Source of the DNA: Actinomycetota bacterium
GTDB taxonomy: Bacteria; Actinomycetota; Actinomycetes; Mycobacteriales; Mycobacteriaceae
Direction of reading: 5' to 3'
Length of the DNA: 62,213 nucleotides
Assembly (NCBI GenBank): GCA_018268465.1
Contig: JAFDWN010000014.1
Span: 1 to 62,213 of the forward strand
Shown here: piece by piece, positions 1 through 62,213 of the stretch
Numbering within the stretch: the first letter of the stretch is position 1
How the letters are laid out: each line of letters opens with the position of its first letter
Made by a program: the position numbers and the translations under genes
The notes under the pieces: generated by a model
What the model was told of the DNA's origin: nothing
The model's input: the letters and a program-made list of their open reading frames with translations, nothing else
Databases searched by the model: none

Positions 1-362
<362 letters not shown>

Positions 363-968
363 ATGCCCAGGGTAGAACCTGCCACCGACAACTTCTGTTC
401 CCACGGCGGCCACCTGGACCACCCGCCGAGGGCCTATCCTTGGGGCATTCACGCGCCCAAGCACGAGACATTCGACCTGGTCGGCCGCACCAACACCGAT
501 CCCAAGGGGGTGCTGCGCGCCGTCGACGTGTACACCGTCGAGCCGTGGGGGCTGTACATGGCCCGGCCCACCCCGGGGCGTGAGCAGTTCCACTACCTGG
601 AGTCCTGGCTGCTGCCGTCACTGAACCTGCGGGCCACGATCTTCCACTTCAACCCCGGCCACGAACGCGACCAGGACTTCTACCTCGACGTCGGCCGCTA
701 CACCCCCGGCCCGACGGCCTGGCACGCCGAGGACCACTACCTCGACCTGGTGGTGCGGACCGGCGCCGCCACGCAGCTCTGCGATATCGACGAGCTGTTC
801 ACCGCCGTCCGCCACGGGCTGCTGACCCCCGAGGACGGCGAACAGGCGGTGCGCTCGGCGGTCGCGGCGGTCGACGGGCTGGCCCGCCACGGCTACGACC
901 TCCACCAGTGGCTGCAGACCGGCGGGATGACGCTGTCGTGGCGGGGCGCGTACTCTCTGGACTCATGA
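363..968 (+). CDS. DUF402-family conserved protein (Rv1632c-like)
   Basis: A DUF402-type protein of up to 201 aa, with a conserved core from about [16 protein letters not shown] to the [18 protein letters not shown] and HYLDLVV segments. DUF402 proteins include nucleoside phosphatases and RNA-associated proteins; the substrate here cannot be told. The ATG at 363 directly abuts the uvrB start, which leaves no room for a promoter. A TATCCT box at 435-440 lies seven bases before an in-frame ATT codon at 447 that opens the conserved core, so the true start may be at 447 (173 aa). The 3' end overlaps the next gene (ATGA). Confidence 0.8.
369..374 (-). promoter_or_regulatory. -10 box of leaderless uvrB promoter
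   Basis: The minus strand reads TACCCT, then six bases, then the uvrB ATG. That is the TANNNT box at the distance expected when transcription starts on the A of the start codon. The position is seen; promoter activity is inferred. Confidence 0.5.
435..440 (+). promoter_or_regulatory. possible -10 box for the DUF402 gene
   Basis: TATCCT fits TANNNT and ends seven bases before codon ATT at 447. It would imply a leaderless transcript starting on a rare ATT initiation codon. The motif is seen; the use is inference. Confidence 0.3.
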
Positions 969-1513
969 GTCCGAGCAAGCACATCTGGACGGGTGCCGCG
1001 GTCGTGGCCGCCCTGCTGTGCGGCTCGCAGTTAATTCCTGCGACGGCACACGCGGACCCGGAGACGGCCCCACCGACGCCCTCGGAGCAGCCGGTGCCGG
1101 ACCAGCAGCTGCACAATGTCACCTACAAAGCTCGGGTGGACGGCGTCGCGCGGGGTGCGCAGATCACCTACAAGTTCGACGATGCGCAGGTCAACAGTGC
1201 CGATCCGACCATGCTGCCCGGTCGCGTCTTCGAAGCCAGCGCGGTGCTGTCGGACCCCCAGCTGGCGGGTATGCAGGTGTCGATCGATTGGCCTTACTCG
1301 GCCAATCTGCACTGCGAGATCCTCGTCGACGACCAGACCGTCGCGCAGGCCGACTCGTTCATCGCGCCGCGGCTGACACCGGCCAGGGACGACCCCGGCT
1401 ACGGGGTGCTCAGCTGTGGCGCACCGCTGGACGGCAGCGGTCCGGGCAACGTCGTGAACACGGCACCGGCCGACGCGGCGATCCCGCCGGCGCCCGACGC
1501 CCCACCTGCCTGA
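965..1513 (+). CDS. secreted hypothetical protein with N-terminal signal peptide
   Basis: A 182-aa protein of unknown function. Residues 1-30 form a Sec signal peptide: positive MSPSKH, a hydrophobic stretch AAVVAALLCGSQLI, and an ATAHADPE cleavage context. The mature part is Pro-rich at first, then a globular segment with two Cys (in NLHCEIL and VLSCGAP) that could form a disulphide, and ends in a Pro/Ala-rich tail. The ATG overlaps the stop of the upstream DUF402 gene, so the two are translationally coupled. I do not recognise the family; the fold resembles small exported mycobacterial proteins only in general features. Confidence 0.8.
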   Translation: MSPSKHIWTGAAVVAALLCGSQLIPATAHADPETAPPTPSEQPVPDQQLHNVTYKARVDGVARGAQITYKFDDAQVNSADPTMLPGRVFEASAVLSDPQLAGMQVSIDWPYSANLHCEILVDDQTVAQADSFIAPRLTPARDDPGYGVLSCGAPLDGSGPGNVVNTAPADAAIPPAPDAPPA

Positions 1514-1522
1514 CCCCGGCCC

Positions 1523-2728
1523 TCACGGCCGCCAGGCGGTGGCGTCGGCCCAGTCCCACGCGCGCCGATAGGCGTCGAGGAACCACGGTTCCTTCGCGTC
1601 GGCGTAGCCGACGGGTCCGCGCTGCAGAGCGCGTCGTTTCACATCGAGATAGTCGGCCCGCACACCGGGGTGCGCCGAAAGCCAGGCGGTGAACAACAGC
1701 GCGAACTGCTGACCGGGCCAGCCGTCCACGCGGATATGCACGTTCGCCGGGCGCCCCGGATCGGCGGCGCCGTGAATCCGTTTGTGCCACAAAGCCGGAT
1801 CGTCAGTATGGTCGAACGACGACACGGTGCTGCGAGCGTCGGGTTTGGGCACGTCGGCATTGATATGACCGATACGCGGATAGCCCGCGCCGGCCAGCGC
1901 CGCGGCGACCGAGTCGGCGGACTCGAGAGACGCCACGGTGATCTGGACATCGACAACATCCTTGGCGTCCATGCCCGGGATCGCGGTCGAACCGATGTGA
2001 TCGATACGCAGTGCGGTTGAGCCGCAGGCGAACCGGAGACGGTCGACTATGCGCCGCGCCTGCGCCGGCCAGTCGGGGTCGTAGGGCACCAGCCGGTACA
2101 CCGGCGAAACACGCTGGTGGGTACGGATGTTGTGCGCCAGCGGTAGCACCCGCTGATGCCACAGCTCGCGGGCTTTGTCGACGAGGTCGCCGGGTGTGCC
2201 CGAATTGTCCAGCACCACATCGGCGATCGCGCGGCGCTGCTCGTCGCTGGCTTGCGCCTGGATCCGTGCACGCGCATCGGCCTCGGGCATCCCGCGTGTC
2301 TCGACGAGTCTGCGCAGCCGGGTTTCGGCGTCCGCCCAGACCACCACCACGAGCGGAAAGGTCGGCGCCAGACCGGTTTCCACCAGCAGCGGGATGTCCT
2401 CGACGACCACGGCGTCGTCGGCCACCGCGGCGATGATCTCCTGACGGCGCCGCGCCACCAGCGGATGCACGATCCCGTTGAGGGTCGCCCGCCGCTTCTC
2501 GTCGGGGAATGCCTTGGCGGCCAGCGCCGGTCGGTTCAGCGCGCCGGTGTCCAGCAGGATGTCGCCGCCGAACGCCTCGACGAGCGCGGCGAGACCCTCG
2601 GTGCCGGGCTCGACCACCTCACGCGCGATGATGTCACCGTCGACGATGATGCCGCCGCAGTCGCGGAACGCGGCCGACACCGTGGACTTGCCGGCGCCGA
2701 TACCGCCGGTCAAACCGATTCGCAGCAT
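1523..2728 (-). CDS. coaE: dephospho-CoA kinase with C-terminal GrpB/UPF0157 domain
   Basis: CoaE phosphorylates dephospho-CoA, the last step of coenzyme A synthesis. Residues 1-195 are the kinase, with P-loop TGGIGAGKST (about 7-16). From about residue 212 follows a GrpB/UPF0157 nucleotidyltransferase-fold domain (VPYDPDWPAQA, HIGSTAIPGMDAKDVVDVQ). The 401-aa length matches the mycobacterial fusion (Rv1631, ~407 aa); most bacteria have only the ~200-aa kinase. The GrpB half has no settled function, though in this enzyme it has been linked to stability and regulation. It lies downstream of rpsA on the same strand, separated by a strong terminator. Confidence 0.96.
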   Translation of the reverse strand: MLRIGLTGGIGAGKSTVSAAFRDCGGIIVDGDIIAREVVEPGTEGLAALVEAFGGDILLDTGALNRPALAAKAFPDEKRRATLNGIVHPLVARRRQEIIAAVADDAVVVEDIPLLVETGLAPTFPLVVVVWADAETRLRRLVETRGMPEADARARIQAQASDEQRRAIADVVLDNSGTPGDLVDKARELWHQRVLPLAHNIRTHQRVSPVYRLVPYDPDWPAQARRIVDRLRFACGSTALRIDHIGSTAIPGMDAKDVVDVQITVASLESADSVAAALAGAGYPRIGHINADVPKPDARSTVSSFDHTDDPALWHKRIHGAADPGRPANVHIRVDGWPGQQFALLFTAWLSAHPGVRADYLDVKRRALQRGPVGYADAKEPWFLDAYRRAWDWADATAWRP

Positions 2729-2761
2729 TCCGACAGTCTGTCAGGACTGCTGAAACGCAAA

Positions 2762-2788
2762 CTCCCCGGCTCGTGGTGAGCCGGGGAG
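2762..2788 (-). terminator. intrinsic terminator downstream of rpsA
   Basis: CTCCCCGGCTC and GAGCCGGGGAG form a perfect 11-bp stem with a 5-base loop, 24 bases after the rpsA stop. On the minus strand it is followed by short T runs (TTTGCGTTTC). It separates rpsA from coaE. Confidence 0.8.
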
Positions 2789-2812
2789 CAGGCGTGTCAT
2801 GCCGGGTTGCGG

Positions 2813-4252
2813 CTAGGCGTTGCCCGCGAGCTTCTCCCGCAGTGCAGCAAGCTGCGCGTCGCTGGCCAACGAGCCACCAGCGGATTCCTCGGAACGCGAG
2901 GACCCGTTGGACACCGGCTTGCTGGCCGCCTCGGCCTCGGCCGCGGCGAACTTCTCCATCTGCGCGGTGTGCATCTTGTGGCGACGCTCGGCCTCGGCGT
3001 AGCGGGCTTCCCACTCCTCGCGCTGCTTGTCGAAACCTTCGAGCCACTCGTTGGTCTCGGCGTCGAAGCCCTCGGGGAAGATGTAGTTGCCCGCCTCGTC
3101 GTAGCTGTCGGCCATGCCGTACTTGCTCGGGTCGAACTCCTCGGTGTAGTCCTCGTTGGCCTGCTTGAGGCTCAGCGAGATCCGGCGCCGCTCCAGGTCG
3201 ATGTCGATGACCTTGACCATCGCGTCGTCGCCGACCTGCACCACCTGGTCGGGCACCTCGACGTGGCGCTCGGAGAGCTCGGAGATGTGCACCAGACCCT
3301 CGATACCCTCCTCGACGCGGACGAACGCACCGAACGGCACCAGCTTGGTGACCTTGCCCGGGACGATCTGGCCGATCGCGTGGGTGCGGGCGAAGTGGCG
3401 CCACGGGTCTTCCTGGGTGGCCTTGAGCGACAACGAGACCCGCTCGCGGTCCATGTCGACGTCGAGAACCTCGACGGTGACCTCGTCGCCCACCTGAACC
3501 ACCTCGGACGGATGGTCGATGTGCTTCCAGGAGAGCTCGGAGACGTGCACCAGGCCGTCGACACCGCCGAGGTCGACGAAGGCGCCGAAGTTGACGATCG
3601 AGGACACGACACCCTTGCGGATGGCGCCCTTCTGCAGCTGGTTGAGGAACTCGCTGCGCACCTCGGACTGCGTCTGCTCCAGCCAGGCGCGGCGGCTGAG
3701 CACCACGTTGTTGCGGTTCTTGTCCAGCTCGATGATCTTGGCCTCGATCTCCTTGCCGATGTACGGCTGCAGATCGCGGACACGGCGCATCTCGACCAGC
3801 GACGCGGGCAGGAAGCCGCGCAGGCCGATGTCGAGGATCAGGCCGCCCTTGACGACCTCGATGACGGTGCCCTTGACGGCCTCGTCCTTCTCCTTGAGCT
3901 CCTCGATGGTGCCCCAGGCGCGCTCGTACTGAGCACGCTTCTTGGAGAGGATCAGGCGGCCTTCCTTGTCCTCCTTGGTGAGGACCAGAGCTTCGACCTC
4001 GTCGCCGACGGACACAACCTCATTGGGGTCGACGTCGTGCTTGATGGACAGCTCACGGGAAGGGATGACGCCTTCGGTCTTGTAACCGATGTCGAGCAGG
4101 ACTTCGTCGCGGTCAACCTTGACGATCGTCCCTTCGACGATGTCGCCATCGTTGAAGTACTTGATGGTTTTGTCGATGGCGGCGAGAAAGTCCTCGGAGG
4201 AGCCGATATCGTTGACGGCTACTTGGGGCGAGGTGACGGAGGGACTTGGCAT
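2813..4252 (-). CDS. rpsA: 30S ribosomal protein S1
   Basis: Ribosomal protein S1 binds mRNA on the small subunit and aids initiation. The 479-aa protein has four S1 RNA-binding repeats, at about residues 36-105, 124-188, 210-277 and 295-363. A charged, disordered C-terminal tail of ~115 aa ends EKLAGNA, as in the actinobacterial form (Rv1630, 481 aa) rather than the six-repeat E. coli form. The start MPSPSVTSP at 4252 matches mycobacterial S1; an upstream in-frame ATG at 4372 would add 40 unlike residues and was rejected. It is divergent from the PrsW-like gene across ~150 bp. Confidence 0.97.
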   Translation of the reverse strand: MPSPSVTSPQVAVNDIGSSEDFLAAIDKTIKYFNDGDIVEGTIVKVDRDEVLLDIGYKTEGVIPSRELSIKHDVDPNEVVSVGDEVEALVLTKEDKEGRLILSKKRAQYERAWGTIEELKEKDEAVKGTVIEVVKGGLILDIGLRGFLPASLVEMRRVRDLQPYIGKEIEAKIIELDKNRNNVVLSRRAWLEQTQSEVRSEFLNQLQKGAIRKGVVSSIVNFGAFVDLGGVDGLVHVSELSWKHIDHPSEVVQVGDEVTVEVLDVDMDRERVSLSLKATQEDPWRHFARTHAIGQIVPGKVTKLVPFGAFVRVEEGIEGLVHISELSERHVEVPDQVVQVGDDAMVKVIDIDLERRRISLSLKQANEDYTEEFDPSKYGMADSYDEAGNYIFPEGFDAETNEWLEGFDKQREEWEARYAEAERRHKMHTAQMEKFAAAEAEAASKPVSNGSSRSEESAGGSLASDAQLAALREKLAGNA

Positions 4253-4403
4253 GTTGTTGGGTTGCTCCGGACAGCTTTGATCGAAGGGACTCTGGACAGA
4301 TCTGGTTGTGGCTCCGGCGGCGGAGACGCCGACGGCGGCACGGTTGTTCTTCGCACCCGCTATCGCGCACACAGGTACGTGTCGAGATTACTCGACTGGG
4401 CAC

Positions 4404-5630
4404 ATGCTGGACAAACCAGGTCCCGGTAGCGTGCTGCGGGTGTCCCTGCCCCCGGTGCCGCAGCAACCACACCAGGCTCGCTTCCCTGGCCCGCCACTGA
4501 CCCGGAAAATCCGCAAGGTCGGCGCGCCGCTCGCGGTGATCATCCTGCTGGGCACCCTCGCCGGATTGATCGTGATCATGCTGACCGCTGCCAACCCGGT
4601 CGGCACGGCCGTCGGATTCGTGCTGTCCAGCGTGGCGATGACCGTCGTGGTGCTGGCCTACCTGTGGCTCGACCGGTGGGAACCCGAACCGCCGCGGCTG
4701 CTCGTGCTGGCATTCCTGTGGGGAGCCTCGGTTGCCGTCGTCATTTCGGTGGTCCTGGAACTGACCGTCGACGCACTGGTCAACCCCGCAACAGTCGCCG
4801 GCGGGACCGGGGCACCCAGCTTCATCACGGTCGCGATCGGCGCCCCGCTCATCGAGGAAGCCGCCAAGGGCATGTTCCTGCTCATCATGATGACGGGGCG
4901 CCGCCGCAATGAACTCAACTCGCTGACCGACTGCCTGGTGTACGCCGGGCTCACGGCCGCCGGGTTTGCCTGGCTCGAGGACATCCTCTACATCGCCAAC
5001 GGCGAATCTCTGGCGGATTCGCTGCTCACCGCGGCACTGCGGCTGATCATGGCGCCGTTCGCGCATCCGTTGTTCACCACGATGATCGGTATCGGGGTGT
5101 ATCTGGCGATGCGGCAGCGCCACCTCGTCGCGAAGGCCGGCTGCCTCCTGCTCGGCTACGCCGCGGCGGTGTTGCTTCACGCGATGTGGAACGGCTCGTC
5201 GCTGCTGAGCCTGCAGGCCTACGTTCTGGTCTACGTGCTGTGGATGGTGCCGATCTTCATCCTGGTGATCTGGCTGGGCGTGGCCAGCCGCCGCCGGGAG
5301 CAGCGGGTGGTGGCCGCCAAGCTGCCCGGGATGGTGGCCGCGGGGGTGATCACACCCAACGAGGCCACCTGGCTGGGATCGATCCGCCACCGCAAGGCCG
5401 CGGTCGGCGAAGCGTCCCGGCTCGGTGGCCGTTCGGCTGGTAACGAGGTCAAGACCTTCGCCGCGCAGGTGATCGAGCTCGCCTTCGTCCGCGACCGCAT
5501 CGACCGCGGTTTCGGCGATCAGCGGGTGCTGGCGCTGCTCACCGAGGAGACCTACGCCGTCCACGCGGCCAGGGCCGCGGCCCCCACGCTGTACCGGATG
5601 GCCGGCTATCGAGCCGCACGCATCGGCTAA
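4404..5630 (+). CDS. PrsW-family intramembrane metalloprotease
   Basis: A 408-aa multi-pass membrane protein of the PrsW family (glutamic-type membrane proteases of the CAAX/Abi superfamily; PrsW cleaves an anti-sigma factor in Bacillus). About eight hydrophobic segments lie between residues ~35 and ~295. The family signature is visible as GAPLIEEAAKG (EExxK) plus later His residues in FAHPLFT and VLLHAMWNGS. The ~110-residue C-terminal tail is cytosolic and charged. The start at 4404 is the first ATG after the rpsA promoter region; a GTG at 4431 is an alternative. The substrate is unknown. The stop overlaps the convergent ThrE-like gene by 4 bp. Confidence 0.85.
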   Translation: MLDKPGPGSVLRVSLPPVPQQPHQARFPGPPLTRKIRKVGAPLAVIILLGTLAGLIVIMLTAANPVGTAVGFVLSSVAMTVVVLAYLWLDRWEPEPPRLLVLAFLWGASVAVVISVVLELTVDALVNPATVAGGTGAPSFITVAIGAPLIEEAAKGMFLLIMMTGRRRNELNSLTDCLVYAGLTAAGFAWLEDILYIANGESLADSLLTAALRLIMAPFAHPLFTTMIGIGVYLAMRQRHLVAKAGCLLLGYAAAVLLHAMWNGSSLLSLQAYVLVYVLWMVPIFILVIWLGVASRRREQRVVAAKLPGMVAAGVITPNEATWLGSIRHRKAAVGEASRLGGRSAGNEVKTFAAQVIELAFVRDRIDRGFGDQRVLALLTEETYAVHAARAAAPTLYRMAGYRAARIG

Positions 5631-6847
5631 CCGGCGCGCCGCCGGGCACGGCCTCGCCTGCCGAGCTGCCAGATGATCAGTCCCGCCTGCAGCCCCAGCG
5701 CGACCGAGACCATCGAGATGATGGTCGCGGGAAGCGCCGAGTCACCCTCGGCGCCGAACAGCTCGGTGACACCGATCAATCCCATCGACCCGGGAACCAG
5801 CAGCCAGAAACCCGGCAGGATCATCGTGATGGCGGGCGGTGCGCCGCGCCAGCGGGTCATCACGAGCGCCGCCAGCGCGAGCGCGACCCCACCGCAGAAC
5901 CCGCTGGCGTAGCTGCCCAGCGCCAGATCTCCCAGGAACTGGGCCGAGTACGCCGTGTAGGTGATGGCCAGCAACCACGGCAGGAACGACAACGGCGGGG
6001 CCAGGAAGAACATCACCCCGGCCGCGTACACGGCGACGCCCAGCCACGGCGCCCACGGTCCGATCTTGTTGATCGGCTCCGAGCTCAGCTCGGTGGCCCC
6101 CACCCCGACCAGCTGTGCGGCGATCAGAATGCCGAATGCCAACTGGGCGATCTGGATGAAGCCGGCGATGAGCCGGCTGGCACCGGAGATGGTGTCGCGT
6201 GCGGTCAACTCGATGACGGCCAGCGTGATGGCCGCGCCGGGCAGGAAGACGGCCAGCGGCGGGATGAGCGCCCGCAGGCCCACATGGTCGATGTCGAGGT
6301 GGTGGACGCCGACAATGCAGATCGCCGCGACCGCGAAGGCGCTGACCGCCGGCACCAGGTCGGCCAGTGCGGTGATCCGTTGCGCGGCGGTCAGGAACAG
6401 CCCGACCAGCAGACCGAGCAGCCCGGCCGCCAGCACGTTCAACGGCGTCGGTTCCAGCACCAGCGCCAGGCCCGCGCTCTGCACCCCGTATCCGATGACC
6501 GTCACCCACGCCGGATAGGGGCGGGCGGAGGCCACGATCCGGTCGAGCCGGGCTTGACCGTCGGTCGAGGACACCCGCCCGGCCATCGCGTCGGAGACCA
6601 GCCGGGCCAAGGCGAAAGTCTGGTCGAATCGCACGTCCCTGGTCTGCTGGGCGGTTTGCACGACGGTCCCGGCCTCCGCCGACTCGCCCACGACCTGAAC
6701 GTGATTGGGGAAAACGACGAAGTCGTTGCGCAGCCCGTAGGCCGAGGTGGCCCGCTCGAGCATGCGCCGCACGAGGGTGACCGGATAGTTGGCGGCGTTC
6801 ATCGCGGCACCCAGCTGGGCCACGAAGCGGATCTGCTGATCGGTCAT
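5627..6847 (-). CDS. ThrE-family threonine/serine exporter-like membrane protein
   Basis: A 406-aa protein of the ThrE family (DUF1212 N-terminal half fused to a DUF3815 C-terminal half). ThrE exports threonine and serine in Corynebacterium. Residues 1-115 are the soluble part with the conserved FVVFPNHVQV strand. About ten hydrophobic segments follow, among them VTVIGYGVQSAGLALVL and LRALIPPLAVFLPGAAITLAVIEL. The end is an Arg-rich tail. The start lies 12 bases beyond the polA stop on the same strand, so it may be cotranscribed behind polA. Export specificity is inferred from the family only. Confidence 0.85.
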   Translation of the reverse strand: MTDQQIRFVAQLGAAMNAANYPVTLVRRMLERATSAYGLRNDFVVFPNHVQVVGESAEAGTVVQTAQQTRDVRFDQTFALARLVSDAMAGRVSSTDGQARLDRIVASARPYPAWVTVIGYGVQSAGLALVLEPTPLNVLAAGLLGLLVGLFLTAAQRITALADLVPAVSAFAVAAICIVGVHHLDIDHVGLRALIPPLAVFLPGAAITLAVIELTARDTISGASRLIAGFIQIAQLAFGILIAAQLVGVGATELSSEPINKIGPWAPWLGVAVYAAGVMFFLAPPLSFLPWLLAITYTAYSAQFLGDLALGSYASGFCGGVALALAALVMTRWRGAPPAITMILPGFWLLVPGSMGLIGVTELFGAEGDSALPATIISMVSVALGLQAGLIIWQLGRRGRARRRAG

Positions 6848-6859
6848 GCCGGCGGCCGG

Positions 6860-9595
6860 CTAGTGAGCCGCCGAATCCCAGCTACGGCCGTATCCGACCG
6901 ACACCTCCAGCGGCACGTCCAGGTGATAGGCATCGCCCATATGCTCGCGCACCAGGGCTTCGAGCTCGTCGCGCTCCCCATCGGCGACCTCGAACAGCAG
7001 TTCGTCGTGCACCTGAAGCAGCATCCGCGACGCCAGCCCGGCTTCGGCGAGTGCCCGGTCCACGTTGATCATCGCGACCTTGATGATGTCGGCGGCACTG
7101 CCCTGGATCGGCGCGTTGAGTGCCGCACGTTCGGCCGCCTCGCGCACATTGCGGTTGCTGCTGTCGAGTTCGGGCAGGTAACGCCGCCGGCCGAAGACCG
7201 TCGAGGTGTAGCCGTCCTTGCGGGCCTGGTCGACGACGTCGCGCAGGTAGTCGCGCACCCCGCCGAACCGGTCGAAGTACTGATCCATCTGCACCTTGGC
7301 GTCTTCGGTGGAGATCTTCAGCTGGGAGGCCAGACCGTACGCGCTCAGTCCGTAGGCCAAACCGTAGGACATCGCTTTCACGCGGCGGCGCAGTTCGGCG
7401 GTGACCTCGTCGATCGGCACCGAGAAGGCGCGCGACGCGACGAACGAGTGCAGATCCTCACCGGTGTTGAACGCTTCGATCAGGCCCTCGTCGCCCGAGA
7501 GGTGGGCCATGATCCGCATCTCGATCTGGCTGTAATCCGCCGTCATCAGCTCGGAGAAACCCGTGCCGACCACGAAGGCGTCGCGGATGCGCCGGCCGGC
7601 TTCGGTGCGGATGGGGATGTTCTGCAGATTGGGCTCGGTGGACGACAACCGCCCGGTGGCGGCGATCGTCTGGTTGAACGTGGTGTGGATCCGGCCGTCG
7701 GCGGCCGTCGAACCGAGCAGCCCGTCCACCGTCACCTTCAGCCGGGTGGCGTCGCGGTGGGCCAGCAGATGCTGCAGGAAGGGGTGCCCGGTCTTGTCGA
7801 ACAGTGTCTGCAGCGCGTCGGCGTCGGTGGTGTACCCGGTCTTGGTGCGTTTGGTCTTCGGCATCTCCAACTCGTCGAAGAGCACCACCTGCAACTGTTT
7901 GGGCGAGCCGAGGTTGATCTGCTTGCCGATGACGGCGTAGGCGGCCTCGGCCGCGTCGCGGATCTGGTCGGCGAACTCGCTCTGCAATCCCGACAGCAGA
8001 CCCAGGTCCACGGCGATGCCGACAGTCTCCATCTGGGCCAGCACCCGCTGCACCGGCAGTTCCATCTGGCCCAGCAGGGACGACGAGTCGATGCGGGCCA
8101 GCTCGGTGTCGAGCGCGTCGGCGAGGTCCGTGACGGCGCTGGCTCGCAGGATCAACGTCTGCACCGCCTGGTCATCGACGCCATCGCTGTCGTCGAGCAA
8201 TGAAAGCTGTTGCTGCTCAGGGGCTTCCGCCCGCAACTCACGGCGCAGATAGCGAAGCGACAGGTCGTCGAGGGCGAAGCTGCGCTGCCCGGGCCGCACC
8301 AGGTAGGCGGCCAGCGCGGTATCCGAGGTGACACCGGCGAGCTTCCAGCCGCGACCCTGCAGATCGTGGGTGGCGAGCTTGGCCTCGTGCAGCGCCTTGG
8401 GCCGGTCCGAGTCGGCGAGCCAATCCCCCAGCGCCGTCTCGTCCGCAGGGTCCAGCGCGGCCAGGTCGACGTAGGCACTCTCGCCGTCCGCCGACGCCAC
8501 CGCCAGTGCAGTGGCGTCGGCGTCGTACGCCAGGTGGGTGCCCACCACCGCCAGGCCCGCGCGCCTGCCGTCGCCGACGTGTGCGCTCAGCCAAGCCGCT
8601 ACCGCGCCCGCCTCGAGCGCACCGCCGCGCACGTCGAAGCCCTCGTCGACCTCCGGATCGGCCGACGCCAGCGTCTCGAACAACCGGTCGCGCAACACCC
8701 GGAACTCCAGGTCGTCGAACAGCCGATGGATATGGTCGCGATCCCACGGCTGCATCCGCAGGGTGTCGGGGGTCTGCGCCAGCGGCACGTCCTTGACCAG
8801 ATCGGTGAGCTCCCGGTTGAGCACCACGCCGGACAGGTGGGCACGCAGCGCGTCACCGACCTTGCCTTTGACCTTGTCGACGTTGTCGACCAGCGCCTGC
8901 AGCGAACCGTATTCGGCGATCCACTTGGTGGCCGTCTTCTCCCCCACACCCGGGATGCCGGGCAGGTTGTCGCTGGGGTCGCCGCGCAGTGCCGCGAAAT
9001 CCGGGTACTGCCGCGGCGTCAGACCGTACTTCTCCAGCACGGCGTCGGGCGTGAAGCGGGTGAGCTCACTAACCCCCTTGCGCGGATAGAGCACCGTGAC
9101 GTCATCACTGACCAGCTGCAGCGAATCACGGTCCCCGGTGACGACGAGCACCCGGTAGCCCTCGTTCTCGGCCTGGGTGGCCAGCGTGGCGATGATGTCG
9201 TCGGCCTCGAAACCGGGTTCGGCGAGCACCGTGATCCCCAGCGCGGCCAGCACCTCCTTGGTGATGTCGATCTGCCCGCGGAATTCGTCGGGGGTCGCGG
9301 AGCGGTTGGCCTTGTACTCGGGGTACTTGTCGGAGCGGAACGTCTGGCGCGACACGTCGAAAGCCGCCGCGATGTGCGTCGGGGTCTCGTCGCGCAACAG
9401 GTTGATCAGCATGGCGGTGAACCCGTACACCGCGTTGGTGGTCAACCCACCCTGGGTTTTGAAGTTCTCCGCGGGCAGCGCGTAGAACGCCCGGAACGCC
9501 AGCGAATTGCCGTCGAGCAGCATCATTGTGGGTTTCGACGGGGACGCGGTGTCGGTGCTCGGCTTGGCCGGCGCGACTGACTTGGCGGGGCTCAC
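6860..9595 (-). CDS. polA: DNA polymerase I
   Basis: Repair and Okazaki-processing polymerase, 911 aa from the GTG at 9595. Residues ~20-320 are the 5'-3' exonuclease (MLLDGNSLAFRAFYAL, GFEADDIIATLA, GIPGVGEKTA). The middle is a degenerate 3'-5' exonuclease domain, as is usual in mycobacteria. From ~540 comes the polymerase: motif A DYSQIEMRIMAHLSGDE, motif B RRRVKAMSYGLAYG, motif C LLQVHDELLFEV. The GTG start gives an N-terminus like mycobacterial PolA (V/M-SPAK) and sits seven bases after a TAGAGT box. An in-frame ATG at 9613 with GGAG three bases away is an alternative. Confidence 0.96.
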   Translation of the reverse strand: MSPAKSVAPAKPSTDTASPSKPTMMLLDGNSLAFRAFYALPAENFKTQGGLTTNAVYGFTAMLINLLRDETPTHIAAAFDVSRQTFRSDKYPEYKANRSATPDEFRGQIDITKEVLAALGITVLAEPGFEADDIIATLATQAENEGYRVLVVTGDRDSLQLVSDDVTVLYPRKGVSELTRFTPDAVLEKYGLTPRQYPDFAALRGDPSDNLPGIPGVGEKTATKWIAEYGSLQALVDNVDKVKGKVGDALRAHLSGVVLNRELTDLVKDVPLAQTPDTLRMQPWDRDHIHRLFDDLEFRVLRDRLFETLASADPEVDEGFDVRGGALEAGAVAAWLSAHVGDGRRAGLAVVGTHLAYDADATALAVASADGESAYVDLAALDPADETALGDWLADSDRPKALHEAKLATHDLQGRGWKLAGVTSDTALAAYLVRPGQRSFALDDLSLRYLRRELRAEAPEQQQLSLLDDSDGVDDQAVQTLILRASAVTDLADALDTELARIDSSSLLGQMELPVQRVLAQMETVGIAVDLGLLSGLQSEFADQIRDAAEAAYAVIGKQINLGSPKQLQVVLFDELEMPKTKRTKTGYTTDADALQTLFDKTGHPFLQHLLAHRDATRLKVTVDGLLGSTAADGRIHTTFNQTIAATGRLSSTEPNLQNIPIRTEAGRRIRDAFVVGTGFSELMTADYSQIEMRIMAHLSGDEGLIEAFNTGEDLHSFVASRAFSVPIDEVTAELRRRVKAMSYGLAYGLSAYGLASQLKISTEDAKVQMDQYFDRFGGVRDYLRDVVDQARKDGYTSTVFGRRRYLPELDSSNRNVREAAERAALNAPIQGSAADIIKVAMINVDRALAEAGLASRMLLQVHDELLFEVADGERDELEALVREHMGDAYHLDVPLEVSVGYGRSWDSAAH

Positions 9596-9602
9596 GGCGT
9601 CA

Positions 9603-9608
9603 ACTCTA
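9603..9608 (-). promoter_or_regulatory. -10 box of polA promoter
   Basis: The minus strand reads TAGAGT followed by seven bases and the GTG start of polA. This supports a leaderless GTG start over the upstream ATG at 9613. Confidence 0.4.
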
Positions 9609-9723
9609 GGCATCTGCTCCGACACGCACATGCGCGCCCACAACGCCGTGCCGCTCCGCCGTAAACCGATCGGTGAACTCACCGCGGCTTCCTCCCGTAC
9701 CCGGCACCAGCAGGTTCGGCGAC

Positions 9724-10010
9724 ATGGCTCAGCCGTTGGCGTTCTTCGACGAGCGGGCCACCGCGCATCCACTCGCCGCCCTGCTGGAGCCCCTGCGCCT
9801 CACCGCCGACCCGGCCCGAGTCCGTCGACGCATTTTCGTCTACGCGCTCGACTGGCCGCGCGAGTCCCCGATGCTCGCCTGCTATCACCGGGTGCGGTCC
9901 GAGCCGACTGGGAGATCCACGAACTCGACGGCAAGCACAACCCGATGCGGGACAAGCCCGAGGATCTGCTGCGCATCCTGCTGGAGGCGGCGCATTGCCG
10001 GCGGATCCCG
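9724..10010 (+). pseudogene. remnant of an alpha/beta hydrolase C-terminus, frameshifted
   Basis: One frame reads a start-like ATG then PLAFFDERATAHPLAALLEPLRL and ARVRRRIFVYALDW, up to about base 9900. The next frame then continues ADWEIHELDGKHNPMRDKPEDLLRILLEAA. Together they make the last ~95 residues of an alpha/beta hydrolase, with the strand before the catalytic His, the His itself (GKHN) and the terminal helix. A single-base loss near 9898-9902 breaks the frame, and the N-terminal two thirds with the nucleophile are absent. Its 3' end now forms the promoter region of the DUF35 gene. Confidence 0.7.
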
Positions 10011-10022
10011 AGCTCCCGAAAC

Positions 10023-10036
10023 TGGAACACGTTTCA
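10023..10036. promoter_or_regulatory. KstR-type operator
   Basis: TGGAACACGTTTCA matches the KstR consensus TNNAACNNGTTNNA at every fixed position. It lies 20 bases before the -10 box of the DUF35-thiolase operon. KstR represses cholesterol catabolism genes in mycobacteria. Confidence 0.7.
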
Positions 10037-10055
10037 GTTTTGTCTCACAAGTCGG

Positions 10056-10061
10056 TACGCT
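10056..10061 (+). promoter_or_regulatory. -10 box of DUF35-thiolase operon
   Basis: TACGCT ends seven bases before the GTG start at 10068, the spacing of a leaderless transcript. Confidence 0.55.
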
Positions 10062-10067
10062 GACCGC

Positions 10068-10499
10068 GTGTCTGCGACTCGACCTGCGATCGACGGGTGG
10101 TTCGCCACCGACGGATCCGGCAAGCCCTACCTGATCGGCGGCAAATGCCATCAGTGCGGGACCTACGTCTTCCCGCCGCGCGCCGACAACTGCCCCAACC
10201 CGGCGTGCGACGGCGATGAACTGGCCCAGGTGCCGTTGTCCCGTCGCGGCACGGTGTGGAGTTACACCGAGAACCGGTATGCGCCACCGCCTCCCTATCC
10301 GTCGCCGGATCCCTTCGAGCCGTTCGCGATCGCCGCTGTGGAACTGGCCGAAGAAGGCCTGATCGTCCTCGGCAAAGTCGTCGCAGGCACCCTGGCGACC
10401 GATCTGGCGGTCGGCATGGAGCTCGAGCTCGCGCTGGAACCGCTGCTCGTCGGCGACGACGGCGTCACCCACCTCACGTACGCGTGGAGGATCCCATGA
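10068..10499 (+). CDS. DUF35 OB-fold protein with zinc ribbon (Rv1628c-like)
   Basis: A 143-aa acyl-CoA-binding accessory protein. Residues ~25-50 form a zinc ribbon (GGKCHQCGTYVFPPRADNCPNPAC, four Cys). An OB-fold follows, with RRGTVWSYTENRYAPPPPYP and FAIAAVELAEEGLIVLGKV. DUF35 proteins pair with thiolase-like or hydratase partners, for example in steroid side-chain degradation. The GTG start is set by the leaderless promoter and leaves out the upstream hydrolase remnant that is open in the same frame. The stop overlaps the next ATG (ATGA), so the pair is translationally coupled and probably forms a complex. Confidence 0.9.
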   Translation: MSATRPAIDGWFATDGSGKPYLIGGKCHQCGTYVFPPRADNCPNPACDGDELAQVPLSRRGTVWSYTENRYAPPPPYPSPDPFEPFAIAAVELAEEGLIVLGKVVAGTLATDLAVGMELELALEPLLVGDDGVTHLTYAWRIP

Positions 10500-11695
10500 G
10501 CCCCGAACCCGTCTACATCCTCGGCGCGGGTATGCACCCGTGGGGCAAATGGGGCCGCGACTTCACCGAATACGGGGTGGTCGCCGCCCGCGCCGCGCTC
10601 GCCGAAGCCGGCCTGGACTGGCGCCAGATCCAGCTGGTGGCCGGCGCGGACACCATCCGCAACGGCTACCCGGGGTTCATCGCCGGGTCGACCTTCGCCC
10701 AGAAGCTGGGCTGGAACGGGGTGCCGGTCAGCTCCAGCTATGCGGCCTGCGCCAGCGGTTCGCAGGCGCTGCAGAGCGCACGCGCGCAGATCCTCGCGGG
10801 ATTCTGCGATGTCGCACTCGTGATCGGGGCCGACACCACACCGAAGGGGTTCTTCGCGCCGGTCGGCGGGGAACGCCGCAACGACCCCGACTGGCAGCGA
10901 TTCCACCTCATCGGCGCCACCAACACGGTGTACTTCGCGCTGCTGGCACGCCGCCGGATGGATCTGTACGGCGCCACTCTGGAGGACTTCGCCAAGGTCA
11001 AGGTGAAGAATGCCCGCCACGGCCTGAACAACCCGAATGCCCGCTACCGCAAGGAAACGACTGTCGAGGACGTGCTGGCCAGCCCGGTGGTGTCCGATCC
11101 GCTACGGCTGCTGGATATCTGCGCCACCTCCGACGGCGCGGCGGCACTGATCGTGGCCAGCGCCGAGTTCACCCGCGGACACCTGGGTTCGCTGCAGGGT
11201 GTTCCATCGGTGCGCGCGGTTAGCACCGTGACCCCGCGCTACCCGCAGCACCTGCCCGAACTGCCCGATATCGCCACCGACTCCACGGCCGTCGTGCCGG
11301 CACCCGAGCGGGTGTTCAAGGACCAGATCCTCGACGCCGCCTATGCCGAGGCCGGTGTCTCGCCGGAGGATGTCGGCGTCGCGGAGGTCTATGACCTGTC
11401 GACCGCCCTGGAACTCGATTGGTACGAACACCTCGGGCTGTGCCCGCGCGGTGAGGCGGAGGCGCTGTTGCGCAGCGGCGCCACGTCGCTGGGCGGTCGT
11501 ATCCCGGTCAATCCGTCGGGCGGGCTGGCGAGTTTCGGCGAGGCGATCCCCGCCCAGGCGATCGCGCAGGTCTGCGAGCTGACCTGGCAGCTGACCGGCC
11601 GGGCCACCGGGCGTCAGGTCGAGGGGGCCACGGTGGGGATCACCGCCAACCAGGGCTTGTTCGGACACGGCTCCTCGGTGGTCGTCGCGCGCTGA
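10496..11695 (+). CDS. thiolase-fold lipid-transfer protein / acyl-CoA thiolase homologue (Rv1627c-like)
   Basis: A 399-aa thiolase-superfamily protein of the non-specific lipid-transfer (SCP-x-like) class. The conserved Cys is in SSYAACASGSQAL (about residues 80-92). The C-terminal half has the RIPVNPSGGLASFGEAIPA glycine loop and ends NQGLFGHGSSVVVAR with a GHG motif. With its coupled DUF35 partner it probably acts on acyl-CoA or steroid-CoA thioesters; the KstR-type site upstream agrees with a cholesterol or fatty-acid role. Whether it does thiolysis, retro-aldol cleavage or carries lipid cannot be decided from sequence. Confidence 0.85.
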   Translation: MSPEPVYILGAGMHPWGKWGRDFTEYGVVAARAALAEAGLDWRQIQLVAGADTIRNGYPGFIAGSTFAQKLGWNGVPVSSSYAACASGSQALQSARAQILAGFCDVALVIGADTTPKGFFAPVGGERRNDPDWQRFHLIGATNTVYFALLARRRMDLYGATLEDFAKVKVKNARHGLNNPNARYRKETTVEDVLASPVVSDPLRLLDICATSDGAAALIVASAEFTRGHLGSLQGVPSVRAVSTVTPRYPQHLPELPDIATDSTAVVPAPERVFKDQILDAAYAEAGVSPEDVGVAEVYDLSTALELDWYEHLGLCPRGEAEALLRSGATSLGGRIPVNPSGGLASFGEAIPAQAIAQVCELTWQLTGRATGRQVEGATVGITANQGLFGHGSSVVVAR

Positions 11696-11712
11696 CCCCT
11701 GCCGTCGTCTCC

Positions 11713-11772
11713 GCGAGCGTGCATGTCTGCAGCCGACACGCCGGACGCTGTCGGGAGTTTGCGCACTCTCGC
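11713..11772 (+). repeat. 60-bp palindrome-ended repeat, copy A
   Basis: It begins GCGAGCGTGC and ends GCACTCTCGC (near-complementary ends) and contains TCTGCAGCCGACACGCC and GGGAGTTTGC. The reverse complement of bases 12026-12085 matches it at 51 of 60 positions by hand alignment, with differences mostly in the central ten bases. It lies between the thiolase stop and the DUF167 gene. Confidence 0.8.
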
Positions 11773-11790
11773 CGTCGTTGAATTGACGGC

Positions 11791-12018
11791 GTGAGCGAGA
11801 TCGTCGCGGTGCGGGTCAAACCCGGTAGCAGCAAGGGCCCGCTCGTGGAGACCTCGGCGGACGGCGAGCTGACGGTGTATGTCCGCGAACGTGCGGTCGA
11901 CGGCGCGGCCAACGACGCCGTCACCCGGGTGCTCGCCGAGCATTTCGGCGTCCCGCGCAGTAGCGTGCGGCTGATGTCGGGTCGAACCGCGCGGGTCAAA
12001 CGCTTCCGGATCGCCTAA
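11791..12018 (+). CDS. DUF167/YggU-family protein
   Basis: A complete 75-aa DUF167 (YggU) protein. The signature is visible in VKPGSSKGPLVE near the N-terminus and VDGAANDAVTRVLAEHFGVPRSSVRLMSGRTARVKRF in the rest. The fold is a small alpha/beta domain; the function is unknown. It starts at GTG 11791 with no good ribosome site. It is boxed in by inverted copies of a 60-bp repeat only 18 bases upstream and 7 bases downstream. Confidence 0.9.
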   Translation: MSEIVAVRVKPGSSKGPLVETSADGELTVYVRERAVDGAANDAVTRVLAEHFGVPRSSVRLMSGRTARVKRFRIA

Positions 12019-12025
12019 CGCGGGC

Positions 12026-12085
12026 GCGAGCGTGCGCAAACTCCCGGCGTTACGCGGCGTGTCGGCTGCAGACACGCACGCTCGC
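12026..12085 (-). repeat. 60-bp palindrome-ended repeat, copy B (inverted)
   Basis: Inverted copy of the element at 11713-11772, with ends GCGAGCGTGC/GCACGCTCGC that are perfectly complementary. Lying between the DUF167 stop and the livF stop of the convergent operon, it could also act as a bidirectional hairpin terminator. Confidence 0.8.
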
Positions 12086-12108
12086 GGAAGGGGGCGAGGG
12101 GAGGCGGG

Positions 12109-12858
12109 TTAGGCGACGCCGAGGTACGCGGCGCGGATACTGTCGTCGTGCAACAACTCTCGGGCGTCACCGGTGCGGGTGATCTCCCCGGTCTCCAGGA
12201 TGTAGGCACGGTCGGAGCGGCTCAGCGCCTGCTGCGCATTCTGCTCGACCAGCAACACCGTGGTGCCCTGTTTGTTGATCTCGGCGACGATCTTGAAGAT
12301 CTGCGAGATAACCATGGGAGCCAACCCCATCGACGGCTCGTCGAGCAGCAGCACCTTGGGCCGGGCCATCAGCGCACGCCCGATCGCCAGCATCTGCTGT
12401 TCGCCGCCGGACAGCGTGCCACCGACCTGGCTTCTACGCTCGGCCAGCCGCGGAAACGTCTCGAACACCCAGTCCAGCCGTTCGTCATGTTCTGCCTTCG
12501 ACGCGAACTTCCTTCCGTAACAGCCCATTTCAAGGTTATCGGTGACCGTCATACCGGGGAACACCCCGCGACCCTCCGGCGCCTGAATAAGGCCGTCGGT
12601 GACACGTCGGTGCGCTTTGACCCGCGAGATGTCCTGGCCGTCGAACCACACCGACCCCGACGACAACGGCCGCAACCCCGAGATGGCCCGCATGATCGTG
12701 GTCTTGCCCGCACCGTTGGAGCCCAGCAGGGTCACCAACTCACCGTCGTGCACCACCAGCGACACCCCGTGCAGCGCGCGGATTCGGCCGTAGTGCACGA
12801 CCACGTCGCGAACCTCCAGCAGCGGGGTCTTCTGCGCTGCGTCACTGGACTTCGTCAT
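12109..12858 (-). CDS. livF: branched-chain amino acid ABC transporter ATPase (LivF type)
   Basis: ATPase of a Liv-type importer, 249 aa. Walker A GSNGAGKTT, signature LSGGEQQMLAIGRAL, Walker B LLLDEPSMGLAP; the end (EITRTGDARELLHDD) has the LivF pattern. The ATG at 12858 lies inside the last codons of livG (17-bp overlap), giving [10 protein letters not shown]; the upstream in-frame ATG at 12882 would extend further into livG. Last gene of the operon livK-livH-livM-livG-livF. Confidence 0.93.
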   Translation of the reverse strand: MTKSSDAAQKTPLLEVRDVVVHYGRIRALHGVSLVVHDGELVTLLGSNGAGKTTIMRAISGLRPLSSGSVWFDGQDISRVKAHRRVTDGLIQAPEGRGVFPGMTVTDNLEMGCYGRKFASKAEHDERLDWVFETFPRLAERRSQVGGTLSGGEQQMLAIGRALMARPKVLLLDEPSMGLAPMVISQIFKIVAEINKQGTTVLLVEQNAQQALSRSDRAYILETGEITRTGDARELLHDDSIRAAYLGVA

Positions 12859-13699
12859 CGGGCACCCCCAGATAAGCGGCAATGACCTTCGGATCCTCGC
12901 GGATCTCGCCGGGCAGGCCGTCGGCGATCTTGCGGCCGAACTCCAGCACCACGATCCGGTCGGTCACTCCCATGACCAGCCGCATGTCGTGTTCGATCAA
13001 CAGCACCGTGTAGCCGTCGTCGCGGATCTTGTGGATCAGCTGGATCAGCGCGGCCTTCTCGGCCGGGTTGAATCCCGCGGCCGGTTCGTCCAGACACAGC
13101 AGTTTGGGTTCGGTGGCCAGCGCGCGGGCGATCTCCAGCCGGCGCTGATCGCCGTACGGGAGATTCTTGGCCTTCTCCTCACCCCGGTGGGCGATACCCA
13201 CGAAGTGCAGCAGCGCCGCCGAACGTTCGATGGCGGAACGTTCCTCGCGGCGGTGCCGCGGCGTGCGCACGAGCGCGCCGGGCACCGACGTCTTATGCCG
13301 CGCGTCGGTGCCCACCATGACGTTCTCCAGGGCGGTCATCTCACCGAACAGCCGGATGTTCTGGAAGGTACGGGCGATTCCGCGCCGGGTGATCTGGTGG
13401 CGTTTGATCCGGCCCAACGGTTTGCCGTCGAAGGTGACCGAGCCGGAACTGGGCCGGTAGACACCGGTGATCGCGTTGAAGCAGGTGGTCTTGCCCGCGC
13501 CGTTCGGGCCGATGAGGCCGAGGATCTCCCCGCGGCGGATGTCGAAGGTCACCGAGTCCAGCGCCACGAGCCCGCCGAACTTCACGGTGAGATCGTGTGT
13601 CTGAAGCAGGGTTTCACCCTCGGCGGCGTTGATGTCGCGGTGGACGCCCGCGATGTCCTCGATGGTCACCGCCGGTGCGCCGTCCGGGTCCTGGCTCAT
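12842..13699 (-). CDS. livG: branched-chain amino acid ABC transporter ATPase (LivG type)
   Basis: Second ATPase of the Liv-type importer, 285 aa, with a ~30-residue N-terminal extension before the ABC domain. Walker [10 protein letters not shown], Walker [14 protein letters not shown]. The signature loop reads [15 protein letters not shown], the LivG-type variant of LSGGQ. The ATG overlaps the livM stop by ATGA, so translation is coupled. Confidence 0.93.
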
Positions 13700-14892
13700 C
13701 GGGCTGCCGCCTCCTCGGTCTTCTCCGGGCTGCGCAGCAACTCCCGCGCCGACTTCCCGTAGGCCAGCAGCTGCTGGCGCACCGGGAAGAGGCCCTGCGG
13801 CCGGAAGATCATCAGCACCACCAGCGCCAACCCGAAGAACAGGTACTTCAGGTCACCGAGGTTGATACCCAGGAAATGCACGCCGAGCAGCCGGTTGGGC
13901 AGGTAGACGATGACGAACGCGCCGAAGATGACGCCGAGTTTGTTGCCCTGGCCACCCAGAACCACCGCGCACAGGAAGAGCATCGAGTTGATGATGTTGA
14001 ACGTCGGCGGCGCCACGTACTGCACCTGTCCGGCGTACAGCGCTCCCGACAGCCCGCCGATCGCGGCGCCGATCACGAACGCCCACAGCTTGAAGCGGAA
14101 CGCGTTGACGCCCATCACTTCCGCGGCATCCTCGTCCTCGCGGACCGCAACCCAGGCCCGGCCCACCCGGCTGCGCTCCAGGTTGCCGACCAGCAGCAGG
14201 ATGATCGCGATGAGTACCAGGCCGAGCCAGAACCACCAGGTGCCGTAATTGGCGGCACCGGTGGAGTTTCCGCTCGAGAACACGCCGTTGGGCAGCTGGT
14301 CGGTCTCCCCCAGCCGCGGATAGGCGATCTGGTTGAGTCCGCGGGGACCATTGGTGATGTCGGAGAGGTTGTCGGCCAACAGCCGGATGATCTCGCCGAA
14401 TCCGAGGGTGACGATCGCGAGGTAGTCGCCGCGCAGCCGCAGCGTCGGCCCGCCCAGGATCAGCCCGGCGACCGCGGTGAACGCCATCGCCAGCGGCACA
14501 CAGGACAACCATGCCCACGGGGTGCTGAAGAATCCGGTGGGACTCATGCGATTCCACGGGCTGTCCGGGCTGGTGAGCAGGGCGACTGTGTAGGCGCCGA
14601 CGGCGTAGAAACCGACATACCCCAGGTCGAGCAGGCCGGCTTGGCCGACGACGACGTTGAGGCCGATCGCGATGATCGCCACCATCGCGAACTGGGCCAT
14701 GGTGCCGCCGAAGCTGATGCCCGGGGTGTCGAGGAACGGCGGGGTGTACAGCGGCAGCAGCGCCATCACCGCGAAGCCCACCAGGCCGAAGCCCCACTTC
14801 TGCACCCGCGACAGGTCGTCCCACCACCGCCGCAGCGAATCTCCCGGCGCCAGCAGGCGACTCCCGGCGCCGGCCTGTCGATGTTCGCTCAT
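13696..14892 (-). CDS. livM: branched-chain amino acid ABC transporter permease (LivM type)
   Basis: Inner-membrane permease, 398 aa. After a ~35-residue cytosolic leader come 9-10 hydrophobic segments, with the LivM-type motifs AIGLNVVVGQAGLLDLGYVGFYAVGAY and LRLRGDYLAIVTLGFGEIIR (EAA-like loop). The start at 14892 (MSEHRQAGAG) overlaps the livH stop (ATGA); a much longer in-frame extension only shadows livH. Confidence 0.93.
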   Translation of the reverse strand: MSEHRQAGAGSRLLAPGDSLRRWWDDLSRVQKWGFGLVGFAVMALLPLYTPPFLDTPGISFGGTMAQFAMVAIIAIGLNVVVGQAGLLDLGYVGFYAVGAYTVALLTSPDSPWNRMSPTGFFSTPWAWLSCVPLAMAFTAVAGLILGGPTLRLRGDYLAIVTLGFGEIIRLLADNLSDITNGPRGLNQIAYPRLGETDQLPNGVFSSGNSTGAANYGTWWFWLGLVLIAIILLLVGNLERSRVGRAWVAVREDEDAAEVMGVNAFRFKLWAFVIGAAIGGLSGALYAGQVQYVAPPTFNIINSMLFLCAVVLGGQGNKLGVIFGAFVIVYLPNRLLGVHFLGINLGDLKYLFFGLALVVLMIFRPQGLFPVRQQLLAYGKSARELLRSPEKTEEAAAR

Positions 14893-15926
14893 ACCCGCGC
14901 CTTCCCGAGGCTTTCGCCGAGGATTCCGGTCGGCCGGATCAGCAGCACCAGGACCAGCAGCACGAACGCCACCACGTCGCGCCATTGGGTGCCGAAGACG
15001 GCCTGACCGTAGTTCTCCATGATGCCCAGCAGCAGGCCGCCGAGCAGGGCGCCGCGCAGGTTGCCGATGCCGCCGAGCACCGCGGCCGAGAATGCCTTGA
15101 TCCCCAGCAGGAATCCGCCCGAGTAGATGATGCCCTGGGGCACCTTGAGCGTGTAGAGCAGCGCGGCCGCACCGGCCAGGAGTCCGCCGATGAGGAACGT
15201 CGTCATGATGATGCGCTCCCGCGACACACCCATCAGGGTGGCCGTCGTCGGGTCCTGGGCGACCGCGCGGATACCGCGCCCGAACTTCGTGCGGTTGATC
15301 GCCAGATCGGTCATCAGGGCGAACACCAGCGCCGCCCCGATGATCACCAGGGTGACGTTGGAGACGTTGGCGCCGAACACGGTGAATTGCGTCTTCGGCT
15401 GCACCAGCACGATGGGCTGCTGGGCGTTGCTGCCGCCGTAGCCGTTCAAGATCTTCGGCAGCACGAAGTGCACGAATTCCTGCAGGACGAACGACATGCC
15501 GATGGCGGTGATCAGGAATGTCAGCGGACGCGCATTGCGTCTGCGCAGCGGTCGGTAGGCGATGAACTCCAGCCCCACCGCCGCCGACCCCGACACCAGC
15601 ATCGCGAACAGCATGGCGATCGCCAGATACAGCACCGTCAGCATGACGCCCTTGCTGTACGCGTTGCCGCTGGGAGTGAAGCCCAGGATGAAGTCGAGGC
15701 AGAAGTACGCGCCGAACATCCCGAGCATGAAGATCTCGGAGTGGGCGAAGTTGATCAGCCGCAGCACACCGAACACCAACGTGTAGCCCACTGCGACCAG
15801 CGCATAGATCGCACCCCATGCGAGGCCGTCGATCGTCAACTGCCAGAAGCCGTTTCGCAGGCCCTCGAGGTTGAAGTTGATGTTCGCGGCGAGGCAGGCG
15901 TACTGGCCGACGCACTCGTGAATCAT
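14889..15926 (-). CDS. livH: branched-chain amino acid ABC transporter permease (LivH type)
   Basis: Permease partner of LivM, 345 aa, with about eight membrane segments. LivH motifs are GAIYALVAVGYTLVFGVLRLINFAHSEIFMLG near the N-terminus and FSAAVLGGIGNLRGALLGGLLLG near the C-terminus. The N-terminal ~30 residues (MIHECVGQYACLAANINFNLEGL) may be periplasmic. A stem-loop lies between it and the substrate-binding protein gene upstream. Confidence 0.93.
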   Translation of the reverse strand: MIHECVGQYACLAANINFNLEGLRNGFWQLTIDGLAWGAIYALVAVGYTLVFGVLRLINFAHSEIFMLGMFGAYFCLDFILGFTPSGNAYSKGVMLTVLYLAIAMLFAMLVSGSAAVGLEFIAYRPLRRRNARPLTFLITAIGMSFVLQEFVHFVLPKILNGYGGSNAQQPIVLVQPKTQFTVFGANVSNVTLVIIGAALVFALMTDLAINRTKFGRGIRAVAQDPTTATLMGVSRERIIMTTFLIGGLLAGAAALLYTLKVPQGIIYSGGFLLGIKAFSAAVLGGIGNLRGALLGGLLLGIMENYGQAVFGTQWRDVVAFVLLVLVLLIRPTGILGESLGKARV

Positions 15927-15958
15927 CCGGTGGCGGACTCCTTGCGCATGGGATCGGG

Positions 15959-16003
15959 AGCGAAAACGCGCCCGAGCCTTGCGGTCTCGGACGCGTTTTC
16001 GCT
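15959..16003 (-). terminator. stem-loop between livK and livH
   Basis: AGCGAAAACGCG and CGCGTTTTCGCT form a perfect 12-bp stem, and CCGAG/CTCGG extend it inward. It starts seven bases after the livK stop. It has no trailing T-tract and resembles the tail-less hairpins of mycobacteria. It probably stabilises livK mRNA or ends part of the transcripts, so the binding protein is made in excess. Confidence 0.65.
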
Positions 16004-16009
16004 AGGTCG

Positions 16010-17221
16010 TCACTGGACCTTGAAAATCCAGATCAGGGTGTTGGTCAGCTCGCCCTCCGGGGTCCACTGGTACTTGCGGGCGACACCCTCGCCGTTGTAG
16101 TTGCGCACGAAGTCGAGCAGCGCGGGCCTGGTGATGGCGCCCGAATCGATGCCCTTGAGCAGGATGGTGCCCAGGTCGTACCCCTCGGTGCTGTACGTGC
16201 CGGGGGCCTGGCCGAACTTCTGGGTGTATTCGTCGGCGAATGCGCCCGTGGCCGGGCCGCACGGGCAGGACAGCAGCGCATCCTTGGATGCCTCGCCGGC
16301 CTGTTTGACGAACTGCTCGTCCTTGGTGCCGTCGGCGCTGACGAACTGGGCGCTGACGTCGCCGTCCTTGAGCTGCTGGACGAACGGCGCGGCTTCGGAG
16401 TAGTAGCCGGCGTAGAACACCGCGTCCGGGCTGACACCCTTGATCTGGGTAACGGCCGCCGAGAAGTCCTTGTCGCCCTTCTTCACCGAGATATTGCAGC
16501 CCGAATCGGCCACCGGGCCGAGGGTTTCGCGCACGGCCTGAGCCAGGCCGGCGCCGTAGTCGGTGCTGTCGTCGACGACGCAGATCTTGGAGTAGTTCAG
16601 CGTGTTCTTCATGTAGTTGGCGACCGACGGACCCTGCACGGCGTCGTTGGCCAGCCCACGGAAGAACGTCCGCCAGCCGTTCTGGCTCAGCGTCGGGTTG
16701 GTGGCCGACGCGGTGACCGCCACCAGGCCGGCCTGGTTGAACACGTCACCGGTGGCCTTGGTCTCACCGGAGAAGGCGGGGCCGACCAGACCGATCGTGT
16801 ACTGGTCGTCGACGATCTGGGGCGCGACACCGGTGGCCTTCTGCGGGTCGCCCTCGGTGTCGAACGGCTTGAGCTGCACCTGGCAACCCGGATTGGCGGC
16901 GTTGTGCTTGTCGATCGCCAGCTGCACGCCGTTCTTGATGTTGATGCCCAATGCGGCGTCGGGCCCGTTGAGGGCACCCGCCATCGCGATCGACACCGGA
17001 GGACATGTGGCCTTGCCGTCCCCGGCCGGGTCGGCGGGGGTGGCGCCCTCGGCGGGTGGCACCTCCGCACCGTTCTCGTCGATCTGTACCTGCTCGACGA
17101 TCGCGAGGTCCGACTGTGACGCTTCCTGTTCGGGTGTCGACTGGTTGCATCCGGCAACACCGAGTACGACCAGACCGGCGCTACCGAGCGCAATTGCTTT
17201 CCGTGCCACGCGACCGCGCAC
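16010..17221 (-). CDS. livK: branched-chain amino acid ABC transporter substrate-binding lipoprotein (LivK type)
   Basis: Type I periplasmic-binding lipoprotein, 403 aa. Signal peptide MRGRVARKAIALGSAGLVVL with lipobox GVAGC, Cys at about residue 25. An acidic linker follows, then a Peripla_BP_6 domain (VSIAMAGALNGPDAALG, KICVVDDSTDYGAG, DAVFYAGYYSEAAPFVQQL). The GTG at 17221 is fixed by an upstream GGAGGTG five bases away. It is first in the operon with livHMGF. The ligand is likely a branched-chain or related amino acid by family; the pocket cannot be read from sequence. Confidence 0.92.
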   Translation of the reverse strand: MRGRVARKAIALGSAGLVVLGVAGCNQSTPEQEASQSDLAIVEQVQIDENGAEVPPAEGATPADPAGDGKATCPPVSIAMAGALNGPDAALGINIKNGVQLAIDKHNAANPGCQVQLKPFDTEGDPQKATGVAPQIVDDQYTIGLVGPAFSGETKATGDVFNQAGLVAVTASATNPTLSQNGWRTFFRGLANDAVQGPSVANYMKNTLNYSKICVVDDSTDYGAGLAQAVRETLGPVADSGCNISVKKGDKDFSAAVTQIKGVSPDAVFYAGYYSEAAPFVQQLKDGDVSAQFVSADGTKDEQFVKQAGEASKDALLSCPCGPATGAFADEYTQKFGQAPGTYSTEGYDLGTILLKGIDSGAITRPALLDFVRNYNGEGVARKYQWTPEGELTNTLIWIFKVQ

Positions 17222-17420
17222 GTTTTCACCTCCGGGTCAGTGTTTGGGTGGGCACCGATCGCCGGGCTTGATTCGGCTCGACCCCCGATGCTTCCGGTAG
17301 AACATAGCCAACCGGTGGCCGCGGTGCGCCATCTTGAGCAACTGACCGAGGGCGTTTCGCTGTAAAAACCCGCGATTGATCCCCGCCTGAAACGAACTTT
17401 TTACGCGCGGGAGCGCCCGG

Positions 17421-18044
17421 CTAGCCCGACGCCGGCGAATCCTTGGGGCTGTCGAGCGTTTCCAGGACGACCTCCGCGACCCGCTTCATCGTGGTGCGGC
17501 GGTCCATCGCCGCCCGCTGGATCCACTTGAACGCCTCGGGTTCGGACATCCCCTGCTTGGCCTGCAGCAAACCCTTGGCGCGTTCGACGAGTTTGCGGGT
17601 CTCCAGCCGGTCGGAGAGGGCGGCGACTTCCTTCTCCAGCGCGGCGATCTCACCGAACCTGCTCACCGCGACCTCGATGGCGGGGATCAGGTCGGTGACG
17701 TTGAACGGTTTCACCAGATAGGCCATGGCGCCCGCGTCGCGGGCCCGTTCGACGAGTTCGCGCTGGCTGAACGCGGTGAGGACGACGATCGGCGCGATCC
17801 GTTTGGCGGCGATCTCCGCCGCCGCGTCGATCCCGTCCCGGCGGGGCATCTTGACGTCCATGATCACCAGATCGGGCCGCAGGCTCTCGGCCAGTTCGAC
17901 GGCTTCCTGCCCGTCGGCGGCTTCGCCTACGACTTCGTAACCCTCTTCGCGCAGCATCTCAGCCAAGTCCAGCCTGATCAGTGCTTCGTCTTCGGCGACG
18001 AGAACGCGGCGCGGCTGTTCGGCATCCGTCGGTGACCCGGTCAT
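17421..18044 (-). CDS. pdtaR: two-component response regulator with ANTAR RNA-binding domain (PdtaR)
   Basis: A 207-aa antitermination regulator. The receiver domain (residues ~12-130) has phospho-acceptor D63 in DLVIMDVKMP, the acidic pair VAEDE and switch residues T/K in VVLTAFS and YLVKPF. The ANTAR domain (~145-200) reads VERAKGLLQAKQGMSEPEAFKWIQRAAM. Its partner kinase PdtaS is encoded elsewhere (Rv1626 and Rv3220c in M. tuberculosis). The ATG at 18044 gives the length of known PdtaR and lies six bases after CACAAT, a possible -10 box; the 42-residue upstream extension is not conserved-looking. Confidence 0.94.
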   Translation of the reverse strand: MTGSPTDAEQPRRVLVAEDEALIRLDLAEMLREEGYEVVGEAADGQEAVELAESLRPDLVIMDVKMPRRDGIDAAAEIAAKRIAPIVVLTAFSQRELVERARDAGAMAYLVKPFNVTDLIPAIEVAVSRFGEIAALEKEVAALSDRLETRKLVERAKGLLQAKQGMSEPEAFKWIQRAAMDRRTTMKRVAEVVLETLDSPKDSPASG

Positions 18045-18133
18045 GACGCCATTGTGGCGGTAGCGGGCCCACTCAGCGACCGCGGGGGCATCCTCTATGG
18101 TGGTAGGCCGCGGTCCCGCGCGGATCACGGCAG

Positions 18134-18207
18134 GCCCTCGTATCCCAACTGGCAGAGGAAACGGATTCAAAACCCGTCAAGTGTGAGTTCGAATCTCACC
18201 GAGGGCA
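18134..18207 (+). tRNA. tRNA-Leu (anticodon CAA), short variable arm
   Basis: GCCCTCG pairs with CGAGGGC to form the acceptor stem. The anticodon loop TTCAAAA gives CAA (Leu UUG) on a stem with an A-C mismatch at its top. The T-arm is GTGAG-TTCGAAT-CTCAC. The D-arm has the 3-bp stem and AACTGGCAGA loop typical of Leu tRNAs. The variable region is only five bases, unlike the long arm expected for Leu. ACC follows the acceptor stem in the genome, without the final A. Confidence 0.85.
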
Positions 18208-18538
18208 CCGAAACGTCGCCGTTACGGCCGCGTCAATCGGCGAAATCACCGCAATCGCCCGAGCCCCGACGACACGCCCGATGGCTGTCGGGAGTTGGGG
18301 GCCGGCCAGATTATCGACGGCCCGAATGGTGAGTAGCCCCCATTGGTGTGCTCCCCGGTACGCGGCAGCGGCCGGTCCCGGTCCACTGTCCCCGAAGGCC
18401 GATCGCAGTCCGCTCGCGTGATCTACAGTCCGCAGAGAACGCGGACACCACGAGTCGGCCGGGTTCGCAGTGACACGGTGCGCGAGTTGGCATCTCACCG
18501 ACGCCGCTGCAGGATCACTCCACGAGGGGGCGGGTGGC
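18208..18538. other. 331-bp region between tRNA-Leu and the OPT transporter
   Basis: No gene recognised. It holds a truncated copy of the dispersed 60-bp repeat (18271-18296) and presumably the OPT promoter. GGGGGCGGGTGGC just before 18539 serves as ribosome site. Confidence 0.5.
18271..18296 (+). repeat. truncated copy of the 60-bp repeat
   Basis: GACACGCC, four or five variable bases, then GCTGTCGGGAGTT: this matches the middle of copy A (11713-11772) in the same orientation, but both palindromic ends are gone. Confidence 0.55.
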
Positions 18539-20521
18539 ATGTCCGTTTCGACGTCTTCCACATCGGCATCGCCGGGCCTGCGGGAACTGACCGTCCGGGG
18601 CATCGTCCTCGGAGGCCTGATCACCCTGGTCTTCACCGCGGCCAATGTGTACCTGGGTCTCAAGGTCGGCCTCACATTCGCCACGGCCATCCCGGCGGCG
18701 GTGATCTCGATGGCGATCCTGCGCAATTTCGCCAATCACTCGATCATCGAGAACAACATCGTCCAGACGATCGCGTCGGCCGCCGGCACGCTGTCGGCGA
18801 TCATCTTCGTCATCCCGGGCCTGGTGATGGTCGGCTGGTGGTCGGGATTTCCGTACTGGATCACGGTGGCGGTGTGCGCCGTCGGCGGCACCCTCGGGGT
18901 GATGTACTCCATCCCGCTGCGCCGCGCTCTGGTCACCAAGTCGTCGCTGCCCTACCCCGAGGGTGTCGCGGCGGCCGAAGTGCTCAAAGTCGGCGAGACG
19001 TCCCGCGGTGTGGAGAGCAACCGCGCGGGGCTGCGGGTGATCACCCTGGGCGGGGTCGCCGCCGCGGCGTTCGCCCTGGTAGCCAAGCTCAAGGTGATCA
19101 GCGACGGCATCTCGACCGCATTCCGAGTCGGCGCCGGCGGCTCGATGTTCGGCGCGAGCCTGTCGCTGGCACTGATCGGCGTGGGACACCTCGTCGGTCT
19201 CACCGTCGGGATCGCCATGCTCGTCGGGCTGGTCATCTCCTATGGTGTGCTGCTGCCGATCCGCTCGTCCGGGCAGTTCGGCGCGGAACCGGTCGCCGAC
19301 GTCGTGTCCACGGTGTTCTCTTCGGAGGTCCGCCTCATCGGCGCCGGCGCCATCGCCGTCGCGGCGGTGTGGACGCTGGTGAAGATCCTGCGTCCCATCG
19401 CGCGGGGCATCGCCGAGGCGGCGGTTTCCGCCCGGTCGCGCCGTGCCGGCGTCGCGGTGGACGTCACCGAACGTGACATCCCCATCACGTACGTCGGGGC
19501 GACGGTCGTCGCCATGCTCATCCCCATCTGGCTGCTGCTGCGGGATTTCGTGCACGGCACCGTGATCGCCGGGCGCTCCGGGCCGATCATCGCGGTGACC
19601 ATCGTGTTCATCGTGCTCGTCGGCCTGGTCATCGCCGCCGTCTGCGGGTATATGGCCGGCCTCATCGGCTCGTCGAACAGTCCGATCTCCGGGGTCGGCA
19701 TTCTCGTCGTCATCATCGCGTCGGTGCTGGTCAAGATCGTGTTCGGGGAGAGTAACGACGCCGAATCCGCGGCCCTGATCGCTTACACCCTGTTCGCCGC
19801 GGCCATCGTGTTCGGCGTCGCGACCATCTCCAACGACAACCTGCAGGACCTCAAAACCGGTCAGCTGGTCGGCGCCACCCCGTGGAAACAGCAGGTGGCC
19901 CTGATCATCGGGGTGGCCTTCGGCTCGGTGGTCATCCCTCCGGTGCTCGGTCTGATGTACACCGCGTTCGGCTTCGCCGGTGCTCCCGGCGCGGGGCCCG
20001 ACGCGTTGTCCGCGCCGCAGGCGAGGCTGCTGTCCGATCTGGTCACCGGTGTCCTCGGCGGTTCGTTGAACTGGGCGCTGGTCGGTCTGGGCGCACTGAT
20101 CGGGGTAGCGGTGATCGTGGCGGACGAAGTGCTGGGTGCGACGACGCACCGGTTCCGGCTGCCCCCGCTGGCCGTCGGGATGGGGATGTACCTGCCCATG
20201 TCGCTGACGCTGGTGATCCCCATCGGTGCGGCGCTTGGGCTGCTGTACAACCGGTGGGCGGACCGCTCCGGCGGCGACGTAGAACAGAAGAAGCGGCTCG
20301 GTGTGCTGCTGGCCACCGGCCTCATCGTCGGCGAGAGTTTGTTCGGGGTGGTGTTCGCCGGGATCGTCGCGGCGACCGGCGACGACGGCGTACTCGCGAT
20401 CGTCGGTGACGGCTTCGACTCCATCGCCCAGATTCTCGGTGTCGTGCTGTTCGTCCTACTCGTCGGCTGGCTGTACCGGCGAACCCAGACAATGGCGCGA
20501 ACCGCGACCACTCAAGAGTGA
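18539..20521 (+). CDS. OPT-family oligopeptide/metal-chelate transporter
   Basis: A 660-aa member of the OPT superfamily, proton-coupled importers of oligopeptides or metal-siderophore chelates. About 15-16 hydrophobic segments are visible. Family marks are LRELTVRGIVLGGLITLVFTAANVYLGLKVGLTFATAIPAAVISMA at the start, SSLPYPEGVAAAEVLK in the first third and SNDNLQDLKTGQLVGATPWKQQVALIIGV in the second half. The ATG at 18539 lies behind a G-rich ribosome site. It is convergent with the SSF symporter gene, so no operon partner is evident and the substrate is unknown. Confidence 0.92.
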   Translation: MSVSTSSTSASPGLRELTVRGIVLGGLITLVFTAANVYLGLKVGLTFATAIPAAVISMAILRNFANHSIIENNIVQTIASAAGTLSAIIFVIPGLVMVGWWSGFPYWITVAVCAVGGTLGVMYSIPLRRALVTKSSLPYPEGVAAAEVLKVGETSRGVESNRAGLRVITLGGVAAAAFALVAKLKVISDGISTAFRVGAGGSMFGASLSLALIGVGHLVGLTVGIAMLVGLVISYGVLLPIRSSGQFGAEPVADVVSTVFSSEVRLIGAGAIAVAAVWTLVKILRPIARGIAEAAVSARSRRAGVAVDVTERDIPITYVGATVVAMLIPIWLLLRDFVHGTVIAGRSGPIIAVTIVFIVLVGLVIAAVCGYMAGLIGSSNSPISGVGILVVIIASVLVKIVFGESNDAESAALIAYTLFAAAIVFGVATISNDNLQDLKTGQLVGATPWKQQVALIIGVAFGSVVIPPVLGLMYTAFGFAGAPGAGPDALSAPQARLLSDLVTGVLGGSLNWALVGLGALIGVAVIVADEVLGATTHRFRLPPLAVGMGMYLPMSLTLVIPIGAALGLLYNRWADRSGGDVEQKKRLGVLLATGLIVGESLFGVVFAGIVAATGDDGVLAIVGDGFDSIAQILGVVLFVLLVGWLYRRTQTMARTATTQE

Positions 20522-20550
20522 TCGCGGTCACGAGGTCGGCGCCGGGCGCG

Positions 20551-21990
20551 TTATCCGGTGGGCACCGGTTCGGCTTCGCCGCGGCTGCGGCGATCCCATT
20601 CGGCCAGCACCTCCGGATCGGTCGGCTTGCTGGCCAGGCTGCCCACCACGAACACCACCAGACCGCTGATGAGGCCGAAGTAGATGGGCTCGTTGGCGTA
20701 GATGTCGCCGAGCGCTGCCATGGTGACCAGGGTGACGACCGTGCCGACCGCCATCGCGGCGATCGCGCCGACGTTGGTGCCGCGGCGCCAAAGCAGACCG
20801 CCGAGGATCGGCACCAGCAGGCCGCCGACCAGAATGTCGTAGGCCACCGTCAGGGCGGCGACCACGTCCTGCAACACACACGCGATGATCACCATCACAA
20901 TGCCGAAACCCGCCACGTAGAACCGGTTTCCGCGCACATGGTCGTGTTCGGACCCCGCCTCGATGTCGCGTTTGAGCAGGCGGGCCACGATGTCCTGGCT
21001 GAACACCGTCGCGGTGGCGATCAACGCGCCGCTCGACGTCGACATGACCGCGGCCAGCGCGGCGGCCAGCACGAAACCTGCCAGCACCGGGTGCAACTGG
21101 TTCTCGACGAGCTGCGCGAACGCGTCGTCGCGGGACTCCAGCGCCGGGAGGAGCACCTTGGCCGCCATCCCGATGACGGCGCCGGCGACCGCGTACAGCA
21201 GGCAGTACACGCCGGCGCCGGCGCCGGCCCATTTGGCCACCTGCGGGCTGCGGGCGGTGAACACCCGCTGCCAGATGTCCTGTCCGATGAGCAGACCGAA
21301 TGTGTAGATGACGAAGTAGGTCACGATGGTGCCGCCGCCGATCGTGGTGAGCGACGTGGCGTCGGCGGGCAGTTTCTCGGTCAGCCCGCCCCAGCCGCCG
21401 GCATGCACCACGGCGATGGGCAGCAGGATGAAGAAGATGCCGATGGTCTTGATGATGAACTGCACGAAGTCGGTCAGGGTGATGGCCCACATGCCGCCCA
21501 GGGTGGAGTAGATGATCACCACGCTGCCGCCGAGGATGATCGCCGGCACCTTGCCGATATCGAGCAGCGCGCCGAAGATCGTCGCGTAGGCGATGGTCGA
21601 CGTGACCGACAGCATGAGCGTGTAACCCCACATGACGAAGCCGGACAGCACGCTTGAGCCGGGGCCGTAGCGCAGCTCGAGCATCTGACTGACGGTGTAC
21701 ACCCGCAGGCGCTGGATGCGCCCGGCGAACAGCAGGCTCAGCGCCAGGATGCCCACACCGATGCTGATCACCAACCACATCCCGGAGATGCCGTACTGGT
21801 AGCCCAGGCCGACGCCGCCGATGGTGGAGGCGCCACCGAGCACGATGGCGGCCATGGTGCCCGAGTACAGCATCGGCCCGAGCCGTCGGCCCGCGACGAG
21901 GAAGTCCGACTGGGTGGTGGCCTTGCGTTTGCCCCAGAACCCGAAGGCGATCATGCCGAACAGGTAGAGGACGACGATCGCGATGTCCAT
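20551..21990 (-). CDS. sodium:solute symporter family (SSF) transporter
   Basis: A 479-aa SSF permease with about 13 membrane segments. Typical features are the N-terminal FWGKRKATTQSDFLVAGRRLGPMLYSGTMAAIVLGGASTIGGVGLGYQYGISGMW region and the GGMWAITLTDFVQF motif. The ATG follows AAGGAG at a suitable distance. Last gene of the operon ureohydrolase, TPP enzyme, symporter (33-bp gap), so it probably imports the substrate of that pathway, perhaps a guanidino compound or an amino acid; this is inference. Confidence 0.9.
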   Translation of the reverse strand: MDIAIVVLYLFGMIAFGFWGKRKATTQSDFLVAGRRLGPMLYSGTMAAIVLGGASTIGGVGLGYQYGISGMWLVISIGVGILALSLLFAGRIQRLRVYTVSQMLELRYGPGSSVLSGFVMWGYTLMLSVTSTIAYATIFGALLDIGKVPAIILGGSVVIIYSTLGGMWAITLTDFVQFIIKTIGIFFILLPIAVVHAGGWGGLTEKLPADATSLTTIGGGTIVTYFVIYTFGLLIGQDIWQRVFTARSPQVAKWAGAGAGVYCLLYAVAGAVIGMAAKVLLPALESRDDAFAQLVENQLHPVLAGFVLAAALAAVMSTSSGALIATATVFSQDIVARLLKRDIEAGSEHDHVRGNRFYVAGFGIVMVIIACVLQDVVAALTVAYDILVGGLLVPILGGLLWRRGTNVGAIAAMAVGTVVTLVTMAALGDIYANEPIYFGLISGLVVFVVGSLASKPTDPEVLAEWDRRSRGEAEPVPTG

Positions 21991-22023
21991 GTGTGTCGCT
22001 CCTTACGTGAAAGATGAAGTGGT

Positions 22024-23610
22024 TCAGCGAATGTCGAGGTGGATGACGGTCGGGCCGGCGGCGCCCAGCGCCTCGCCGACCAGTGCGGTCAGGTCGGCGG
22101 CGGAGGTGGTGCGCACCCCGCGTGCCCCCATCGCCGCGGCGAGCGCGGCCAGGTCTGGGGTGCGCAGGTCCACCCCGATCGGTGCGATGCCCCGGGCGGC
22201 TTCCTGGTCGCGGATCTCGCGGTAGCCGCCGTTGTCGACCACCACGACGGGCAGCGCGACGCACTGTTCGACGGCCGTCACCAATTCCTGCACCGAGAAC
22301 ATCAGCGCGCCGTCACCGAGCAGCACGGCCACCGGGACGCCGGGGCGGGCCAGCGCGGCGCCCAGGCCGGCGGGCAGCCCGTAGCCGAGGGTCGCGAATC
22401 CCGGCGTGTAGCAGAACCGCCGCGGCGCGGGCACGTCGAAGAAGTGCACCGAACCGAAGTAGGTGACCTGAGAGCTGTCGCCGGCGAGGATGGCGTCGGC
22501 GGGCAGCGCCGCGCGCAGGGCGGCATTGATCTCCGCGTACGGACCCGCGTCGGCCATCGCCTCGGTGCGGCACGCCGCGCGCACCTCGGCGGCCCGCTCC
22601 TCCCCCTGACCCGCCACGACCCCGGCGGACAGCGCCGCCAGCAGGGCCGAGGCCGTCGCGCCGGCGTCGCCGAGCAGGACCAGGTCGGCCGGGCAGTTCT
22701 TGTTCAGCTGCCCAGGGTCGATGTCGCAGCGGATGACGACCCGACCGCGGATGGCCCCGCCCCACAGATCGGAGTCACCCAGCTCGCTGCCGATGACCAG
22801 CAGCGCGTCGCTGTCGGCCGCCGCCTGTTGCAACGCGCGCAGCCGGATCGCCGCACCCACGGACAGTGGGTGGGACTCGTCGACCACGCCCTTACCGTTG
22901 ACCGTGGTGGCGACGGGCGCGCCGAGCGCGACGGCCAGCGCCGTCACCGGGGTCTGCGCGTCCACCGCACCGCCGCCGGCGATGATCATCGGGCGCTGCG
23001 CGGCCGACAACACCTGGGCGGCGCGCCGCACCGCCTCGGGATCGGCGGGCGGCGCGGTGACCGCCGGGCGGACGGCTACCTTGCCCATCCAGGGCTGTTC
23101 GAGGATGTCGATCGGGATCTCGACATGCGCCGGGCGGGGGCGCCGGCCCCGGAAATCGGCGAACGCCTCCGCGACGGCATCCGCCGCCTCGTCGGCGCTG
23201 CGCACCCGGCGGCTGCGGCCGCCGATCAGTTCGGCCATGGCTCCGCTGGCGTTGCGGATCTCGTGCAGCTGGCCCAGATCCCGGCCCTCGCTGCCGGTCG
23301 GCATACCCGTCGAGAGCACCAGCAGTGGTTGGGATTCGGCGTAGGCGGTTGCCGCGGCGGTGAGGGCATTCGTCAGCGCCGGACCGCTGGTGGTGACCAT
23401 CACGCCGGGCTTGGCGCCCACCCGCGCGTAGGCCTCCGCCGCGTAGCCGGCGCCCTGCTCGTGGCGGGTGGTGACGGCGCGGATCCCGGCGGCCGGCAGA
23501 TGACGATAGATCTCCAGGTTGTGGGTACCCGGGATGCCGAAGACGGTGTCGACGCCGTGTGCGGCCAGGGTCTCGACGACGGCGGCCCCGCCGTTGCGAT
23601 GGTCACTCAT
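22024..23610 (-). CDS. thiamine-diphosphate-dependent enzyme (acetolactate synthase / 2-keto acid decarboxylase family)
   Basis: A 528-aa ThDP enzyme with the usual three domains. The PYR domain has the catalytic Glu in [18 protein letters not shown] (about residue 49). The middle domain follows, and the PP domain has the GDG...N motif [12 protein letters not shown]...[12 protein letters not shown]. The start at 23610 (MSDHRNGG) overlaps the ureohydrolase stop by 8 bp. No small ALS subunit is nearby, which argues against a biosynthetic acetolactate synthase. Next to a ureohydrolase, a 2-ketoarginine decarboxylase (AruI-like) role is plausible but unproven. Confidence 0.85.
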
Positions 23611-24553
23611 GGCCGAGCCCCAGCACGGACACCAATTCGTAGGCGACGTGGGCGGCGGCGATGCCGGTGATCTCGGCATGGTCGTAGGCCGGTGCGACCT
23701 CGACGATGTCGGCGCCGACGACGTTCAGCCCGGCCAGGCCGCGCAGGCAGTGCAGCAGTTCACGGCTGGTCATGCCGCCGGCTTCGGGGGTGCCGGTGCC
23801 GGGCGCGTGGGCGGGGTCGAGGACGTCGATGTCCACCGACACGTATACCGGTGCCTCCCCCAGCCGGGCCCGCATCCGCTCGATGACGGCGCCGAGCCCG
23901 TCGAGTTGGAAGTCGTCGGAGCCGATGACCTGGAATCCGAGCACCTTGTCGTCGGACAGATCCGTCGACGAGTACAGCGGCCCGCGGATGCCCACGTGCA
24001 GGCAGTGCTCGGGATCGAGGAGGCCTTCCTCGCTGGCCCGCCGGAACGGGGTGCCGTGGGTGAACGGCGCGCCGAAGTAGGTGTCCCAGGTGTCGAGATG
24101 CGCGTCGAAATGCAGGACGGCGATGGGTCCGTGGTCGCGGTGCACGGAGCGCAGCAGCGGCAGCGCGACGGTGTGGTCGCCCCCCAGTGTGATGAGCTTC
24201 GTACCGCCTTCCCGCAGGTCGTTCGCGGCATGTTCGATCGTGGTGATCGCCTCCGCGATGTCGAACGGGTTGACGGCGATGTCACCGGCGTCGGCCACCT
24301 GCTGGACCGCGAACGGTTCGACGTCCAGACGCGGGTGGTACGGCCGTAGCAGCTTCGACGAGGCCCGGATGTGCGCGGGGCCGAAGCGCGCCCCGGGGCG
24401 GTAGGACACCCCCGAATCGAACGGGATACCGACCACGGCGACGTCGGCATGCGGAACCTCGTCGGTGCGGGGCAGGCGGGCGAAGGTGGCGGGGCCCGCG
24501 TAGCGCGGCACCCGGGTGGCGTCGACCGGTCCGATCAGTGGATTGTTCGTCAT
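23603..24553 (-). CDS. ureohydrolase (agmatinase / guanidinobutyrase family)
   Basis: A 316-aa arginase-fold enzyme that splits urea from a guanidino compound. All metal ligands are present: H127 in GGDHT, D150, H152 and D154 in HFDAHLD, and D241 and D243 in [22 protein letters not shown]. Length and motifs fit SpeB/GbuA-type enzymes; the substrate (agmatine, 4-guanidinobutyrate or another) cannot be fixed from sequence. The ATG at 24553 begins the conserved region; longer in-frame starts run into the divergent pucR promoter. First gene of the operon with the ThDP enzyme and SSF symporter, facing a PucR regulator. Confidence 0.9.
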
Positions 24554-24592
24554 ATCACTGACGATTCCGCATCGGGTCGCCGATCGACATGG

Positions 24593-24605
24593 TTCGAATG
24601 TCGAA
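24593..24605. promoter_or_regulatory. palindrome in the divergent promoter region (candidate PucR operator)
   Basis: TTCGAATGTCGAA is a perfect 5-bp inverted repeat with a 3-base spacer, centred in the 94-bp region between the ureohydrolase and pucR starts. Operator role is inferred from position. Confidence 0.4.
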
Positions 24606-24635
24606 ATCGGCAGTGACCAGATGGACGCCGTGTCC

Positions 24636-24641
24636 AATACT
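24636..24641 (+). promoter_or_regulatory. -10 box of leaderless pucR
   Basis: AATACT ends seven bases before the ATG at 24648. This selects that ATG over the in-frame ATG at 24621. Confidence 0.45.
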
Positions 24642-24647
24642 GTGAGG

Positions 24648-26147
24648 ATGCCCACCGTCGAGGAACTACTGGCCGATGAACCCCTCGGGCTGACGCTGGT
24701 GGCCGGGCATGCGGGAGCCGGTCGCGAGATCGAGGCCGCGGCCGTATCCGAGCTGAGGCATCCCGGTTCGTGGCTGCAGGGCGGCGAGCTGCTGCTGACC
24801 ATCGGTCTGCTGATGCCCGCCACCGTCGAGGGCTGCCGAACCTACCTGGCCGAACTGGACGCCGTCGGTGTGCGAGCGCTCGGACTGGGCCTGGGCACCG
24901 ACCTGCCCCACCAGAGCGCACCCGACCGGTTGATCACCGCTGCCGACGAGATCGGTATGCCACTGCTGACGGTGCCCGACCCGGTTCCGTTCATCGCGGT
25001 CACCAAGGCGGTGTTCGCCCACCGGGCACGCGCCGAACGGCGCGACCTCGAATGGGCGCTGCAGGCGCAGCGCACGCTCACCGCCGCCGCAGTGACACCC
25101 GGCGGCCTGCACGGCATCCTGGCCGCGCACCGGGCGGCGACCGGCCGGACCGGCGTCGTCGTCGACCTCCTCGGCCGCATCCTCGCCGAAACCGATCCCG
25201 CCGGCCAGTCGCTCGTGACGCGGCTGGCCGGGCTGCTGGACTCCGTACGCCACGACGGCCTGAACGCCGCCGGTGTGGACATCGGCGAGGGCCGGCGCCG
25301 CGAATTGCACCCGCTGGGTGCACGCCGGTTGCGCGCCTGGCTGTTGATCGACGGACCCGAGGAACTGCCCGCGGCCCATCGTCTCTCCGGCGACCTGGTG
25401 TCGCTGCTGTCGCTGGAGCTGGAACGCCGCCATGGGCTCACGGCGACGCAACGCCGCGGACGGGCGCAGGTGATGGACCGGCTGGCCCGTGGCACCGTGG
25501 AGGACGTCGTCGCCGCCCGGTGGCTGGCGTCGGCGGGGCTGCCCGACGCGGACCTGCGTGCCGCCGCGATCGCCGCACCCGACGACGCCGAAGACGTCGC
25601 GGCGGATCTCCTCACCACGCTGCCCGACGCGCTCGTCCGCACCGCCGACGACCTGGTGGAACTCGCCGTGCCGCCGGACACCGACCTGCCCGGAGTGCTG
25701 AATACCCTGGCCGGTGACCGCCCCGCCGGGATGGGCATCGCCGTGCGGCCGGGGGCGCTGGTGGTGTCGCTGCGGCAGGCTCGTTCGGCCCTGCCCGAGA
25801 GCCGGGTCCGGGGCAGGCACGTGCACGCCGAGGAGATCGCCAGCAGCCGACTGTTACTCACCGCCGTCGGTCCGCACGCTCTGCAGGCGTTCGCCGATGC
25901 GGTGCTCGGACCGATCGACGCGTCCGGCCGCTCGGCCGACCTGTTGCGCGGGTTGGTCGCCTACCTGGAGTTCAACGGGCAGTGGGCGGCGGCCGCGGCG
26001 GCCCTGGACGTGCACCGGCATACGATGCGCAACCGCATCGAGACGGTCGAGCGGCTCACCGGACGGCGGCTGGATTCCGCGCAGGACCGCCACGAGTTGT
26101 GGCTGGCGCTGCGGGCCAGGGACGCCGCCCGAATGTCGGCCGGGTGA
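24648..26147 (+). CDS. PucR-family transcriptional regulator
   Basis: A 499-aa PucR-type activator. The N-terminal PucR ligand-sensing domain ([39 protein letters not shown]) is followed by a GGDEF-like middle region. The C-terminal helix-turn-helix (HTH_30) reads [39 protein letters not shown]. Such regulators often control purine, amino acid or polyamine catabolism genes next to them. It is transcribed divergently from the ureohydrolase operon and is therefore its likely regulator. Confidence 0.9.
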
Positions 26148-26161
26148 GCCCGGCGCGGCGA

Positions 26162-26167
26162 TACGCT
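26162..26167 (+). promoter_or_regulatory. -10 box of leaderless adenylyl cyclase gene
   Basis: TACGCT ends seven bases before the ATG at 26174, 15 bases after the pucR stop codon. The cyclase therefore seems to have its own promoter. Confidence 0.5.
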
Positions 26168-26173
26168 TCTGCG

Positions 26174-27433
26174 ATGGCGGTCAGCGGACTTATGCGCCCT
26201 GTCTGTGTGCCCGAGGTGACGCTCGAGAGCCGTGCCGCGGCACAGACCCTGCATCATCATGCGGGGGGCACCGCCAGCCGCCTGCGGGCTCTGATCATCG
26301 CAGCCGGGATCGCCGCCGTCGTCTCGGCGGGATTCGGCGTGTTCCAGCTGACGCTGGGCGGGCACATGTGGCCGCTGGGCCTGGTGAACATCGGGTGCGC
26401 GGCAGTATTTCTGCTGATCCCCCGCCTGTGCCGGTTCGGTGACCTGGCCGCACCACTGACGTTCTTCACGGTCGCCTACGTCTCGGTCTCGTTCATCTGC
26501 TACTCGGTCGGCACCGGCTCGGGACTGCAGTTCTACTTCCTGGTATCGGCGTCACTGGTCGTGCTGGTGCTGGGGATCGAACGCCTCGTGCTGGCGTCCG
26601 TGGTGGTGGCGTTCGGCGTGGCGGCCACCATCGCCCTGGAATTGTTCGTGCCCCATGACCGGGGCCTGGGCCCGCCGTGGACGCTGACCGTCGGCTTCAT
26701 CACGTCGGCGGTGTCGGCGGCGGTGATGATCTTCGCGACCGTCTGGTACACGCTGCGCGAGATGACCCGGGCCGAACAGGCGCGGGCGGAGGAGTACCGG
26801 CGGTCGGAGAAACTGCTGGCCAACATCCTGCCTGCGACCATCGCCCAACGGCTCAAGGATCCGCAGCGCAGCATCATCGCCGACAAGTACGACGACGCCT
26901 CGATCCTGTTCGCCGACATCGCCGGCTACACCAAGCGGGCCAGCGACACCGCGCCGGGCGACCTGGTGCGTTTCCTGGACCGGTTGTACACCGATCTTGA
27001 CGCGCTGGTCGACCGCCACGGCCTCGAGAAGATCAAGACCAGCGGCGATTCCTACATGGTGGTCAGCGGCGTACCCCGGCCCCGGCCCGACCATGTGGAG
27101 GCACTTGCATGCCTGGCGCTGGATATGGCGGCCGCCGTCGCCGGCCTGACGGACCCCAAGGGCAGGGCCGTTCCGCTGCGGATCGGGCTCGGCGCCGGGC
27201 CGGTGGTCGCCGGAGTCGTCGGCGCCCGCAAGTTCTTCTACGACGTGTGGGGTGACGCGGTGAACGTCGCATCCCGGATGGAGACCACCGACGTCGAAGG
27301 CCGGATCCAGGTGCCGCAGAACGTCTACGACCGCATCAAGGACGAATTCGTGCTCGAGGAGCGCGGCGATGTCGACGTCAAGGGTAAGGGTCTGATCCAT
27401 ACGTGGTACCTCGTTGGCCGGCGGGGGCGATGA
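26174..27433 (+). CDS. cya: class III adenylyl cyclase, six-helix membrane type (Rv1625c-like)
   Basis: Makes cAMP from ATP. A six-segment membrane anchor (residues ~35-195) leads through a helical linker into a catalytic domain (~240-415). Metal ligands D248 (FADIAGY) and D292 (GDSYM), adenine-specifying K288 and D357 (FYDVWGD), and transition-state N364 and R368 (NVASR) are all present. They line up with the described M. tuberculosis Rv1625c residues at a constant offset of eight. That enzyme is a homodimeric relative of mammalian membrane cyclases. At 419 aa it is slightly shorter than Rv1625c (443 aa). Confidence 0.94.
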   Translation: MAVSGLMRPVCVPEVTLESRAAAQTLHHHAGGTASRLRALIIAAGIAAVVSAGFGVFQLTLGGHMWPLGLVNIGCAAVFLLIPRLCRFGDLAAPLTFFTVAYVSVSFICYSVGTGSGLQFYFLVSASLVVLVLGIERLVLASVVVAFGVAATIALELFVPHDRGLGPPWTLTVGFITSAVSAAVMIFATVWYTLREMTRAEQARAEEYRRSEKLLANILPATIAQRLKDPQRSIIADKYDDASILFADIAGYTKRASDTAPGDLVRFLDRLYTDLDALVDRHGLEKIKTSGDSYMVVSGVPRPRPDHVEALACLALDMAAAVAGLTDPKGRAVPLRIGLGAGPVVAGVVGARKFFYDVWGDAVNVASRMETTDVEGRIQVPQNVYDRIKDEFVLEERGDVDVKGKGLIHTWYLVGRRGR

Positions 27434-27468
27434 GCGCTTGCGCGAAGAGCATCAACGGCGATGAGCGC
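27426..27468. repeat. 12-bp direct repeat at convergent gene ends
   Basis: GGCGATGAGCGC occurs at 27426-27437 (containing the cyclase stop codon) and again at 27457-27468, just before the stop of the opposite gene. With GCGCTTGCGC between them it may form a weak bidirectional terminator. Confidence 0.4.
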
Positions 27469-27470
27469 CC

Positions 27471-29324
27471 TCACACCCGCTGGTCCTGCTGGTCCTGCTG
27501 TGCGAGCAACCGCGCGTAGCCCGCACCCATACCCAGCAGCACCAGCCCGGTGACGATGAAGACCACCACCCGGAAGATGCCGTCCAGTGTGCCGAGGTCG
27601 AACAGGAACAGTTTGGCCATCGCCGCCGCCACCAGGGTGAGGCCGCCGCCGATCGGCATCGAACGTTGCGCCTTGGGTTTGCGCGCCGCATAGAGGAACA
27701 ACCCGGCCGCCGCGGCGATCCAGCAGATGGTGGCCGCCATGTGGCCGGCGAGGAAACCGCCGCCGGGGCCGCCGACCAGCACCCCCGCCGTGACGGTGAA
27801 AGTGGTGACGGCGTACCCGATCACCACGGCACAGCCCGCCCACAGCACGCGGACCGCGTCGTCGGCGACCGGCTGGTCCGACGGTGCGGTCCACGAGCGC
27901 ACCACGGCCACCGCGACGCACCCGAGCAGCACACTGGCGATCAGGGTCGACACCGCGTCGGGCCGGCTCGTCTCCGTGGCCCTGACCAGCAGGCTGGGCG
28001 GGGCGTAGCTCAGATACAACGAGCCTCCCACCACGCCGAAGCCGATCGCCGACCACCGGGCGACGTCGTCGGCGCGCCCGGCGATCGCGACGAGAAGCGC
28101 CATCGCCAACAGCACGGGCGCCGCGATCTCACCGTCGAATGCGACCGTCACCGCGACGAGGGCGGCGACCGCGGACAGTGCCGACCACACCTGACGGACG
28201 ATCCCGGGTACTCCGGGCAGCCGGTCCCCGATGAGCGCCAGCGCCAGCATCGTCGCGGCCAGCGCGGCGATCATCAGCGCCGCCGCGGCGCGCCCGACGG
28301 CCAGTGACACACTGAGCACCGGCAATGCGCCCACGCAGGTCAGTACCGCCATTGCCGCGCGATTGGCGGTGTACGGCAGCAGGATCAGCGCGGAGATCAC
28401 GGCCAGTAGGGCGGCGATGGCGCAGGCACCGGCGAGGGCGACGTCGTCGCGCCCGCCGATACCCGTGGCGGCGAGGGCGACGAGCAGCGGCAAGGTGCAC
28501 GCGGCGACGCGTGCCGCGTGCAGCCAGATCCAGTCCCGGCCCAGCTGGACCGGCAGCGACGCCGCGGCCAGGGCCAGCATGAACGCGAGGAGTAACAGGG
28601 TGATGCCGTCGGTGACCACCGGGGCCAGGCCGATGAGCGGCACCAGCACGAGCAGCCCCAGATGTTCGGAATCCCATCGCCGGGCCAGGGTGAGCCCGCC
28701 GCCCGCGATCACCGCGGCCAGCACCAGCCCGACGGGTGCGGCCACCCATGCGTACACCGTCGTCACGGCGATGACGTCGATGTACGCCGCCGCCACTCCG
28801 GTCGCGGCGAGCGCGATCGCACCGACACGCCCGCCGGGCCGGGTGTTGAGCCGCATTCCCGCGGCGACCAGCCCCGCCGCCAGCACCGCACCGGCGGCGA
28901 CCCGCAGCTCCGGACGCAGGATGCCCGCCTGCGCGGCCAGGACCAGCAGCAGGACCACACCCGTCAGCGTCACCGTGACCCCGGCCACCGCGAGGACCTT
29001 GCCGATCCAGCCCTCGGAACGGGGCTCCGACGGCTGGGGTGACGCTGCGGGCGGTGGAACGGGTGGACGTGGTGGCACCACGGGCCGCGGCGGTGGTGGC
29101 GCCGCGGGCGGCCAGTAGCCGGCGGGCGGCGGGGCATACGGGACGAAGGGCGCGGGGTAGGGCATCGGGTAGGGCACCGGCTGCGGCGCGGGCACCGGCT
29201 GCGGTGTCGTGGTGAGCAGCTGGTCGAGTACCCGCAGATCGGCCGAAACGCGGGCCATCTGCTGGGATATCGAGGCGAAATCCGCGGAGAGTCTGGCGAC
29301 GACGGCGCGGTGGGCTTCGGTCAT
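27471..29324 (-). CDS. DUF2339-family multi-pass membrane protein
   Basis: A 617-aa protein of unknown function. Residues 1-40 are a short helical segment (QQMARVSADLRVLDQLL), then comes a Pro-rich stretch (~40-100) with repeated PVP, PYP and PPP units. About 17 hydrophobic segments fill the rest, as in DUF2339 proteins. The tail QQDQQDQ is hydrophilic. It lies convergent to the cyclase and is transcribed away from the response regulator with a ~56-bp gap. The Pro-rich linker points to a cytosolic or wall-spanning tether, but no partner is indicated. Confidence 0.85.
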   Translation of the reverse strand: MTEAHRAVVARLSADFASISQQMARVSADLRVLDQLLTTTPQPVPAPQPVPYPMPYPAPFVPYAPPPAGYWPPAAPPPPRPVVPPRPPVPPPAASPQPSEPRSEGWIGKVLAVAGVTVTLTGVVLLLVLAAQAGILRPELRVAAGAVLAAGLVAAGMRLNTRPGGRVGAIALAATGVAAAYIDVIAVTTVYAWVAAPVGLVLAAVIAGGGLTLARRWDSEHLGLLVLVPLIGLAPVVTDGITLLLLAFMLALAAASLPVQLGRDWIWLHAARVAACTLPLLVALAATGIGGRDDVALAGACAIAALLAVISALILLPYTANRAAMAVLTCVGALPVLSVSLAVGRAAAALMIAALAATMLALALIGDRLPGVPGIVRQVWSALSAVAALVAVTVAFDGEIAAPVLLAMALLVAIAGRADDVARWSAIGFGVVGGSLYLSYAPPSLLVRATETSRPDAVSTLIASVLLGCVAVAVVRSWTAPSDQPVADDAVRVLWAGCAVVIGYAVTTFTVTAGVLVGGPGGGFLAGHMAATICWIAAAAGLFLYAARKPKAQRSMPIGGGLTLVAAAMAKLFLFDLGTLDGIFRVVVFIVTGLVLLGMGAGYARLLAQQDQQDQRV

Positions 29325-29380
29325 GCCCTTATCGTGCCGCCGGACCGTCCCCGGCGGATGAGTAGGACTACCCGACTGCC

Positions 29381-30031
29381 CTATTCGTCGAGCCCGTGCT
29401 CGATCGCGTAGCGGGCGAGTTCGACCCGGTTGGCCACCTGGAGTTTACGAAAGGTCGCCTGGACGTGGTTCTCGACGGTCCGGTGGCTCAGCGACAGCCG
29501 CGCGGCGATCTGTTTGGCCGTCAAACCCTTGGCGACGTGCCGCAACACCTCCGTCTCGCGGTCGGTGAGGCTGGGGGTGTCACCGCCCGGGATGCGGGCG
29601 ATGCGCCGGTACTCCCCCAGCACCAGCCCGGCCAGACCCGGCGTGAACACCGCCCTCCCTTCGGCGGTGGCCCGCACCGCCTCGCCCAGTTCGGCTTTCG
29701 ACGCACTCTTGACGAGGTAGCCCGTCGCGCCTGCCTTCACCGCCTCCAGCACGTCGTCGCGTTCGTCGGACGCCGAGAGCACGAGCACCCGGGACGTCGG
29801 CGAGACCGCGAGTACCTCGGCGGTCGCCTGGGCGCCGTCACCGTCGGTGAGCCGCATGTCCATCACGACGACGTCGGGATGGACGATCGCCGCCCGGCGG
29901 CGCGCCGCGGCGACCCCGTCGGCGGTGGCGACGACGGTGAACCCGTCGTCGGCCAGATCGCGCGCCACCGCATCGCGCCAGATGGGGTGGTCGTCGACGA
30001 CCATCACCGTCGGCAGCACCGGATCAGTCAT
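29381..30031 (-). CDS. NarL/LuxR-family response regulator
   Basis: A 216-aa regulator. The receiver domain has D58 (VVVMDMRLTDGDG), the DD pair in VVDDHP and K in YLVKSASKAEL. The C-terminal LuxR helix-turn-helix reads LTDRETEVLRHVAKGLTAKQIAARLSLSHRTVENHVQATFRKLQVANR. The ATG at 30031 overlaps the kinase stop by 8 bp; an in-frame ATG at 30040 is equally close to the GGAGAAGG ribosome site. It is the last gene of the ABC transporter-kinase-regulator operon. Confidence 0.92.
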   Translation of the reverse strand: MTDPVLPTVMVVDDHPIWRDAVARDLADDGFTVVATADGVAAARRRAAIVHPDVVVMDMRLTDGDGAQATAEVLAVSPTSRVLVLSASDERDDVLEAVKAGATGYLVKSASKAELGEAVRATAEGRAVFTPGLAGLVLGEYRRIARIPGGDTPSLTDRETEVLRHVAKGLTAKQIAARLSLSHRTVENHVQATFRKLQVANRVELARYAIEHGLDE

Positions 30032-31175
30032 GACCCCCATCCTTCTCCGTGCGGGGCACCGTGAGCTCCCATTCGGTCCCGCTGCCGGGACCGGTGTTCA
30101 ACGTCGCCGTGCCGCCGAGCCAGTTCATCCGTCCCACAATCGATTTCGCGATGCCCAACCGCCCCTCCCGGACGGCGTCCTCGAGCCTGCCCGGGGGGAT
30201 CCCCGCGCCGTCGTCGCGGATGCTGACCACGACCGAATCGTCGAGATCCTCCACCAGGACGTATGCGTGCGCGGCGGTGCCGGCGTGGGCGGCGACGTTG
30301 TCCAGCGCGTTGCCCACCGCGGCGCACAGTTCATTCGCCACGGCGGTGTCGAGCAGCACCGGTTCGGCGGGCAGGCTCACCGACACCCGGTCCGAGGCGC
30401 GCCTGCGCAGCATCGCGGCCACGTCGGCGCGCGCACCGGCCGTGGGTGTCGCGGCGCCGTCGGCCGAACTGACCAGCCGGCGCAGGGCCCGTTCCTGCTG
30501 CCCGGCCAGTTCGGCCAAACGTGCTGTCTCACCACCGATCTCACGGCCGCGACGGGCCACCAGCGCCAGCACCTGGATGGCGCCGTCGTGGACCTCGCGC
30601 GACAGCCGTTCGCGCTCCTCGAGTGCCGCCGACAGCCGGGCCACCCGTTGCAGTTCGGTGTGGGCGCGCCGGGCGGTCTGCGCGGCCATGCCGACCGCCA
30701 GCCCTACGGCGAGTTCGATGACGATGGTGGCGTTGCGGCCCAGGTCGACGTTGACATGGCCCTTGAGGGCGGCGGCCGCGGCCATCACCACCAGACCGGT
30801 CAGCATGCCCGCGACCGGACCCAGCAGAATCGCCGCCGAGATGGTCGCGTTGGTGGCCCACAGTGTGGTCGGCAGGGACTGGTTGTCACGCACCCAGTCG
30901 TCCGAGGCGATCAGCTGTGTGGCCAACATCAGCGCCACCACCAGCACGATCTCGCCGAGCACCCAGGCCGGGCGCCGGCCGAACCCACGCAGGTAGGCCA
31001 CCGCGAACACGGCGCTGCCGCCGAGCAGGACCGCGGCCAGCAGCGCGCCCGCCAGCGGCCGGTCCAGGTCGCGGTTCACCGCGATCTGGAAACCCACCGC
31101 GTAGACGCAGCTGAGCAGCCGGAACACCTGGGCGGCCCGCCACAGCGGGGCGGCGGGATCCGGCGCCCCCGGCAC
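30024..31175 (-). CDS. membrane histidine kinase (NarL-partner type, HisKA_3)
   Basis: A 383-aa sensor kinase. Five or six membrane segments (residues ~15-165) form the sensing part without a large extracellular domain. The HisKA_3 dimerisation helix has the phospho-His at H196 (LSREVHDGAIQVLALV). The ATPase domain shows the N box ELCAAVGNALDNVAAHA, G1 RDDGAGIPPG and G2 EGRLGIAKSIVGR. The GTG start shares one base with the TAG of the ABC ATPase gene (TAGTG), so the kinase is translated together with the transporter. An intramembrane-sensing or transporter-sensing kinase is inferred. Confidence 0.9.
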   Translation of the reverse strand: MPGAPDPAAPLWRAAQVFRLLSCVYAVGFQIAVNRDLDRPLAGALLAAVLLGGSAVFAVAYLRGFGRRPAWVLGEIVLVVALMLATQLIASDDWVRDNQSLPTTLWATNATISAAILLGPVAGMLTGLVVMAAAAALKGHVNVDLGRNATIVIELAVGLAVGMAAQTARRAHTELQRVARLSAALEERERLSREVHDGAIQVLALVARRGREIGGETARLAELAGQQERALRRLVSSADGAATPTAGARADVAAMLRRRASDRVSVSLPAEPVLLDTAVANELCAAVGNALDNVAAHAGTAAHAYVLVEDLDDSVVVSIRDDGAGIPPGRLEDAVREGRLGIAKSIVGRMNWLGGTATLNTGPGSGTEWELTVPRTEKDGGHD

Positions 31176-31975
31176 TACATCACCTTGGACAGAAACGCCT
31201 TCGTGCGATCGTGCTGCGGATTGCTCATGATCTCGCGCGGATTGCCCCGCTCCACCACGACGCCGCCGTCCATGAACACCAGCTCGTCGGCGACCTCACG
31301 GGCGAATCCCATCTCGTGGGTGACGACGACCATCGTCATCCCCTCGGAGGCGAGCTTCTTCATGACGCCGAGCACCTCGCCGACCAACTCGGGATCGAGC
31401 GCCGAGGTGGGTTCGTCGAACAGCATCAGTTTCGGGCTCATCGCCAGTGCCCGCGCGATCGCGACGCGCTGTTGCTGACCGCCGGACAGCTGGGCGGGGT
31501 ACGCCTCGGCCTTGTCCGCCAGACCCACCTGGTTGAGCAGGTCCCGGGCGCGTTCCACGGCTTCGCCCTTCTTGACCCCTTTCACGTGCACCGGGGCCTC
31601 GATGATGTTGGCCAGCGCGGTGCGGTGTGGGAACAGGTTGAAATGCTGGAACACCATCCCGACATCGCGACGCTGCTTGGCCACATCGCTCGGCCTCATC
31701 TCGTGCAGCTTGCCGCCCCGCTCGCGGTAGCCGACGAGTTCCCCGTCGACGTAGAGCCGGCCCGCACTGACGTTCTCCAGGTGGTTGATGCACCGCAGGA
31801 AGGTCGACTTCCCCGACCCCGAGGGGCCGACGAGAACCAGCACCTGGCCGCGCTGGACCTGCAGGGTGATGCCCTTGAGCACCTTCAGCGCGCCGAAGTC
31901 CTTGCAGACCAGCTCGGCCTTGACCATCGGCCTTTCCGCGGAGCCCACCGGCTCCGGGGTCACGGTATCCGTCAT
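31175..31975 (-). CDS. polar amino acid ABC transporter ATPase (GlnQ type)
   Basis: A 266-aa ATPase of a polar-amino-acid importer. Walker [11 protein letters not shown]-loop [17 protein letters not shown], signature [16 protein letters not shown], Walker [15 protein letters not shown] and H-loop [10 protein letters not shown], all of the GlnQ/HisP type. An insertion of ~10 residues ([17 protein letters not shown]) lies before the Q-loop. The start at 31975 overlaps the permease stop (ATGA). Confidence 0.93.
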
Positions 31976-32892
31976 GCGTGCCCTGCCTCCGTCTCCGTCT
32001 GCGCCTTGGCCAGCGCCTCGAGCTGCTTGGTGGTCAGCTTCCGGGTGGCTCCGCGGGAGAAGTACCGCTCCAGGTAGTACTGACCGACCATCAGGACGCT
32101 GGTGACGATGAGGTACCAGGTTGCGGCGACGAGCAGCAGCGGTACCGGCTCGAAGATGCGCGCCGCGATCTCCCGCATGGCGATGCTGTACACGTCGTAG
32201 GCGTACGGCACCGCCGTGACCAGCGAGGTGGTCTTCAGCATGCTGATGACCTCGTTGCCGGTCGGCGGGATGATCACCCGCATCGCCTGGGGCAGCACCG
32301 TGCGCCGCATCGCCATCCCCCACGACATGCCCAGCGCCGTGGAGGCCTCCAGCTGACCCTCCGGCACCGAGGTGATGCCGGCGCGGATGATCTCGGCCAT
32401 GTAGGCGGCCTCGTTGAGCGCCAGGCCCAGCACCGCCAACAGGAACGGGATCGACAACGCCTGCAGGTTGAGGTGGAAGAACGACGGCCCGAATGGGATG
32501 CCCAGCTGGATGTTCTGGTAGATGACCGGGATCAGACCCCAGAACACCAGCTGGACGTAGATGGGTGTGCCACGGAAGATCCACAGGTACACCCACGACA
32601 CCGCCCGGAACACCGGGTTGGGTGACAGCCGCATCACCGACAGCAGCACACCGAGCGCGATCGCCAGCACCATCGAGTAGACCGTGAGCTGCAGGGTGTT
32701 GAAGACACCGAGCAGGATCCGCTCGTTGAACAGGTACTCGAAATAGGTCGACCAGCCGTAGGCGGGGTTGGTGGCCGCGCCATAGACGAACAGCCCGGCC
32801 AGCACGAGGATGACACCCGCCCCGATCCACCGCCACGGATGGCGGAGTGGAACGGCGTCGATGGCTTGCGGCGGCGTTGCGGTGTCAGTCAT
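31972..32892 (-). CDS. polar amino acid ABC transporter permease
   Basis: A 306-aa permease of the His/Glu/Gln/Arg type. Five or so membrane segments; the cytosolic EAA motif is [35 protein letters not shown] (32895) and ATG (32892) stand side by side; I take the ATG. It is preceded by a 7-base gap from the binding-protein stop. Only one permease gene is present, so the channel is probably a homodimer. Confidence 0.92.
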
Positions 32893-32899
32893 CACGCAC

Positions 32900-33784
32900 T
32901 CAGGAGACTGCGCCGTTGATCACCGGCTTGTCGATCATGCCGTCCTCGAGACCCCAGTTGGCGGCGATCTGCTTGTAGGCACCCGACTCGATCAGATGGT
33001 CGAGGGCCTGCACCAGCGACTGCGCCAGCGGCGATCCCTTCGCGACCGGCCAGCCGTAGGGCGCCGAGTCGAACACCTCACCGGCCTTCTCCAGTTTGCC
33101 GTTGCTCTGCTTGATCGCATACAGCGTCACCGGCGAATCCGCCGACATCGCGTCGGTCTGGCCGAGCACGACGGCGTTGGTGGCCGCGTCCTGGCTGTCG
33201 AACGGGACGATCTCGATCGGCGGCTGGCCCGCGTCGGTGCACTTCTTGCTTCTGGCGGGCAGCTCGTCGGTCTCCTGGGTGGTGGTCGCCTGGACCGCGA
33301 CCTTCTTACCGCAGGCGTTCTCCGGGTCGATCCCGGAACCGACCCGCTGCGCCCACAGCGACCCCGCGGAGAAGTAGGTCACGAAGTCGACGGTCTCCTC
33401 GCGCTCCTTGGTGTCGGTGAACGACGACATGCCGACGTTGAAGGTGCCGCCCTGGATCGACGGGATGATCCTGGCGAAGTCGGCTTCCCGGTACTCCGGG
33501 GTGAGGCCGAGAGTGGATGCGATCGCATTCATCAGGTCGACGTCGAAACCGACGATCTTGCCGCTGGGGTCCTTGAACTCGTTGGGCGCGTACGGAATGT
33601 TCACGCCGATGATGAGCTTCCCGCTGGCCTTGATGTCCTCGGGCACGGTGTTGGCGATCTCATCGACCTTGTCGGCCTGGGCCGCGGTCGTCTCGGTGGT
33701 CGGCCCGCTGGATTCGCTGTTACTCGAGCACCCTGCCAAGACCATGGCGCTGCTGGCCGCGAAGACCACCGCAAACCGCCACAT
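32900..33784 (-). CDS. polar amino acid ABC transporter substrate-binding lipoprotein
   Basis: A 294-aa type II binding lipoprotein. Signal MWRFAVVFAASSAMVL with lipobox LAGC (Cys ~18), a Ser/Thr linker, then an SBP_bac_3 domain (IIGVNIPYAPNEFKD, GFDVDLMNAIASTLGL, AVLGQTDAMSADSPVTLY). The ATG at 33784 follows GAGGAAAG; the longer in-frame start at 33817 spoils the signal peptide. It heads a five-gene operon (binding protein, permease, ATPase, kinase, regulator). Its promoter region is cut about 110 bp upstream by the integrated element. Confidence 0.92.
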   Translation of the reverse strand: MWRFAVVFAASSAMVLAGCSSNSESSGPTTETTAAQADKVDEIANTVPEDIKASGKLIIGVNIPYAPNEFKDPSGKIVGFDVDLMNAIASTLGLTPEYREADFARIIPSIQGGTFNVGMSSFTDTKEREETVDFVTYFSAGSLWAQRVGSGIDPENACGKKVAVQATTTQETDELPARSKKCTDAGQPPIEIVPFDSQDAATNAVVLGQTDAMSADSPVTLYAIKQSNGKLEKAGEVFDSAPYGWPVAKGSPLAQSLVQALDHLIESGAYKQIAANWGLEDGMIDKPVINGAVS

Positions 33785-33893
33785 CTTTCCTCGACGAGTC
33801 TGACATCCACCTAACACGCTTGCCTCTTCTCTTTCATCGGGCCATCGTCCGCCGTCTCAACTCGACGACGTTAACGGCCGTGGACCCAGCGCG

Positions 33894-33912
33894 CACTGCC
33901 GGTAACGGAACA
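33894..33912. other. attachment site, left copy
   Basis: CACTGCCGGTAACGGAACA, identical to bases 44200-44218. Homology ends right after it apart from a C/T change and a short TA. It is the likely crossover core region. Confidence 0.75.
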
Positions 33913-34147
33913 CTAGGACATCGTTAGCGCTATGGTTGGGGAACTTAACCCAGTTGATGCAAAAGCGCTGTCCGCGTAGTTATCCGACAGCCGGCAAACG
34001 GTCGAGCCCTCTTATGGCACACGCATCTGCGTTCGCGAGAGGAACTCATTCTATGACCCGCACACTGGCCACGTCCGTCAACCGCGCGAGCGCCTCGCCC
34101 GCCGGTCCGTCGAACGACTGCCGGGAACCGATCACCAATCAGTCTCG

Positions 34148-34172
34148 CGACGTGCGGAAATTCCGCACGTCG
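34148..34172. promoter_or_regulatory. 25-bp perfect palindrome in the element's left regulatory region
   Basis: Arms CGACGTGCGGAA and TTCCGCACGTCG around one central A. It could be an operator for an element-encoded repressor, or a hairpin in RNA. It lies 133 bp before the ATG at 34305. Confidence 0.6.
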
Positions 34173-34231
34173 ACAAGCGCATCGATGCGATCGGAAGATG
34201 CTTTGCTAGAACAGGGAATTGGCGACGTAAG

Positions 34232-34247
34232 TGTTGTACGTACAACA
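34232..34247. promoter_or_regulatory. 16-bp perfect palindrome, candidate operator
   Basis: TGTTGTACGTACAACA ends 20 bases upstream of a -35-like TTGCGA. Its shape and place fit a dimeric repressor or activator site. Confidence 0.6.
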
Positions 34248-34267
34248 GGTTTGAGTGATCGCCCCGT

Positions 34268-34296
34268 TTGCGACGTTGCCGATGCTGGGTTAGCGT
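34268..34296 (+). promoter_or_regulatory. promoter for the left-end rightward genes
   Basis: TTGCGA (34268-34273), a 17-base spacer and TAGCGT (34291-34296) lie nine bases before the ATG at 34305. Confidence 0.5.
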
Positions 34297-34304
34297 CACC
34301 CGCC

Positions 34305-34979
34305 ATGACCACTGAGACCCTGACCACCCCCGCAGCATCTTGGCGCGACCTCGCCGACCAGCTCACCCCGGAGACCTGCGACTTCTTCGAACGCGCCGAG
34401 GCCGAGGGGAAGCTCGCCCCCGCCACCCTCCACGACATCGCCGCATCGGACGTCCGCTTGCGGCAGCAGGCCGCGGAAGCAGCCGCTGCGTTCGTCGGGG
34501 TGCCGGTGCCGGACGGCGCGCACGAGGTGGGCGACCCCGAGCTGGACGACGACGGTCACCCCTTTCGCGACCTCACGGTGGTGACCACCGGGCGCGGCGA
34601 TTGGGGCAGTGTCCGCGTGGACGCGGCCCAGCGCGTGGACGGCACCCTCTACGAGGTGCGTCTCATTGTTGACGTGTCGGACGATTGGCACGACGCGGCG
34701 ACCGCGCGTGTCATCGGCGACGCCGTCAGTGCGGCCGCCGACCACATGGCGCGGCTCGCTGACCGCCTTGCTGAGATCGACGAGTGCGAACTGTGCGACA
34801 CGGCCGGGGCCACCGCGGACGGTGGGCGGTGTGATCACGGCGTGCTCGACCTCGGCAGCCGCCCTCGCATCGTCCGCAACGCGATCGAGGCACGCGCCGC
34901 GTTGCACTTCTTCGGCGGTGACGCCGCGGCGGCTGAGCAGCTGCAAGCGTGGCGCGAGAGCTTCGGGCACAGCAAGTAG
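34305..34979 (+). CDS. element-encoded hypothetical protein with Cys cluster
   Basis: A 224-aa protein I do not recognise. It is acidic and helical at first (WRDLADQLTPETCDFFERAEAEGK), with a middle beta-rich part (FRDLTVVTTGRGDWGSVRVDAAQRVDGTLYEVRLIVDV). Near the end is a possible zinc site, CELCDTAGATADGGRCDHG. The frame stays open upstream to an ATG at 34053 behind a good AGAGGAA ribosome site; that 308-aa form would run through both palindromes, and its extra residues look unstructured. I prefer 34305 because of the promoter just before it. It is followed by a hairpin and an integrase gene. Confidence 0.7.
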   Translation: MTTETLTTPAASWRDLADQLTPETCDFFERAEAEGKLAPATLHDIAASDVRLRQQAAEAAAAFVGVPVPDGAHEVGDPELDDDGHPFRDLTVVTTGRGDWGSVRVDAAQRVDGTLYEVRLIVDVSDDWHDAATARVIGDAVSAAADHMARLADRLAEIDECELCDTAGATADGGRCDHGVLDLGSRPRIVRNAIEARAALHFFGGDAAAAEQLQAWRESFGHSK

Positions 34980-35013
34980 AGGGCACGGAACCCCAGGGAT
35001 AGGAGCCCATCGC

Positions 35014-35044
35014 GCGGGGCGCCGTCACATCAACGGCGCCCCGC
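35014..35044 (+). terminator. strong hairpin between the hypothetical gene and integrase
   Basis: GCGGGGCGCCGT and ACGGCGCCCCGC form a perfect 12-bp stem with loop CACATCA. No T-tract follows. It starts 35 bases after the upstream stop; likely a terminator or mRNA-stabilising element. Confidence 0.55.
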
Positions 35045-35076
35045 CTCCCATCCCCTCTACTTGCAGGAGCGCCCCC

Positions 35077-36090
35077 ATGGCGAGCAGTAACCGAGTCCGC
35101 ACCAACCGCTACCGCGCCAACCGCGGCGGCTTCACCTTCGAGCAGAACGGCGGCCGCTACGCCGTCCGCGACACATCCGGCACCGTGCTCTGCGACGGCG
35201 ACCTCGACACCGTCGAGGTATGGCTTGTCGAGCATGCCCCGCGTCTGCCTCCCGGGCCGACACCAGCCGCGCCGCCGCTGAACTGGGCGCCGTGGATCGC
35301 GCTGTTCGCTGACGAACAGCGCGCGGCGAAACGCCGCCCCCGCACCATTGAAACCCGCACCAAACATCTCGTTGTGCTTGCCCGGCGCCGCCCCGAACTG
35401 CAACCGCTGACGATCACCCGGGCCGACCTCGTCGAGTACCTCGCAGCGCACGAAACCCTCTGGGAGCCGCGGACGGTGCACTCAGTCGTGACCACCATGC
35501 GGGTGTTCTTCCGCCTGCTCGTCGACCTCGGCCACCGCATCGACGACCCGGCGCGCAGCCTGCCGACGGTGCGGATTCCCCGCGCGCTCCCCCGGCCGTG
35601 CCCCGACCATGTTGTCAGGGCAGCGTACGACGAGATCAGCGACGAACGCCTCCTGCTGGCGATCCGCATTGTCGTCGAGACGGGCTGCCGCCGCGGTGAG
35701 GTCGCGAATATGCATCCCAGCAACGTCGAGGGCCGCCCTGGCGAGTATCAGCTGCATATCGAAGGTAAGGGCGGCCACGAGCGGGCGGTACCGATCAGCG
35801 ACGAACTCGCGCAGCGCATCCTCGAATCCGGCGATACGTGGCTGTTCCCCGGCCGCGACGGCGGGCCGCTGACCGCGGGACATCTGGGCAAGATGATCAC
35901 CGCGGCGCTGCCGGGGCCGTGGACGACGCACACGCTGCGGCACCGCTTCGCCACCGTCGCCTACCAGGCCACCGCGGACCTACGGGCGGTGCAGGAGCTT
36001 CTCGGCCACGCCAGTCCGGTAACGACGAGCATCTATACCCGTGTTGCCGACGGCGCGATGCGTCGAGCAGCCGAGGCGGCCCGCATCTGA
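35077..36090 (+). CDS. tyrosine recombinase / integrase (left-end)
   Basis: A 337-aa tyrosine recombinase with the whole catalytic set: R205 (TGCRRGE), K231, H285-x-x-R288 (HTLRHRF), H311 (GHAS) and Y320 (SIYTRV). Residues ~70-155 are the SAM-like core-binding domain. The N-terminal ~65 residues look like an arm-type binding segment (GGFTFEQNGGRYAVRDTSG). The ATG at 35077 follows AGGAG by seven bases. It resembles in position the integrase Rv2646 at one end of phiRv2. Which of the two recombinases drives integration is not evident. Confidence 0.92.
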   Translation: MASSNRVRTNRYRANRGGFTFEQNGGRYAVRDTSGTVLCDGDLDTVEVWLVEHAPRLPPGPTPAAPPLNWAPWIALFADEQRAAKRRPRTIETRTKHLVVLARRRPELQPLTITRADLVEYLAAHETLWEPRTVHSVVTTMRVFFRLLVDLGHRIDDPARSLPTVRIPRALPRPCPDHVVRAAYDEISDERLLLAIRIVVETGCRRGEVANMHPSNVEGRPGEYQLHIEGKGGHERAVPISDELAQRILESGDTWLFPGRDGGPLTAGHLGKMITAALPGPWTTHTLRHRFATVAYQATADLRAVQELLGHASPVTTSIYTRVADGAMRRAAEAARI

Positions 36091-36334
36091 GCGAATGTCT
36101 TAACCCGTACAGCCCGAAGAATCCCCGTCATGAGGTGTTTGCTGGACGTCTCGCCAAACCAGCGAGGTCACGTGAGCGAACTGGACCTGCAACCCGTACG
36201 ACCGGGCGAACGCTAAGGCCCCTTGGGTGGGCAATCGGGACAGGTTCGAGTACCCCGCCGTACCGCCTGGCTGCCCCGCTGGGCGCCGTTTGCCACGCCC
36301 GTGTGGTGATGTACTGGCCTTGATTCTACCGAGG
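36091..36334. other. 244-bp intergenic region between left integrase and the small Cys-rich gene
   Basis: No gene recognised. The two flanking genes converge here. It contains one copy of the repeated GATTCTACCG motif at 36322-36331. No clear terminator hairpin was seen. Confidence 0.4.
36322..36331 (-). repeat. element-specific 10-mer CGGTAGAATC, copy 1
   Basis: One of three exact copies in the element (others at 39395-39404 and 42070-42079). It contains TAGAAT, a good -10 hexamer, on the minus strand. Confidence 0.45.
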
Positions 36335-36487
36335 TCAGGGGCGTTTACGGGTGACGGCGCGCAGCCGGTCGAGGCGGCGCCGGCAGCCGTTGCACAGCGG
36401 TCCGTATTCGGGGTCATCGTCGCCAGTGGCCGCCAGCTGGCAGGTTTGCGGCAGCCGGGCGGCGCAGAAGCGGGTCGGCCATCCCAT
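36335..36487 (-). CDS. 50-aa Cys-rich small protein
   Basis: A small gene in front of the left integrase end, convergent with it. The ATG at 36487 is set by a strong AGGAGGT eight bases upstream. The protein begins MGWPTRFCAARL and has C8, C16, C32 and C35 (the last pair as CNGC) in a zinc-finger-like spacing. A basic tail RRRLDRLRAVTRKRP follows. Small zinc-binding proteins of this kind are common in temperate actinophages and their satellites; the role is unknown. Confidence 0.65.
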   Translation of the reverse strand: MGWPTRFCAARLPQTCQLAATGDDDPEYGPLCNGCRRRLDRLRAVTRKRP

Positions 36488-36658
36488 CGGTCATTACCTC
36501 CTGTTCGCTGTGGTGCTGCGGTGGCTGTGCGGAGAGGTGGACGCACAGCCACCGCAGCGTGTCCTCGGCAGCCGCGCCACGACCGACAAGCGTGGGGCGC
36601 CGAGGGATGCTCGGCGGCGGCGGCCAACTGACAGGAAAGCGCCGCCGCCGAGCGGTCT

Positions 36659-37492
36659 CTACGGGGTGAGCACGACCTTGCCGATCGCGGCCGGATCGGA
36701 GAATCCCCACCCGACGCGCAGGGTCGCCCGGATCGCGGTGCGATCGCTGGTGAAGAACGCCGAGCTGTCGGGCACGACGCTCGTGCCTGATCGCATCGCG
36801 ACGACGACCCGGCTGCGCGGGATCGACCACACGATGTCCTCGGCGATGGCCGGCGAGGTGAGCAGCGGGACACCGGCCACGGTGCGCGCGGCGGGCGCGG
36901 TCGGATCGGGCTGCAGAAGTGGACGGTTGGAGCCGGTCTCATCCTTGAGCGAGGCCAGGTCCAGCGCGGTGTTCGGGTGGCAGACGAACGCGTCCACGGT
37001 CACGTTGTGCAGCTCGGCGAGGGTTTTCGCCTGCTCGGCCCAATCCAAGTTCACCCACGTGTCCCCGGCGTCGATGGTGGTCGACGCGATGCTCAGCAGC
37101 CCCGCGGGTCCGTTGGTGGTGGTGTTCGCGAAGAACGCCGCGTCGATTTTGCGGGCCAGGTCGCGCACCAAGCCCTCGCCGACGACGCCGAGTGCTGCCG
37201 GGCTGGAGTCGGCCGCGAGTTCGTTGGACACGACGACGAGGCCGGCGAGCTTCTTCGGCACGACGTCCACCTCGATGAGCGTCGGATCGCTGACGGCGAT
37301 CTCGGCGCCTTCGGCGGTCCATGCCGCCGACGGGTCTGCGGACACGATCGGCAGGCGCAGCGAGCCTGCGGTGATGGGGACGACGCGGCCGACGCGGGTG
37401 GCGACAGACTGCGCGATCAGCGGTCGGACGACGAGTTCGTCGACCTGCTCGACGGACAGGATCGCTGCACCGCCGGAAGTGGTCAGAGCCAT
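36659..37492 (-). CDS. HK97-family major capsid protein
   Basis: A 277-aa HK97-fold capsid protein. Recognisable parts are LPIVSADPSAAWTAEGAEI, the spine and P-domain-like region VDVVPKKLAGLVVVSNELAADS, then LARKIDAAFFANTT, a nucleotide-like loop in VCHPNTALDLASLKD, and a final RVGWGFSDPAAIGKVVLT. It is shorter than full-length precursors: the N-terminal delta (scaffold) domain is missing, consistent with the separate scaffold-like gene just upstream. The start follows AGGAG. A homologous gene (Rv2650c) is the hallmark of phiRv2. No terminase or portal is present, so packaging would need a helper. Confidence 0.88.
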   Translation of the reverse strand: MALTTSGGAAILSVEQVDELVVRPLIAQSVATRVGRVVPITAGSLRLPIVSADPSAAWTAEGAEIAVSDPTLIEVDVVPKKLAGLVVVSNELAADSSPAALGVVGEGLVRDLARKIDAAFFANTTTNGPAGLLSIASTTIDAGDTWVNLDWAEQAKTLAELHNVTVDAFVCHPNTALDLASLKDETGSNRPLLQPDPTAPAARTVAGVPLLTSPAIAEDIVWSIPRSRVVVAMRSGTSVVPDSSAFFTSDRTAIRATLRVGWGFSDPAAIGKVVLTP

Positions 37493-37568
37493 GTTGTTCT
37501 GTTCTCCTATGAAGTTGTTGTAAATTGTTGTGTTAGTTCGTGTTTCGGCAACTGCGCCTCCGGGGCTT

Positions 37569-38138
37569 TTAGCCGATCAGCCGCCCCAGCGCCGAGTGCC
37601 AGCTGGTGGGCTCGGTGCGCGGCGTGGGTGACGCTCCGGGCGTCAGCTGTTCGATGGGACGGTTCGTGGGCGGTGCCGTCACCGGCGGCGGCGCGGCTAC
37701 GTGTGGGCGATCGGCGATGAGTTCCTGGGCCGCCGCGGTGACGAGGTTCGGGTCGACGTGGCCGTCTTCGGTCAGGAAATGTGCGACCGAGGTGCGGTCG
37801 AGCAGGTCGCGCGGGTCCCGAAGGTGCTGGGCGGCCAGGCGTTCGACTTCACCGCGCCGCAGGGTGTCGACCACATTGAGCAGTGAATCACGTTCCTGCT
37901 CAGCAGCTTTCGCCCGGTCGCGCAGGTTCTTGTTCTCCACTCGGATGGCCCGGGCGCGGTGCAGGTCGTGCAGGCTGGCCTCGGGCTGGTCGTCGTCGCC
38001 ACCGTCGGCGGCCGGCTCGGTTTCGGGTGCCGGATCGGGCTCGGTAGTCGGCGTGGAGAGTTGGCGCGGCATCGCGGCGGGTGACGGTGCGGCCGGGGCA
38101 TCGTCTGCGGTCCAGCCGGAATCGGTCGTGTCGGGCAT
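37569..38138 (-). CDS. probable capsid scaffold-like protein
   Basis: A 189-aa protein. Residues 1-60 are low-complexity Pro/Ala/Asp/Glu (ETEPAADGGDDDQPE). Residues ~60-105 form a coiled coil (ARAIRVENKNLRDRAKAAEQERDSLLNVVDTLRRGEVERLAAQHL), then a DPRDLLDR/LTEDGHVDPNLV segment and a Pro-rich end. This layout, directly before the capsid gene, is typical of phage scaffold proteins; I saw no protease motif. The ATG at 38138 is preferred over an in-frame start at 38405, which would overlap the next gene. Confidence 0.7.
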   Translation of the reverse strand: MPDTTDSGWTADDAPAAPSPAAMPRQLSTPTTEPDPAPETEPAADGGDDDQPEASLHDLHRARAIRVENKNLRDRAKAAEQERDSLLNVVDTLRRGEVERLAAQHLRDPRDLLDRTSVAHFLTEDGHVDPNLVTAAAQELIADRPHVAAPPPVTAPPTNRPIEQLTPGASPTPRTEPTSWHSALGRLIG

Positions 38139-38151
38139 ATTCTGTTGTCTC

Positions 38152-38631
38152 TCAGTCAGTTTCGTCGATTTGGTCGAGCTGGGGGAATTCGCGCCGTCGC
38201 ACGGAGGGTGTCGGAAACGACACCCAGGTGTAGACGAGCAGATCGTCGGGGATCTCGTGGCCGAGATGCTCCAGTAGCGCCAGCTCGGTGGGTGTCGCGT
38301 CCCGAACGAACCGCGCGTAACCGAGCCAGCCGAGCCGCAACCGGCCGGCGGCCTGGGCGGCGTCGAACTCCTCGACAGAGTCGGGCACCCAGCTGCGGCG
38401 ACCACTCGGCGCCGAGGCGGGCACCGTCATCTGCCCGTTGCGCCAACGCAGCTCGACGCTGTCGGGCACACCACCGTTGGCGCGGTCGCGGTCGGCCGCC
38501 AGGGTGCTGTCCTCGGCCAGCTGCATCTCGGGCGGAAGGAACTCGAACACGAGCGGGCCGCGGGGGTCGGTGCCCGCGGCGGCACGCTCCAGCTGCGGAC
38601 CGACGCCGGGGATCATCCACGGCTCGGTCAC
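38152..38631 (-). CDS. element-encoded hypothetical protein
   Basis: A 159-aa acidic protein with conserved-looking blocks MTEPWMIPGVGPQLERAAAG, VEEFDAAQAAGRLRLGWLGYARFVRD and LEHLGHEIPDDLLVYTWVSF. I do not recognise the family. It sits between the scaffold-like gene and two further small genes in one tightly packed minus-strand operon. A structural or connector role is possible by position only. The GTG start overlaps the upstream TGA (GTGA). Confidence 0.75.
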   Translation of the reverse strand: MTEPWMIPGVGPQLERAAAGTDPRGPLVFEFLPPEMQLAEDSTLAADRDRANGGVPDSVELRWRNGQMTVPASAPSGRRSWVPDSVEEFDAAQAAGRLRLGWLGYARFVRDATPTELALLEHLGHEIPDDLLVYTWVSFPTPSVRRREFPQLDQIDETD

Positions 38632-38996
38632 TGGGCACCGGCCTCGCGGGCTGCGTCGCGGCGAAACTCGTCCACCTCGTCACTAAGCCGCATCACCGCC
38701 AGTTCGCGGCCGAGCGCGTCGTCGAGCCGGCGGGAGGCGAGGTCCACCAGGGCCACCAGGACGGCGGCCCACGGGTCACCCTTCGGCGCGATGCTGGCGC
38801 GGTGAGTGTCCGCAATCAGCTGCAGGACATCGCGGGCCGAGCGCCCGGAGTCGACGTGCCGATGCTCGACGTGGCTGCGAAGCATGTCGGCGATCCTGGC
38901 CGACACCGCAGGGTCGCGATAGTCGGCGAGGTGGTCGTGCGGGGCATCGAGTGGCCAATCTGCCGGGTACGCGTCGCGGTCGTCGTCGTCAAACAC
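38628..38996 (-). CDS. element-encoded hypothetical protein
   Basis: A 122-aa largely helical protein (RIADMLRSHVEHRHVDSGRSARDVLQLIADTHRA, VLVALVDLASRRLDDALGRELAVMRLSDEVDEFRRDA). The GTG at 38996 overlaps the upstream gene by 8 bp and gives MFDDDDRDAYPADW. No domain recognised; it could be a small terminase- or head-associated protein, but no motif supports this. Confidence 0.7.
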   Translation of the reverse strand: MFDDDDRDAYPADWPLDAPHDHLADYRDPAVSARIADMLRSHVEHRHVDSGRSARDVLQLIADTHRASIAPKGDPWAAVLVALVDLASRRLDDALGRELAVMRLSDEVDEFRRDAAREAGAQ

Positions 38997-39276
38997 TTCG
39001 CGCCTCCGGGTAGCCGGCGACGGCCAGCTCGGCGTCGGCGAGCATCCGGTCGACCATCGGGTGCTCGCCGGCTGCGTGAAGGGTTCGGAGGAATTCGGTC
39101 GCGGACAGCGCCGCCGCTGCATCATCACGCGCAACACGAGCAGCCTCGCGATGCCACATGCACGTGAGGCCGGTTCTGGCGACCGGGGTGCGGCACGGTT
39201 CGCCGCTGGCCTTCGGGCGGCCACAACGGGTTTGATGCGCGGGCACAGGACCGCGAGGATCTTGATACGTCGTCAT
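38989..39276 (-). CDS. small Cys/His-motif protein
   Basis: A 95-aa protein with a short metal-binding-like motif near the N-terminus: CGRPKASGEPC, a spacer, then CMWH. A helical C-terminus follows (AAALSATEFLRTLHAAGEHPMVDRMLADAELAVAG). Proteins with this C/C/CxxH header are frequent in actinophages, of unknown function. The start at 39276 (MTTYQDPRG) follows AGGAG; the upstream in-frame start adds 52 unlikely residues. A TAGAAT box lies ~120 bases upstream. Confidence 0.75.
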   Translation of the reverse strand: MTTYQDPRGPVPAHQTRCGRPKASGEPCRTPVARTGLTCMWHREAARVARDDAAAALSATEFLRTLHAAGEHPMVDRMLADAELAVAGYPEARSV

Positions 39277-39394
39277 TGGGTGGGAAGCTCCTGGAATGGG
39301 TACGACAAATTCGGGACGAAAACACCGAGTTGTCGTCGCCTCCAGGACGACGCGCGAGGCACGCGCCTCCGGGGCGGCGTGCGAACTCAGCTTC

Positions 39395-39404
39395 GATTCT
39401 ACCG
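39395..39404 (-). repeat. element-specific 10-mer CGGTAGAATC, copy 2 (possible -10 region)
   Basis: On the minus strand it contains TAGAAT, with TTGCGC 19 bases upstream. It is placed to transcribe the 39276-36335 gene block. Confidence 0.45.
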
Positions 39405-39444
39405 GGCGCCACCAACTTTGGCGCAACGTCAATTCGTCGCCGAG

Positions 39445-39588
39445 CTAGTCGAGCGCCTCTGCGAGAGCGTCGAGCAGTTCGGTGGCCACCGCAGGCGTGA
39501 TGGCGAACTGCCATGATTCTTGGTCGACGTCGAGCACCTCGATCGAGATCTCGTCATCGTCGGTCAGTGAAACGCGAGTGTCGGGCAC
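39445..39588 (-). CDS. 47-aa acidic small protein
   Basis: A small gene starting at GTG 39588 with AGGAG about ten bases upstream. The protein begins MPDTRVSLTDDDEISIEVL and continues with WQFAITPAVATELLDALAEAL: a short beta hairpin followed by an amphipathic helix, strongly acidic. No family recognised. It is first in the leftward gene block after the repeat cluster and could be a regulator or a DNA mimic; that is speculation. Confidence 0.6.
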   Translation of the reverse strand: MPDTRVSLTDDDEISIEVLDVDQESWQFAITPAVATELLDALAEALD

Positions 39589-39917
39589 GGTCTGGGATCT
39601 CCTGTGTTTGGTCGTGGACGGCCCCGGTTGGCCATCGCGGGATTGGTGCTGCAGTTCATTAACTGGGCGGGGGCATCCGTCGCCTGTTCGCTGTTCGCTC
39701 TTATAGAGCGAGCGAACAATGCGAACAATGGCTGACGGTGTTTGCCAGGGCTGCCGAACAAGGATCTAGGCGAACAGCTCTGACCTGCTTGTTCGGCATT
39801 GTTCGTCGTTGTTCGGACAATGCCGCGAACAATGCGATGCTGTTTGCTGATCATTGTTCGGTCGCTCCGAACAATGCCGCCGGCAGCGCTGACCGAGGCG
39901 TGTTTGCTGGCGGGCGT
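39589..39917. promoter_or_regulatory. 329-bp non-coding region with CGAACA/TGTTCG repeat cluster (iteron-like)
   Basis: Between the 3' end of the prim-pol gene and the 39588 gene. Bases 39685-39878 contain about 12 copies of CGAACA or its complement. Most extend to CGAACAATGC-like 10-mers, in both orientations and at irregular spacing. Two pairs form perfect inverted repeats: ATTGTTCGG/CCGAACAAT (39853-39875) and GCCGAACAAG/CTTGTTCGGC (39753-39797). The stretch is richer in A and T than its surroundings. It is a candidate replication origin or a multi-site operator. Confidence 0.75.
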
Positions 39918-41948
39918 CTATTTGTCGTCATCAGAGCCCGTCCAAGGGTCTTCCGCGGTGGCCGTCGTCCAGCGCCGCGGGTCACCTCCAGCGGTCCCGG
40001 CGTAGGTGACAACCAGCAGCCCGGTGGCGGTCATCTTGTCGAGCTGCCGGCGGATGCTACTGCGGTGGCTGCCGATCCTCTCGGCCCCGTACACCGCGGC
40101 AATGAGGTCAGCCACGGTGAAGTCGCCGCCCGCGGCGGCGGCCACGAGCTGGTGGATTGGCACGAGCAGCTGCCGCATTGTCTGATCGGCGACGGGCACC
40201 TCGCTGAGCCCCCGCGGCACCTGGCTGCGGCTCGTGATGTGCCACCGCGGCGGCCCGTCGAGCGGCTCGTCGAGGACGAACGTGCCGCAGTCGAACAGCC
40301 CCCGGGCCAGTGGCTCGCAGTTTGACCGAACACCCGAATGGCGGTCCTTCTGCCCGATCAAAGCCAGCTCGCCCCCCTTACCGCGGACCAGCTTGCGGAC
40401 CGGATCGACGCGGATCAAGGCACCGCCCAACTTCCGACGTTTCGCCATCGTGCCGCCCGCCCCGTACGCGCGGCTGTCCTTGCCTTTCGCAAAGTGGTCG
40501 ATCAGGATGACCGCGGCACCCGCACGCACGAGCGGCAGCACATGGGTATTGACGATGCGTGTGTAGTCGTCGGTCGAATCAGAGTTACCGTCGCAGGTCG
40601 ACACCAACTCGCCGACACTGTCAATCACGACCACGTCGGGCGCCCACGCTGCGCAGTCGGCGACTACCCGCGCCAGCCGGCCGGTGTCCTCCTGCGGGTC
40701 GGTGTAGCGGAACCGTTGCAGCTCGCGCAGCGCCTCGGGGGGCGCGCCGAGGGTTAGTAGCCGGTCGACGACCGACGCCAGGCCATTGTGATCCATATCG
40801 ATGAACGCGGCGCTGCCGCCGTCGATGAGTGCCTGCGCGATCGCGGCCAAGGTCACGAACGTCTTGCCGTCCTCGGGATCTCCGATCAGCGAGTTGATCT
40901 CACCGCGGTAAAACAACGCTGAGCCGTCCTCACGCCGAAGAATGGTCGGCGTCGGTGGCGGCGGCAGGGTGCCGTCGAGCAGGGCGGCCACGTCGCCGTA
41001 GAGGGGCGGTTCTATGTCCTCGTCGACAATGTGTTGTGCAGAAGTAACGGGCTCCTCGTCAAACGCCTGCCCCGCCGGGTAGCGGCGGTACACGTCACGC
41101 AATTTGGCCAGCGCCTCATCCCATGTGACCGGGTACGGGCAGTCGGGGTCATGGTGTTCCGCTTCGGGGATCTGCCCGACAGGCTGAACGCACAGCAGCC
41201 ATCGGAGCCGGTACGCCGGTTCCGCTTCGGCGTAGTCGAGCCCTGATTTCCGCAGCCGGCCGGCGTAGGCGATCAGGGCTTGGTGGCGGGTGTGCATCTC
41301 GATCTTTTCAGGGACCGGACTGGCGCGGTCGACCGCGAGGAACCTCTCTGATGCCGATATCGTCTCGTCGGTCGCGCCGCCGTTGTTGGCAGCGATCAGC
41401 ATCTCGGCCACCTCGGCAGGCAGTTCCGCCACGTCGAGACCATTGCCCGTGTAGGTGGCACCGCTGGCGTGGCGCGCCCCCTCGGCGATGGCGTACCCAC
41501 CGTAGCCGCGCACGTCGATCTTCCGGCCGCCGAACACCTTCGGGCTGTTGCCGATCGGTTGGGCGTCGTGGTCCCACCGGAAATACAGGTGCCGCCCGCG
41601 TCCGGTGGTCACGATGTAGGTGGCCGGCAAGGTGATTCCGTATGTGGTGCACCATTCATCGAGTGCGCCTGCCTCGTCCTCGTCGAGGATGACCAAGTTG
41701 GACGGGCCGCAGGACACGGCGGGATTGGCCTGGCCGCCATGTTTTGTCCATACCAAGTCGATCATCTGCGCCGTGACGGTTTGTGCCCACGTCCCCCAGG
41801 AGACGGCCGGGTGCTTGCCCCGCATGCCATCGCAGGGATTGCCGGGGCCGTGCTTGCCGATGCACCGCTGCTGGTCGGGATGATCACACGGGAACACGTG
41901 GAATCCGCGTGCGTGTAATTCCCTTGCGGTGGATACTAGTTCGCTCAC
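39918..41948 (-). CDS. bifunctional primase-polymerase (prim-pol) / RepA-like helicase
   Basis: A 676-aa replication protein. Residues ~1-185 are an AEP-type prim-pol domain (NLVILDEDE acidic motif, TTGRGRHLYF, IDVRGYGGYAIAEGARHASGATY). Residues ~345-560 are a RecA/RepA-like ATPase with Walker A GDPEDGKT (356-363) and Walker B VVVIDS (439-444). The C-terminal ~100 residues resemble a winged helix (ADLIAAVYGAERIGSHRSSIRRQLDKMTATGLL). Such proteins start and unwind replication of phages, plasmids and satellites. The GTG start overlaps the upstream gene (GTGA). The repeat cluster downstream is a possible origin for it. Confidence 0.88.
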   Translation of the reverse strand: MSELVSTARELHARGFHVFPCDHPDQQRCIGKHGPGNPCDGMRGKHPAVSWGTWAQTVTAQMIDLVWTKHGGQANPAVSCGPSNLVILDEDEAGALDEWCTTYGITLPATYIVTTGRGRHLYFRWDHDAQPIGNSPKVFGGRKIDVRGYGGYAIAEGARHASGATYTGNGLDVAELPAEVAEMLIAANNGGATDETISASERFLAVDRASPVPEKIEMHTRHQALIAYAGRLRKSGLDYAEAEPAYRLRWLLCVQPVGQIPEAEHHDPDCPYPVTWDEALAKLRDVYRRYPAGQAFDEEPVTSAQHIVDEDIEPPLYGDVAALLDGTLPPPPTPTILRREDGSALFYRGEINSLIGDPEDGKTFVTLAAIAQALIDGGSAAFIDMDHNGLASVVDRLLTLGAPPEALRELQRFRYTDPQEDTGRLARVVADCAAWAPDVVVIDSVGELVSTCDGNSDSTDDYTRIVNTHVLPLVRAGAAVILIDHFAKGKDSRAYGAGGTMAKRRKLGGALIRVDPVRKLVRGKGGELALIGQKDRHSGVRSNCEPLARGLFDCGTFVLDEPLDGPPRWHITSRSQVPRGLSEVPVADQTMRQLLVPIHQLVAAAAGGDFTVADLIAAVYGAERIGSHRSSIRRQLDKMTATGLLVVTYAGTAGGDPRRWTTATAEDPWTGSDDDK

Positions 41949-42148
41949 GCAGCCGCCCCCGCCGCGGCGGCCCGGCGAACATGTCGCCAGCAGGTCGCGC
42001 CGCACTCGCGCCGCACCGATCGCGGCGCCCAGATGACGCGGCGGCAGTGGCGGCAACGGGGTGTTGTTGCGGTAGAATCAGGGCGGGTCGTAATGCTGCT
42101 GGAGGGCGCCGCATCCGGGACTGGGGTGCGGCGTTTTTCATTTGTCAC
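41945..42148 (-). CDS. 67-aa Cys-rich basic small protein
   Basis: The protein has CRHC and CGATC pairs about 17 residues apart within a basic stretch (RRVIWAPRSVRREC), a probable zinc finger, and an Ala-rich end. The GTG at 42148 follows GGAG and overlaps at its stop with the prim-pol start (GTGA), so the two are coupled. It could help load the replication protein; no family recognised. Confidence 0.65.
   Translation of the reverse strand: MTNEKRRTPVPDAAPSSSITTRPDSTATTPRCRHCRRVIWAPRSVRRECGATCWRHVRRAAAAGAAA
42070..42079 (+). repeat. element-specific 10-mer CGGTAGAATC, copy 3
   Basis: Same 10-mer as at 36322 and 39395 but on the plus strand, inside the 67-aa gene. TAGAAT would read toward the right end. 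Confidence 0.4.
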
Positions 42149-42217
42149 GCAAGTGACTCCATGTTCTGTTGTGTGAATTCAGTTGTGTTGTTGTGGCGCA
42201 ATAATTTCGCATCGCGC

Positions 42218-42526
42218 CTATGCGGTTGCCCGCAGTTCCGCAGCGACAGCTGCGTGGTCGTCAGCCTTGCGCCGCACCCGGGTTCGGCGAACCTGCGCCG
42301 ATTTCAGCGCCATGCGCTGGTAGTGGGCTTTGCGTGCACTCTCGGCGCGCTTGCGGCGTTCCTCGACGGGCAGCGCGCCGCCAGGGTCGACTAGCTTCTC
42401 GAATCGCGCATCAGCAGCGCGGCGGCCGGGCTCAGTGCGCGCGGTGCGGTCCTCGGTGCGCGCCCAGCTCTCGTGGGCGCCGATGCGCCCGAACAGTGTC
42501 TTGTCGGCGGGGGTAGTTTCAGCCAT
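42218..42526 (-). CDS. basic helical small protein
   Basis: A 102-aa Arg/Ala-rich protein (FGRIGAHESWARTEDRTARTEPGRRAADARFEKLVDPGGALPVEERRKRAESARKAHYQRMALKSAQVRRTRVRRKADDH). It seems mostly helical and would bind nucleic acid by charge. Similar small proteins stand next to the replication gene in many actinobacterial elements, by my recollection; function unknown. The ATG at 42526 follows AGGAG; the longer in-frame start at 42586 adds 20 residues. Confidence 0.7.
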   Translation of the reverse strand: MAETTPADKTLFGRIGAHESWARTEDRTARTEPGRRAADARFEKLVDPGGALPVEERRKRAESARKAHYQRMALKSAQVRRTRVRRKADDHAAVAAELRATA

Positions 42527-43207
42527 TGAGTAGGTCTCCTGATCAGACAGCAGTGATCGATGTCTGATCGGTCCCTCGCCCGCCACTACCCACGATTCCA
42601 GTGGGGCGCCTGGCCGATCTAGTGCTTCCGGCTACCTGGGTTTCCTGGCTTCCCGCCGTCGCGATCGGCTGTGCACGTCGTGAGTGAGCGACACGATGCC
42701 AATCAGCGGGTCCGTCTATAGCGTAAAGCGCCATGGCCACGTTTCGCCACGTGACTTGTCGTCGCGGTCGCTGCGGGGGCGATCAGTTGAACCAGTCGCG
42801 GTGCTCACCACCACAACTGCCCACGGCGACTGGAGCTGTCCCGCGAACTACAGGGTGACGCCGCAGTTAATGTGCGTCGGCACGAGCGAGAACTCGCTCG
42901 TGCAATAGGGAAGGCCCAGATTCGCGAGGAGGTTGCGACCCGGTCATCCGCAGCCGTGGCTATGCGCGCCCGGGAGCGAGGTGAAGGCTACATCTCGCTA
43001 CCGACCGCCAATAGCTACTTTTCTCATTCATACGAGCGGCGCGATGCGGGCCATATGGCGGACGCTTCCGATGAGCAGTTCGACGAAGCGTTAAACGAGG
43101 CCATTGCTGCCACCCGCAACGCGAGGGCGACTTCCTGGCGCTATGACAACCTTGAAGATCCCGCACCGCGGCCACACACACACGTGGGGGCGACACTTGC
43201 CGACCGG
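42527..43207. other. 681-bp region without a confident gene, before the right-end integrase 3' end
   Basis: I see no gene I would call firmly. A plus-strand frame from GTG 42872 (or ATG 43055, MADASDEQFDEALNEAIAATRNARATSWRYDN) has an acidic, gene-like start but then runs antisense into the integrase gene. The region holds a palindrome at 42880-42903. An excisionase gene would be expected here, but none was recognised. Confidence 0.4.
42880..42903. promoter_or_regulatory. 24-bp perfect palindrome
   Basis: Arms GCACGAGCGAG and CTCGCTCGTGC around AA. It is a candidate regulator or recombination-factor site, or the stem of a hairpin, in the gap between the replication and integrase genes. Confidence 0.5.
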
Positions 43208-44107
43208 CTACGTCAGGTCCACGCCGATGTTCAGCCGGTCGAACTCGTCGGCGGCCAGCTCCTCGCTCGCCGACCGCACGTACCTGTCGATCATCTTCCG
43301 GCTCTGCCAGCCGGCCTGCGCCATGAGCCCGGTCTCGCTGCCGCCGGCCCGCAGCCACCGCACCGCGGCGGTATGTCTCAGGCGATGCGGGTGGAATCCA
43401 CCGATACCCGCGGCCTCCGCGCGCGCCTTTAGTGCCGACTTCATCCCGGTGTACGACAACGGGCCGCGTGGCCCGACCCACAAGGCGCCGCGATCGCCAG
43501 CGTGGCCCGCCTTGCGCCGAGCGCGGAGGTACTTGTCGAGCACCGCGGCGGCCTGCGGTGAGAACTTGCTGCGGCGCCCCTTCGCGCCTTTGCCCCGGCG
43601 CACGACGAGGACGCATTCAGCGATGGACACGTCGGAGACGTCGAGCGCTAGCATCTCGGAGGCACGCAGGCCGGTCTCGGTGAACAGCACCACGAGCGCT
43701 TTGTCGCGCTTGTCGCGCAGCTCGGCACCGTCGCAGACGCGAATCATCGCCTGCACTGCCTGATCGGACAGGTGCGGGACAACGCGTTGATCAAGCTTTG
43801 GTGAACGTACGGTAAGAATCGGATCGGCGTCGAAATTCTCCTCATCGGCCAGCCAGCGCGCGAAAAGCTTGACCGCGGTTAGCCGTAGGCGCGCGGTGGC
43901 CGGTTCGGCGTCGGCGAGGTCAGCCATCCACGCCACCACGTTAGCCTTGGTTAACTCGGGCGAAATCCCTTGCGCTGCACAGAATTCGAGGAATGACACG
44001 ACGCCTGAGCGGTACACCTTGAGCGTGCTCGGGCTTTTGCGCTGCCCTCGGAGTGCGGTTAGCCACGACGGCAGCAGCTCGGCAAGGTCCAGCGAAGCGG
44101 TCGACAT
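43208..44107 (-). CDS. tyrosine recombinase / integrase (right-end)
   Basis: A 299-aa XerD-like tyrosine recombinase. Catalytic R148 (TGLRASE), K in RRGKGAKGRRS, H241-x-x-R244 (HPHRLRHT), W267 in place of the second His (AGWQS) and nucleophile Y276 (IDRYVRS) are all present. The N-terminal ~95 residues are the SAM-like core-binding domain. The ATG at 44107 lies six bases behind TAAGAT, so a leaderless transcript is likely. It ends ~90 bp from attR in the way integrases flank their attachment site, making it the likely integrase of the element. Confidence 0.93.
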   Translation of the reverse strand: MSTASLDLAELLPSWLTALRGQRKSPSTLKVYRSGVVSFLEFCAAQGISPELTKANVVAWMADLADAEPATARLRLTAVKLFARWLADEENFDADPILTVRSPKLDQRVVPHLSDQAVQAMIRVCDGAELRDKRDKALVVLFTETGLRASEMLALDVSDVSIAECVLVVRRGKGAKGRRSKFSPQAAAVLDKYLRARRKAGHAGDRGALWVGPRGPLSYTGMKSALKARAEAAGIGGFHPHRLRHTAAVRWLRAGGSETGLMAQAGWQSRKMIDRYVRSASEELAADEFDRLNIGVDLT

Positions 44108-44113
44108 CCTGTT

Positions 44114-44119
44114 ATCTTA
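44114..44119 (-). promoter_or_regulatory. -10 box of the right-end integrase
   Basis: The minus strand reads TAAGAT, six bases, then ATG at 44107. A second box TAATAC lies further up. No clear -35 was seen. Confidence 0.55.
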
Positions 44120-44199
44120 CAGTGGAGCGCCATAGTCGTGTATTATCGGCACTCAGATCAGTAAATCTGCTGGTCAAAGCAATTTCGAGGGGATCGACT

Positions 44200-44218
44200 C
44201 ACTGCCGGTAACGGAACA
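44200..44218. other. attachment site, right copy
   Basis: CACTGCCGGTAACGGAACA, identical to 33894-33912. It lies 78 bases before the HdeD-like start. No tRNA gene is involved. Confidence 0.75.
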
Positions 44219-44283
44219 TTAACGACCGCGCACCGACAACACAGCCGTACTGCTAAATCCACACTCGCCCATCGGGCATGTGC

Positions 44284-44289
44284 CACACT
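44284..44289 (+). promoter_or_regulatory. -10-like box of HdeD-family gene
   Basis: CACACT ends seven bases before the ATG at 44296; a leaderless start is suggested. Confidence 0.3.
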
Positions 44290-44295
44290 GCGCGC

Positions 44296-44862
44296 ATGCA
44301 AACCACCGCTCCCCCAAGCCTCTTGCCTCATCTGTGGAAGTCCACTCTGGTTTCGGGGATTCTGGCCGTCCTGTTGGGTGTCTCGGTGTTGGTGTGGCCG
44401 GGGATCACCATCTGGATCGCCGCGATCTTCTTCGGCGCATACCTTTTGGTGACCGGTATCGCGCAAGTCGTGTTCGCGTTCAGCCTGCACGTGTCGGCGG
44501 GGGGACGGGTGTTGCTGTTCATCAGCGGCGCAGCGTCGCTGATTCTGGCGGTCCTGTGTTTCCGCAGCATCGAGAACTCAATTCTGCTGCTGGCCATCTG
44601 GATCGGCGTCGGCTTTGTTTTCCGCGGGGTGGCCACCGCGGTGTCGGCGATCAGCGACCCCACGCTGCCCGGCCGCGGCTGGGAGATCTTCATCGGTGTC
44701 ATCAGCCTGCTCGCCGGCATCGTGATGCTGGCATCGCCATTCGATTCGATCGCCACGCTGACCGTTGTCGTGGGGGTCTGGCTCATCGTCATCGGCGTGT
44801 TCGAGGTGGTGTCGTCGTTCGGGATCCGCAGCGCTAGCAAGAAGCTGTCCGGCCCGCGGTGA
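44296..44862 (+). CDS. HdeD/DUF308-family membrane protein (Rv1624c-like)
   Basis: A 188-aa integral membrane protein with six hydrophobic segments arranged as repeated two-helix units (SGILAVLLGVSVLVWPG, GVISLLAGIVMLASPFDS), the DUF308/HdeD pattern. HdeD is linked to acid resistance in E. coli; the role in mycobacteria is unknown. It precedes cydA, like Rv1624c in M. tuberculosis. Its upstream region was separated from the divergent ABC operon by the integrated element. Confidence 0.88.
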   Translation: MQTTAPPSLLPHLWKSTLVSGILAVLLGVSVLVWPGITIWIAAIFFGAYLLVTGIAQVVFAFSLHVSAGGRVLLFISGAASLILAVLCFRSIENSILLLAIWIGVGFVFRGVATAVSAISDPTLPGRGWEIFIGVISLLAGIVMLASPFDSIATLTVVVGVWLIVIGVFEVVSSFGIRSASKKLSGPR

Positions 44863-44938
44863 GCGATGACCTATACCACCGGCCCAAGTGACTTAGTGCC
44901 CTATGGCTAGCGGCTAACATGGCTACTACACTCCGTCG

Positions 44939-44944
44939 TAGAAT
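44939..44944 (+). promoter_or_regulatory. -10 box of cydA promoter
   Basis: TAGAAT, 24 bases before the cydA ATG, with GGAAGAGG as ribosome site in between. No convincing CRP-type palindrome was found in the ~100-bp upstream region. Confidence 0.45.
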
Positions 44945-44968
44945 CCTCTAGCAGCCCGGAAGAGGCCC

Positions 44969-46429
44969 ATGGACGCATTGGACGTGTCACGGTGGCAGTT
45001 CGGCATCACCACCGTCTACCACTTCATCTTCGTCCCGTTGACCATCGGCCTCGCACCGTTGATCGCGGTCATGCAGACGATCTGGGTCGCCACCAACAAC
45101 CCCGCCTGGTACCGGCTGACCCGGTTCTTCGGCAAGTTGTTCCTCATCAACTTCGCGATGGGCGTGGCCACCGGCATCGTCCAGGAATTCCAGTTCGGCA
45201 TGAACTGGAGCCACTACTCGCGATTCGTCGGCGATATCTTCGGCGCCCCACTGGCCTTCGAGGGACTGGTCGCGTTCTTCTTCGAGTCCACGTTCATCGG
45301 GCTGTGGATCTTCGGTTGGAACCGCCTGCCGCGCATGGTCCATCTCGCCTGCATCTGGCTGGTTGCGTTCGGCGTCAACGCCTCCGCGTACTTCATCATC
45401 GCCGCCAACTCGTTCATGCAGCACCCGGTCGGCGCCAGGTTCAACCCCGAAACCAAACGCGCCGAACTGGTCGACTTCGGCGCGCTGCTGACGAACAACA
45501 CCGCCATCTGGGCGTTCCTGCACGCCGTCACCGCCGCATTCCTGACCGCGGGCGTCTTCGTCGCCGCCGTCTGCGCGTGGCTGATGGTGCGGTCGCATTC
45601 CCGCCCCGGTGAAGACGTCGAGGCGCGCACCATGTACCGGCCCGCGACGATCCTGGGCAGCCTGGTCGCACTGGCGGCCGCCGGCGGGCTGTTCATCACC
45701 GGCGACGTGCAGGGCAAGCTCATGTTCGTCCAGCAGCCGATGAAGATGGCCTCGGCGGAATCGTTGTGCCACACCGAAACCGACCCCAAATTCTCGATCC
45801 TCACCGTCGGCACCCACAACAACTGCGACAGCGTCATCCGCGTCATCGAGGTGCCCTACGTGCTGCCCTTCCTCGCGGAGGGCAAGTTCACCGGTGTCAC
45901 GCTGCAGGGGGTCGAGGATCTGCAAGTCAAGGCCGAGGAGAAATTCGGCCCCGGCAACTACCGGCCCAACCTGTTCGTCACGTACTGGTCGTTCCGCGCG
46001 ATGATCGGGCTGCTGCTCGTGCCCGTCGCCTTCGCGCTGGCGGCGCTGTGGCTGACCCGGCGAGGCCGAATCCCCGACCAGCGCTGGTTCGGCCGCTTCG
46101 CGATACTGACCATCCCGACACCGTTCCTGGCCAGTTCGGCGGGCTGGGTGTTCACCGAGATGGGCCGACAACCCTGGTCGGTGGTACCCAACCCCGACGG
46201 TGACCAACAGGTCCGGTTGCTCGTCCAACAAGGGGTCTCCGACCACGCCGCGGGCACCGTGGTGTTCTCCCTGGCCGTGTTCACCCTCCTGTACGGGGCG
46301 CTCGCGGTGGTGTGGTTCTGGCTGATGCGCCGCTACGTCATCGAGGGTCCGCAGGAACACGACTCCGAACCCGCGCCGCCCACCCCGCCCGACAAGGACG
46401 ACGTGGCGCCGCTGTCCTTCGCCTACTGA
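44969..46429 (+). CDS. cydA: cytochrome bd oxidase subunit I
   Basis: Quinol-oxidising haem subunit of the bd oxidase, 486 aa, about nine membrane segments. H18 (haem b595 ligand) in VYHFIFVPLTIGL, the QEFQFGMNWSHYSRFVGDIFGAPLAFEGL block with E98, E106 in FFFESTFIG, a second His in AFLHAVTAAF and the FTEMGRQPWSV motif are all present. The Q-loop is of the short type usual in actinobacteria. First gene of cydABDC. Confidence 0.96.
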   Translation: MDALDVSRWQFGITTVYHFIFVPLTIGLAPLIAVMQTIWVATNNPAWYRLTRFFGKLFLINFAMGVATGIVQEFQFGMNWSHYSRFVGDIFGAPLAFEGLVAFFFESTFIGLWIFGWNRLPRMVHLACIWLVAFGVNASAYFIIAANSFMQHPVGARFNPETKRAELVDFGALLTNNTAIWAFLHAVTAAFLTAGVFVAAVCAWLMVRSHSRPGEDVEARTMYRPATILGSLVALAAAGGLFITGDVQGKLMFVQQPMKMASAESLCHTETDPKFSILTVGTHNNCDSVIRVIEVPYVLPFLAEGKFTGVTLQGVEDLQVKAEEKFGPGNYRPNLFVTYWSFRAMIGLLLVPVAFALAALWLTRRGRIPDQRWFGRFAILTIPTPFLASSAGWVFTEMGRQPWSVVPNPDGDQQVRLLVQQGVSDHAAGTVVFSLAVFTLLYGALAVVWFWLMRRYVIEGPQEHDSEPAPPTPPDKDDVAPLSFAY

Positions 46430-46445
46430 GAGGACGTCAACTCCC

Positions 46446-47501
46446 GTGGGACTTCAGGAACTCTGGTTCGTCCTCATCGCCGCGCTCTTTCTGGGCTTCG
46501 TCGTGCTGGAGGGCTTCGACTTCGGCGTCGGCATGCTCATGGCCCCGTTGGGCAGAGCAGGAGCGGATCGACCCGGCGCGGGCGACCGGGACACGCGCCG
46601 CCGGGCCGTGCTCAACACGATCGGGCCGGTATGGGACGGCAACGAGGTCTGGCTGATCACCGCGGGTGCGGCCATGTTCGCGGCGTTCCCGAATATGTAC
46701 GCCACCCTGTTCTCGGCCCTCTACCTGCCGCTGCTGGCCATCCTGTTCGCGATGATCGTGCGGATCGTCGGCATCGAATGGCGCGGCAAGATCGACGATC
46801 CACACTGGCGCAAGTGGGCCGACATCGGGATCGCCGTGGGCTCCTGGCTGCCCGCCCTGCTGTGGGGCGTCGCGTTCGCGATCCTGGTCCGCGGCCTGCC
46901 GATCGACGCAGACGGGCGGGTCCACCTGGGCATCGGCGACGTCCTCAACGCCTACACCCTGCTCGGCGGGCTGGCGACCACATCGCTGTTCCTGTTCTAC
47001 GGTTCGGTGTTCGTCGCACTGAAGACCCAGGGACCGCTGCGCGACGACGCCTTCGGGTACAGCCGCGCCCTGTCGGTGGCCGCCGTGGTGTTCGCCGGCG
47101 GGTTCGGGCTCTGGACCCAGCTGGCCTACGGCACCGCCTGGACGTGGCTGGCCCTGGCGACCGCGGTGGTCGCCCTGCTGATCGCCGTGGCGCTGATGTG
47201 GGCGCGCACCCGCGAAGGCTGGGCGTTCGTGTCCATGATGGTGGTGCTCGCGGCCGTGGTGACACTGTTGTTCGGCTCGATGTTCCCCAATCTGATCCCC
47301 TCCACCCTCGATCCGGCGTGGAGCGTGACGATCTACAACGGCTCGTCGACCCCGTACACCCTGCGGATCATGACGTGGGCGTCGCTGACGCTGCTGCCGC
47401 TGGTGATGGGCTATCAGGCCTGGTCCTACTGGGTCTTCCGGAAACGTATTTCGACCAGTCAGATTCCCCACTCGATCGGATTGTCGAGGCGCCCGAACTG
47501 A
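46446..47501 (+). CDS. cydB: cytochrome bd oxidase subunit II
   Basis: Second membrane subunit of the bd oxidase, 351 aa, about eight to nine segments. The start block is MGLQELWFVLIAALFLGFVVLEGFDFGVGMLM, followed by IGPVWDGNEVWLITAGAAMFAAFPNMYAT. It starts at GTG 46446, 16 bases after cydA. The last residues overlap the reading frame of cydD. Confidence 0.96.
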   Translation: MGLQELWFVLIAALFLGFVVLEGFDFGVGMLMAPLGRAGADRPGAGDRDTRRRAVLNTIGPVWDGNEVWLITAGAAMFAAFPNMYATLFSALYLPLLAILFAMIVRIVGIEWRGKIDDPHWRKWADIGIAVGSWLPALLWGVAFAILVRGLPIDADGRVHLGIGDVLNAYTLLGGLATTSLFLFYGSVFVALKTQGPLRDDAFGYSRALSVAAVVFAGGFGLWTQLAYGTAWTWLALATAVVALLIAVALMWARTREGWAFVSMMVVLAAVVTLLFGSMFPNLIPSTLDPAWSVTIYNGSSTPYTLRIMTWASLTLLPLVMGYQAWSYWVFRKRISTSQIPHSIGLSRRPN

Positions 47502-47533
47502 AACTCCTGCGCGCCCCGGCGGCCTCGCGGGCG

Positions 47534-49105
47534 ATGCGGCGGTACCTGGTCGCATCGGTGGCCTGCGGTGTGCTGATCGCGGCGGCGACCATCGGCGCCG
47601 CGATCCTGACCGCGCGCATCGTCGCGGGGGTGATCACCGATCCCGCTGCCCGCACGCTGGCGTACTGGGCGGGACCGCTGGCGGCGCTGGCAGCGTTGTG
47701 GCTCGTGCGCGCGCTCGCGAACTGGTATCAGGGCCGGCTGTCGCAGAGCGGCGCCACCGCGGTCATCGGCGAACTGTCCGGCCAGGTGCTGCGCACCGTG
47801 ACGGCGCTGCCGCCACGGCAACTGGCCGCCGAACGCGATGCGGCCGCCGTGGTGGTGACCCGGGGCCTCGACGGTCTGCGACCCTATTTCACCGCGTACT
47901 TGCCCACCGTCGTGCTGGCCGGGATCCTCACCCCGGCCGCGGTCGTCGTCATCGCGCTGTACGACATCGAGTCGGCGATCATCGTGTCGATCGCCCTGCC
48001 GCTCATCCCGATCTTCATGATCCTCATCGGCCTGGTCACCAGGGACCGTTCGGCGGCGTCGCTGGCCGCCATGACCACCCTGCAATCCCGGTTGCTCGAC
48101 CTGGTCGCCGGCATCCCCACGCTGCGCGCGCTCGGCCGCGCCACGGGGTCGGCGCAACGGATCGGCGAACTCGGTGACGCACACCGCCGCTCGGCGATGG
48201 CCACCCTGCGGGTGGCGTTCCTGTCCGCACTGGTGCTCGAACTGCTGGCCACCCTCGGCGTGGCGTTGGTGGCGGTCAGTGTCGGCCTGCGCCTGGTGTT
48301 CGGCGACGTGACACTGGTCGCCGGCCTCACCGCGCTGTTGCTCGCCCCGGAGGTGTTCTGGCCACTGCGCCGTGTCGGCGTCGAATACCACGCGGCACAA
48401 GATGGGAAAGCGGCCGCCGAGCGCGCCGCCGCCCTGCTCGATGTGCCCCCCGCCGCCGCAGCCGGCGGTTCCCGCGTCGTCGACGCCCGGGGCGCGACGA
48501 TCCACGTCGACACCCTCGGCGCCGACCTGCTGCCCGGGCGGGTGACCGTGTTGACCGGGCCCAACGGTGCGGGCAAGAGCACTGCGCTGCAGTCGATCCT
48601 GGGGCTGGACACACCATCGGACGGTGGACGTGTGCACGTGGGCGGCGTCGACGTCTCCGAACTCGACCTGCCTGGCTGGTGGCGCCAGGTCGCGTGGCTG
48701 CCCCACCGTCCCGTCCTGGTGCCCGGCACCGTACGCGCCAACCTCGAACTGTTCGGCCCGTTGGATGATCCGCAAAGCGCGTGTCGTACCGCGGGTTTCG
48801 ACGAAGTGCTGCAGATGCTGCCCGACGGCCCGGACACCGTGCTGGGCCGCGGCGGTGTCGGGCTGTCGCTGGGCCAGCGGCAGCGGCTCGGGCTGGCCCG
48901 GGTGCTGGGTTCGGCGGCGCCGGTGCTGCTGCTCGACGAACCCACCGCGCACCTCGACGATGCCCTGGAACGCCGCGTCCTCGACGCCGTCGTGGCGCGG
49001 GCACGGGCCGGGGCGACCGTGGTGGTGGTCGGCCATCGCGACCCGATCCTGGCGATCGGCGATCACGTCGTGCACGTCGGGGGCGGTGCGCTTGTTCCGC
49101 GGTGA
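47534..49105 (+). CDS. cydD: thiol reductant ABC exporter, CydD subunit
   Basis: One half of the CydDC exporter of glutathione/cysteine-type reductants needed for bd oxidase assembly. A six-helix membrane domain (~1-310) precedes an ABC domain with Walker A GPNGAGKST, signature LSLGQRQRLGLARVL (LSxGQ) and Walker B VLLLDEPTAHLDD. The ATG at 47534 gives 523 aa, close to the M. tuberculosis protein. Yet the frame upstream (VEAPELKLLRAPAASRA) resembles the usual CydD N-terminus and has no standard start codon, so the true start may be non-canonical at ~47470 and overlap cydB. Confidence 0.92.
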   Translation: MRRYLVASVACGVLIAAATIGAAILTARIVAGVITDPAARTLAYWAGPLAALAALWLVRALANWYQGRLSQSGATAVIGELSGQVLRTVTALPPRQLAAERDAAAVVVTRGLDGLRPYFTAYLPTVVLAGILTPAAVVVIALYDIESAIIVSIALPLIPIFMILIGLVTRDRSAASLAAMTTLQSRLLDLVAGIPTLRALGRATGSAQRIGELGDAHRRSAMATLRVAFLSALVLELLATLGVALVAVSVGLRLVFGDVTLVAGLTALLLAPEVFWPLRRVGVEYHAAQDGKAAAERAAALLDVPPAAAAGGSRVVDARGATIHVDTLGADLLPGRVTVLTGPNGAGKSTALQSILGLDTPSDGGRVHVGGVDVSELDLPGWWRQVAWLPHRPVLVPGTVRANLELFGPLDDPQSACRTAGFDEVLQMLPDGPDTVLGRGGVGLSLGQRQRLGLARVLGSAAPVLLLDEPTAHLDDALERRVLDAVVARARAGATVVVVGHRDPILAIGDHVVHVGGGALVPR

Positions 49106-50636
49106 CCCCCTGATCCCGGCGTTCGAACTGCTGCGGCCGCGGCTGGGCAGACTGGCGTTGGCCACCGTCCTCGGCGTGCTCTCACTGGGCAGCGCCCTGG
49201 CGCTGGCCGGGGTGTCGGCGTGGCTGATCACCAAGGCGTGGCAGATGCCGCCGGTTCTGGACCTGACCGTGGCCGCCGTCGCCGTCCGCGCATTCGGCAT
49301 CTCCCGCGGCGTGCTCGGCTACTGCCAGCGTCTCGCCTCGCACGATGTGGCGTTGCGCGCGGCAGGCAATGCGCGCACCGGGCTGTACCGCGCGCTGGCC
49401 GAATCGCCGCCGGATGTGGCGATGCGCCTGCCCAGCGGGCAGCTGGTGGCCAGGATCGGCACATCGGTCGACGATCTCGCCGACGTGCTGGTGCGCGCCG
49501 TGCTGCCGATCGCGGTGGCCGCCGTGCTGTCGCTGGCCGCCGTCGCCATCGTCGCGGTGATCTCGCCGGCCGCGGCGCTGGTGCTCTGCGCCTGCCTGGT
49601 GATCGCGGGCGTGGTGGCGCCCGCACTCGCGGCGCGGGCCGTCGCCGCGGCTGAAGCCGTTGCCGCCCAGCATCATTCCGATCGCGACAGTGCGACCATG
49701 CTCGCCCTGGAGCATGCCCCCGAGCTGCGGGTCGGCGGCCGGCTGGACGCGGTGATCGGCGAATCCGAACGCCGGCACCGGGATTGGGGTCACGCCGCCG
49801 ACCGTGCGGCCGCACCGGCGGCGGTCGCGGCGGCCGTACCCAGTGTCGCCATCGGCGCCAGTGTGCTCGGCGCGATCGTCGCCGGCATCTCGCTCGCCGG
49901 CTCGGTGGCACCGACGACCCTGGCGATCCTGATGCTGCTGCCGCTTTCGGCGTTCGAAGCGACCACGGCGCTGCCCGCGGCCGCGGTGCAGCTCAGCCGT
50001 TCACGGATCGCCGCCCGGCGGCTGCTGACCCTGACCGACCCCGACCCCGGGCATCGCGAGCGGCCCCTGATGCCCGCGGTGGCGCTGCATCCGGGCGAAC
50101 GGGTCGCGGTCACGGGCCCCAGCGGTTCCGGCAAGACCACCCTGCTGATGGCGATGGCCGAGCAGCTCAACGAAACGCCGGGACAGGCAGCGTTTTTCGC
50201 CGAGGACGCCCACCTGTTCGCCACCACGGTGCGCGACAACCTCCTGGTGGCCCGCGGCGACGCCACCGACGAGGAACTGACCGCCGGGCTGCGGCGGGTC
50301 GGCTTGGGCACCTGGCTGGACAACCTGCCCGACGGACTCGCGACGGTGCTCGTCGGCGGCGCGGCGGCGGTGTCGGCCGGTCAGCGCCGACGTCTGCTGC
50401 TCGCGCGCGCACTCGTCTCGACGTTTCCCGTTGTGCTGCTGGACGAACCGACCGAGCACCTCGACGCCGGCGACGGGCAGCAGGTGCTGGTCGATCTGCT
50501 CACCCCCGGAGGACTGTTCCCGGCCCAGCGCACCGTGGTCGTCGCCACCCACCACCTGCCCGCCGACTTCGGCTGTCGCCGACTCACTCTCGACGGACCA
50601 GCGGGTAATCTGAGCAATCATGACCGAGTCGGATAA
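49086..50636 (+). CDS. cydC: thiol reductant ABC exporter, CydC subunit
   Basis: Second half of the CydDC exporter, 516 aa. Membrane domain with LALAGVSAWLITKAWQMPPVLDLTVAAVAVRAFGISRGVLGYCQRLASHD, then Walker A GPSGSGKTT and Walker B VLLDEPTEHLD. The signature loop is degenerate (AVSAGQRRRLLLARAL), which is common in CydC-type halves. GTG 49086 (or TTG 49092) overlaps the cydD end by ~20 bp; the 3' end overlaps the DUF4190 gene by 17 bp. Confidence 0.93.
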   Translation: MRLFRGDPLIPAFELLRPRLGRLALATVLGVLSLGSALALAGVSAWLITKAWQMPPVLDLTVAAVAVRAFGISRGVLGYCQRLASHDVALRAAGNARTGLYRALAESPPDVAMRLPSGQLVARIGTSVDDLADVLVRAVLPIAVAAVLSLAAVAIVAVISPAAALVLCACLVIAGVVAPALAARAVAAAEAVAAQHHSDRDSATMLALEHAPELRVGGRLDAVIGESERRHRDWGHAADRAAAPAAVAAAVPSVAIGASVLGAIVAGISLAGSVAPTTLAILMLLPLSAFEATTALPAAAVQLSRSRIAARRLLTLTDPDPGHRERPLMPAVALHPGERVAVTGPSGSGKTTLLMAMAEQLNETPGQAAFFAEDAHLFATTVRDNLLVARGDATDEELTAGLRRVGLGTWLDNLPDGLATVLVGGAAAVSAGQRRRLLLARALVSTFPVVLLDEPTEHLDAGDGQQVLVDLLTPGGLFPAQRTVVVATHHLPADFGCRRLTLDGPAGNLSNHDRVG

Positions 50637-51135
50637 GCCCGGGCTGCCACCGTCGGCTCCGCCGCCCCCGTATCCGTACCCGTACGGCGGGTATCCGGGC
50701 AGCTATCCACCACCGCCTCCGCAGCCTTACACCGGGTATGCGCCGCCACCGGCCCCGCCGAAGAACGGCCTCGGAGTCGCCGCGCTGGTACTCGCGGTCA
50801 TCGCCCTGCTCTCGGTGTGGTCGGTGATCGGCGGGATCGTCCTCGGCCTCATCGCGGTCATCCTCGGATTCGTGGCGCGGGGCCGGGTCCGGCGGCGTGA
50901 AGCCACCAACGGTGGTGTCGCCATCGCCGGGATCGTGCTGGGGTTTCTGGCGATCGTGATCTCGCTGGTCTTCATCGCGATCTGGGTCAGCGTGTTCAAC
51001 GAGGTGGGCGGCGGCGACTACGTCGACTGCCTGTCCGGCGCCGGATCCGACGAGCGCGCCGTCCAACAATGCGCCGACCAGTTCCGGGACCGGATCGAGA
51101 ACGAGTTCAGCGTCACCATCGCGCCGACGTCCTAG
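50620..51135 (+). CDS. DUF4190 membrane protein with Pro/Tyr-rich N-terminus
   Basis: A 171-aa protein. Residues 1-48 are Pro/Tyr/Gly-rich (PPPPYPYPYGGYPGSYPPPPP). A DUF4190 region follows with two membrane segments, LGVAALVLAVIALLSVWSVIGGIVLGLIAVILGFVARGRV and GVAIAGIVLGFLAIVISLVFIAIWV. A ~45-residue outer tail contains two Cys (DYVDCLSG, VQQCADQF), possibly a disulphide. It overlaps the cydC end and so probably shares its transcript. Function unknown. Confidence 0.85.
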   Translation: MTESDKPGLPPSAPPPPYPYPYGGYPGSYPPPPPQPYTGYAPPPAPPKNGLGVAALVLAVIALLSVWSVIGGIVLGLIAVILGFVARGRVRRREATNGGVAIAGIVLGFLAIVISLVFIAIWVSVFNEVGGGDYVDCLSGAGSDERAVQQCADQFRDRIENEFSVTIAPTS

Positions 51136-52001
51136 GACTTCCCGGGGAAATACTTGACCACGCCTTCCTGCACGACGGTGGCGAGCAGGAGCCCGGACCG
51201 GTCGAAGAAGTGACCGCTGCCCAGCCCCCGCGATTCCGCGGCCACCGGTGACGACGTCGAGTACAGCACCCATTCGTCGAAGCGGGCCGGGCGGTGGAAC
51301 CACACCGAGTGGTTCATCGTCACCGCGAAGATCCGGTCGAATCCCCACGACAACCCGTGGGTGGTGATGATCGAGTCGAGCACCGTGGTGTCCGACGAGT
51401 AGACCATCGCGGCGGTGTGCAGCACCGGGTCGTCGGGCATGTCCCGCTCCGTCTTGAGCCAGACCCGGTTGTGCGCGAGCCGCTCCCCCTTGTCGCGCAT
51501 CACCCATGCCGGATCGTTGACGTAACGCCATTCGATTGGCCGTAGCGCGTTCGCGAACTGCGGCACGGTCTGCTCGTAGCCGCGCAACAGCTCGTCGATG
51601 CGCGGAAGCGTTGCCGGATCGGGCACCTGCGGGGGCTCGATGCCGTGCTCGAGCCCCCGTCCCCCCGCCAGGTAGGAGACCATGGCGGTGGCCAGCAGCT
51701 GTCCGTCCTGCACCACGTCGACGCGGCGGTTGGCGAACCGCCGCTCGTCGCGCAGCCGCACGACGTGGAACTCCAGGTCCCGCGCCGGCTCGCCGCCGGC
51801 GATGAAGTGCACCGACAGCGCGCTGGGCGGTAACCCGTCCTTGACAGTGCGGCTGGCCGCGACGAAGCCCTGGGCCATCATCTGGCCGCCGAATGTCCGC
51901 ACCGGGTTCTTGTGCGGATGGCGGCCGATGAAGAGGTCGTCGTCAGGGCGGCGGAGATCCAGGACCGCCAGCAGTTCGTCGAAATCCGAGCCGGCGGACA
52001 A
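51132..52001 (-). CDS. tesB: acyl-CoA thioesterase II
   Basis: Hydrolyses medium- and long-chain acyl-CoA. A 289-aa double hot-dog protein with the TesB pattern: FIGRHPHKNPVRTFGGQMMAQGFVAAS near the start, DERRFANRRVDVVQDGQLL, and the second hot-dog with HGLSWGFDRIFAVTMNHSVWFHRPARFDEWVLY (Asp-containing motif). The TTG at 52001 is supported by GGAGG six bases upstream. The stop overlaps the convergent DUF4190 gene by 4 bp. Equivalent to tesB1 next to pyk in M. tuberculosis. Confidence 0.93.
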   Translation of the reverse strand: MSAGSDFDELLAVLDLRRPDDDLFIGRHPHKNPVRTFGGQMMAQGFVAASRTVKDGLPPSALSVHFIAGGEPARDLEFHVVRLRDERRFANRRVDVVQDGQLLATAMVSYLAGGRGLEHGIEPPQVPDPATLPRIDELLRGYEQTVPQFANALRPIEWRYVNDPAWVMRDKGERLAHNRVWLKTERDMPDDPVLHTAAMVYSSDTTVLDSIITTHGLSWGFDRIFAVTMNHSVWFHRPARFDEWVLYSTSSPVAAESRGLGSGHFFDRSGLLLATVVQEGVVKYFPGKS

Positions 52002-52040
52002 CGTGGCCTCCTGTCACAGGGTCGTCCTGCTGCCGTTCAT

Positions 52041-53459
52041 CTAGACGTCGTCCTCCCCGATCCGGTGCACGTGGATGAGGTTGGTCGACCCGACGGTGCC
52101 AGGCGGTGCGCCGGCGACGATCACCACCAGGTCCCCGCGCTTGTAGCGGCCCAGTTCGAGCATGGAATGGTCGACCTGACGGATCATGTCGTCGGTGCTC
52201 TCCATGTGCTCGACGATGAACGTCTCGGTACCCCACGTCAGCGCCAGCTGGCTGCGCACCTCCGGCAGCGCGGTGAACGCCAGCACCGGCAGCGGGGTGT
52301 GCAGCCGCGCCAACCGGCGCACCGTGTCGCCGGACTGGGTGAACGCGACGAGCGCCTTGGCGTCCAGGCGTTCACCGATGTCGCGGGCGGCGTAGGAGAT
52401 CACCCCGCGTTTGGTCCTGGGCACGTGGGTCAGCGGCGGCACGACCACCGAGTTGTCCTCGACGGCGGAGATGATGCGCGCCATCGTCCGGACGGCTTCC
52501 AGCGCGTACTTGCCCACCGAGGTCTCGCCGGAGAGCATGACCGCGTCGGCACCGTCGAGCACCGCGTTGGCCACGTCGGAGGCCTCCGCGCGGGTGGGCC
52601 GGGAATTCTCGATCATCGACTCCAGCATCTGCGTGGCGACGACGACGGGTTTGGCGTTCTCCCTGGCCATTTGGATGGCCCGCTTCTGGACCAGCGGCAC
52701 CTCTTCGAGCGGCAGTTCCACGCCGAGGTCGCCGCGGGCGACCATGATGGCGTCGAAGGCCAGCACGATCGCCTCGAGGTTGTCGATCGCCTCCGGCTTC
52801 TCGAGCTTCGCCATCACCGGGACGCGCCTGCCGACGCGGTCCATCACCTCGTGCACGAGTTCGATGTCGGCCGGTGAACGCACGAACGAGAGCGCCACCA
52901 GGTCCACGCCGAGCCGCAGCGCGAACTCGAGGTCCTCGATGTCCTTCTCGGACAGCGCCGGGACCGAGACGTTCATGCCGGGCAGTGAGATGCCCTTGTT
53001 GTTGCTGACCGGACCGCCCTCGGTGACCTGGCAGACCACGTCATTGCCGTCGATGTGTTCAACGACGAGGCCGACCTTGCCGTCGTCGACGAGCAGGCGG
53101 TCGCCGGGCGCGGCGTCCTTGGAGAGGTTCTTGTAGGTGGTCGACACCCTGTCGTGGGTGCCCTGGCAGTCCTCGACGGTGATCCGTACCATCTCCCCGG
53201 TCGCCCAGTACGTCGGGCCGTCGGCGAACCGTCCGAGGCGGATCTTCGGTCCTTGGAGGTCGGCCATGATGCCGACCGCGTGACCGGTCACGTCGGAGGC
53301 TGCTCGCACCCGTTTGTACGAGGCTTCGTGGTCGGAGTAGTCGCCGTGACTGAAGTTCATACGTGCGACGTCCATACCCGCTTCGACCAGCGCTCGGACG
53401 GTCTCGTCGGTGGAGGTGGCCGGGCCGAGGGTACAGACGATCTTTCCGCGTCTATTCAC
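52041..53459 (-). CDS. pyk: pyruvate kinase
   Basis: Last enzyme of glycolysis, PEP plus ADP to pyruvate plus ATP. A 472-aa protein with RRGKIVCTLGPAT, VARMNFSHGDY, the ADLQGPKIRLG strand, the active-site signature PVMAKLEKPEAIDNL (catalytic Lys) and IMVARGDLGVELPLE, TQMLESMIENSRPTRAEASDVANAVLDGADAVMLSGE. The C-terminal allosteric domain is present. The GTG start at 53459 gives MNRRGKIV, as in other mycobacteria. Confidence 0.96.
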   Translation of the reverse strand: MNRRGKIVCTLGPATSTDETVRALVEAGMDVARMNFSHGDYSDHEASYKRVRAASDVTGHAVGIMADLQGPKIRLGRFADGPTYWATGEMVRITVEDCQGTHDRVSTTYKNLSKDAAPGDRLLVDDGKVGLVVEHIDGNDVVCQVTEGGPVSNNKGISLPGMNVSVPALSEKDIEDLEFALRLGVDLVALSFVRSPADIELVHEVMDRVGRRVPVMAKLEKPEAIDNLEAIVLAFDAIMVARGDLGVELPLEEVPLVQKRAIQMARENAKPVVVATQMLESMIENSRPTRAEASDVANAVLDGADAVMLSGETSVGKYALEAVRTMARIISAVEDNSVVVPPLTHVPRTKRGVISYAARDIGERLDAKALVAFTQSGDTVRRLARLHTPLPVLAFTALPEVRSQLALTWGTETFIVEHMESTDDMIRQVDHSMLELGRYKRGDLVVIVAGAPPGTVGSTNLIHVHRIGEDDV

Positions 53460-53486
53460 GTTGGCTCAGCTTAGTCTCGAGCTGGC

Positions 53487-59565
<6,079 letters not shown>

Positions 59566-59581
59566 CGAGAAGTACCTCCGC

Positions 59582-59607
59582 AGTCCGGAATTTCACTTTC
59601 CGGGACT
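59582..59607. promoter_or_regulatory. hairpin in the gltB leader
   Basis: AGTCCGGAA and TTCCGGGACT (one bulged base) flank TTTCACT, directly before the gltB ribosome site on the minus strand. It may control translation or be part of an operator. Confidence 0.35.
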
Positions 59608-59648
59608 ACACCGGCCCGAGCGCCGAGTGTATCAGCGCAGGTCGGAAG

Positions 59649-60065
59649 CTACCCGTCGAGAACAGTTGGTACCAATGGGAACCCCGGGAGGTTACGCACC
59701 ACGGTCCAGGCCGCCGCGGCCACGACGATGACGACGACGGCGGGCATCGGCATGATCGTGCGGCCCAGGCGCCACCGCGCCAGGATCCACACGGTCAGCA
59801 ACGGTAGGCCGACCAGGAGGAACACGTTATCGACGACTGCGGTGGCGATGTCGCCGTGGAGTAGGTCGTGGGTCATCCGCAGCCCGCCGCAGGCCGGGCA
59901 GTTCCAGCCGGTGAGCATCTTGAACGGGCATCCGGGGAAGAGGAAACCCGGTCGGTGCGGGTCACCGAGGCCGACATAGGCCAATCCGGCCAGGGCCACG
60001 GCGCCGGTTCCGACCGCACCGTAGAGCCGGGCCCGGCTGCCGGATGCGGGGCTACGTCCCGTCAC
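59649..60065 (-). CDS. DUF2752-family membrane protein (Rv1616-like)
   Basis: A 138-aa protein with three hydrophobic segments (GAVGTGAVALAGLAYVG, VVDNVFLLVGLPLLTVWIL, MPAVVVIVVAAAAWTVV). The DUF2752 signature is FPGCPFKMLTGWNCPACGGLRMTHDLLHGD, with a CPxCG pair probably near the membrane face. Function unknown. The GTG start overlaps the end of the TM2 gene by 14 bp; the two are neighbours in M. tuberculosis too (Rv1615-Rv1616). Confidence 0.88.
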   Translation of the reverse strand: MTGRSPASGSRARLYGAVGTGAVALAGLAYVGLGDPHRPGFLFPGCPFKMLTGWNCPACGGLRMTHDLLHGDIATAVVDNVFLLVGLPLLTVWILARWRLGRTIMPMPAVVVIVVAAAAWTVVRNLPGFPLVPTVLDG

Positions 60066-60441
60066 GGAGGGGACGTCCCTGCGGATCGCGGACCTTGTCC
60101 GTCAGGATCAGGACGGCGTCGATGATGCCCCAGATGACAGCGCCGATACCGCAGGTGACCAGGCCGACGATGAGTTGCGCGACACCCAGTCCGGTGTAGC
60201 CGAGGTAGATGCGTCCGATCCCGACGAGCCCGAGCAGCCCCAGAAGTTGCAGCAGCCCGGCCACCACTTTGGATTTGTCCGACAGCGGCTCCCCGGTGAG
60301 AGGGTGGCGTCCGTAGGGTGCCATCGGGTCGCTGTACATGGGCGGGTACGGGCCTGGCGGCGGGTAGGCGCCGGGCGGCGGGGGGTATTGCGGCGGCGTC
60401 GAACCGTCGGGGTATCCACCGAACTGCGACGGATCTGTCAT
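60052..60441 (-). CDS. TM2-domain membrane protein (Rv1615-like)
   Basis: A 129-aa protein. The N-terminal ~50 residues are Pro/Tyr/Gly-rich (GGYPDGSTPPQYPPPPGAYPPPG). A TM2 domain follows: KSKVVAGLLQLLGLLGLVGIGRIYLGYTGLGVAQLIVGLVTCGIGAVIWGIIDAVLIL. The ATG at 60441 is taken; an in-frame ATG four codons earlier (60453) is possible. Function unknown; it overlaps the DUF2752 gene, so one transcript is likely. Confidence 0.88.
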   Translation of the reverse strand: MTDPSQFGGYPDGSTPPQYPPPPGAYPPPGPYPPMYSDPMAPYGRHPLTGEPLSDKSKVVAGLLQLLGLLGLVGIGRIYLGYTGLGVAQLIVGLVTCGIGAVIWGIIDAVLILTDKVRDPQGRPLRDGT

Positions 60442-60469
60442 GCATTTCAGCATGCCAGACCGGCGCGCC

Positions 60470-61921
60470 TCAGAAGGGTGGCGGTTCGTCGTTGGCCGCC
60501 GGCGCATGGTTGGCCGCCAGCCCGTCCTGCTGTTCTCGCGCCTGGGCGGTGTTGCGTTCGTGGTTGATCCTGCGTTCCGCAGCGATCCGTGCGGCACGCC
60601 CCTGGGAGCGGGTCTGCTTGCGCCGGGGCATCATCGTTTCCCGGCCGGGACGATGCGGTCCGGCGGTTCGGGGCACCTCGATCGTGCCCGTCGGAGTGCC
60701 GAGCACGGGGAAGAACAACGCCCCACCCGGGCGGGTGGTGTACGTCTGGCCGCTCGGGGCAGTGAATCGCACGGTTCCGTCGGGAAGCTGGCGGTCGGTC
60801 CAGCCGCCATCGCCGACGTAGAACGTTTTGATCATGTGGTGATGGGGACAGTAGAGCTTCAGGTTGGAAGGATGCGTGGGCCCGACCGGATGGGGAATCG
60901 TGTGGTCGATCTGACACACCTCGGCGGGCTGGTCGCAGCCAGGAAATCTGCAGGTCAGGTCGCGTAGTCGGATGAACTCCGCAAGTGCTGCCGACGGTCG
61001 GTACCCTGCCTCGGCCGCCGCGGGAGGGATGATCACGGGTTTGACCTTGGCCGTCGCCGCGAGATCGCGGACCTGCCCGGCGGGCAGCGCTCCGTACCCC
61101 GGGACATACCCGGGTGATTGCGATGTGCCGTTCAGCGTTGCCTGCTCGGCCAGCACGTGGATGACAACGTTGCTGACGGGCCGGTCCGCACCCCGCGCCG
61201 GGCAGTCGTCGGATCCGCACCGGCAGGGGAGGCTGCGCCGGTAGCCAGCCAGTGCGCCGACCGCGTCGGCACGGCGCTGCTTGCTGGTGCGCGGGTCATT
61301 CGGGCAGACGGTGGCCGCGAGCCCGTCGAGCGCCTTGTCCAGTGCCGCGGCGTCGGGGGATTCGATGTTGGCCCAGATTCCAGCCATGCCGGGGTTGGTC
61401 GGGGCGATGTCGATATGACGATCCTCGATGGTCTTGTTCGGCACCCGAATCCCGTCGGGATCTATCGAGGTGATCACCATGTCGATTCGCTCATCGAGCT
61501 TCGGTCCAGACAAGCGCGTCCATTTAGCCGCGCGGCGGGCCAGCTCCGCGTCGACCCGCGCCATGCGTTCCGGATCGTCGACCAGTGCAGTCCGATTGAC
61601 GAGGGCCGCCATGACCCTGAAGTCGAACGCCCCGGTGCCGAACACCTCGGCGACGTTGGGGAGTTCGTCGCGCAGTGCGATCGCATAGCGCAGCTGACCC
61701 GCGGCACGGCCGCGACTGATGCTCAGAGCCGCCGAGATCTCGGCGACGACATTCGCGTGACCGTCGACAGCCCAGCACAACCGTTCGACATCCTCCTCGG
61801 GCGCGCGACGCGCGTAGATCTCCCCGATCGCAGCGAACCGTCGAGCGCATGCGATGTTCTCGTGCCGCGCCGCGGCGGCGAGCTCGTCCAGGACGGCCGC
61901 GTCATCGAGATCTTCGAACAT
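60470..61921 (-). CDS. DUF222/HNH endonuclease-domain protein (13E12 repeat family)
   Basis: A 483-aa protein of the 13E12 type. DUF222 fills residues ~1-330. An HNH nuclease motif follows: LTCRFPGCDQPAEVCQIDHTIPHPVGPTHPSNLKLYCPHHHMIKT, with zinc Cys pairs CRFPGC and YCPHHH and catalytic DHT. The tail is basic and then disordered. Many near-identical family members are dispersed in mycobacterial genomes and behave as mobile or recombinogenic units. In M. tuberculosis such repeats are the phiRv1 integration sites. No terminal repeats are evident here. Confidence 0.9.
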   Translation of the reverse strand: MFEDLDDAAVLDELAAAARHENIACARRFAAIGEIYARRAPEEDVERLCWAVDGHANVVAEISAALSISRGRAAGQLRYAIALRDELPNVAEVFGTGAFDFRVMAALVNRTALVDDPERMARVDAELARRAAKWTRLSGPKLDERIDMVITSIDPDGIRVPNKTIEDRHIDIAPTNPGMAGIWANIESPDAAALDKALDGLAATVCPNDPRTSKQRRADAVGALAGYRRSLPCRCGSDDCPARGADRPVSNVVIHVLAEQATLNGTSQSPGYVPGYGALPAGQVRDLAATAKVKPVIIPPAAAEAGYRPSAALAEFIRLRDLTCRFPGCDQPAEVCQIDHTIPHPVGPTHPSNLKLYCPHHHMIKTFYVGDGGWTDRQLPDGTVRFTAPSGQTYTTRPGGALFFPVLGTPTGTIEVPRTAGPHRPGRETMMPRRKQTRSQGRAARIAAERRINHERNTAQAREQQDGLAANHAPAANDEPPPF

Positions 61922-61996
61922 AAGTTCGATAGTAGTGGGGGGTCCGACAGATCGAGGTCACCTCGACGGCCCAGGGACGGGTCGGTTGCCGCGCAT

Positions 61997-62213
61997 TCAG
62001 CGCCCGCGCTGCCACCATCGACGACGTGTTTGGGGCGCAGGCTGCGGCGCGGGCTCCGCGGCCACCTCGGCTTCGGCAACCTCCTCCGCCGGCGCCTCAG
62101 TCACCTCCGCGGCCAGAGCCTCCGCCTCAGCAGCGGCCTCACTCGCAGGCTCCACAGGCTCGGCTTCCTCGATCGCCTCGGCGGCCACATCGGCCTCGGC
62201 AACCTCCTCCGCC
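61997..62213 (-). CDS. C-terminal tail of a larger protein, probably prolipoprotein diacylglyceryl transferase
   Basis: The frame is open from the window edge to the stop at 61997. It encodes at least 72 residues rich in Ala and Glu, with two copies of EEVAEA-x-VAAE (near the window edge and ~45 residues later) and the end PQTRRRWWQRGR. The neighbour order (after the TM2 and DUF2752 genes) points to lgt (Rv1614), whose mycobacterial form has a long acidic C-terminal extension. The enzymatic part is outside the window, so the assignment rests on context. Confidence 0.6.
   Translation of the reverse strand, partial: AEEVAEADVAAEAIEEAEPVEPASEAAAEAEALAAEVTEAPAEEVAEAEVAAEPAPQPAPQTRRRWWQRGR

What the first reader, a model, noticed from the sequence alone, without database searches (positions are those of the whole stretch)
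33894..44218. A compact phage-satellite-like element with capsid and replication genes but no packaging genes
Seen: a 19-bp direct repeat bounds 10.3 kb with two tyrosine recombinases, a prim-pol/RepA helicase, an HK97-type capsid, a scaffold-like protein and at least seven small genes. Not seen: terminase large subunit, portal, tail or lysis genes. Known: phiRv1 and phiRv2 of M. tuberculosis have similar size and order (integrase, capsid, small genes, primase-like gene, integrase) and were long called remnants. Inference: this is a family of capsid-encoding satellites that builds its own shell and borrows a helper's packaging motor and tail.
Basis: partly seen in the sequence, partly recalled or inferred. 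Interest (0 to 1): 0.8.

Follow-up and report, generated by a model that had tools for sequence, protein, structure and literature searches.

The report
Phage satellite building its own head
A 10.3-kb mobile element in a mycobacterium carries its own replication genes and its own virus-shell genes but no recognised DNA-packaging motor or tail, so it most likely spreads by borrowing those from a visiting phage; it belongs to a large, already noticed family that others tie to phiRv1 and phiRv2.

Summary
A perfect 19-bp repeat bounds 10,306 bp; 17 of 19 relatives' loci have an empty site. No terminase, portal, protease, connector, tail or lysis family matched. Capsid relatives occur in 86 of 248 genus genomes, in elements of three kinds: head only, head plus small terminase/neck genes, head plus large terminase and portal. 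Twelve deposited "phages" of 10.9-11.1 kb belong near the second kind. Element length is held near 10 kb: the two arms compensate (rho -0.56, n=44; also in phylogenetic contrasts), as expected for a fixed-size shell of about T=3 capacity. Best reading: a phiRv-type, capsid-encoding phage satellite that borrows motor and tail (inferred). The window copy keeps a DNA block that precedes the small-terminase gene of its closest relative, but two other genes stand where that gene would be, so its present mobility is uncertain. Such elements were named candidate PICIs in 2023; it fails the definition of capsid-forming PICI.

The parts
33894..33915 (+). attL core (22 bp, 21/22 like attR; 19 bp identical)
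   Evidence: empty site in 17 of 19 relatives' loci
44200..44221 (+). attR core
43208..44107 (-). Int2, tyrosine recombinase starting 93 bp from attR; the likely integrase of the element
   Evidence: PF00589 E 1.6e-24; best relatives 46-51% identical in other elements
42218..42526 (-). P10, small gene that travels with Int2-type integrases (phrog_2842, unknown function)
   Evidence: phrog_2842 E 1.1e-8; homologs near Int2 homologs in L038, L051, L079
41945..42148 (-). 67-aa protein with cysteines, unknown
   Evidence: ORF; homologs in L035 and L042; no significant family
39918..41948 (-). prim-pol / RecA-fold helicase, replication protein
   Evidence: PF09250 E 3.2e-22, AAA_25 E 1.4e-7
39713..39876 (.). 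iteron cluster: 6 exact CGAACAATG in both orientations plus 4 near copies, just past the 3' end of the helicase gene; probable replication origin
   Evidence: expected 0.34 in the window, 0 of 100 shuffles reach 6; near copies; a repeated word at the same place in 17 of 43 elements, window included
38989..39276 (-). P7, 95 aa, cysteine-containing, unknown
   Evidence: ORF with ribosome-binding-like site; no significant family
38628..38996 (-). P6, 122 aa, unknown
   Evidence: ORF; no significant family
38152..38631 (-). P5, conserved protein directly upstream of the scaffold, unknown function
   Evidence: homologs near the scaffold in 17 of 54 loci, window included (L086 inverted); 22 invariant columns in 8 sequences; model pLDDT 70, pTM 0.66, not compared with known folds
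37569..38138 (-). head scaffolding protein
   Evidence: phrog_4708 E 7.8e-6; WillG scaffold finds it, E 3.8e-9
36659..37492 (-). major capsid protein, HK97 family, 277 aa
   Evidence: PF05065 E 1.3e-31, phrog_10 E 1.7e-43; family profile finds solved phage capsids
36335..36487 (-). 50-aa CxxC-type protein, conserved in the closest relative
   Evidence: 60% over 40 aa in L035, E 3.4e-12; weak phrog_5905, unknown function, E 0.0049
36210..36430 (-). block conserved with the DNA just before the small-terminase gene of L035; candidate packaging site (its 36335-36430 part overlaps the 50-aa ORF)
   Evidence: 69% over 222 nt, E 5e-20; in 297 genomes the only long match besides the window itself, E 3e-18
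35077..36090 (+). Int1, second tyrosine recombinase, in the variable end after the capsid
   Evidence: PF00589 E 7.9e-25; homolog in the same place and orientation in L159, E 4.8e-48
34305..34979 (+). P1, 224 aa, unknown; weak homologs, 2 of 14 checked lie next to a tyrosine integrase

Best explanation
A capsid-encoding phage satellite of the phiRv1/phiRv2-like kind. Shown: it inserted by site-specific recombination at a 22-bp site in front of a solute-binding-protein gene; it encodes a replication protein beside an iteron cluster; it encodes a capsid and a scaffold of a family whose elements keep a length near 10 kb. Its closest relative has a small-terminase gene behind a conserved DNA block. 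This copy has the block, but Int1 and P1 stand in place of that gene, so the helper or a co-resident element would have to supply small terminase, or this copy packages poorly.
For: att repeat and empty sites. All 12 ORFs open; third codon positions differ most from L035 in capsid (0.75/0.79/0.59) and scaffold (0.66/0.70/0.46). Iterons. Same order in relatives; capsid relatives in 86 of 248 genus genomes. 38 of 44 tyrosine-integrase elements measure 8.5-11.4 kb; arms compensate: rho -0.56, p 7.7e-5, SD 1301 versus 1729 permuted, P 0.0023; without large-terminase elements n=39, rho -0.48; phylogenetic contrasts r -0.37, P 0.007. Twelve deposited records of 10.87-11.08 kb; the two viewed in full have the same module order. 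In 16 of 37 loci with TerS a cos-like motif lies 78-390 bp before it (the motif was drawn from five of those 16), and the L032 copy matches the ends of mycobacteriophage records, weakly. Genome length fits T=3 (11.78 kbp, 8.1-17.1; PMC7762592, passages).
Against: No excision, particle or transduction was observed. No small terminase, portal or known-type cos site was found in this copy, though its sister has a small terminase. Int1/P1 may mark damage. No tape-measure match in the host genome (PF10145, PF20155), so no resident helper was identified. No repressor or excisionase was identified. In the 19 elements with capsid identity of 45% or more the SD test of length fails (P 0.33) although the MAD test passes (P 0.0025); in the other 25 it is the reverse (SD P 0.0006, MAD P 0.05). 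Whether the 11-kb records were grown with a helper is not stated in what I saw.
Confidence: 0.75

Rival explanations
1. A disabled derivative: once a satellite with its own small terminase, it lost the packaging end when Int1-P1 replaced it and is now stranded.
For: Sister L035 has the small terminase behind the block this copy keeps; Int1/P1 occupy that place; no TerS found.
Against: All ORFs open and length still 10.3 kb; 23 other elements of the 44 also lack any packaging or neck gene recognised by my profiles, some with a TIR or DNA-methylase gene there, so lacking TerS need not mean death. That 23 is an upper bound: one element first counted so had a divergent TerS (L079) and only part of their ORFs was scanned against Pfam or PHROGs.
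Confidence: 0.3
2. A remnant of an ordinary full-length prophage that lost tail, lysis and packaging genes.
For: Capsid, scaffold and integrase are phage-type.
Against: Relatives across the genus and other actinobacterial genera have the same compact order and similar length; no tail or lysis family matched; the capsid's best deposited-phage matches are the twelve 11-kb records at about 34%, while the other 18 rows listed are at 22-27% (30 further rows not listed).
Confidence: 0.05
3. A head gene kept to sabotage phages (decoy shell or wrong-size heads) rather than to package the element.
For: No packaging gene in this copy; two of the relatives scanned carry defence-like cargo (TIR, methylase).
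Against: Family length control, cos-like motifs and small terminases in relatives point to packaging.
Confidence: 0.12

Closest known systems
Candidate PICIs / phiRv-like elements of mycobacteria (PMC10654092, 2023; passages seen)
   Same: Integrase plus major capsid gene in one region; diverse capsids; tyrosine or serine integrase; phiRv1 and phiRv2 included by those authors
   Different: Two tyrosine integrases here; no terminase; non-tRNA attachment site; origin, length compensation and module exchange were not in the passages seen
phiRv1 (9.3 kb, serine integrase) and phiRv2 (10.8 kb, tyrosine integrase) (PMC3986857, passages seen)
   Same: Length; general plan as far as recalled
   Different: One recombinase each; their gene sequences were not compared here
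Capsid-forming PICI (definition as quoted in PMC10690885)
   Same: Own capsid and integrase
   Different: Large and small terminase, portal, protease, connectors and HNH not found here
Mycolicibacterium phage WillG and 11 kin (OR387110-OR387121)
   Same: 10.87-11.08 kb; capsid, scaffold and integrase in the same circular order (two records viewed in full)
   Different: They carry small terminase, adaptor, stopper and a 651-aa tape measure, and a serine integrase; capsid about 34% identical
Mulch/Flayer satellites of Streptomyces phages (PMC10690885, passages seen)
   Same: Satellites with capsid genes in Actinomycetota
   Different: They carry large terminase and portal and lack obvious replicases; the window element is the reverse

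Membership tests
[quoted passage not shown]
Candidate PICI of mycobacteria (PMC10654092) | Recognised by SatelliteFinder as PICI (62% of their regions were) | not testable with these tools
   program not available
Capsid-forming PICI | Major capsid protein | tested here: met
   PF05065 E 1.3e-31
Capsid-forming PICI | Portal, head maturation protease, connectors | tested here: not met
   no match
Capsid-forming PICI | Large and small terminase, HNH endonuclease | tested here: not met
   no match
Phage satellite in general | Integrates site-specifically | tested here: met
   att repeat and empty sites
Phage satellite in general | Own replication module | tested here: met
   prim-pol/helicase and iterons; replication itself not assayed
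Phage satellite in general | Mobilised by a helper phage | not testable with these tools
   needs infection experiments
phiRv1/phiRv2 | Shared gene sequences | not tested
   their sequences were not fetched
Complete temperate phage | Terminase, portal, tail and lysis genes | tested here: not met

The most novel reading that the evidence does not exclude
A widespread actinobacterial class of satellites whose conserved unit is a small head (capsid plus scaffold, P5 in one branch) of fixed capacity near 10 kb, around which the packaging motor is interchangeable: self-made, half-borrowed (own small terminase and helper-type cos site) or wholly borrowed, the window element being the barest form. 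Their particles would be natural T=3 tailed-phage-type heads, an architecture whose absence among solved tailed-phage capsids a 2020 paper called puzzling.
Probability: 0.35. Interest if true: 0.8.

Novelty: new variant of a known kind. Interest (0 to 1): 0.55.

Why it matters
phiRv1 and phiRv2 were long listed as prophage-like elements. The family comparison gives sequence evidence that elements of this kind are kept at a packageable length, replicate from their own origin and, in the WillG type, may share cos-like ends with mycobacteriophages. That turns a 2023 label (candidate PICI) into testable statements about which parts are borrowed, and offers candidates for T=3 tailed-phage heads, a gap stated in print (PMC7762592).

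Tried and rejected
Reading the ORF 42872-43432 (+) as a gene: its only conserved part is the antisense of Int2 and no family matched significantly. Int1 as the family's standard second integrase: at E<=1e-20 only one other called gene matched, in L159. A helper identified by matching the block 36210-36430: no convincing phage match; in 297 genomes 53 had some match at E<=1e-3, but apart from the window and L035 the listed ones are short pieces, the next best 50 bases at E 6e-8. A resident tailed prophage as helper: PF10145 and PF20155 gave 0 matches; two of four large-terminase hits (C48, C70) lie in capsid elements that also have a portal, the two weaker ones were not examined. Global identity of the sub-blocks after the capsid was uninformative because gaps inflate it, so that the 36210-36430 block is more constrained than its surroundings rests on the local match alone. 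Profiles for capsid, scaffold, P5 and helicase contain the window's own sequence and are not used as evidence for those. P5 fold: model made, fold search never ran, profile search of solved structures gave nothing credible. Capsid model: job accepted but failed; none is used. An earlier count said 16 of 19 empty sites and 37 of 44 lengths; recounting gives 17 of 19 and 38 of 44.
Full report
WHAT IS THERE. The window is contig C5 of an unnamed 6.88-Mb genome. Relatives in its genus group match named Mycobacterium/Mycolicibacterium contigs by length (for example G014:C15, 335,296 bases, NZ_JAFEVR010000012.1), so the host is a mycobacterium in the broad sense; the species is unknown. A 19-bp repeat occurs exactly twice in the window, at 33894-33912 and 44200-44218, 10,306 bp apart. 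Outside it the left and right flanks match relatives in which they are neighbours: 17 of 19 loci have both within 0.7 kb, and L102 shows the uninterrupted site; L099 and L107 had no right-flank match (the left flank had been sought in 61 genomes and found in 28). The site lies about 80 bp in front of the start of a solute-binding-protein gene (32900-33817, minus strand, PF00497 E 3e-28).

GENES. On the minus strand, from attR inward: Int2, P10, a 67-aa protein, prim-pol/RecA-fold helicase, P7, P6, P5, scaffold, capsid and a 50-aa CxxC protein. On the plus strand, at the attL end: P1 and Int1. All twelve are open with start and stop. All twelve products were scanned with Pfam and PHROGs and ten with NCBIfam. 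No terminase, portal, protease, connector, tail or lysis family matched below E 0.05, nor did profiles built here from relatives' small terminase, large terminase, portal, connector and HNH genes. At the third codon position capsid and scaffold differ most from L035 (capsid identity 0.75, 0.79, 0.59 at positions 1, 2, 3), as for genes under selection.

ORIGIN. Just past the 3' end of the helicase gene, 39713-39876, the word CGAACAATG occurs six times in both orientations. The window as a whole should hold 0.34, and 0 of 100 shuffles reach six. Four near copies lie among them (over the whole window the looser pattern is only mildly in excess, 31 against 20.6). In 17 of 43 elements of the family, this one included, some 8-base word is repeated beyond 1% of shuffles in the 700 bp after the helicase-like gene; in 26 it is not. 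A replication protein beside iterons is the plan of a self-replicating satellite (that comparison is recalled, not searched).

FAMILY. Capsid relatives occur in 86 of 248 genus genomes (E<=1e-10), with five places in this genome alone, and in named Nocardia, Rhodococcus, Corynebacterium, Prescottella, Saccharomonospora, Microlunatus, Actinomyces, Pseudonocardia and Dietzia genomes. From the list I fetched 80 stretches, stronger matches first; the rest were not fetched. With the loci (three duplicates and one distant Eubacteriales hit dropped) and the window, 54 loci were compared first, later 99 with five viral contigs (two weak ones dropped) and two phage records; L165 and L171 gave no capsid hit and were dropped. 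The common order is integrase, small genes, primase-helicase, small genes, scaffold, capsid, then a variable end. P5 homologs were found in 17 of 54, window included. The variable end may hold HNH, small terminase (phrog_1496), adaptor, stopper or a VG15-type protein, or cargo such as a TIR protein or a DNA methylase. In a third set, large terminase and portal stand before the scaffold. Gene calls in relatives come from a simple codon-score caller of my own, so absences there are less certain than in the window. Among 44 elements with both ends called, 24 (window included) show no packaging or neck gene by my profiles, 15 show some, 5 have large terminase or portal (L079 moved to the second group).

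MODULE EXCHANGE. In a maximum-likelihood tree of 95 capsids the window copy is sister to L035, which has a small terminase (100/100), then L036 (none, 98/87) and L037 (small terminase, 98/97). Labels in that tree, taken from a fixed span around the capsid and not from called ends: small terminase 38, none 34, large terminase plus portal 15, other packaging genes 8. Well-supported branches force at least 15 changes for the small-terminase label and 3 for large terminase plus portal. One clade (88/88) holds capsids of elements with only small terminase (L031, L066) and of elements with large terminase and portal (L060, L068). The head stays; the motor changes.

LENGTH. For 47 loci with an upstream tyrosine integrase and enough sequence I looked for flanking repeats; 44 passed a score of 17, while reversed-sequence controls never exceeded 16 (L080 scored 15, two had no seed). 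Elements with serine integrases or the integrase at the other end are not in this set. Ends were not checked against empty sites except in the window; a few repeats (L078 for one) may be integrase-arm sites or other tRNA genes. 38 of 44 measure 8.5-11.4 kb; the outliers are 4.8, 6.8, 7.4, 8.1, 12.3 and 12.6 kb. If length were unconstrained, the arm before the capsid and the arm after it should vary independently. They compensate: Spearman rho -0.56, p 7.7e-5; SD of total 1301 against 1729 when arms are permuted, P 0.0023. It holds without the five large-terminase elements (n=39, rho -0.48, p 0.0019; SD P 0.017) and in phylogenetic contrasts on a capsid tree (r -0.37, sign-flip P 0.007; -0.55 without the capsid fragment L151). 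In the subset with capsid identity of 45% or more (n=19) the SD test fails (P 0.33) while the MAD test passes (P 0.0025); in the rest (n=25) SD P is 0.0006 and MAD P 0.05. A fixed-size shell explains this. The model in PMC7762592 (passages) gives 11.78 kbp for T=3 (8.1-17.1), 8.14-8.94 for T about 2.3-2.5 and 17.98 for T=4 (13.2-24.5). T=3 is the best fit, T about 2.5 is not excluded, and no particle has been seen. I did not run the same length test on islands without a capsid.

PACKAGED RELATIVES. Twelve GenBank records of Mycolicibacterium aichiense phages, 10,866-11,078 bp, are the closest deposited phages by capsid (34-35%). I viewed two in full (WillG and Alyssa1, both from soil); seven of the others are at least 99% and three about 94% identical to WillG in the part compared. 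The two are annotated with terminase (97 and 134 aa; phrog_1496 in WillG, i.e. the small subunit), adaptor, stopper, integrase, capsid and tape measure. I scanned 12 of the 17 WillG products with Pfam and/or PHROGs and found no large terminase, portal or lysin. A cos-like motif GACCGGnnGnTAnTGCG (one mismatch allowed) lies 78-184 bp (once 390) before the small-terminase gene in 16 of 37 loci that have one; it was drawn from five of these 16. Over 99 loci there are 23 matches against 4 in one shuffle, and seven of the 23 are not upstream of a recognised small terminase. A 50-base piece around the motif in L032, another element of this genome, matches the 11-kb records (E 2e-3 and up) and the last 23-24 bases of several Mycobacterium smegmatis phage records (E 0.3-1, weak by itself but at the exact record end). 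So the WillG-type elements plausibly present a helper's cos site. The motif was not found in the window copy.

THE WINDOW COPY. Its DNA after the capsid (36210-36430) is 69% identical over 222 nt (E 5e-20) to the DNA just before the small-terminase gene of L035. A 19-base word, CACCCAAGGGGCCnTAGCG, is shared and stands 102 bp before that gene. Part of the block codes for the 50-aa protein in both. No small terminase follows in the window; Int1 and P1 occupy the place. An Int1 homolog sits at the same place in L159. The simplest history is replacement of the packaging end at about constant length, but L036 also lacks a recognised small terminase, so loss is not proven.

MECHANISM. Shown: integration, open replication and head genes, family-wide length control. 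Inferred: excision by Int2, replication from the iterons, a small head from capsid plus scaffold, filling by a helper's terminase and portal, and a borrowed tail. Small terminase must come from helper or neighbour, or packaging is poor. This genome holds five further capsid elements (C71, C22, C43, C48, C70); C48 and C70 also have large terminase and portal, so they might supply parts; that is speculation. No tape-measure family matched the genome (PF10145, PF20155), so a resident tailed helper was not found.

WHAT IS KNOWN. PMC10654092 (passages) defined candidate PICIs in mycobacteria as phage-like regions with integration machinery and a capsid gene, tied the phiRv elements to them, and stated that induction by phages had not yet been demonstrated. 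The cf-PICI definition (quoted from PMC10690885, passages) is not met. Nine searches of the paper library listed no paper whose title or abstract start announces mobilisation of such an element in mycobacteria; these are capped listings, not full texts, and most subscription papers are missing from the library.

Noticed in passing
L031, L032, L033, L034, L196 (own genome, contigs C71, C22, C43, C48, C70): Five further capsid-bearing elements in the same genome; C71 and C22 have small terminase, adaptor and stopper; C48 and C70 have large terminase and portal.
   Followed up: partly
L130:8075-10030, L131:8355-10310, L050:1595-5734: Some of these small elements encode their own tape-measure protein (651 aa in WillG and Alyssa1, 1379 aa in L050), as if they also set the length of a borrowed tail.
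   Followed up: partly
L031, L032, L064, L066, L131, L133, L135 and others: A cos-like motif GACCGGnnGnTAnTGCG precedes the small-terminase gene and, in L032, resembles the ends of mycobacteriophage records.
   Followed up: partly
L043:2736-4268, L049:4466-5695: Possible defence cargo (TIR domain, C-5 DNA methylase) in the variable end after the capsid.
   Followed up: no
window 34116-34137: A third att-like copy, 17 of 22; 1 of 60 shuffles reached 17. Possibly a trace of an earlier insertion.
   Followed up: partly
window 33817-33915: The attachment site lies in front of a solute-binding-protein gene (PF00497), among GTAAC/GGAAC-like boxes that recall nitrogen-regulator sites (recalled, not tested).
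   Followed up: no
window 36515-36558: A perfect 17-bp inverted repeat with a 10-nt loop about 100 bp after the capsid gene; perhaps a terminator.
   Followed up: no
L138, L145: Two elements with a longer capsid ORF (349 aa) and an adaptor; L145 also has the cos-like motif without a recognised small terminase.
   Followed up: no
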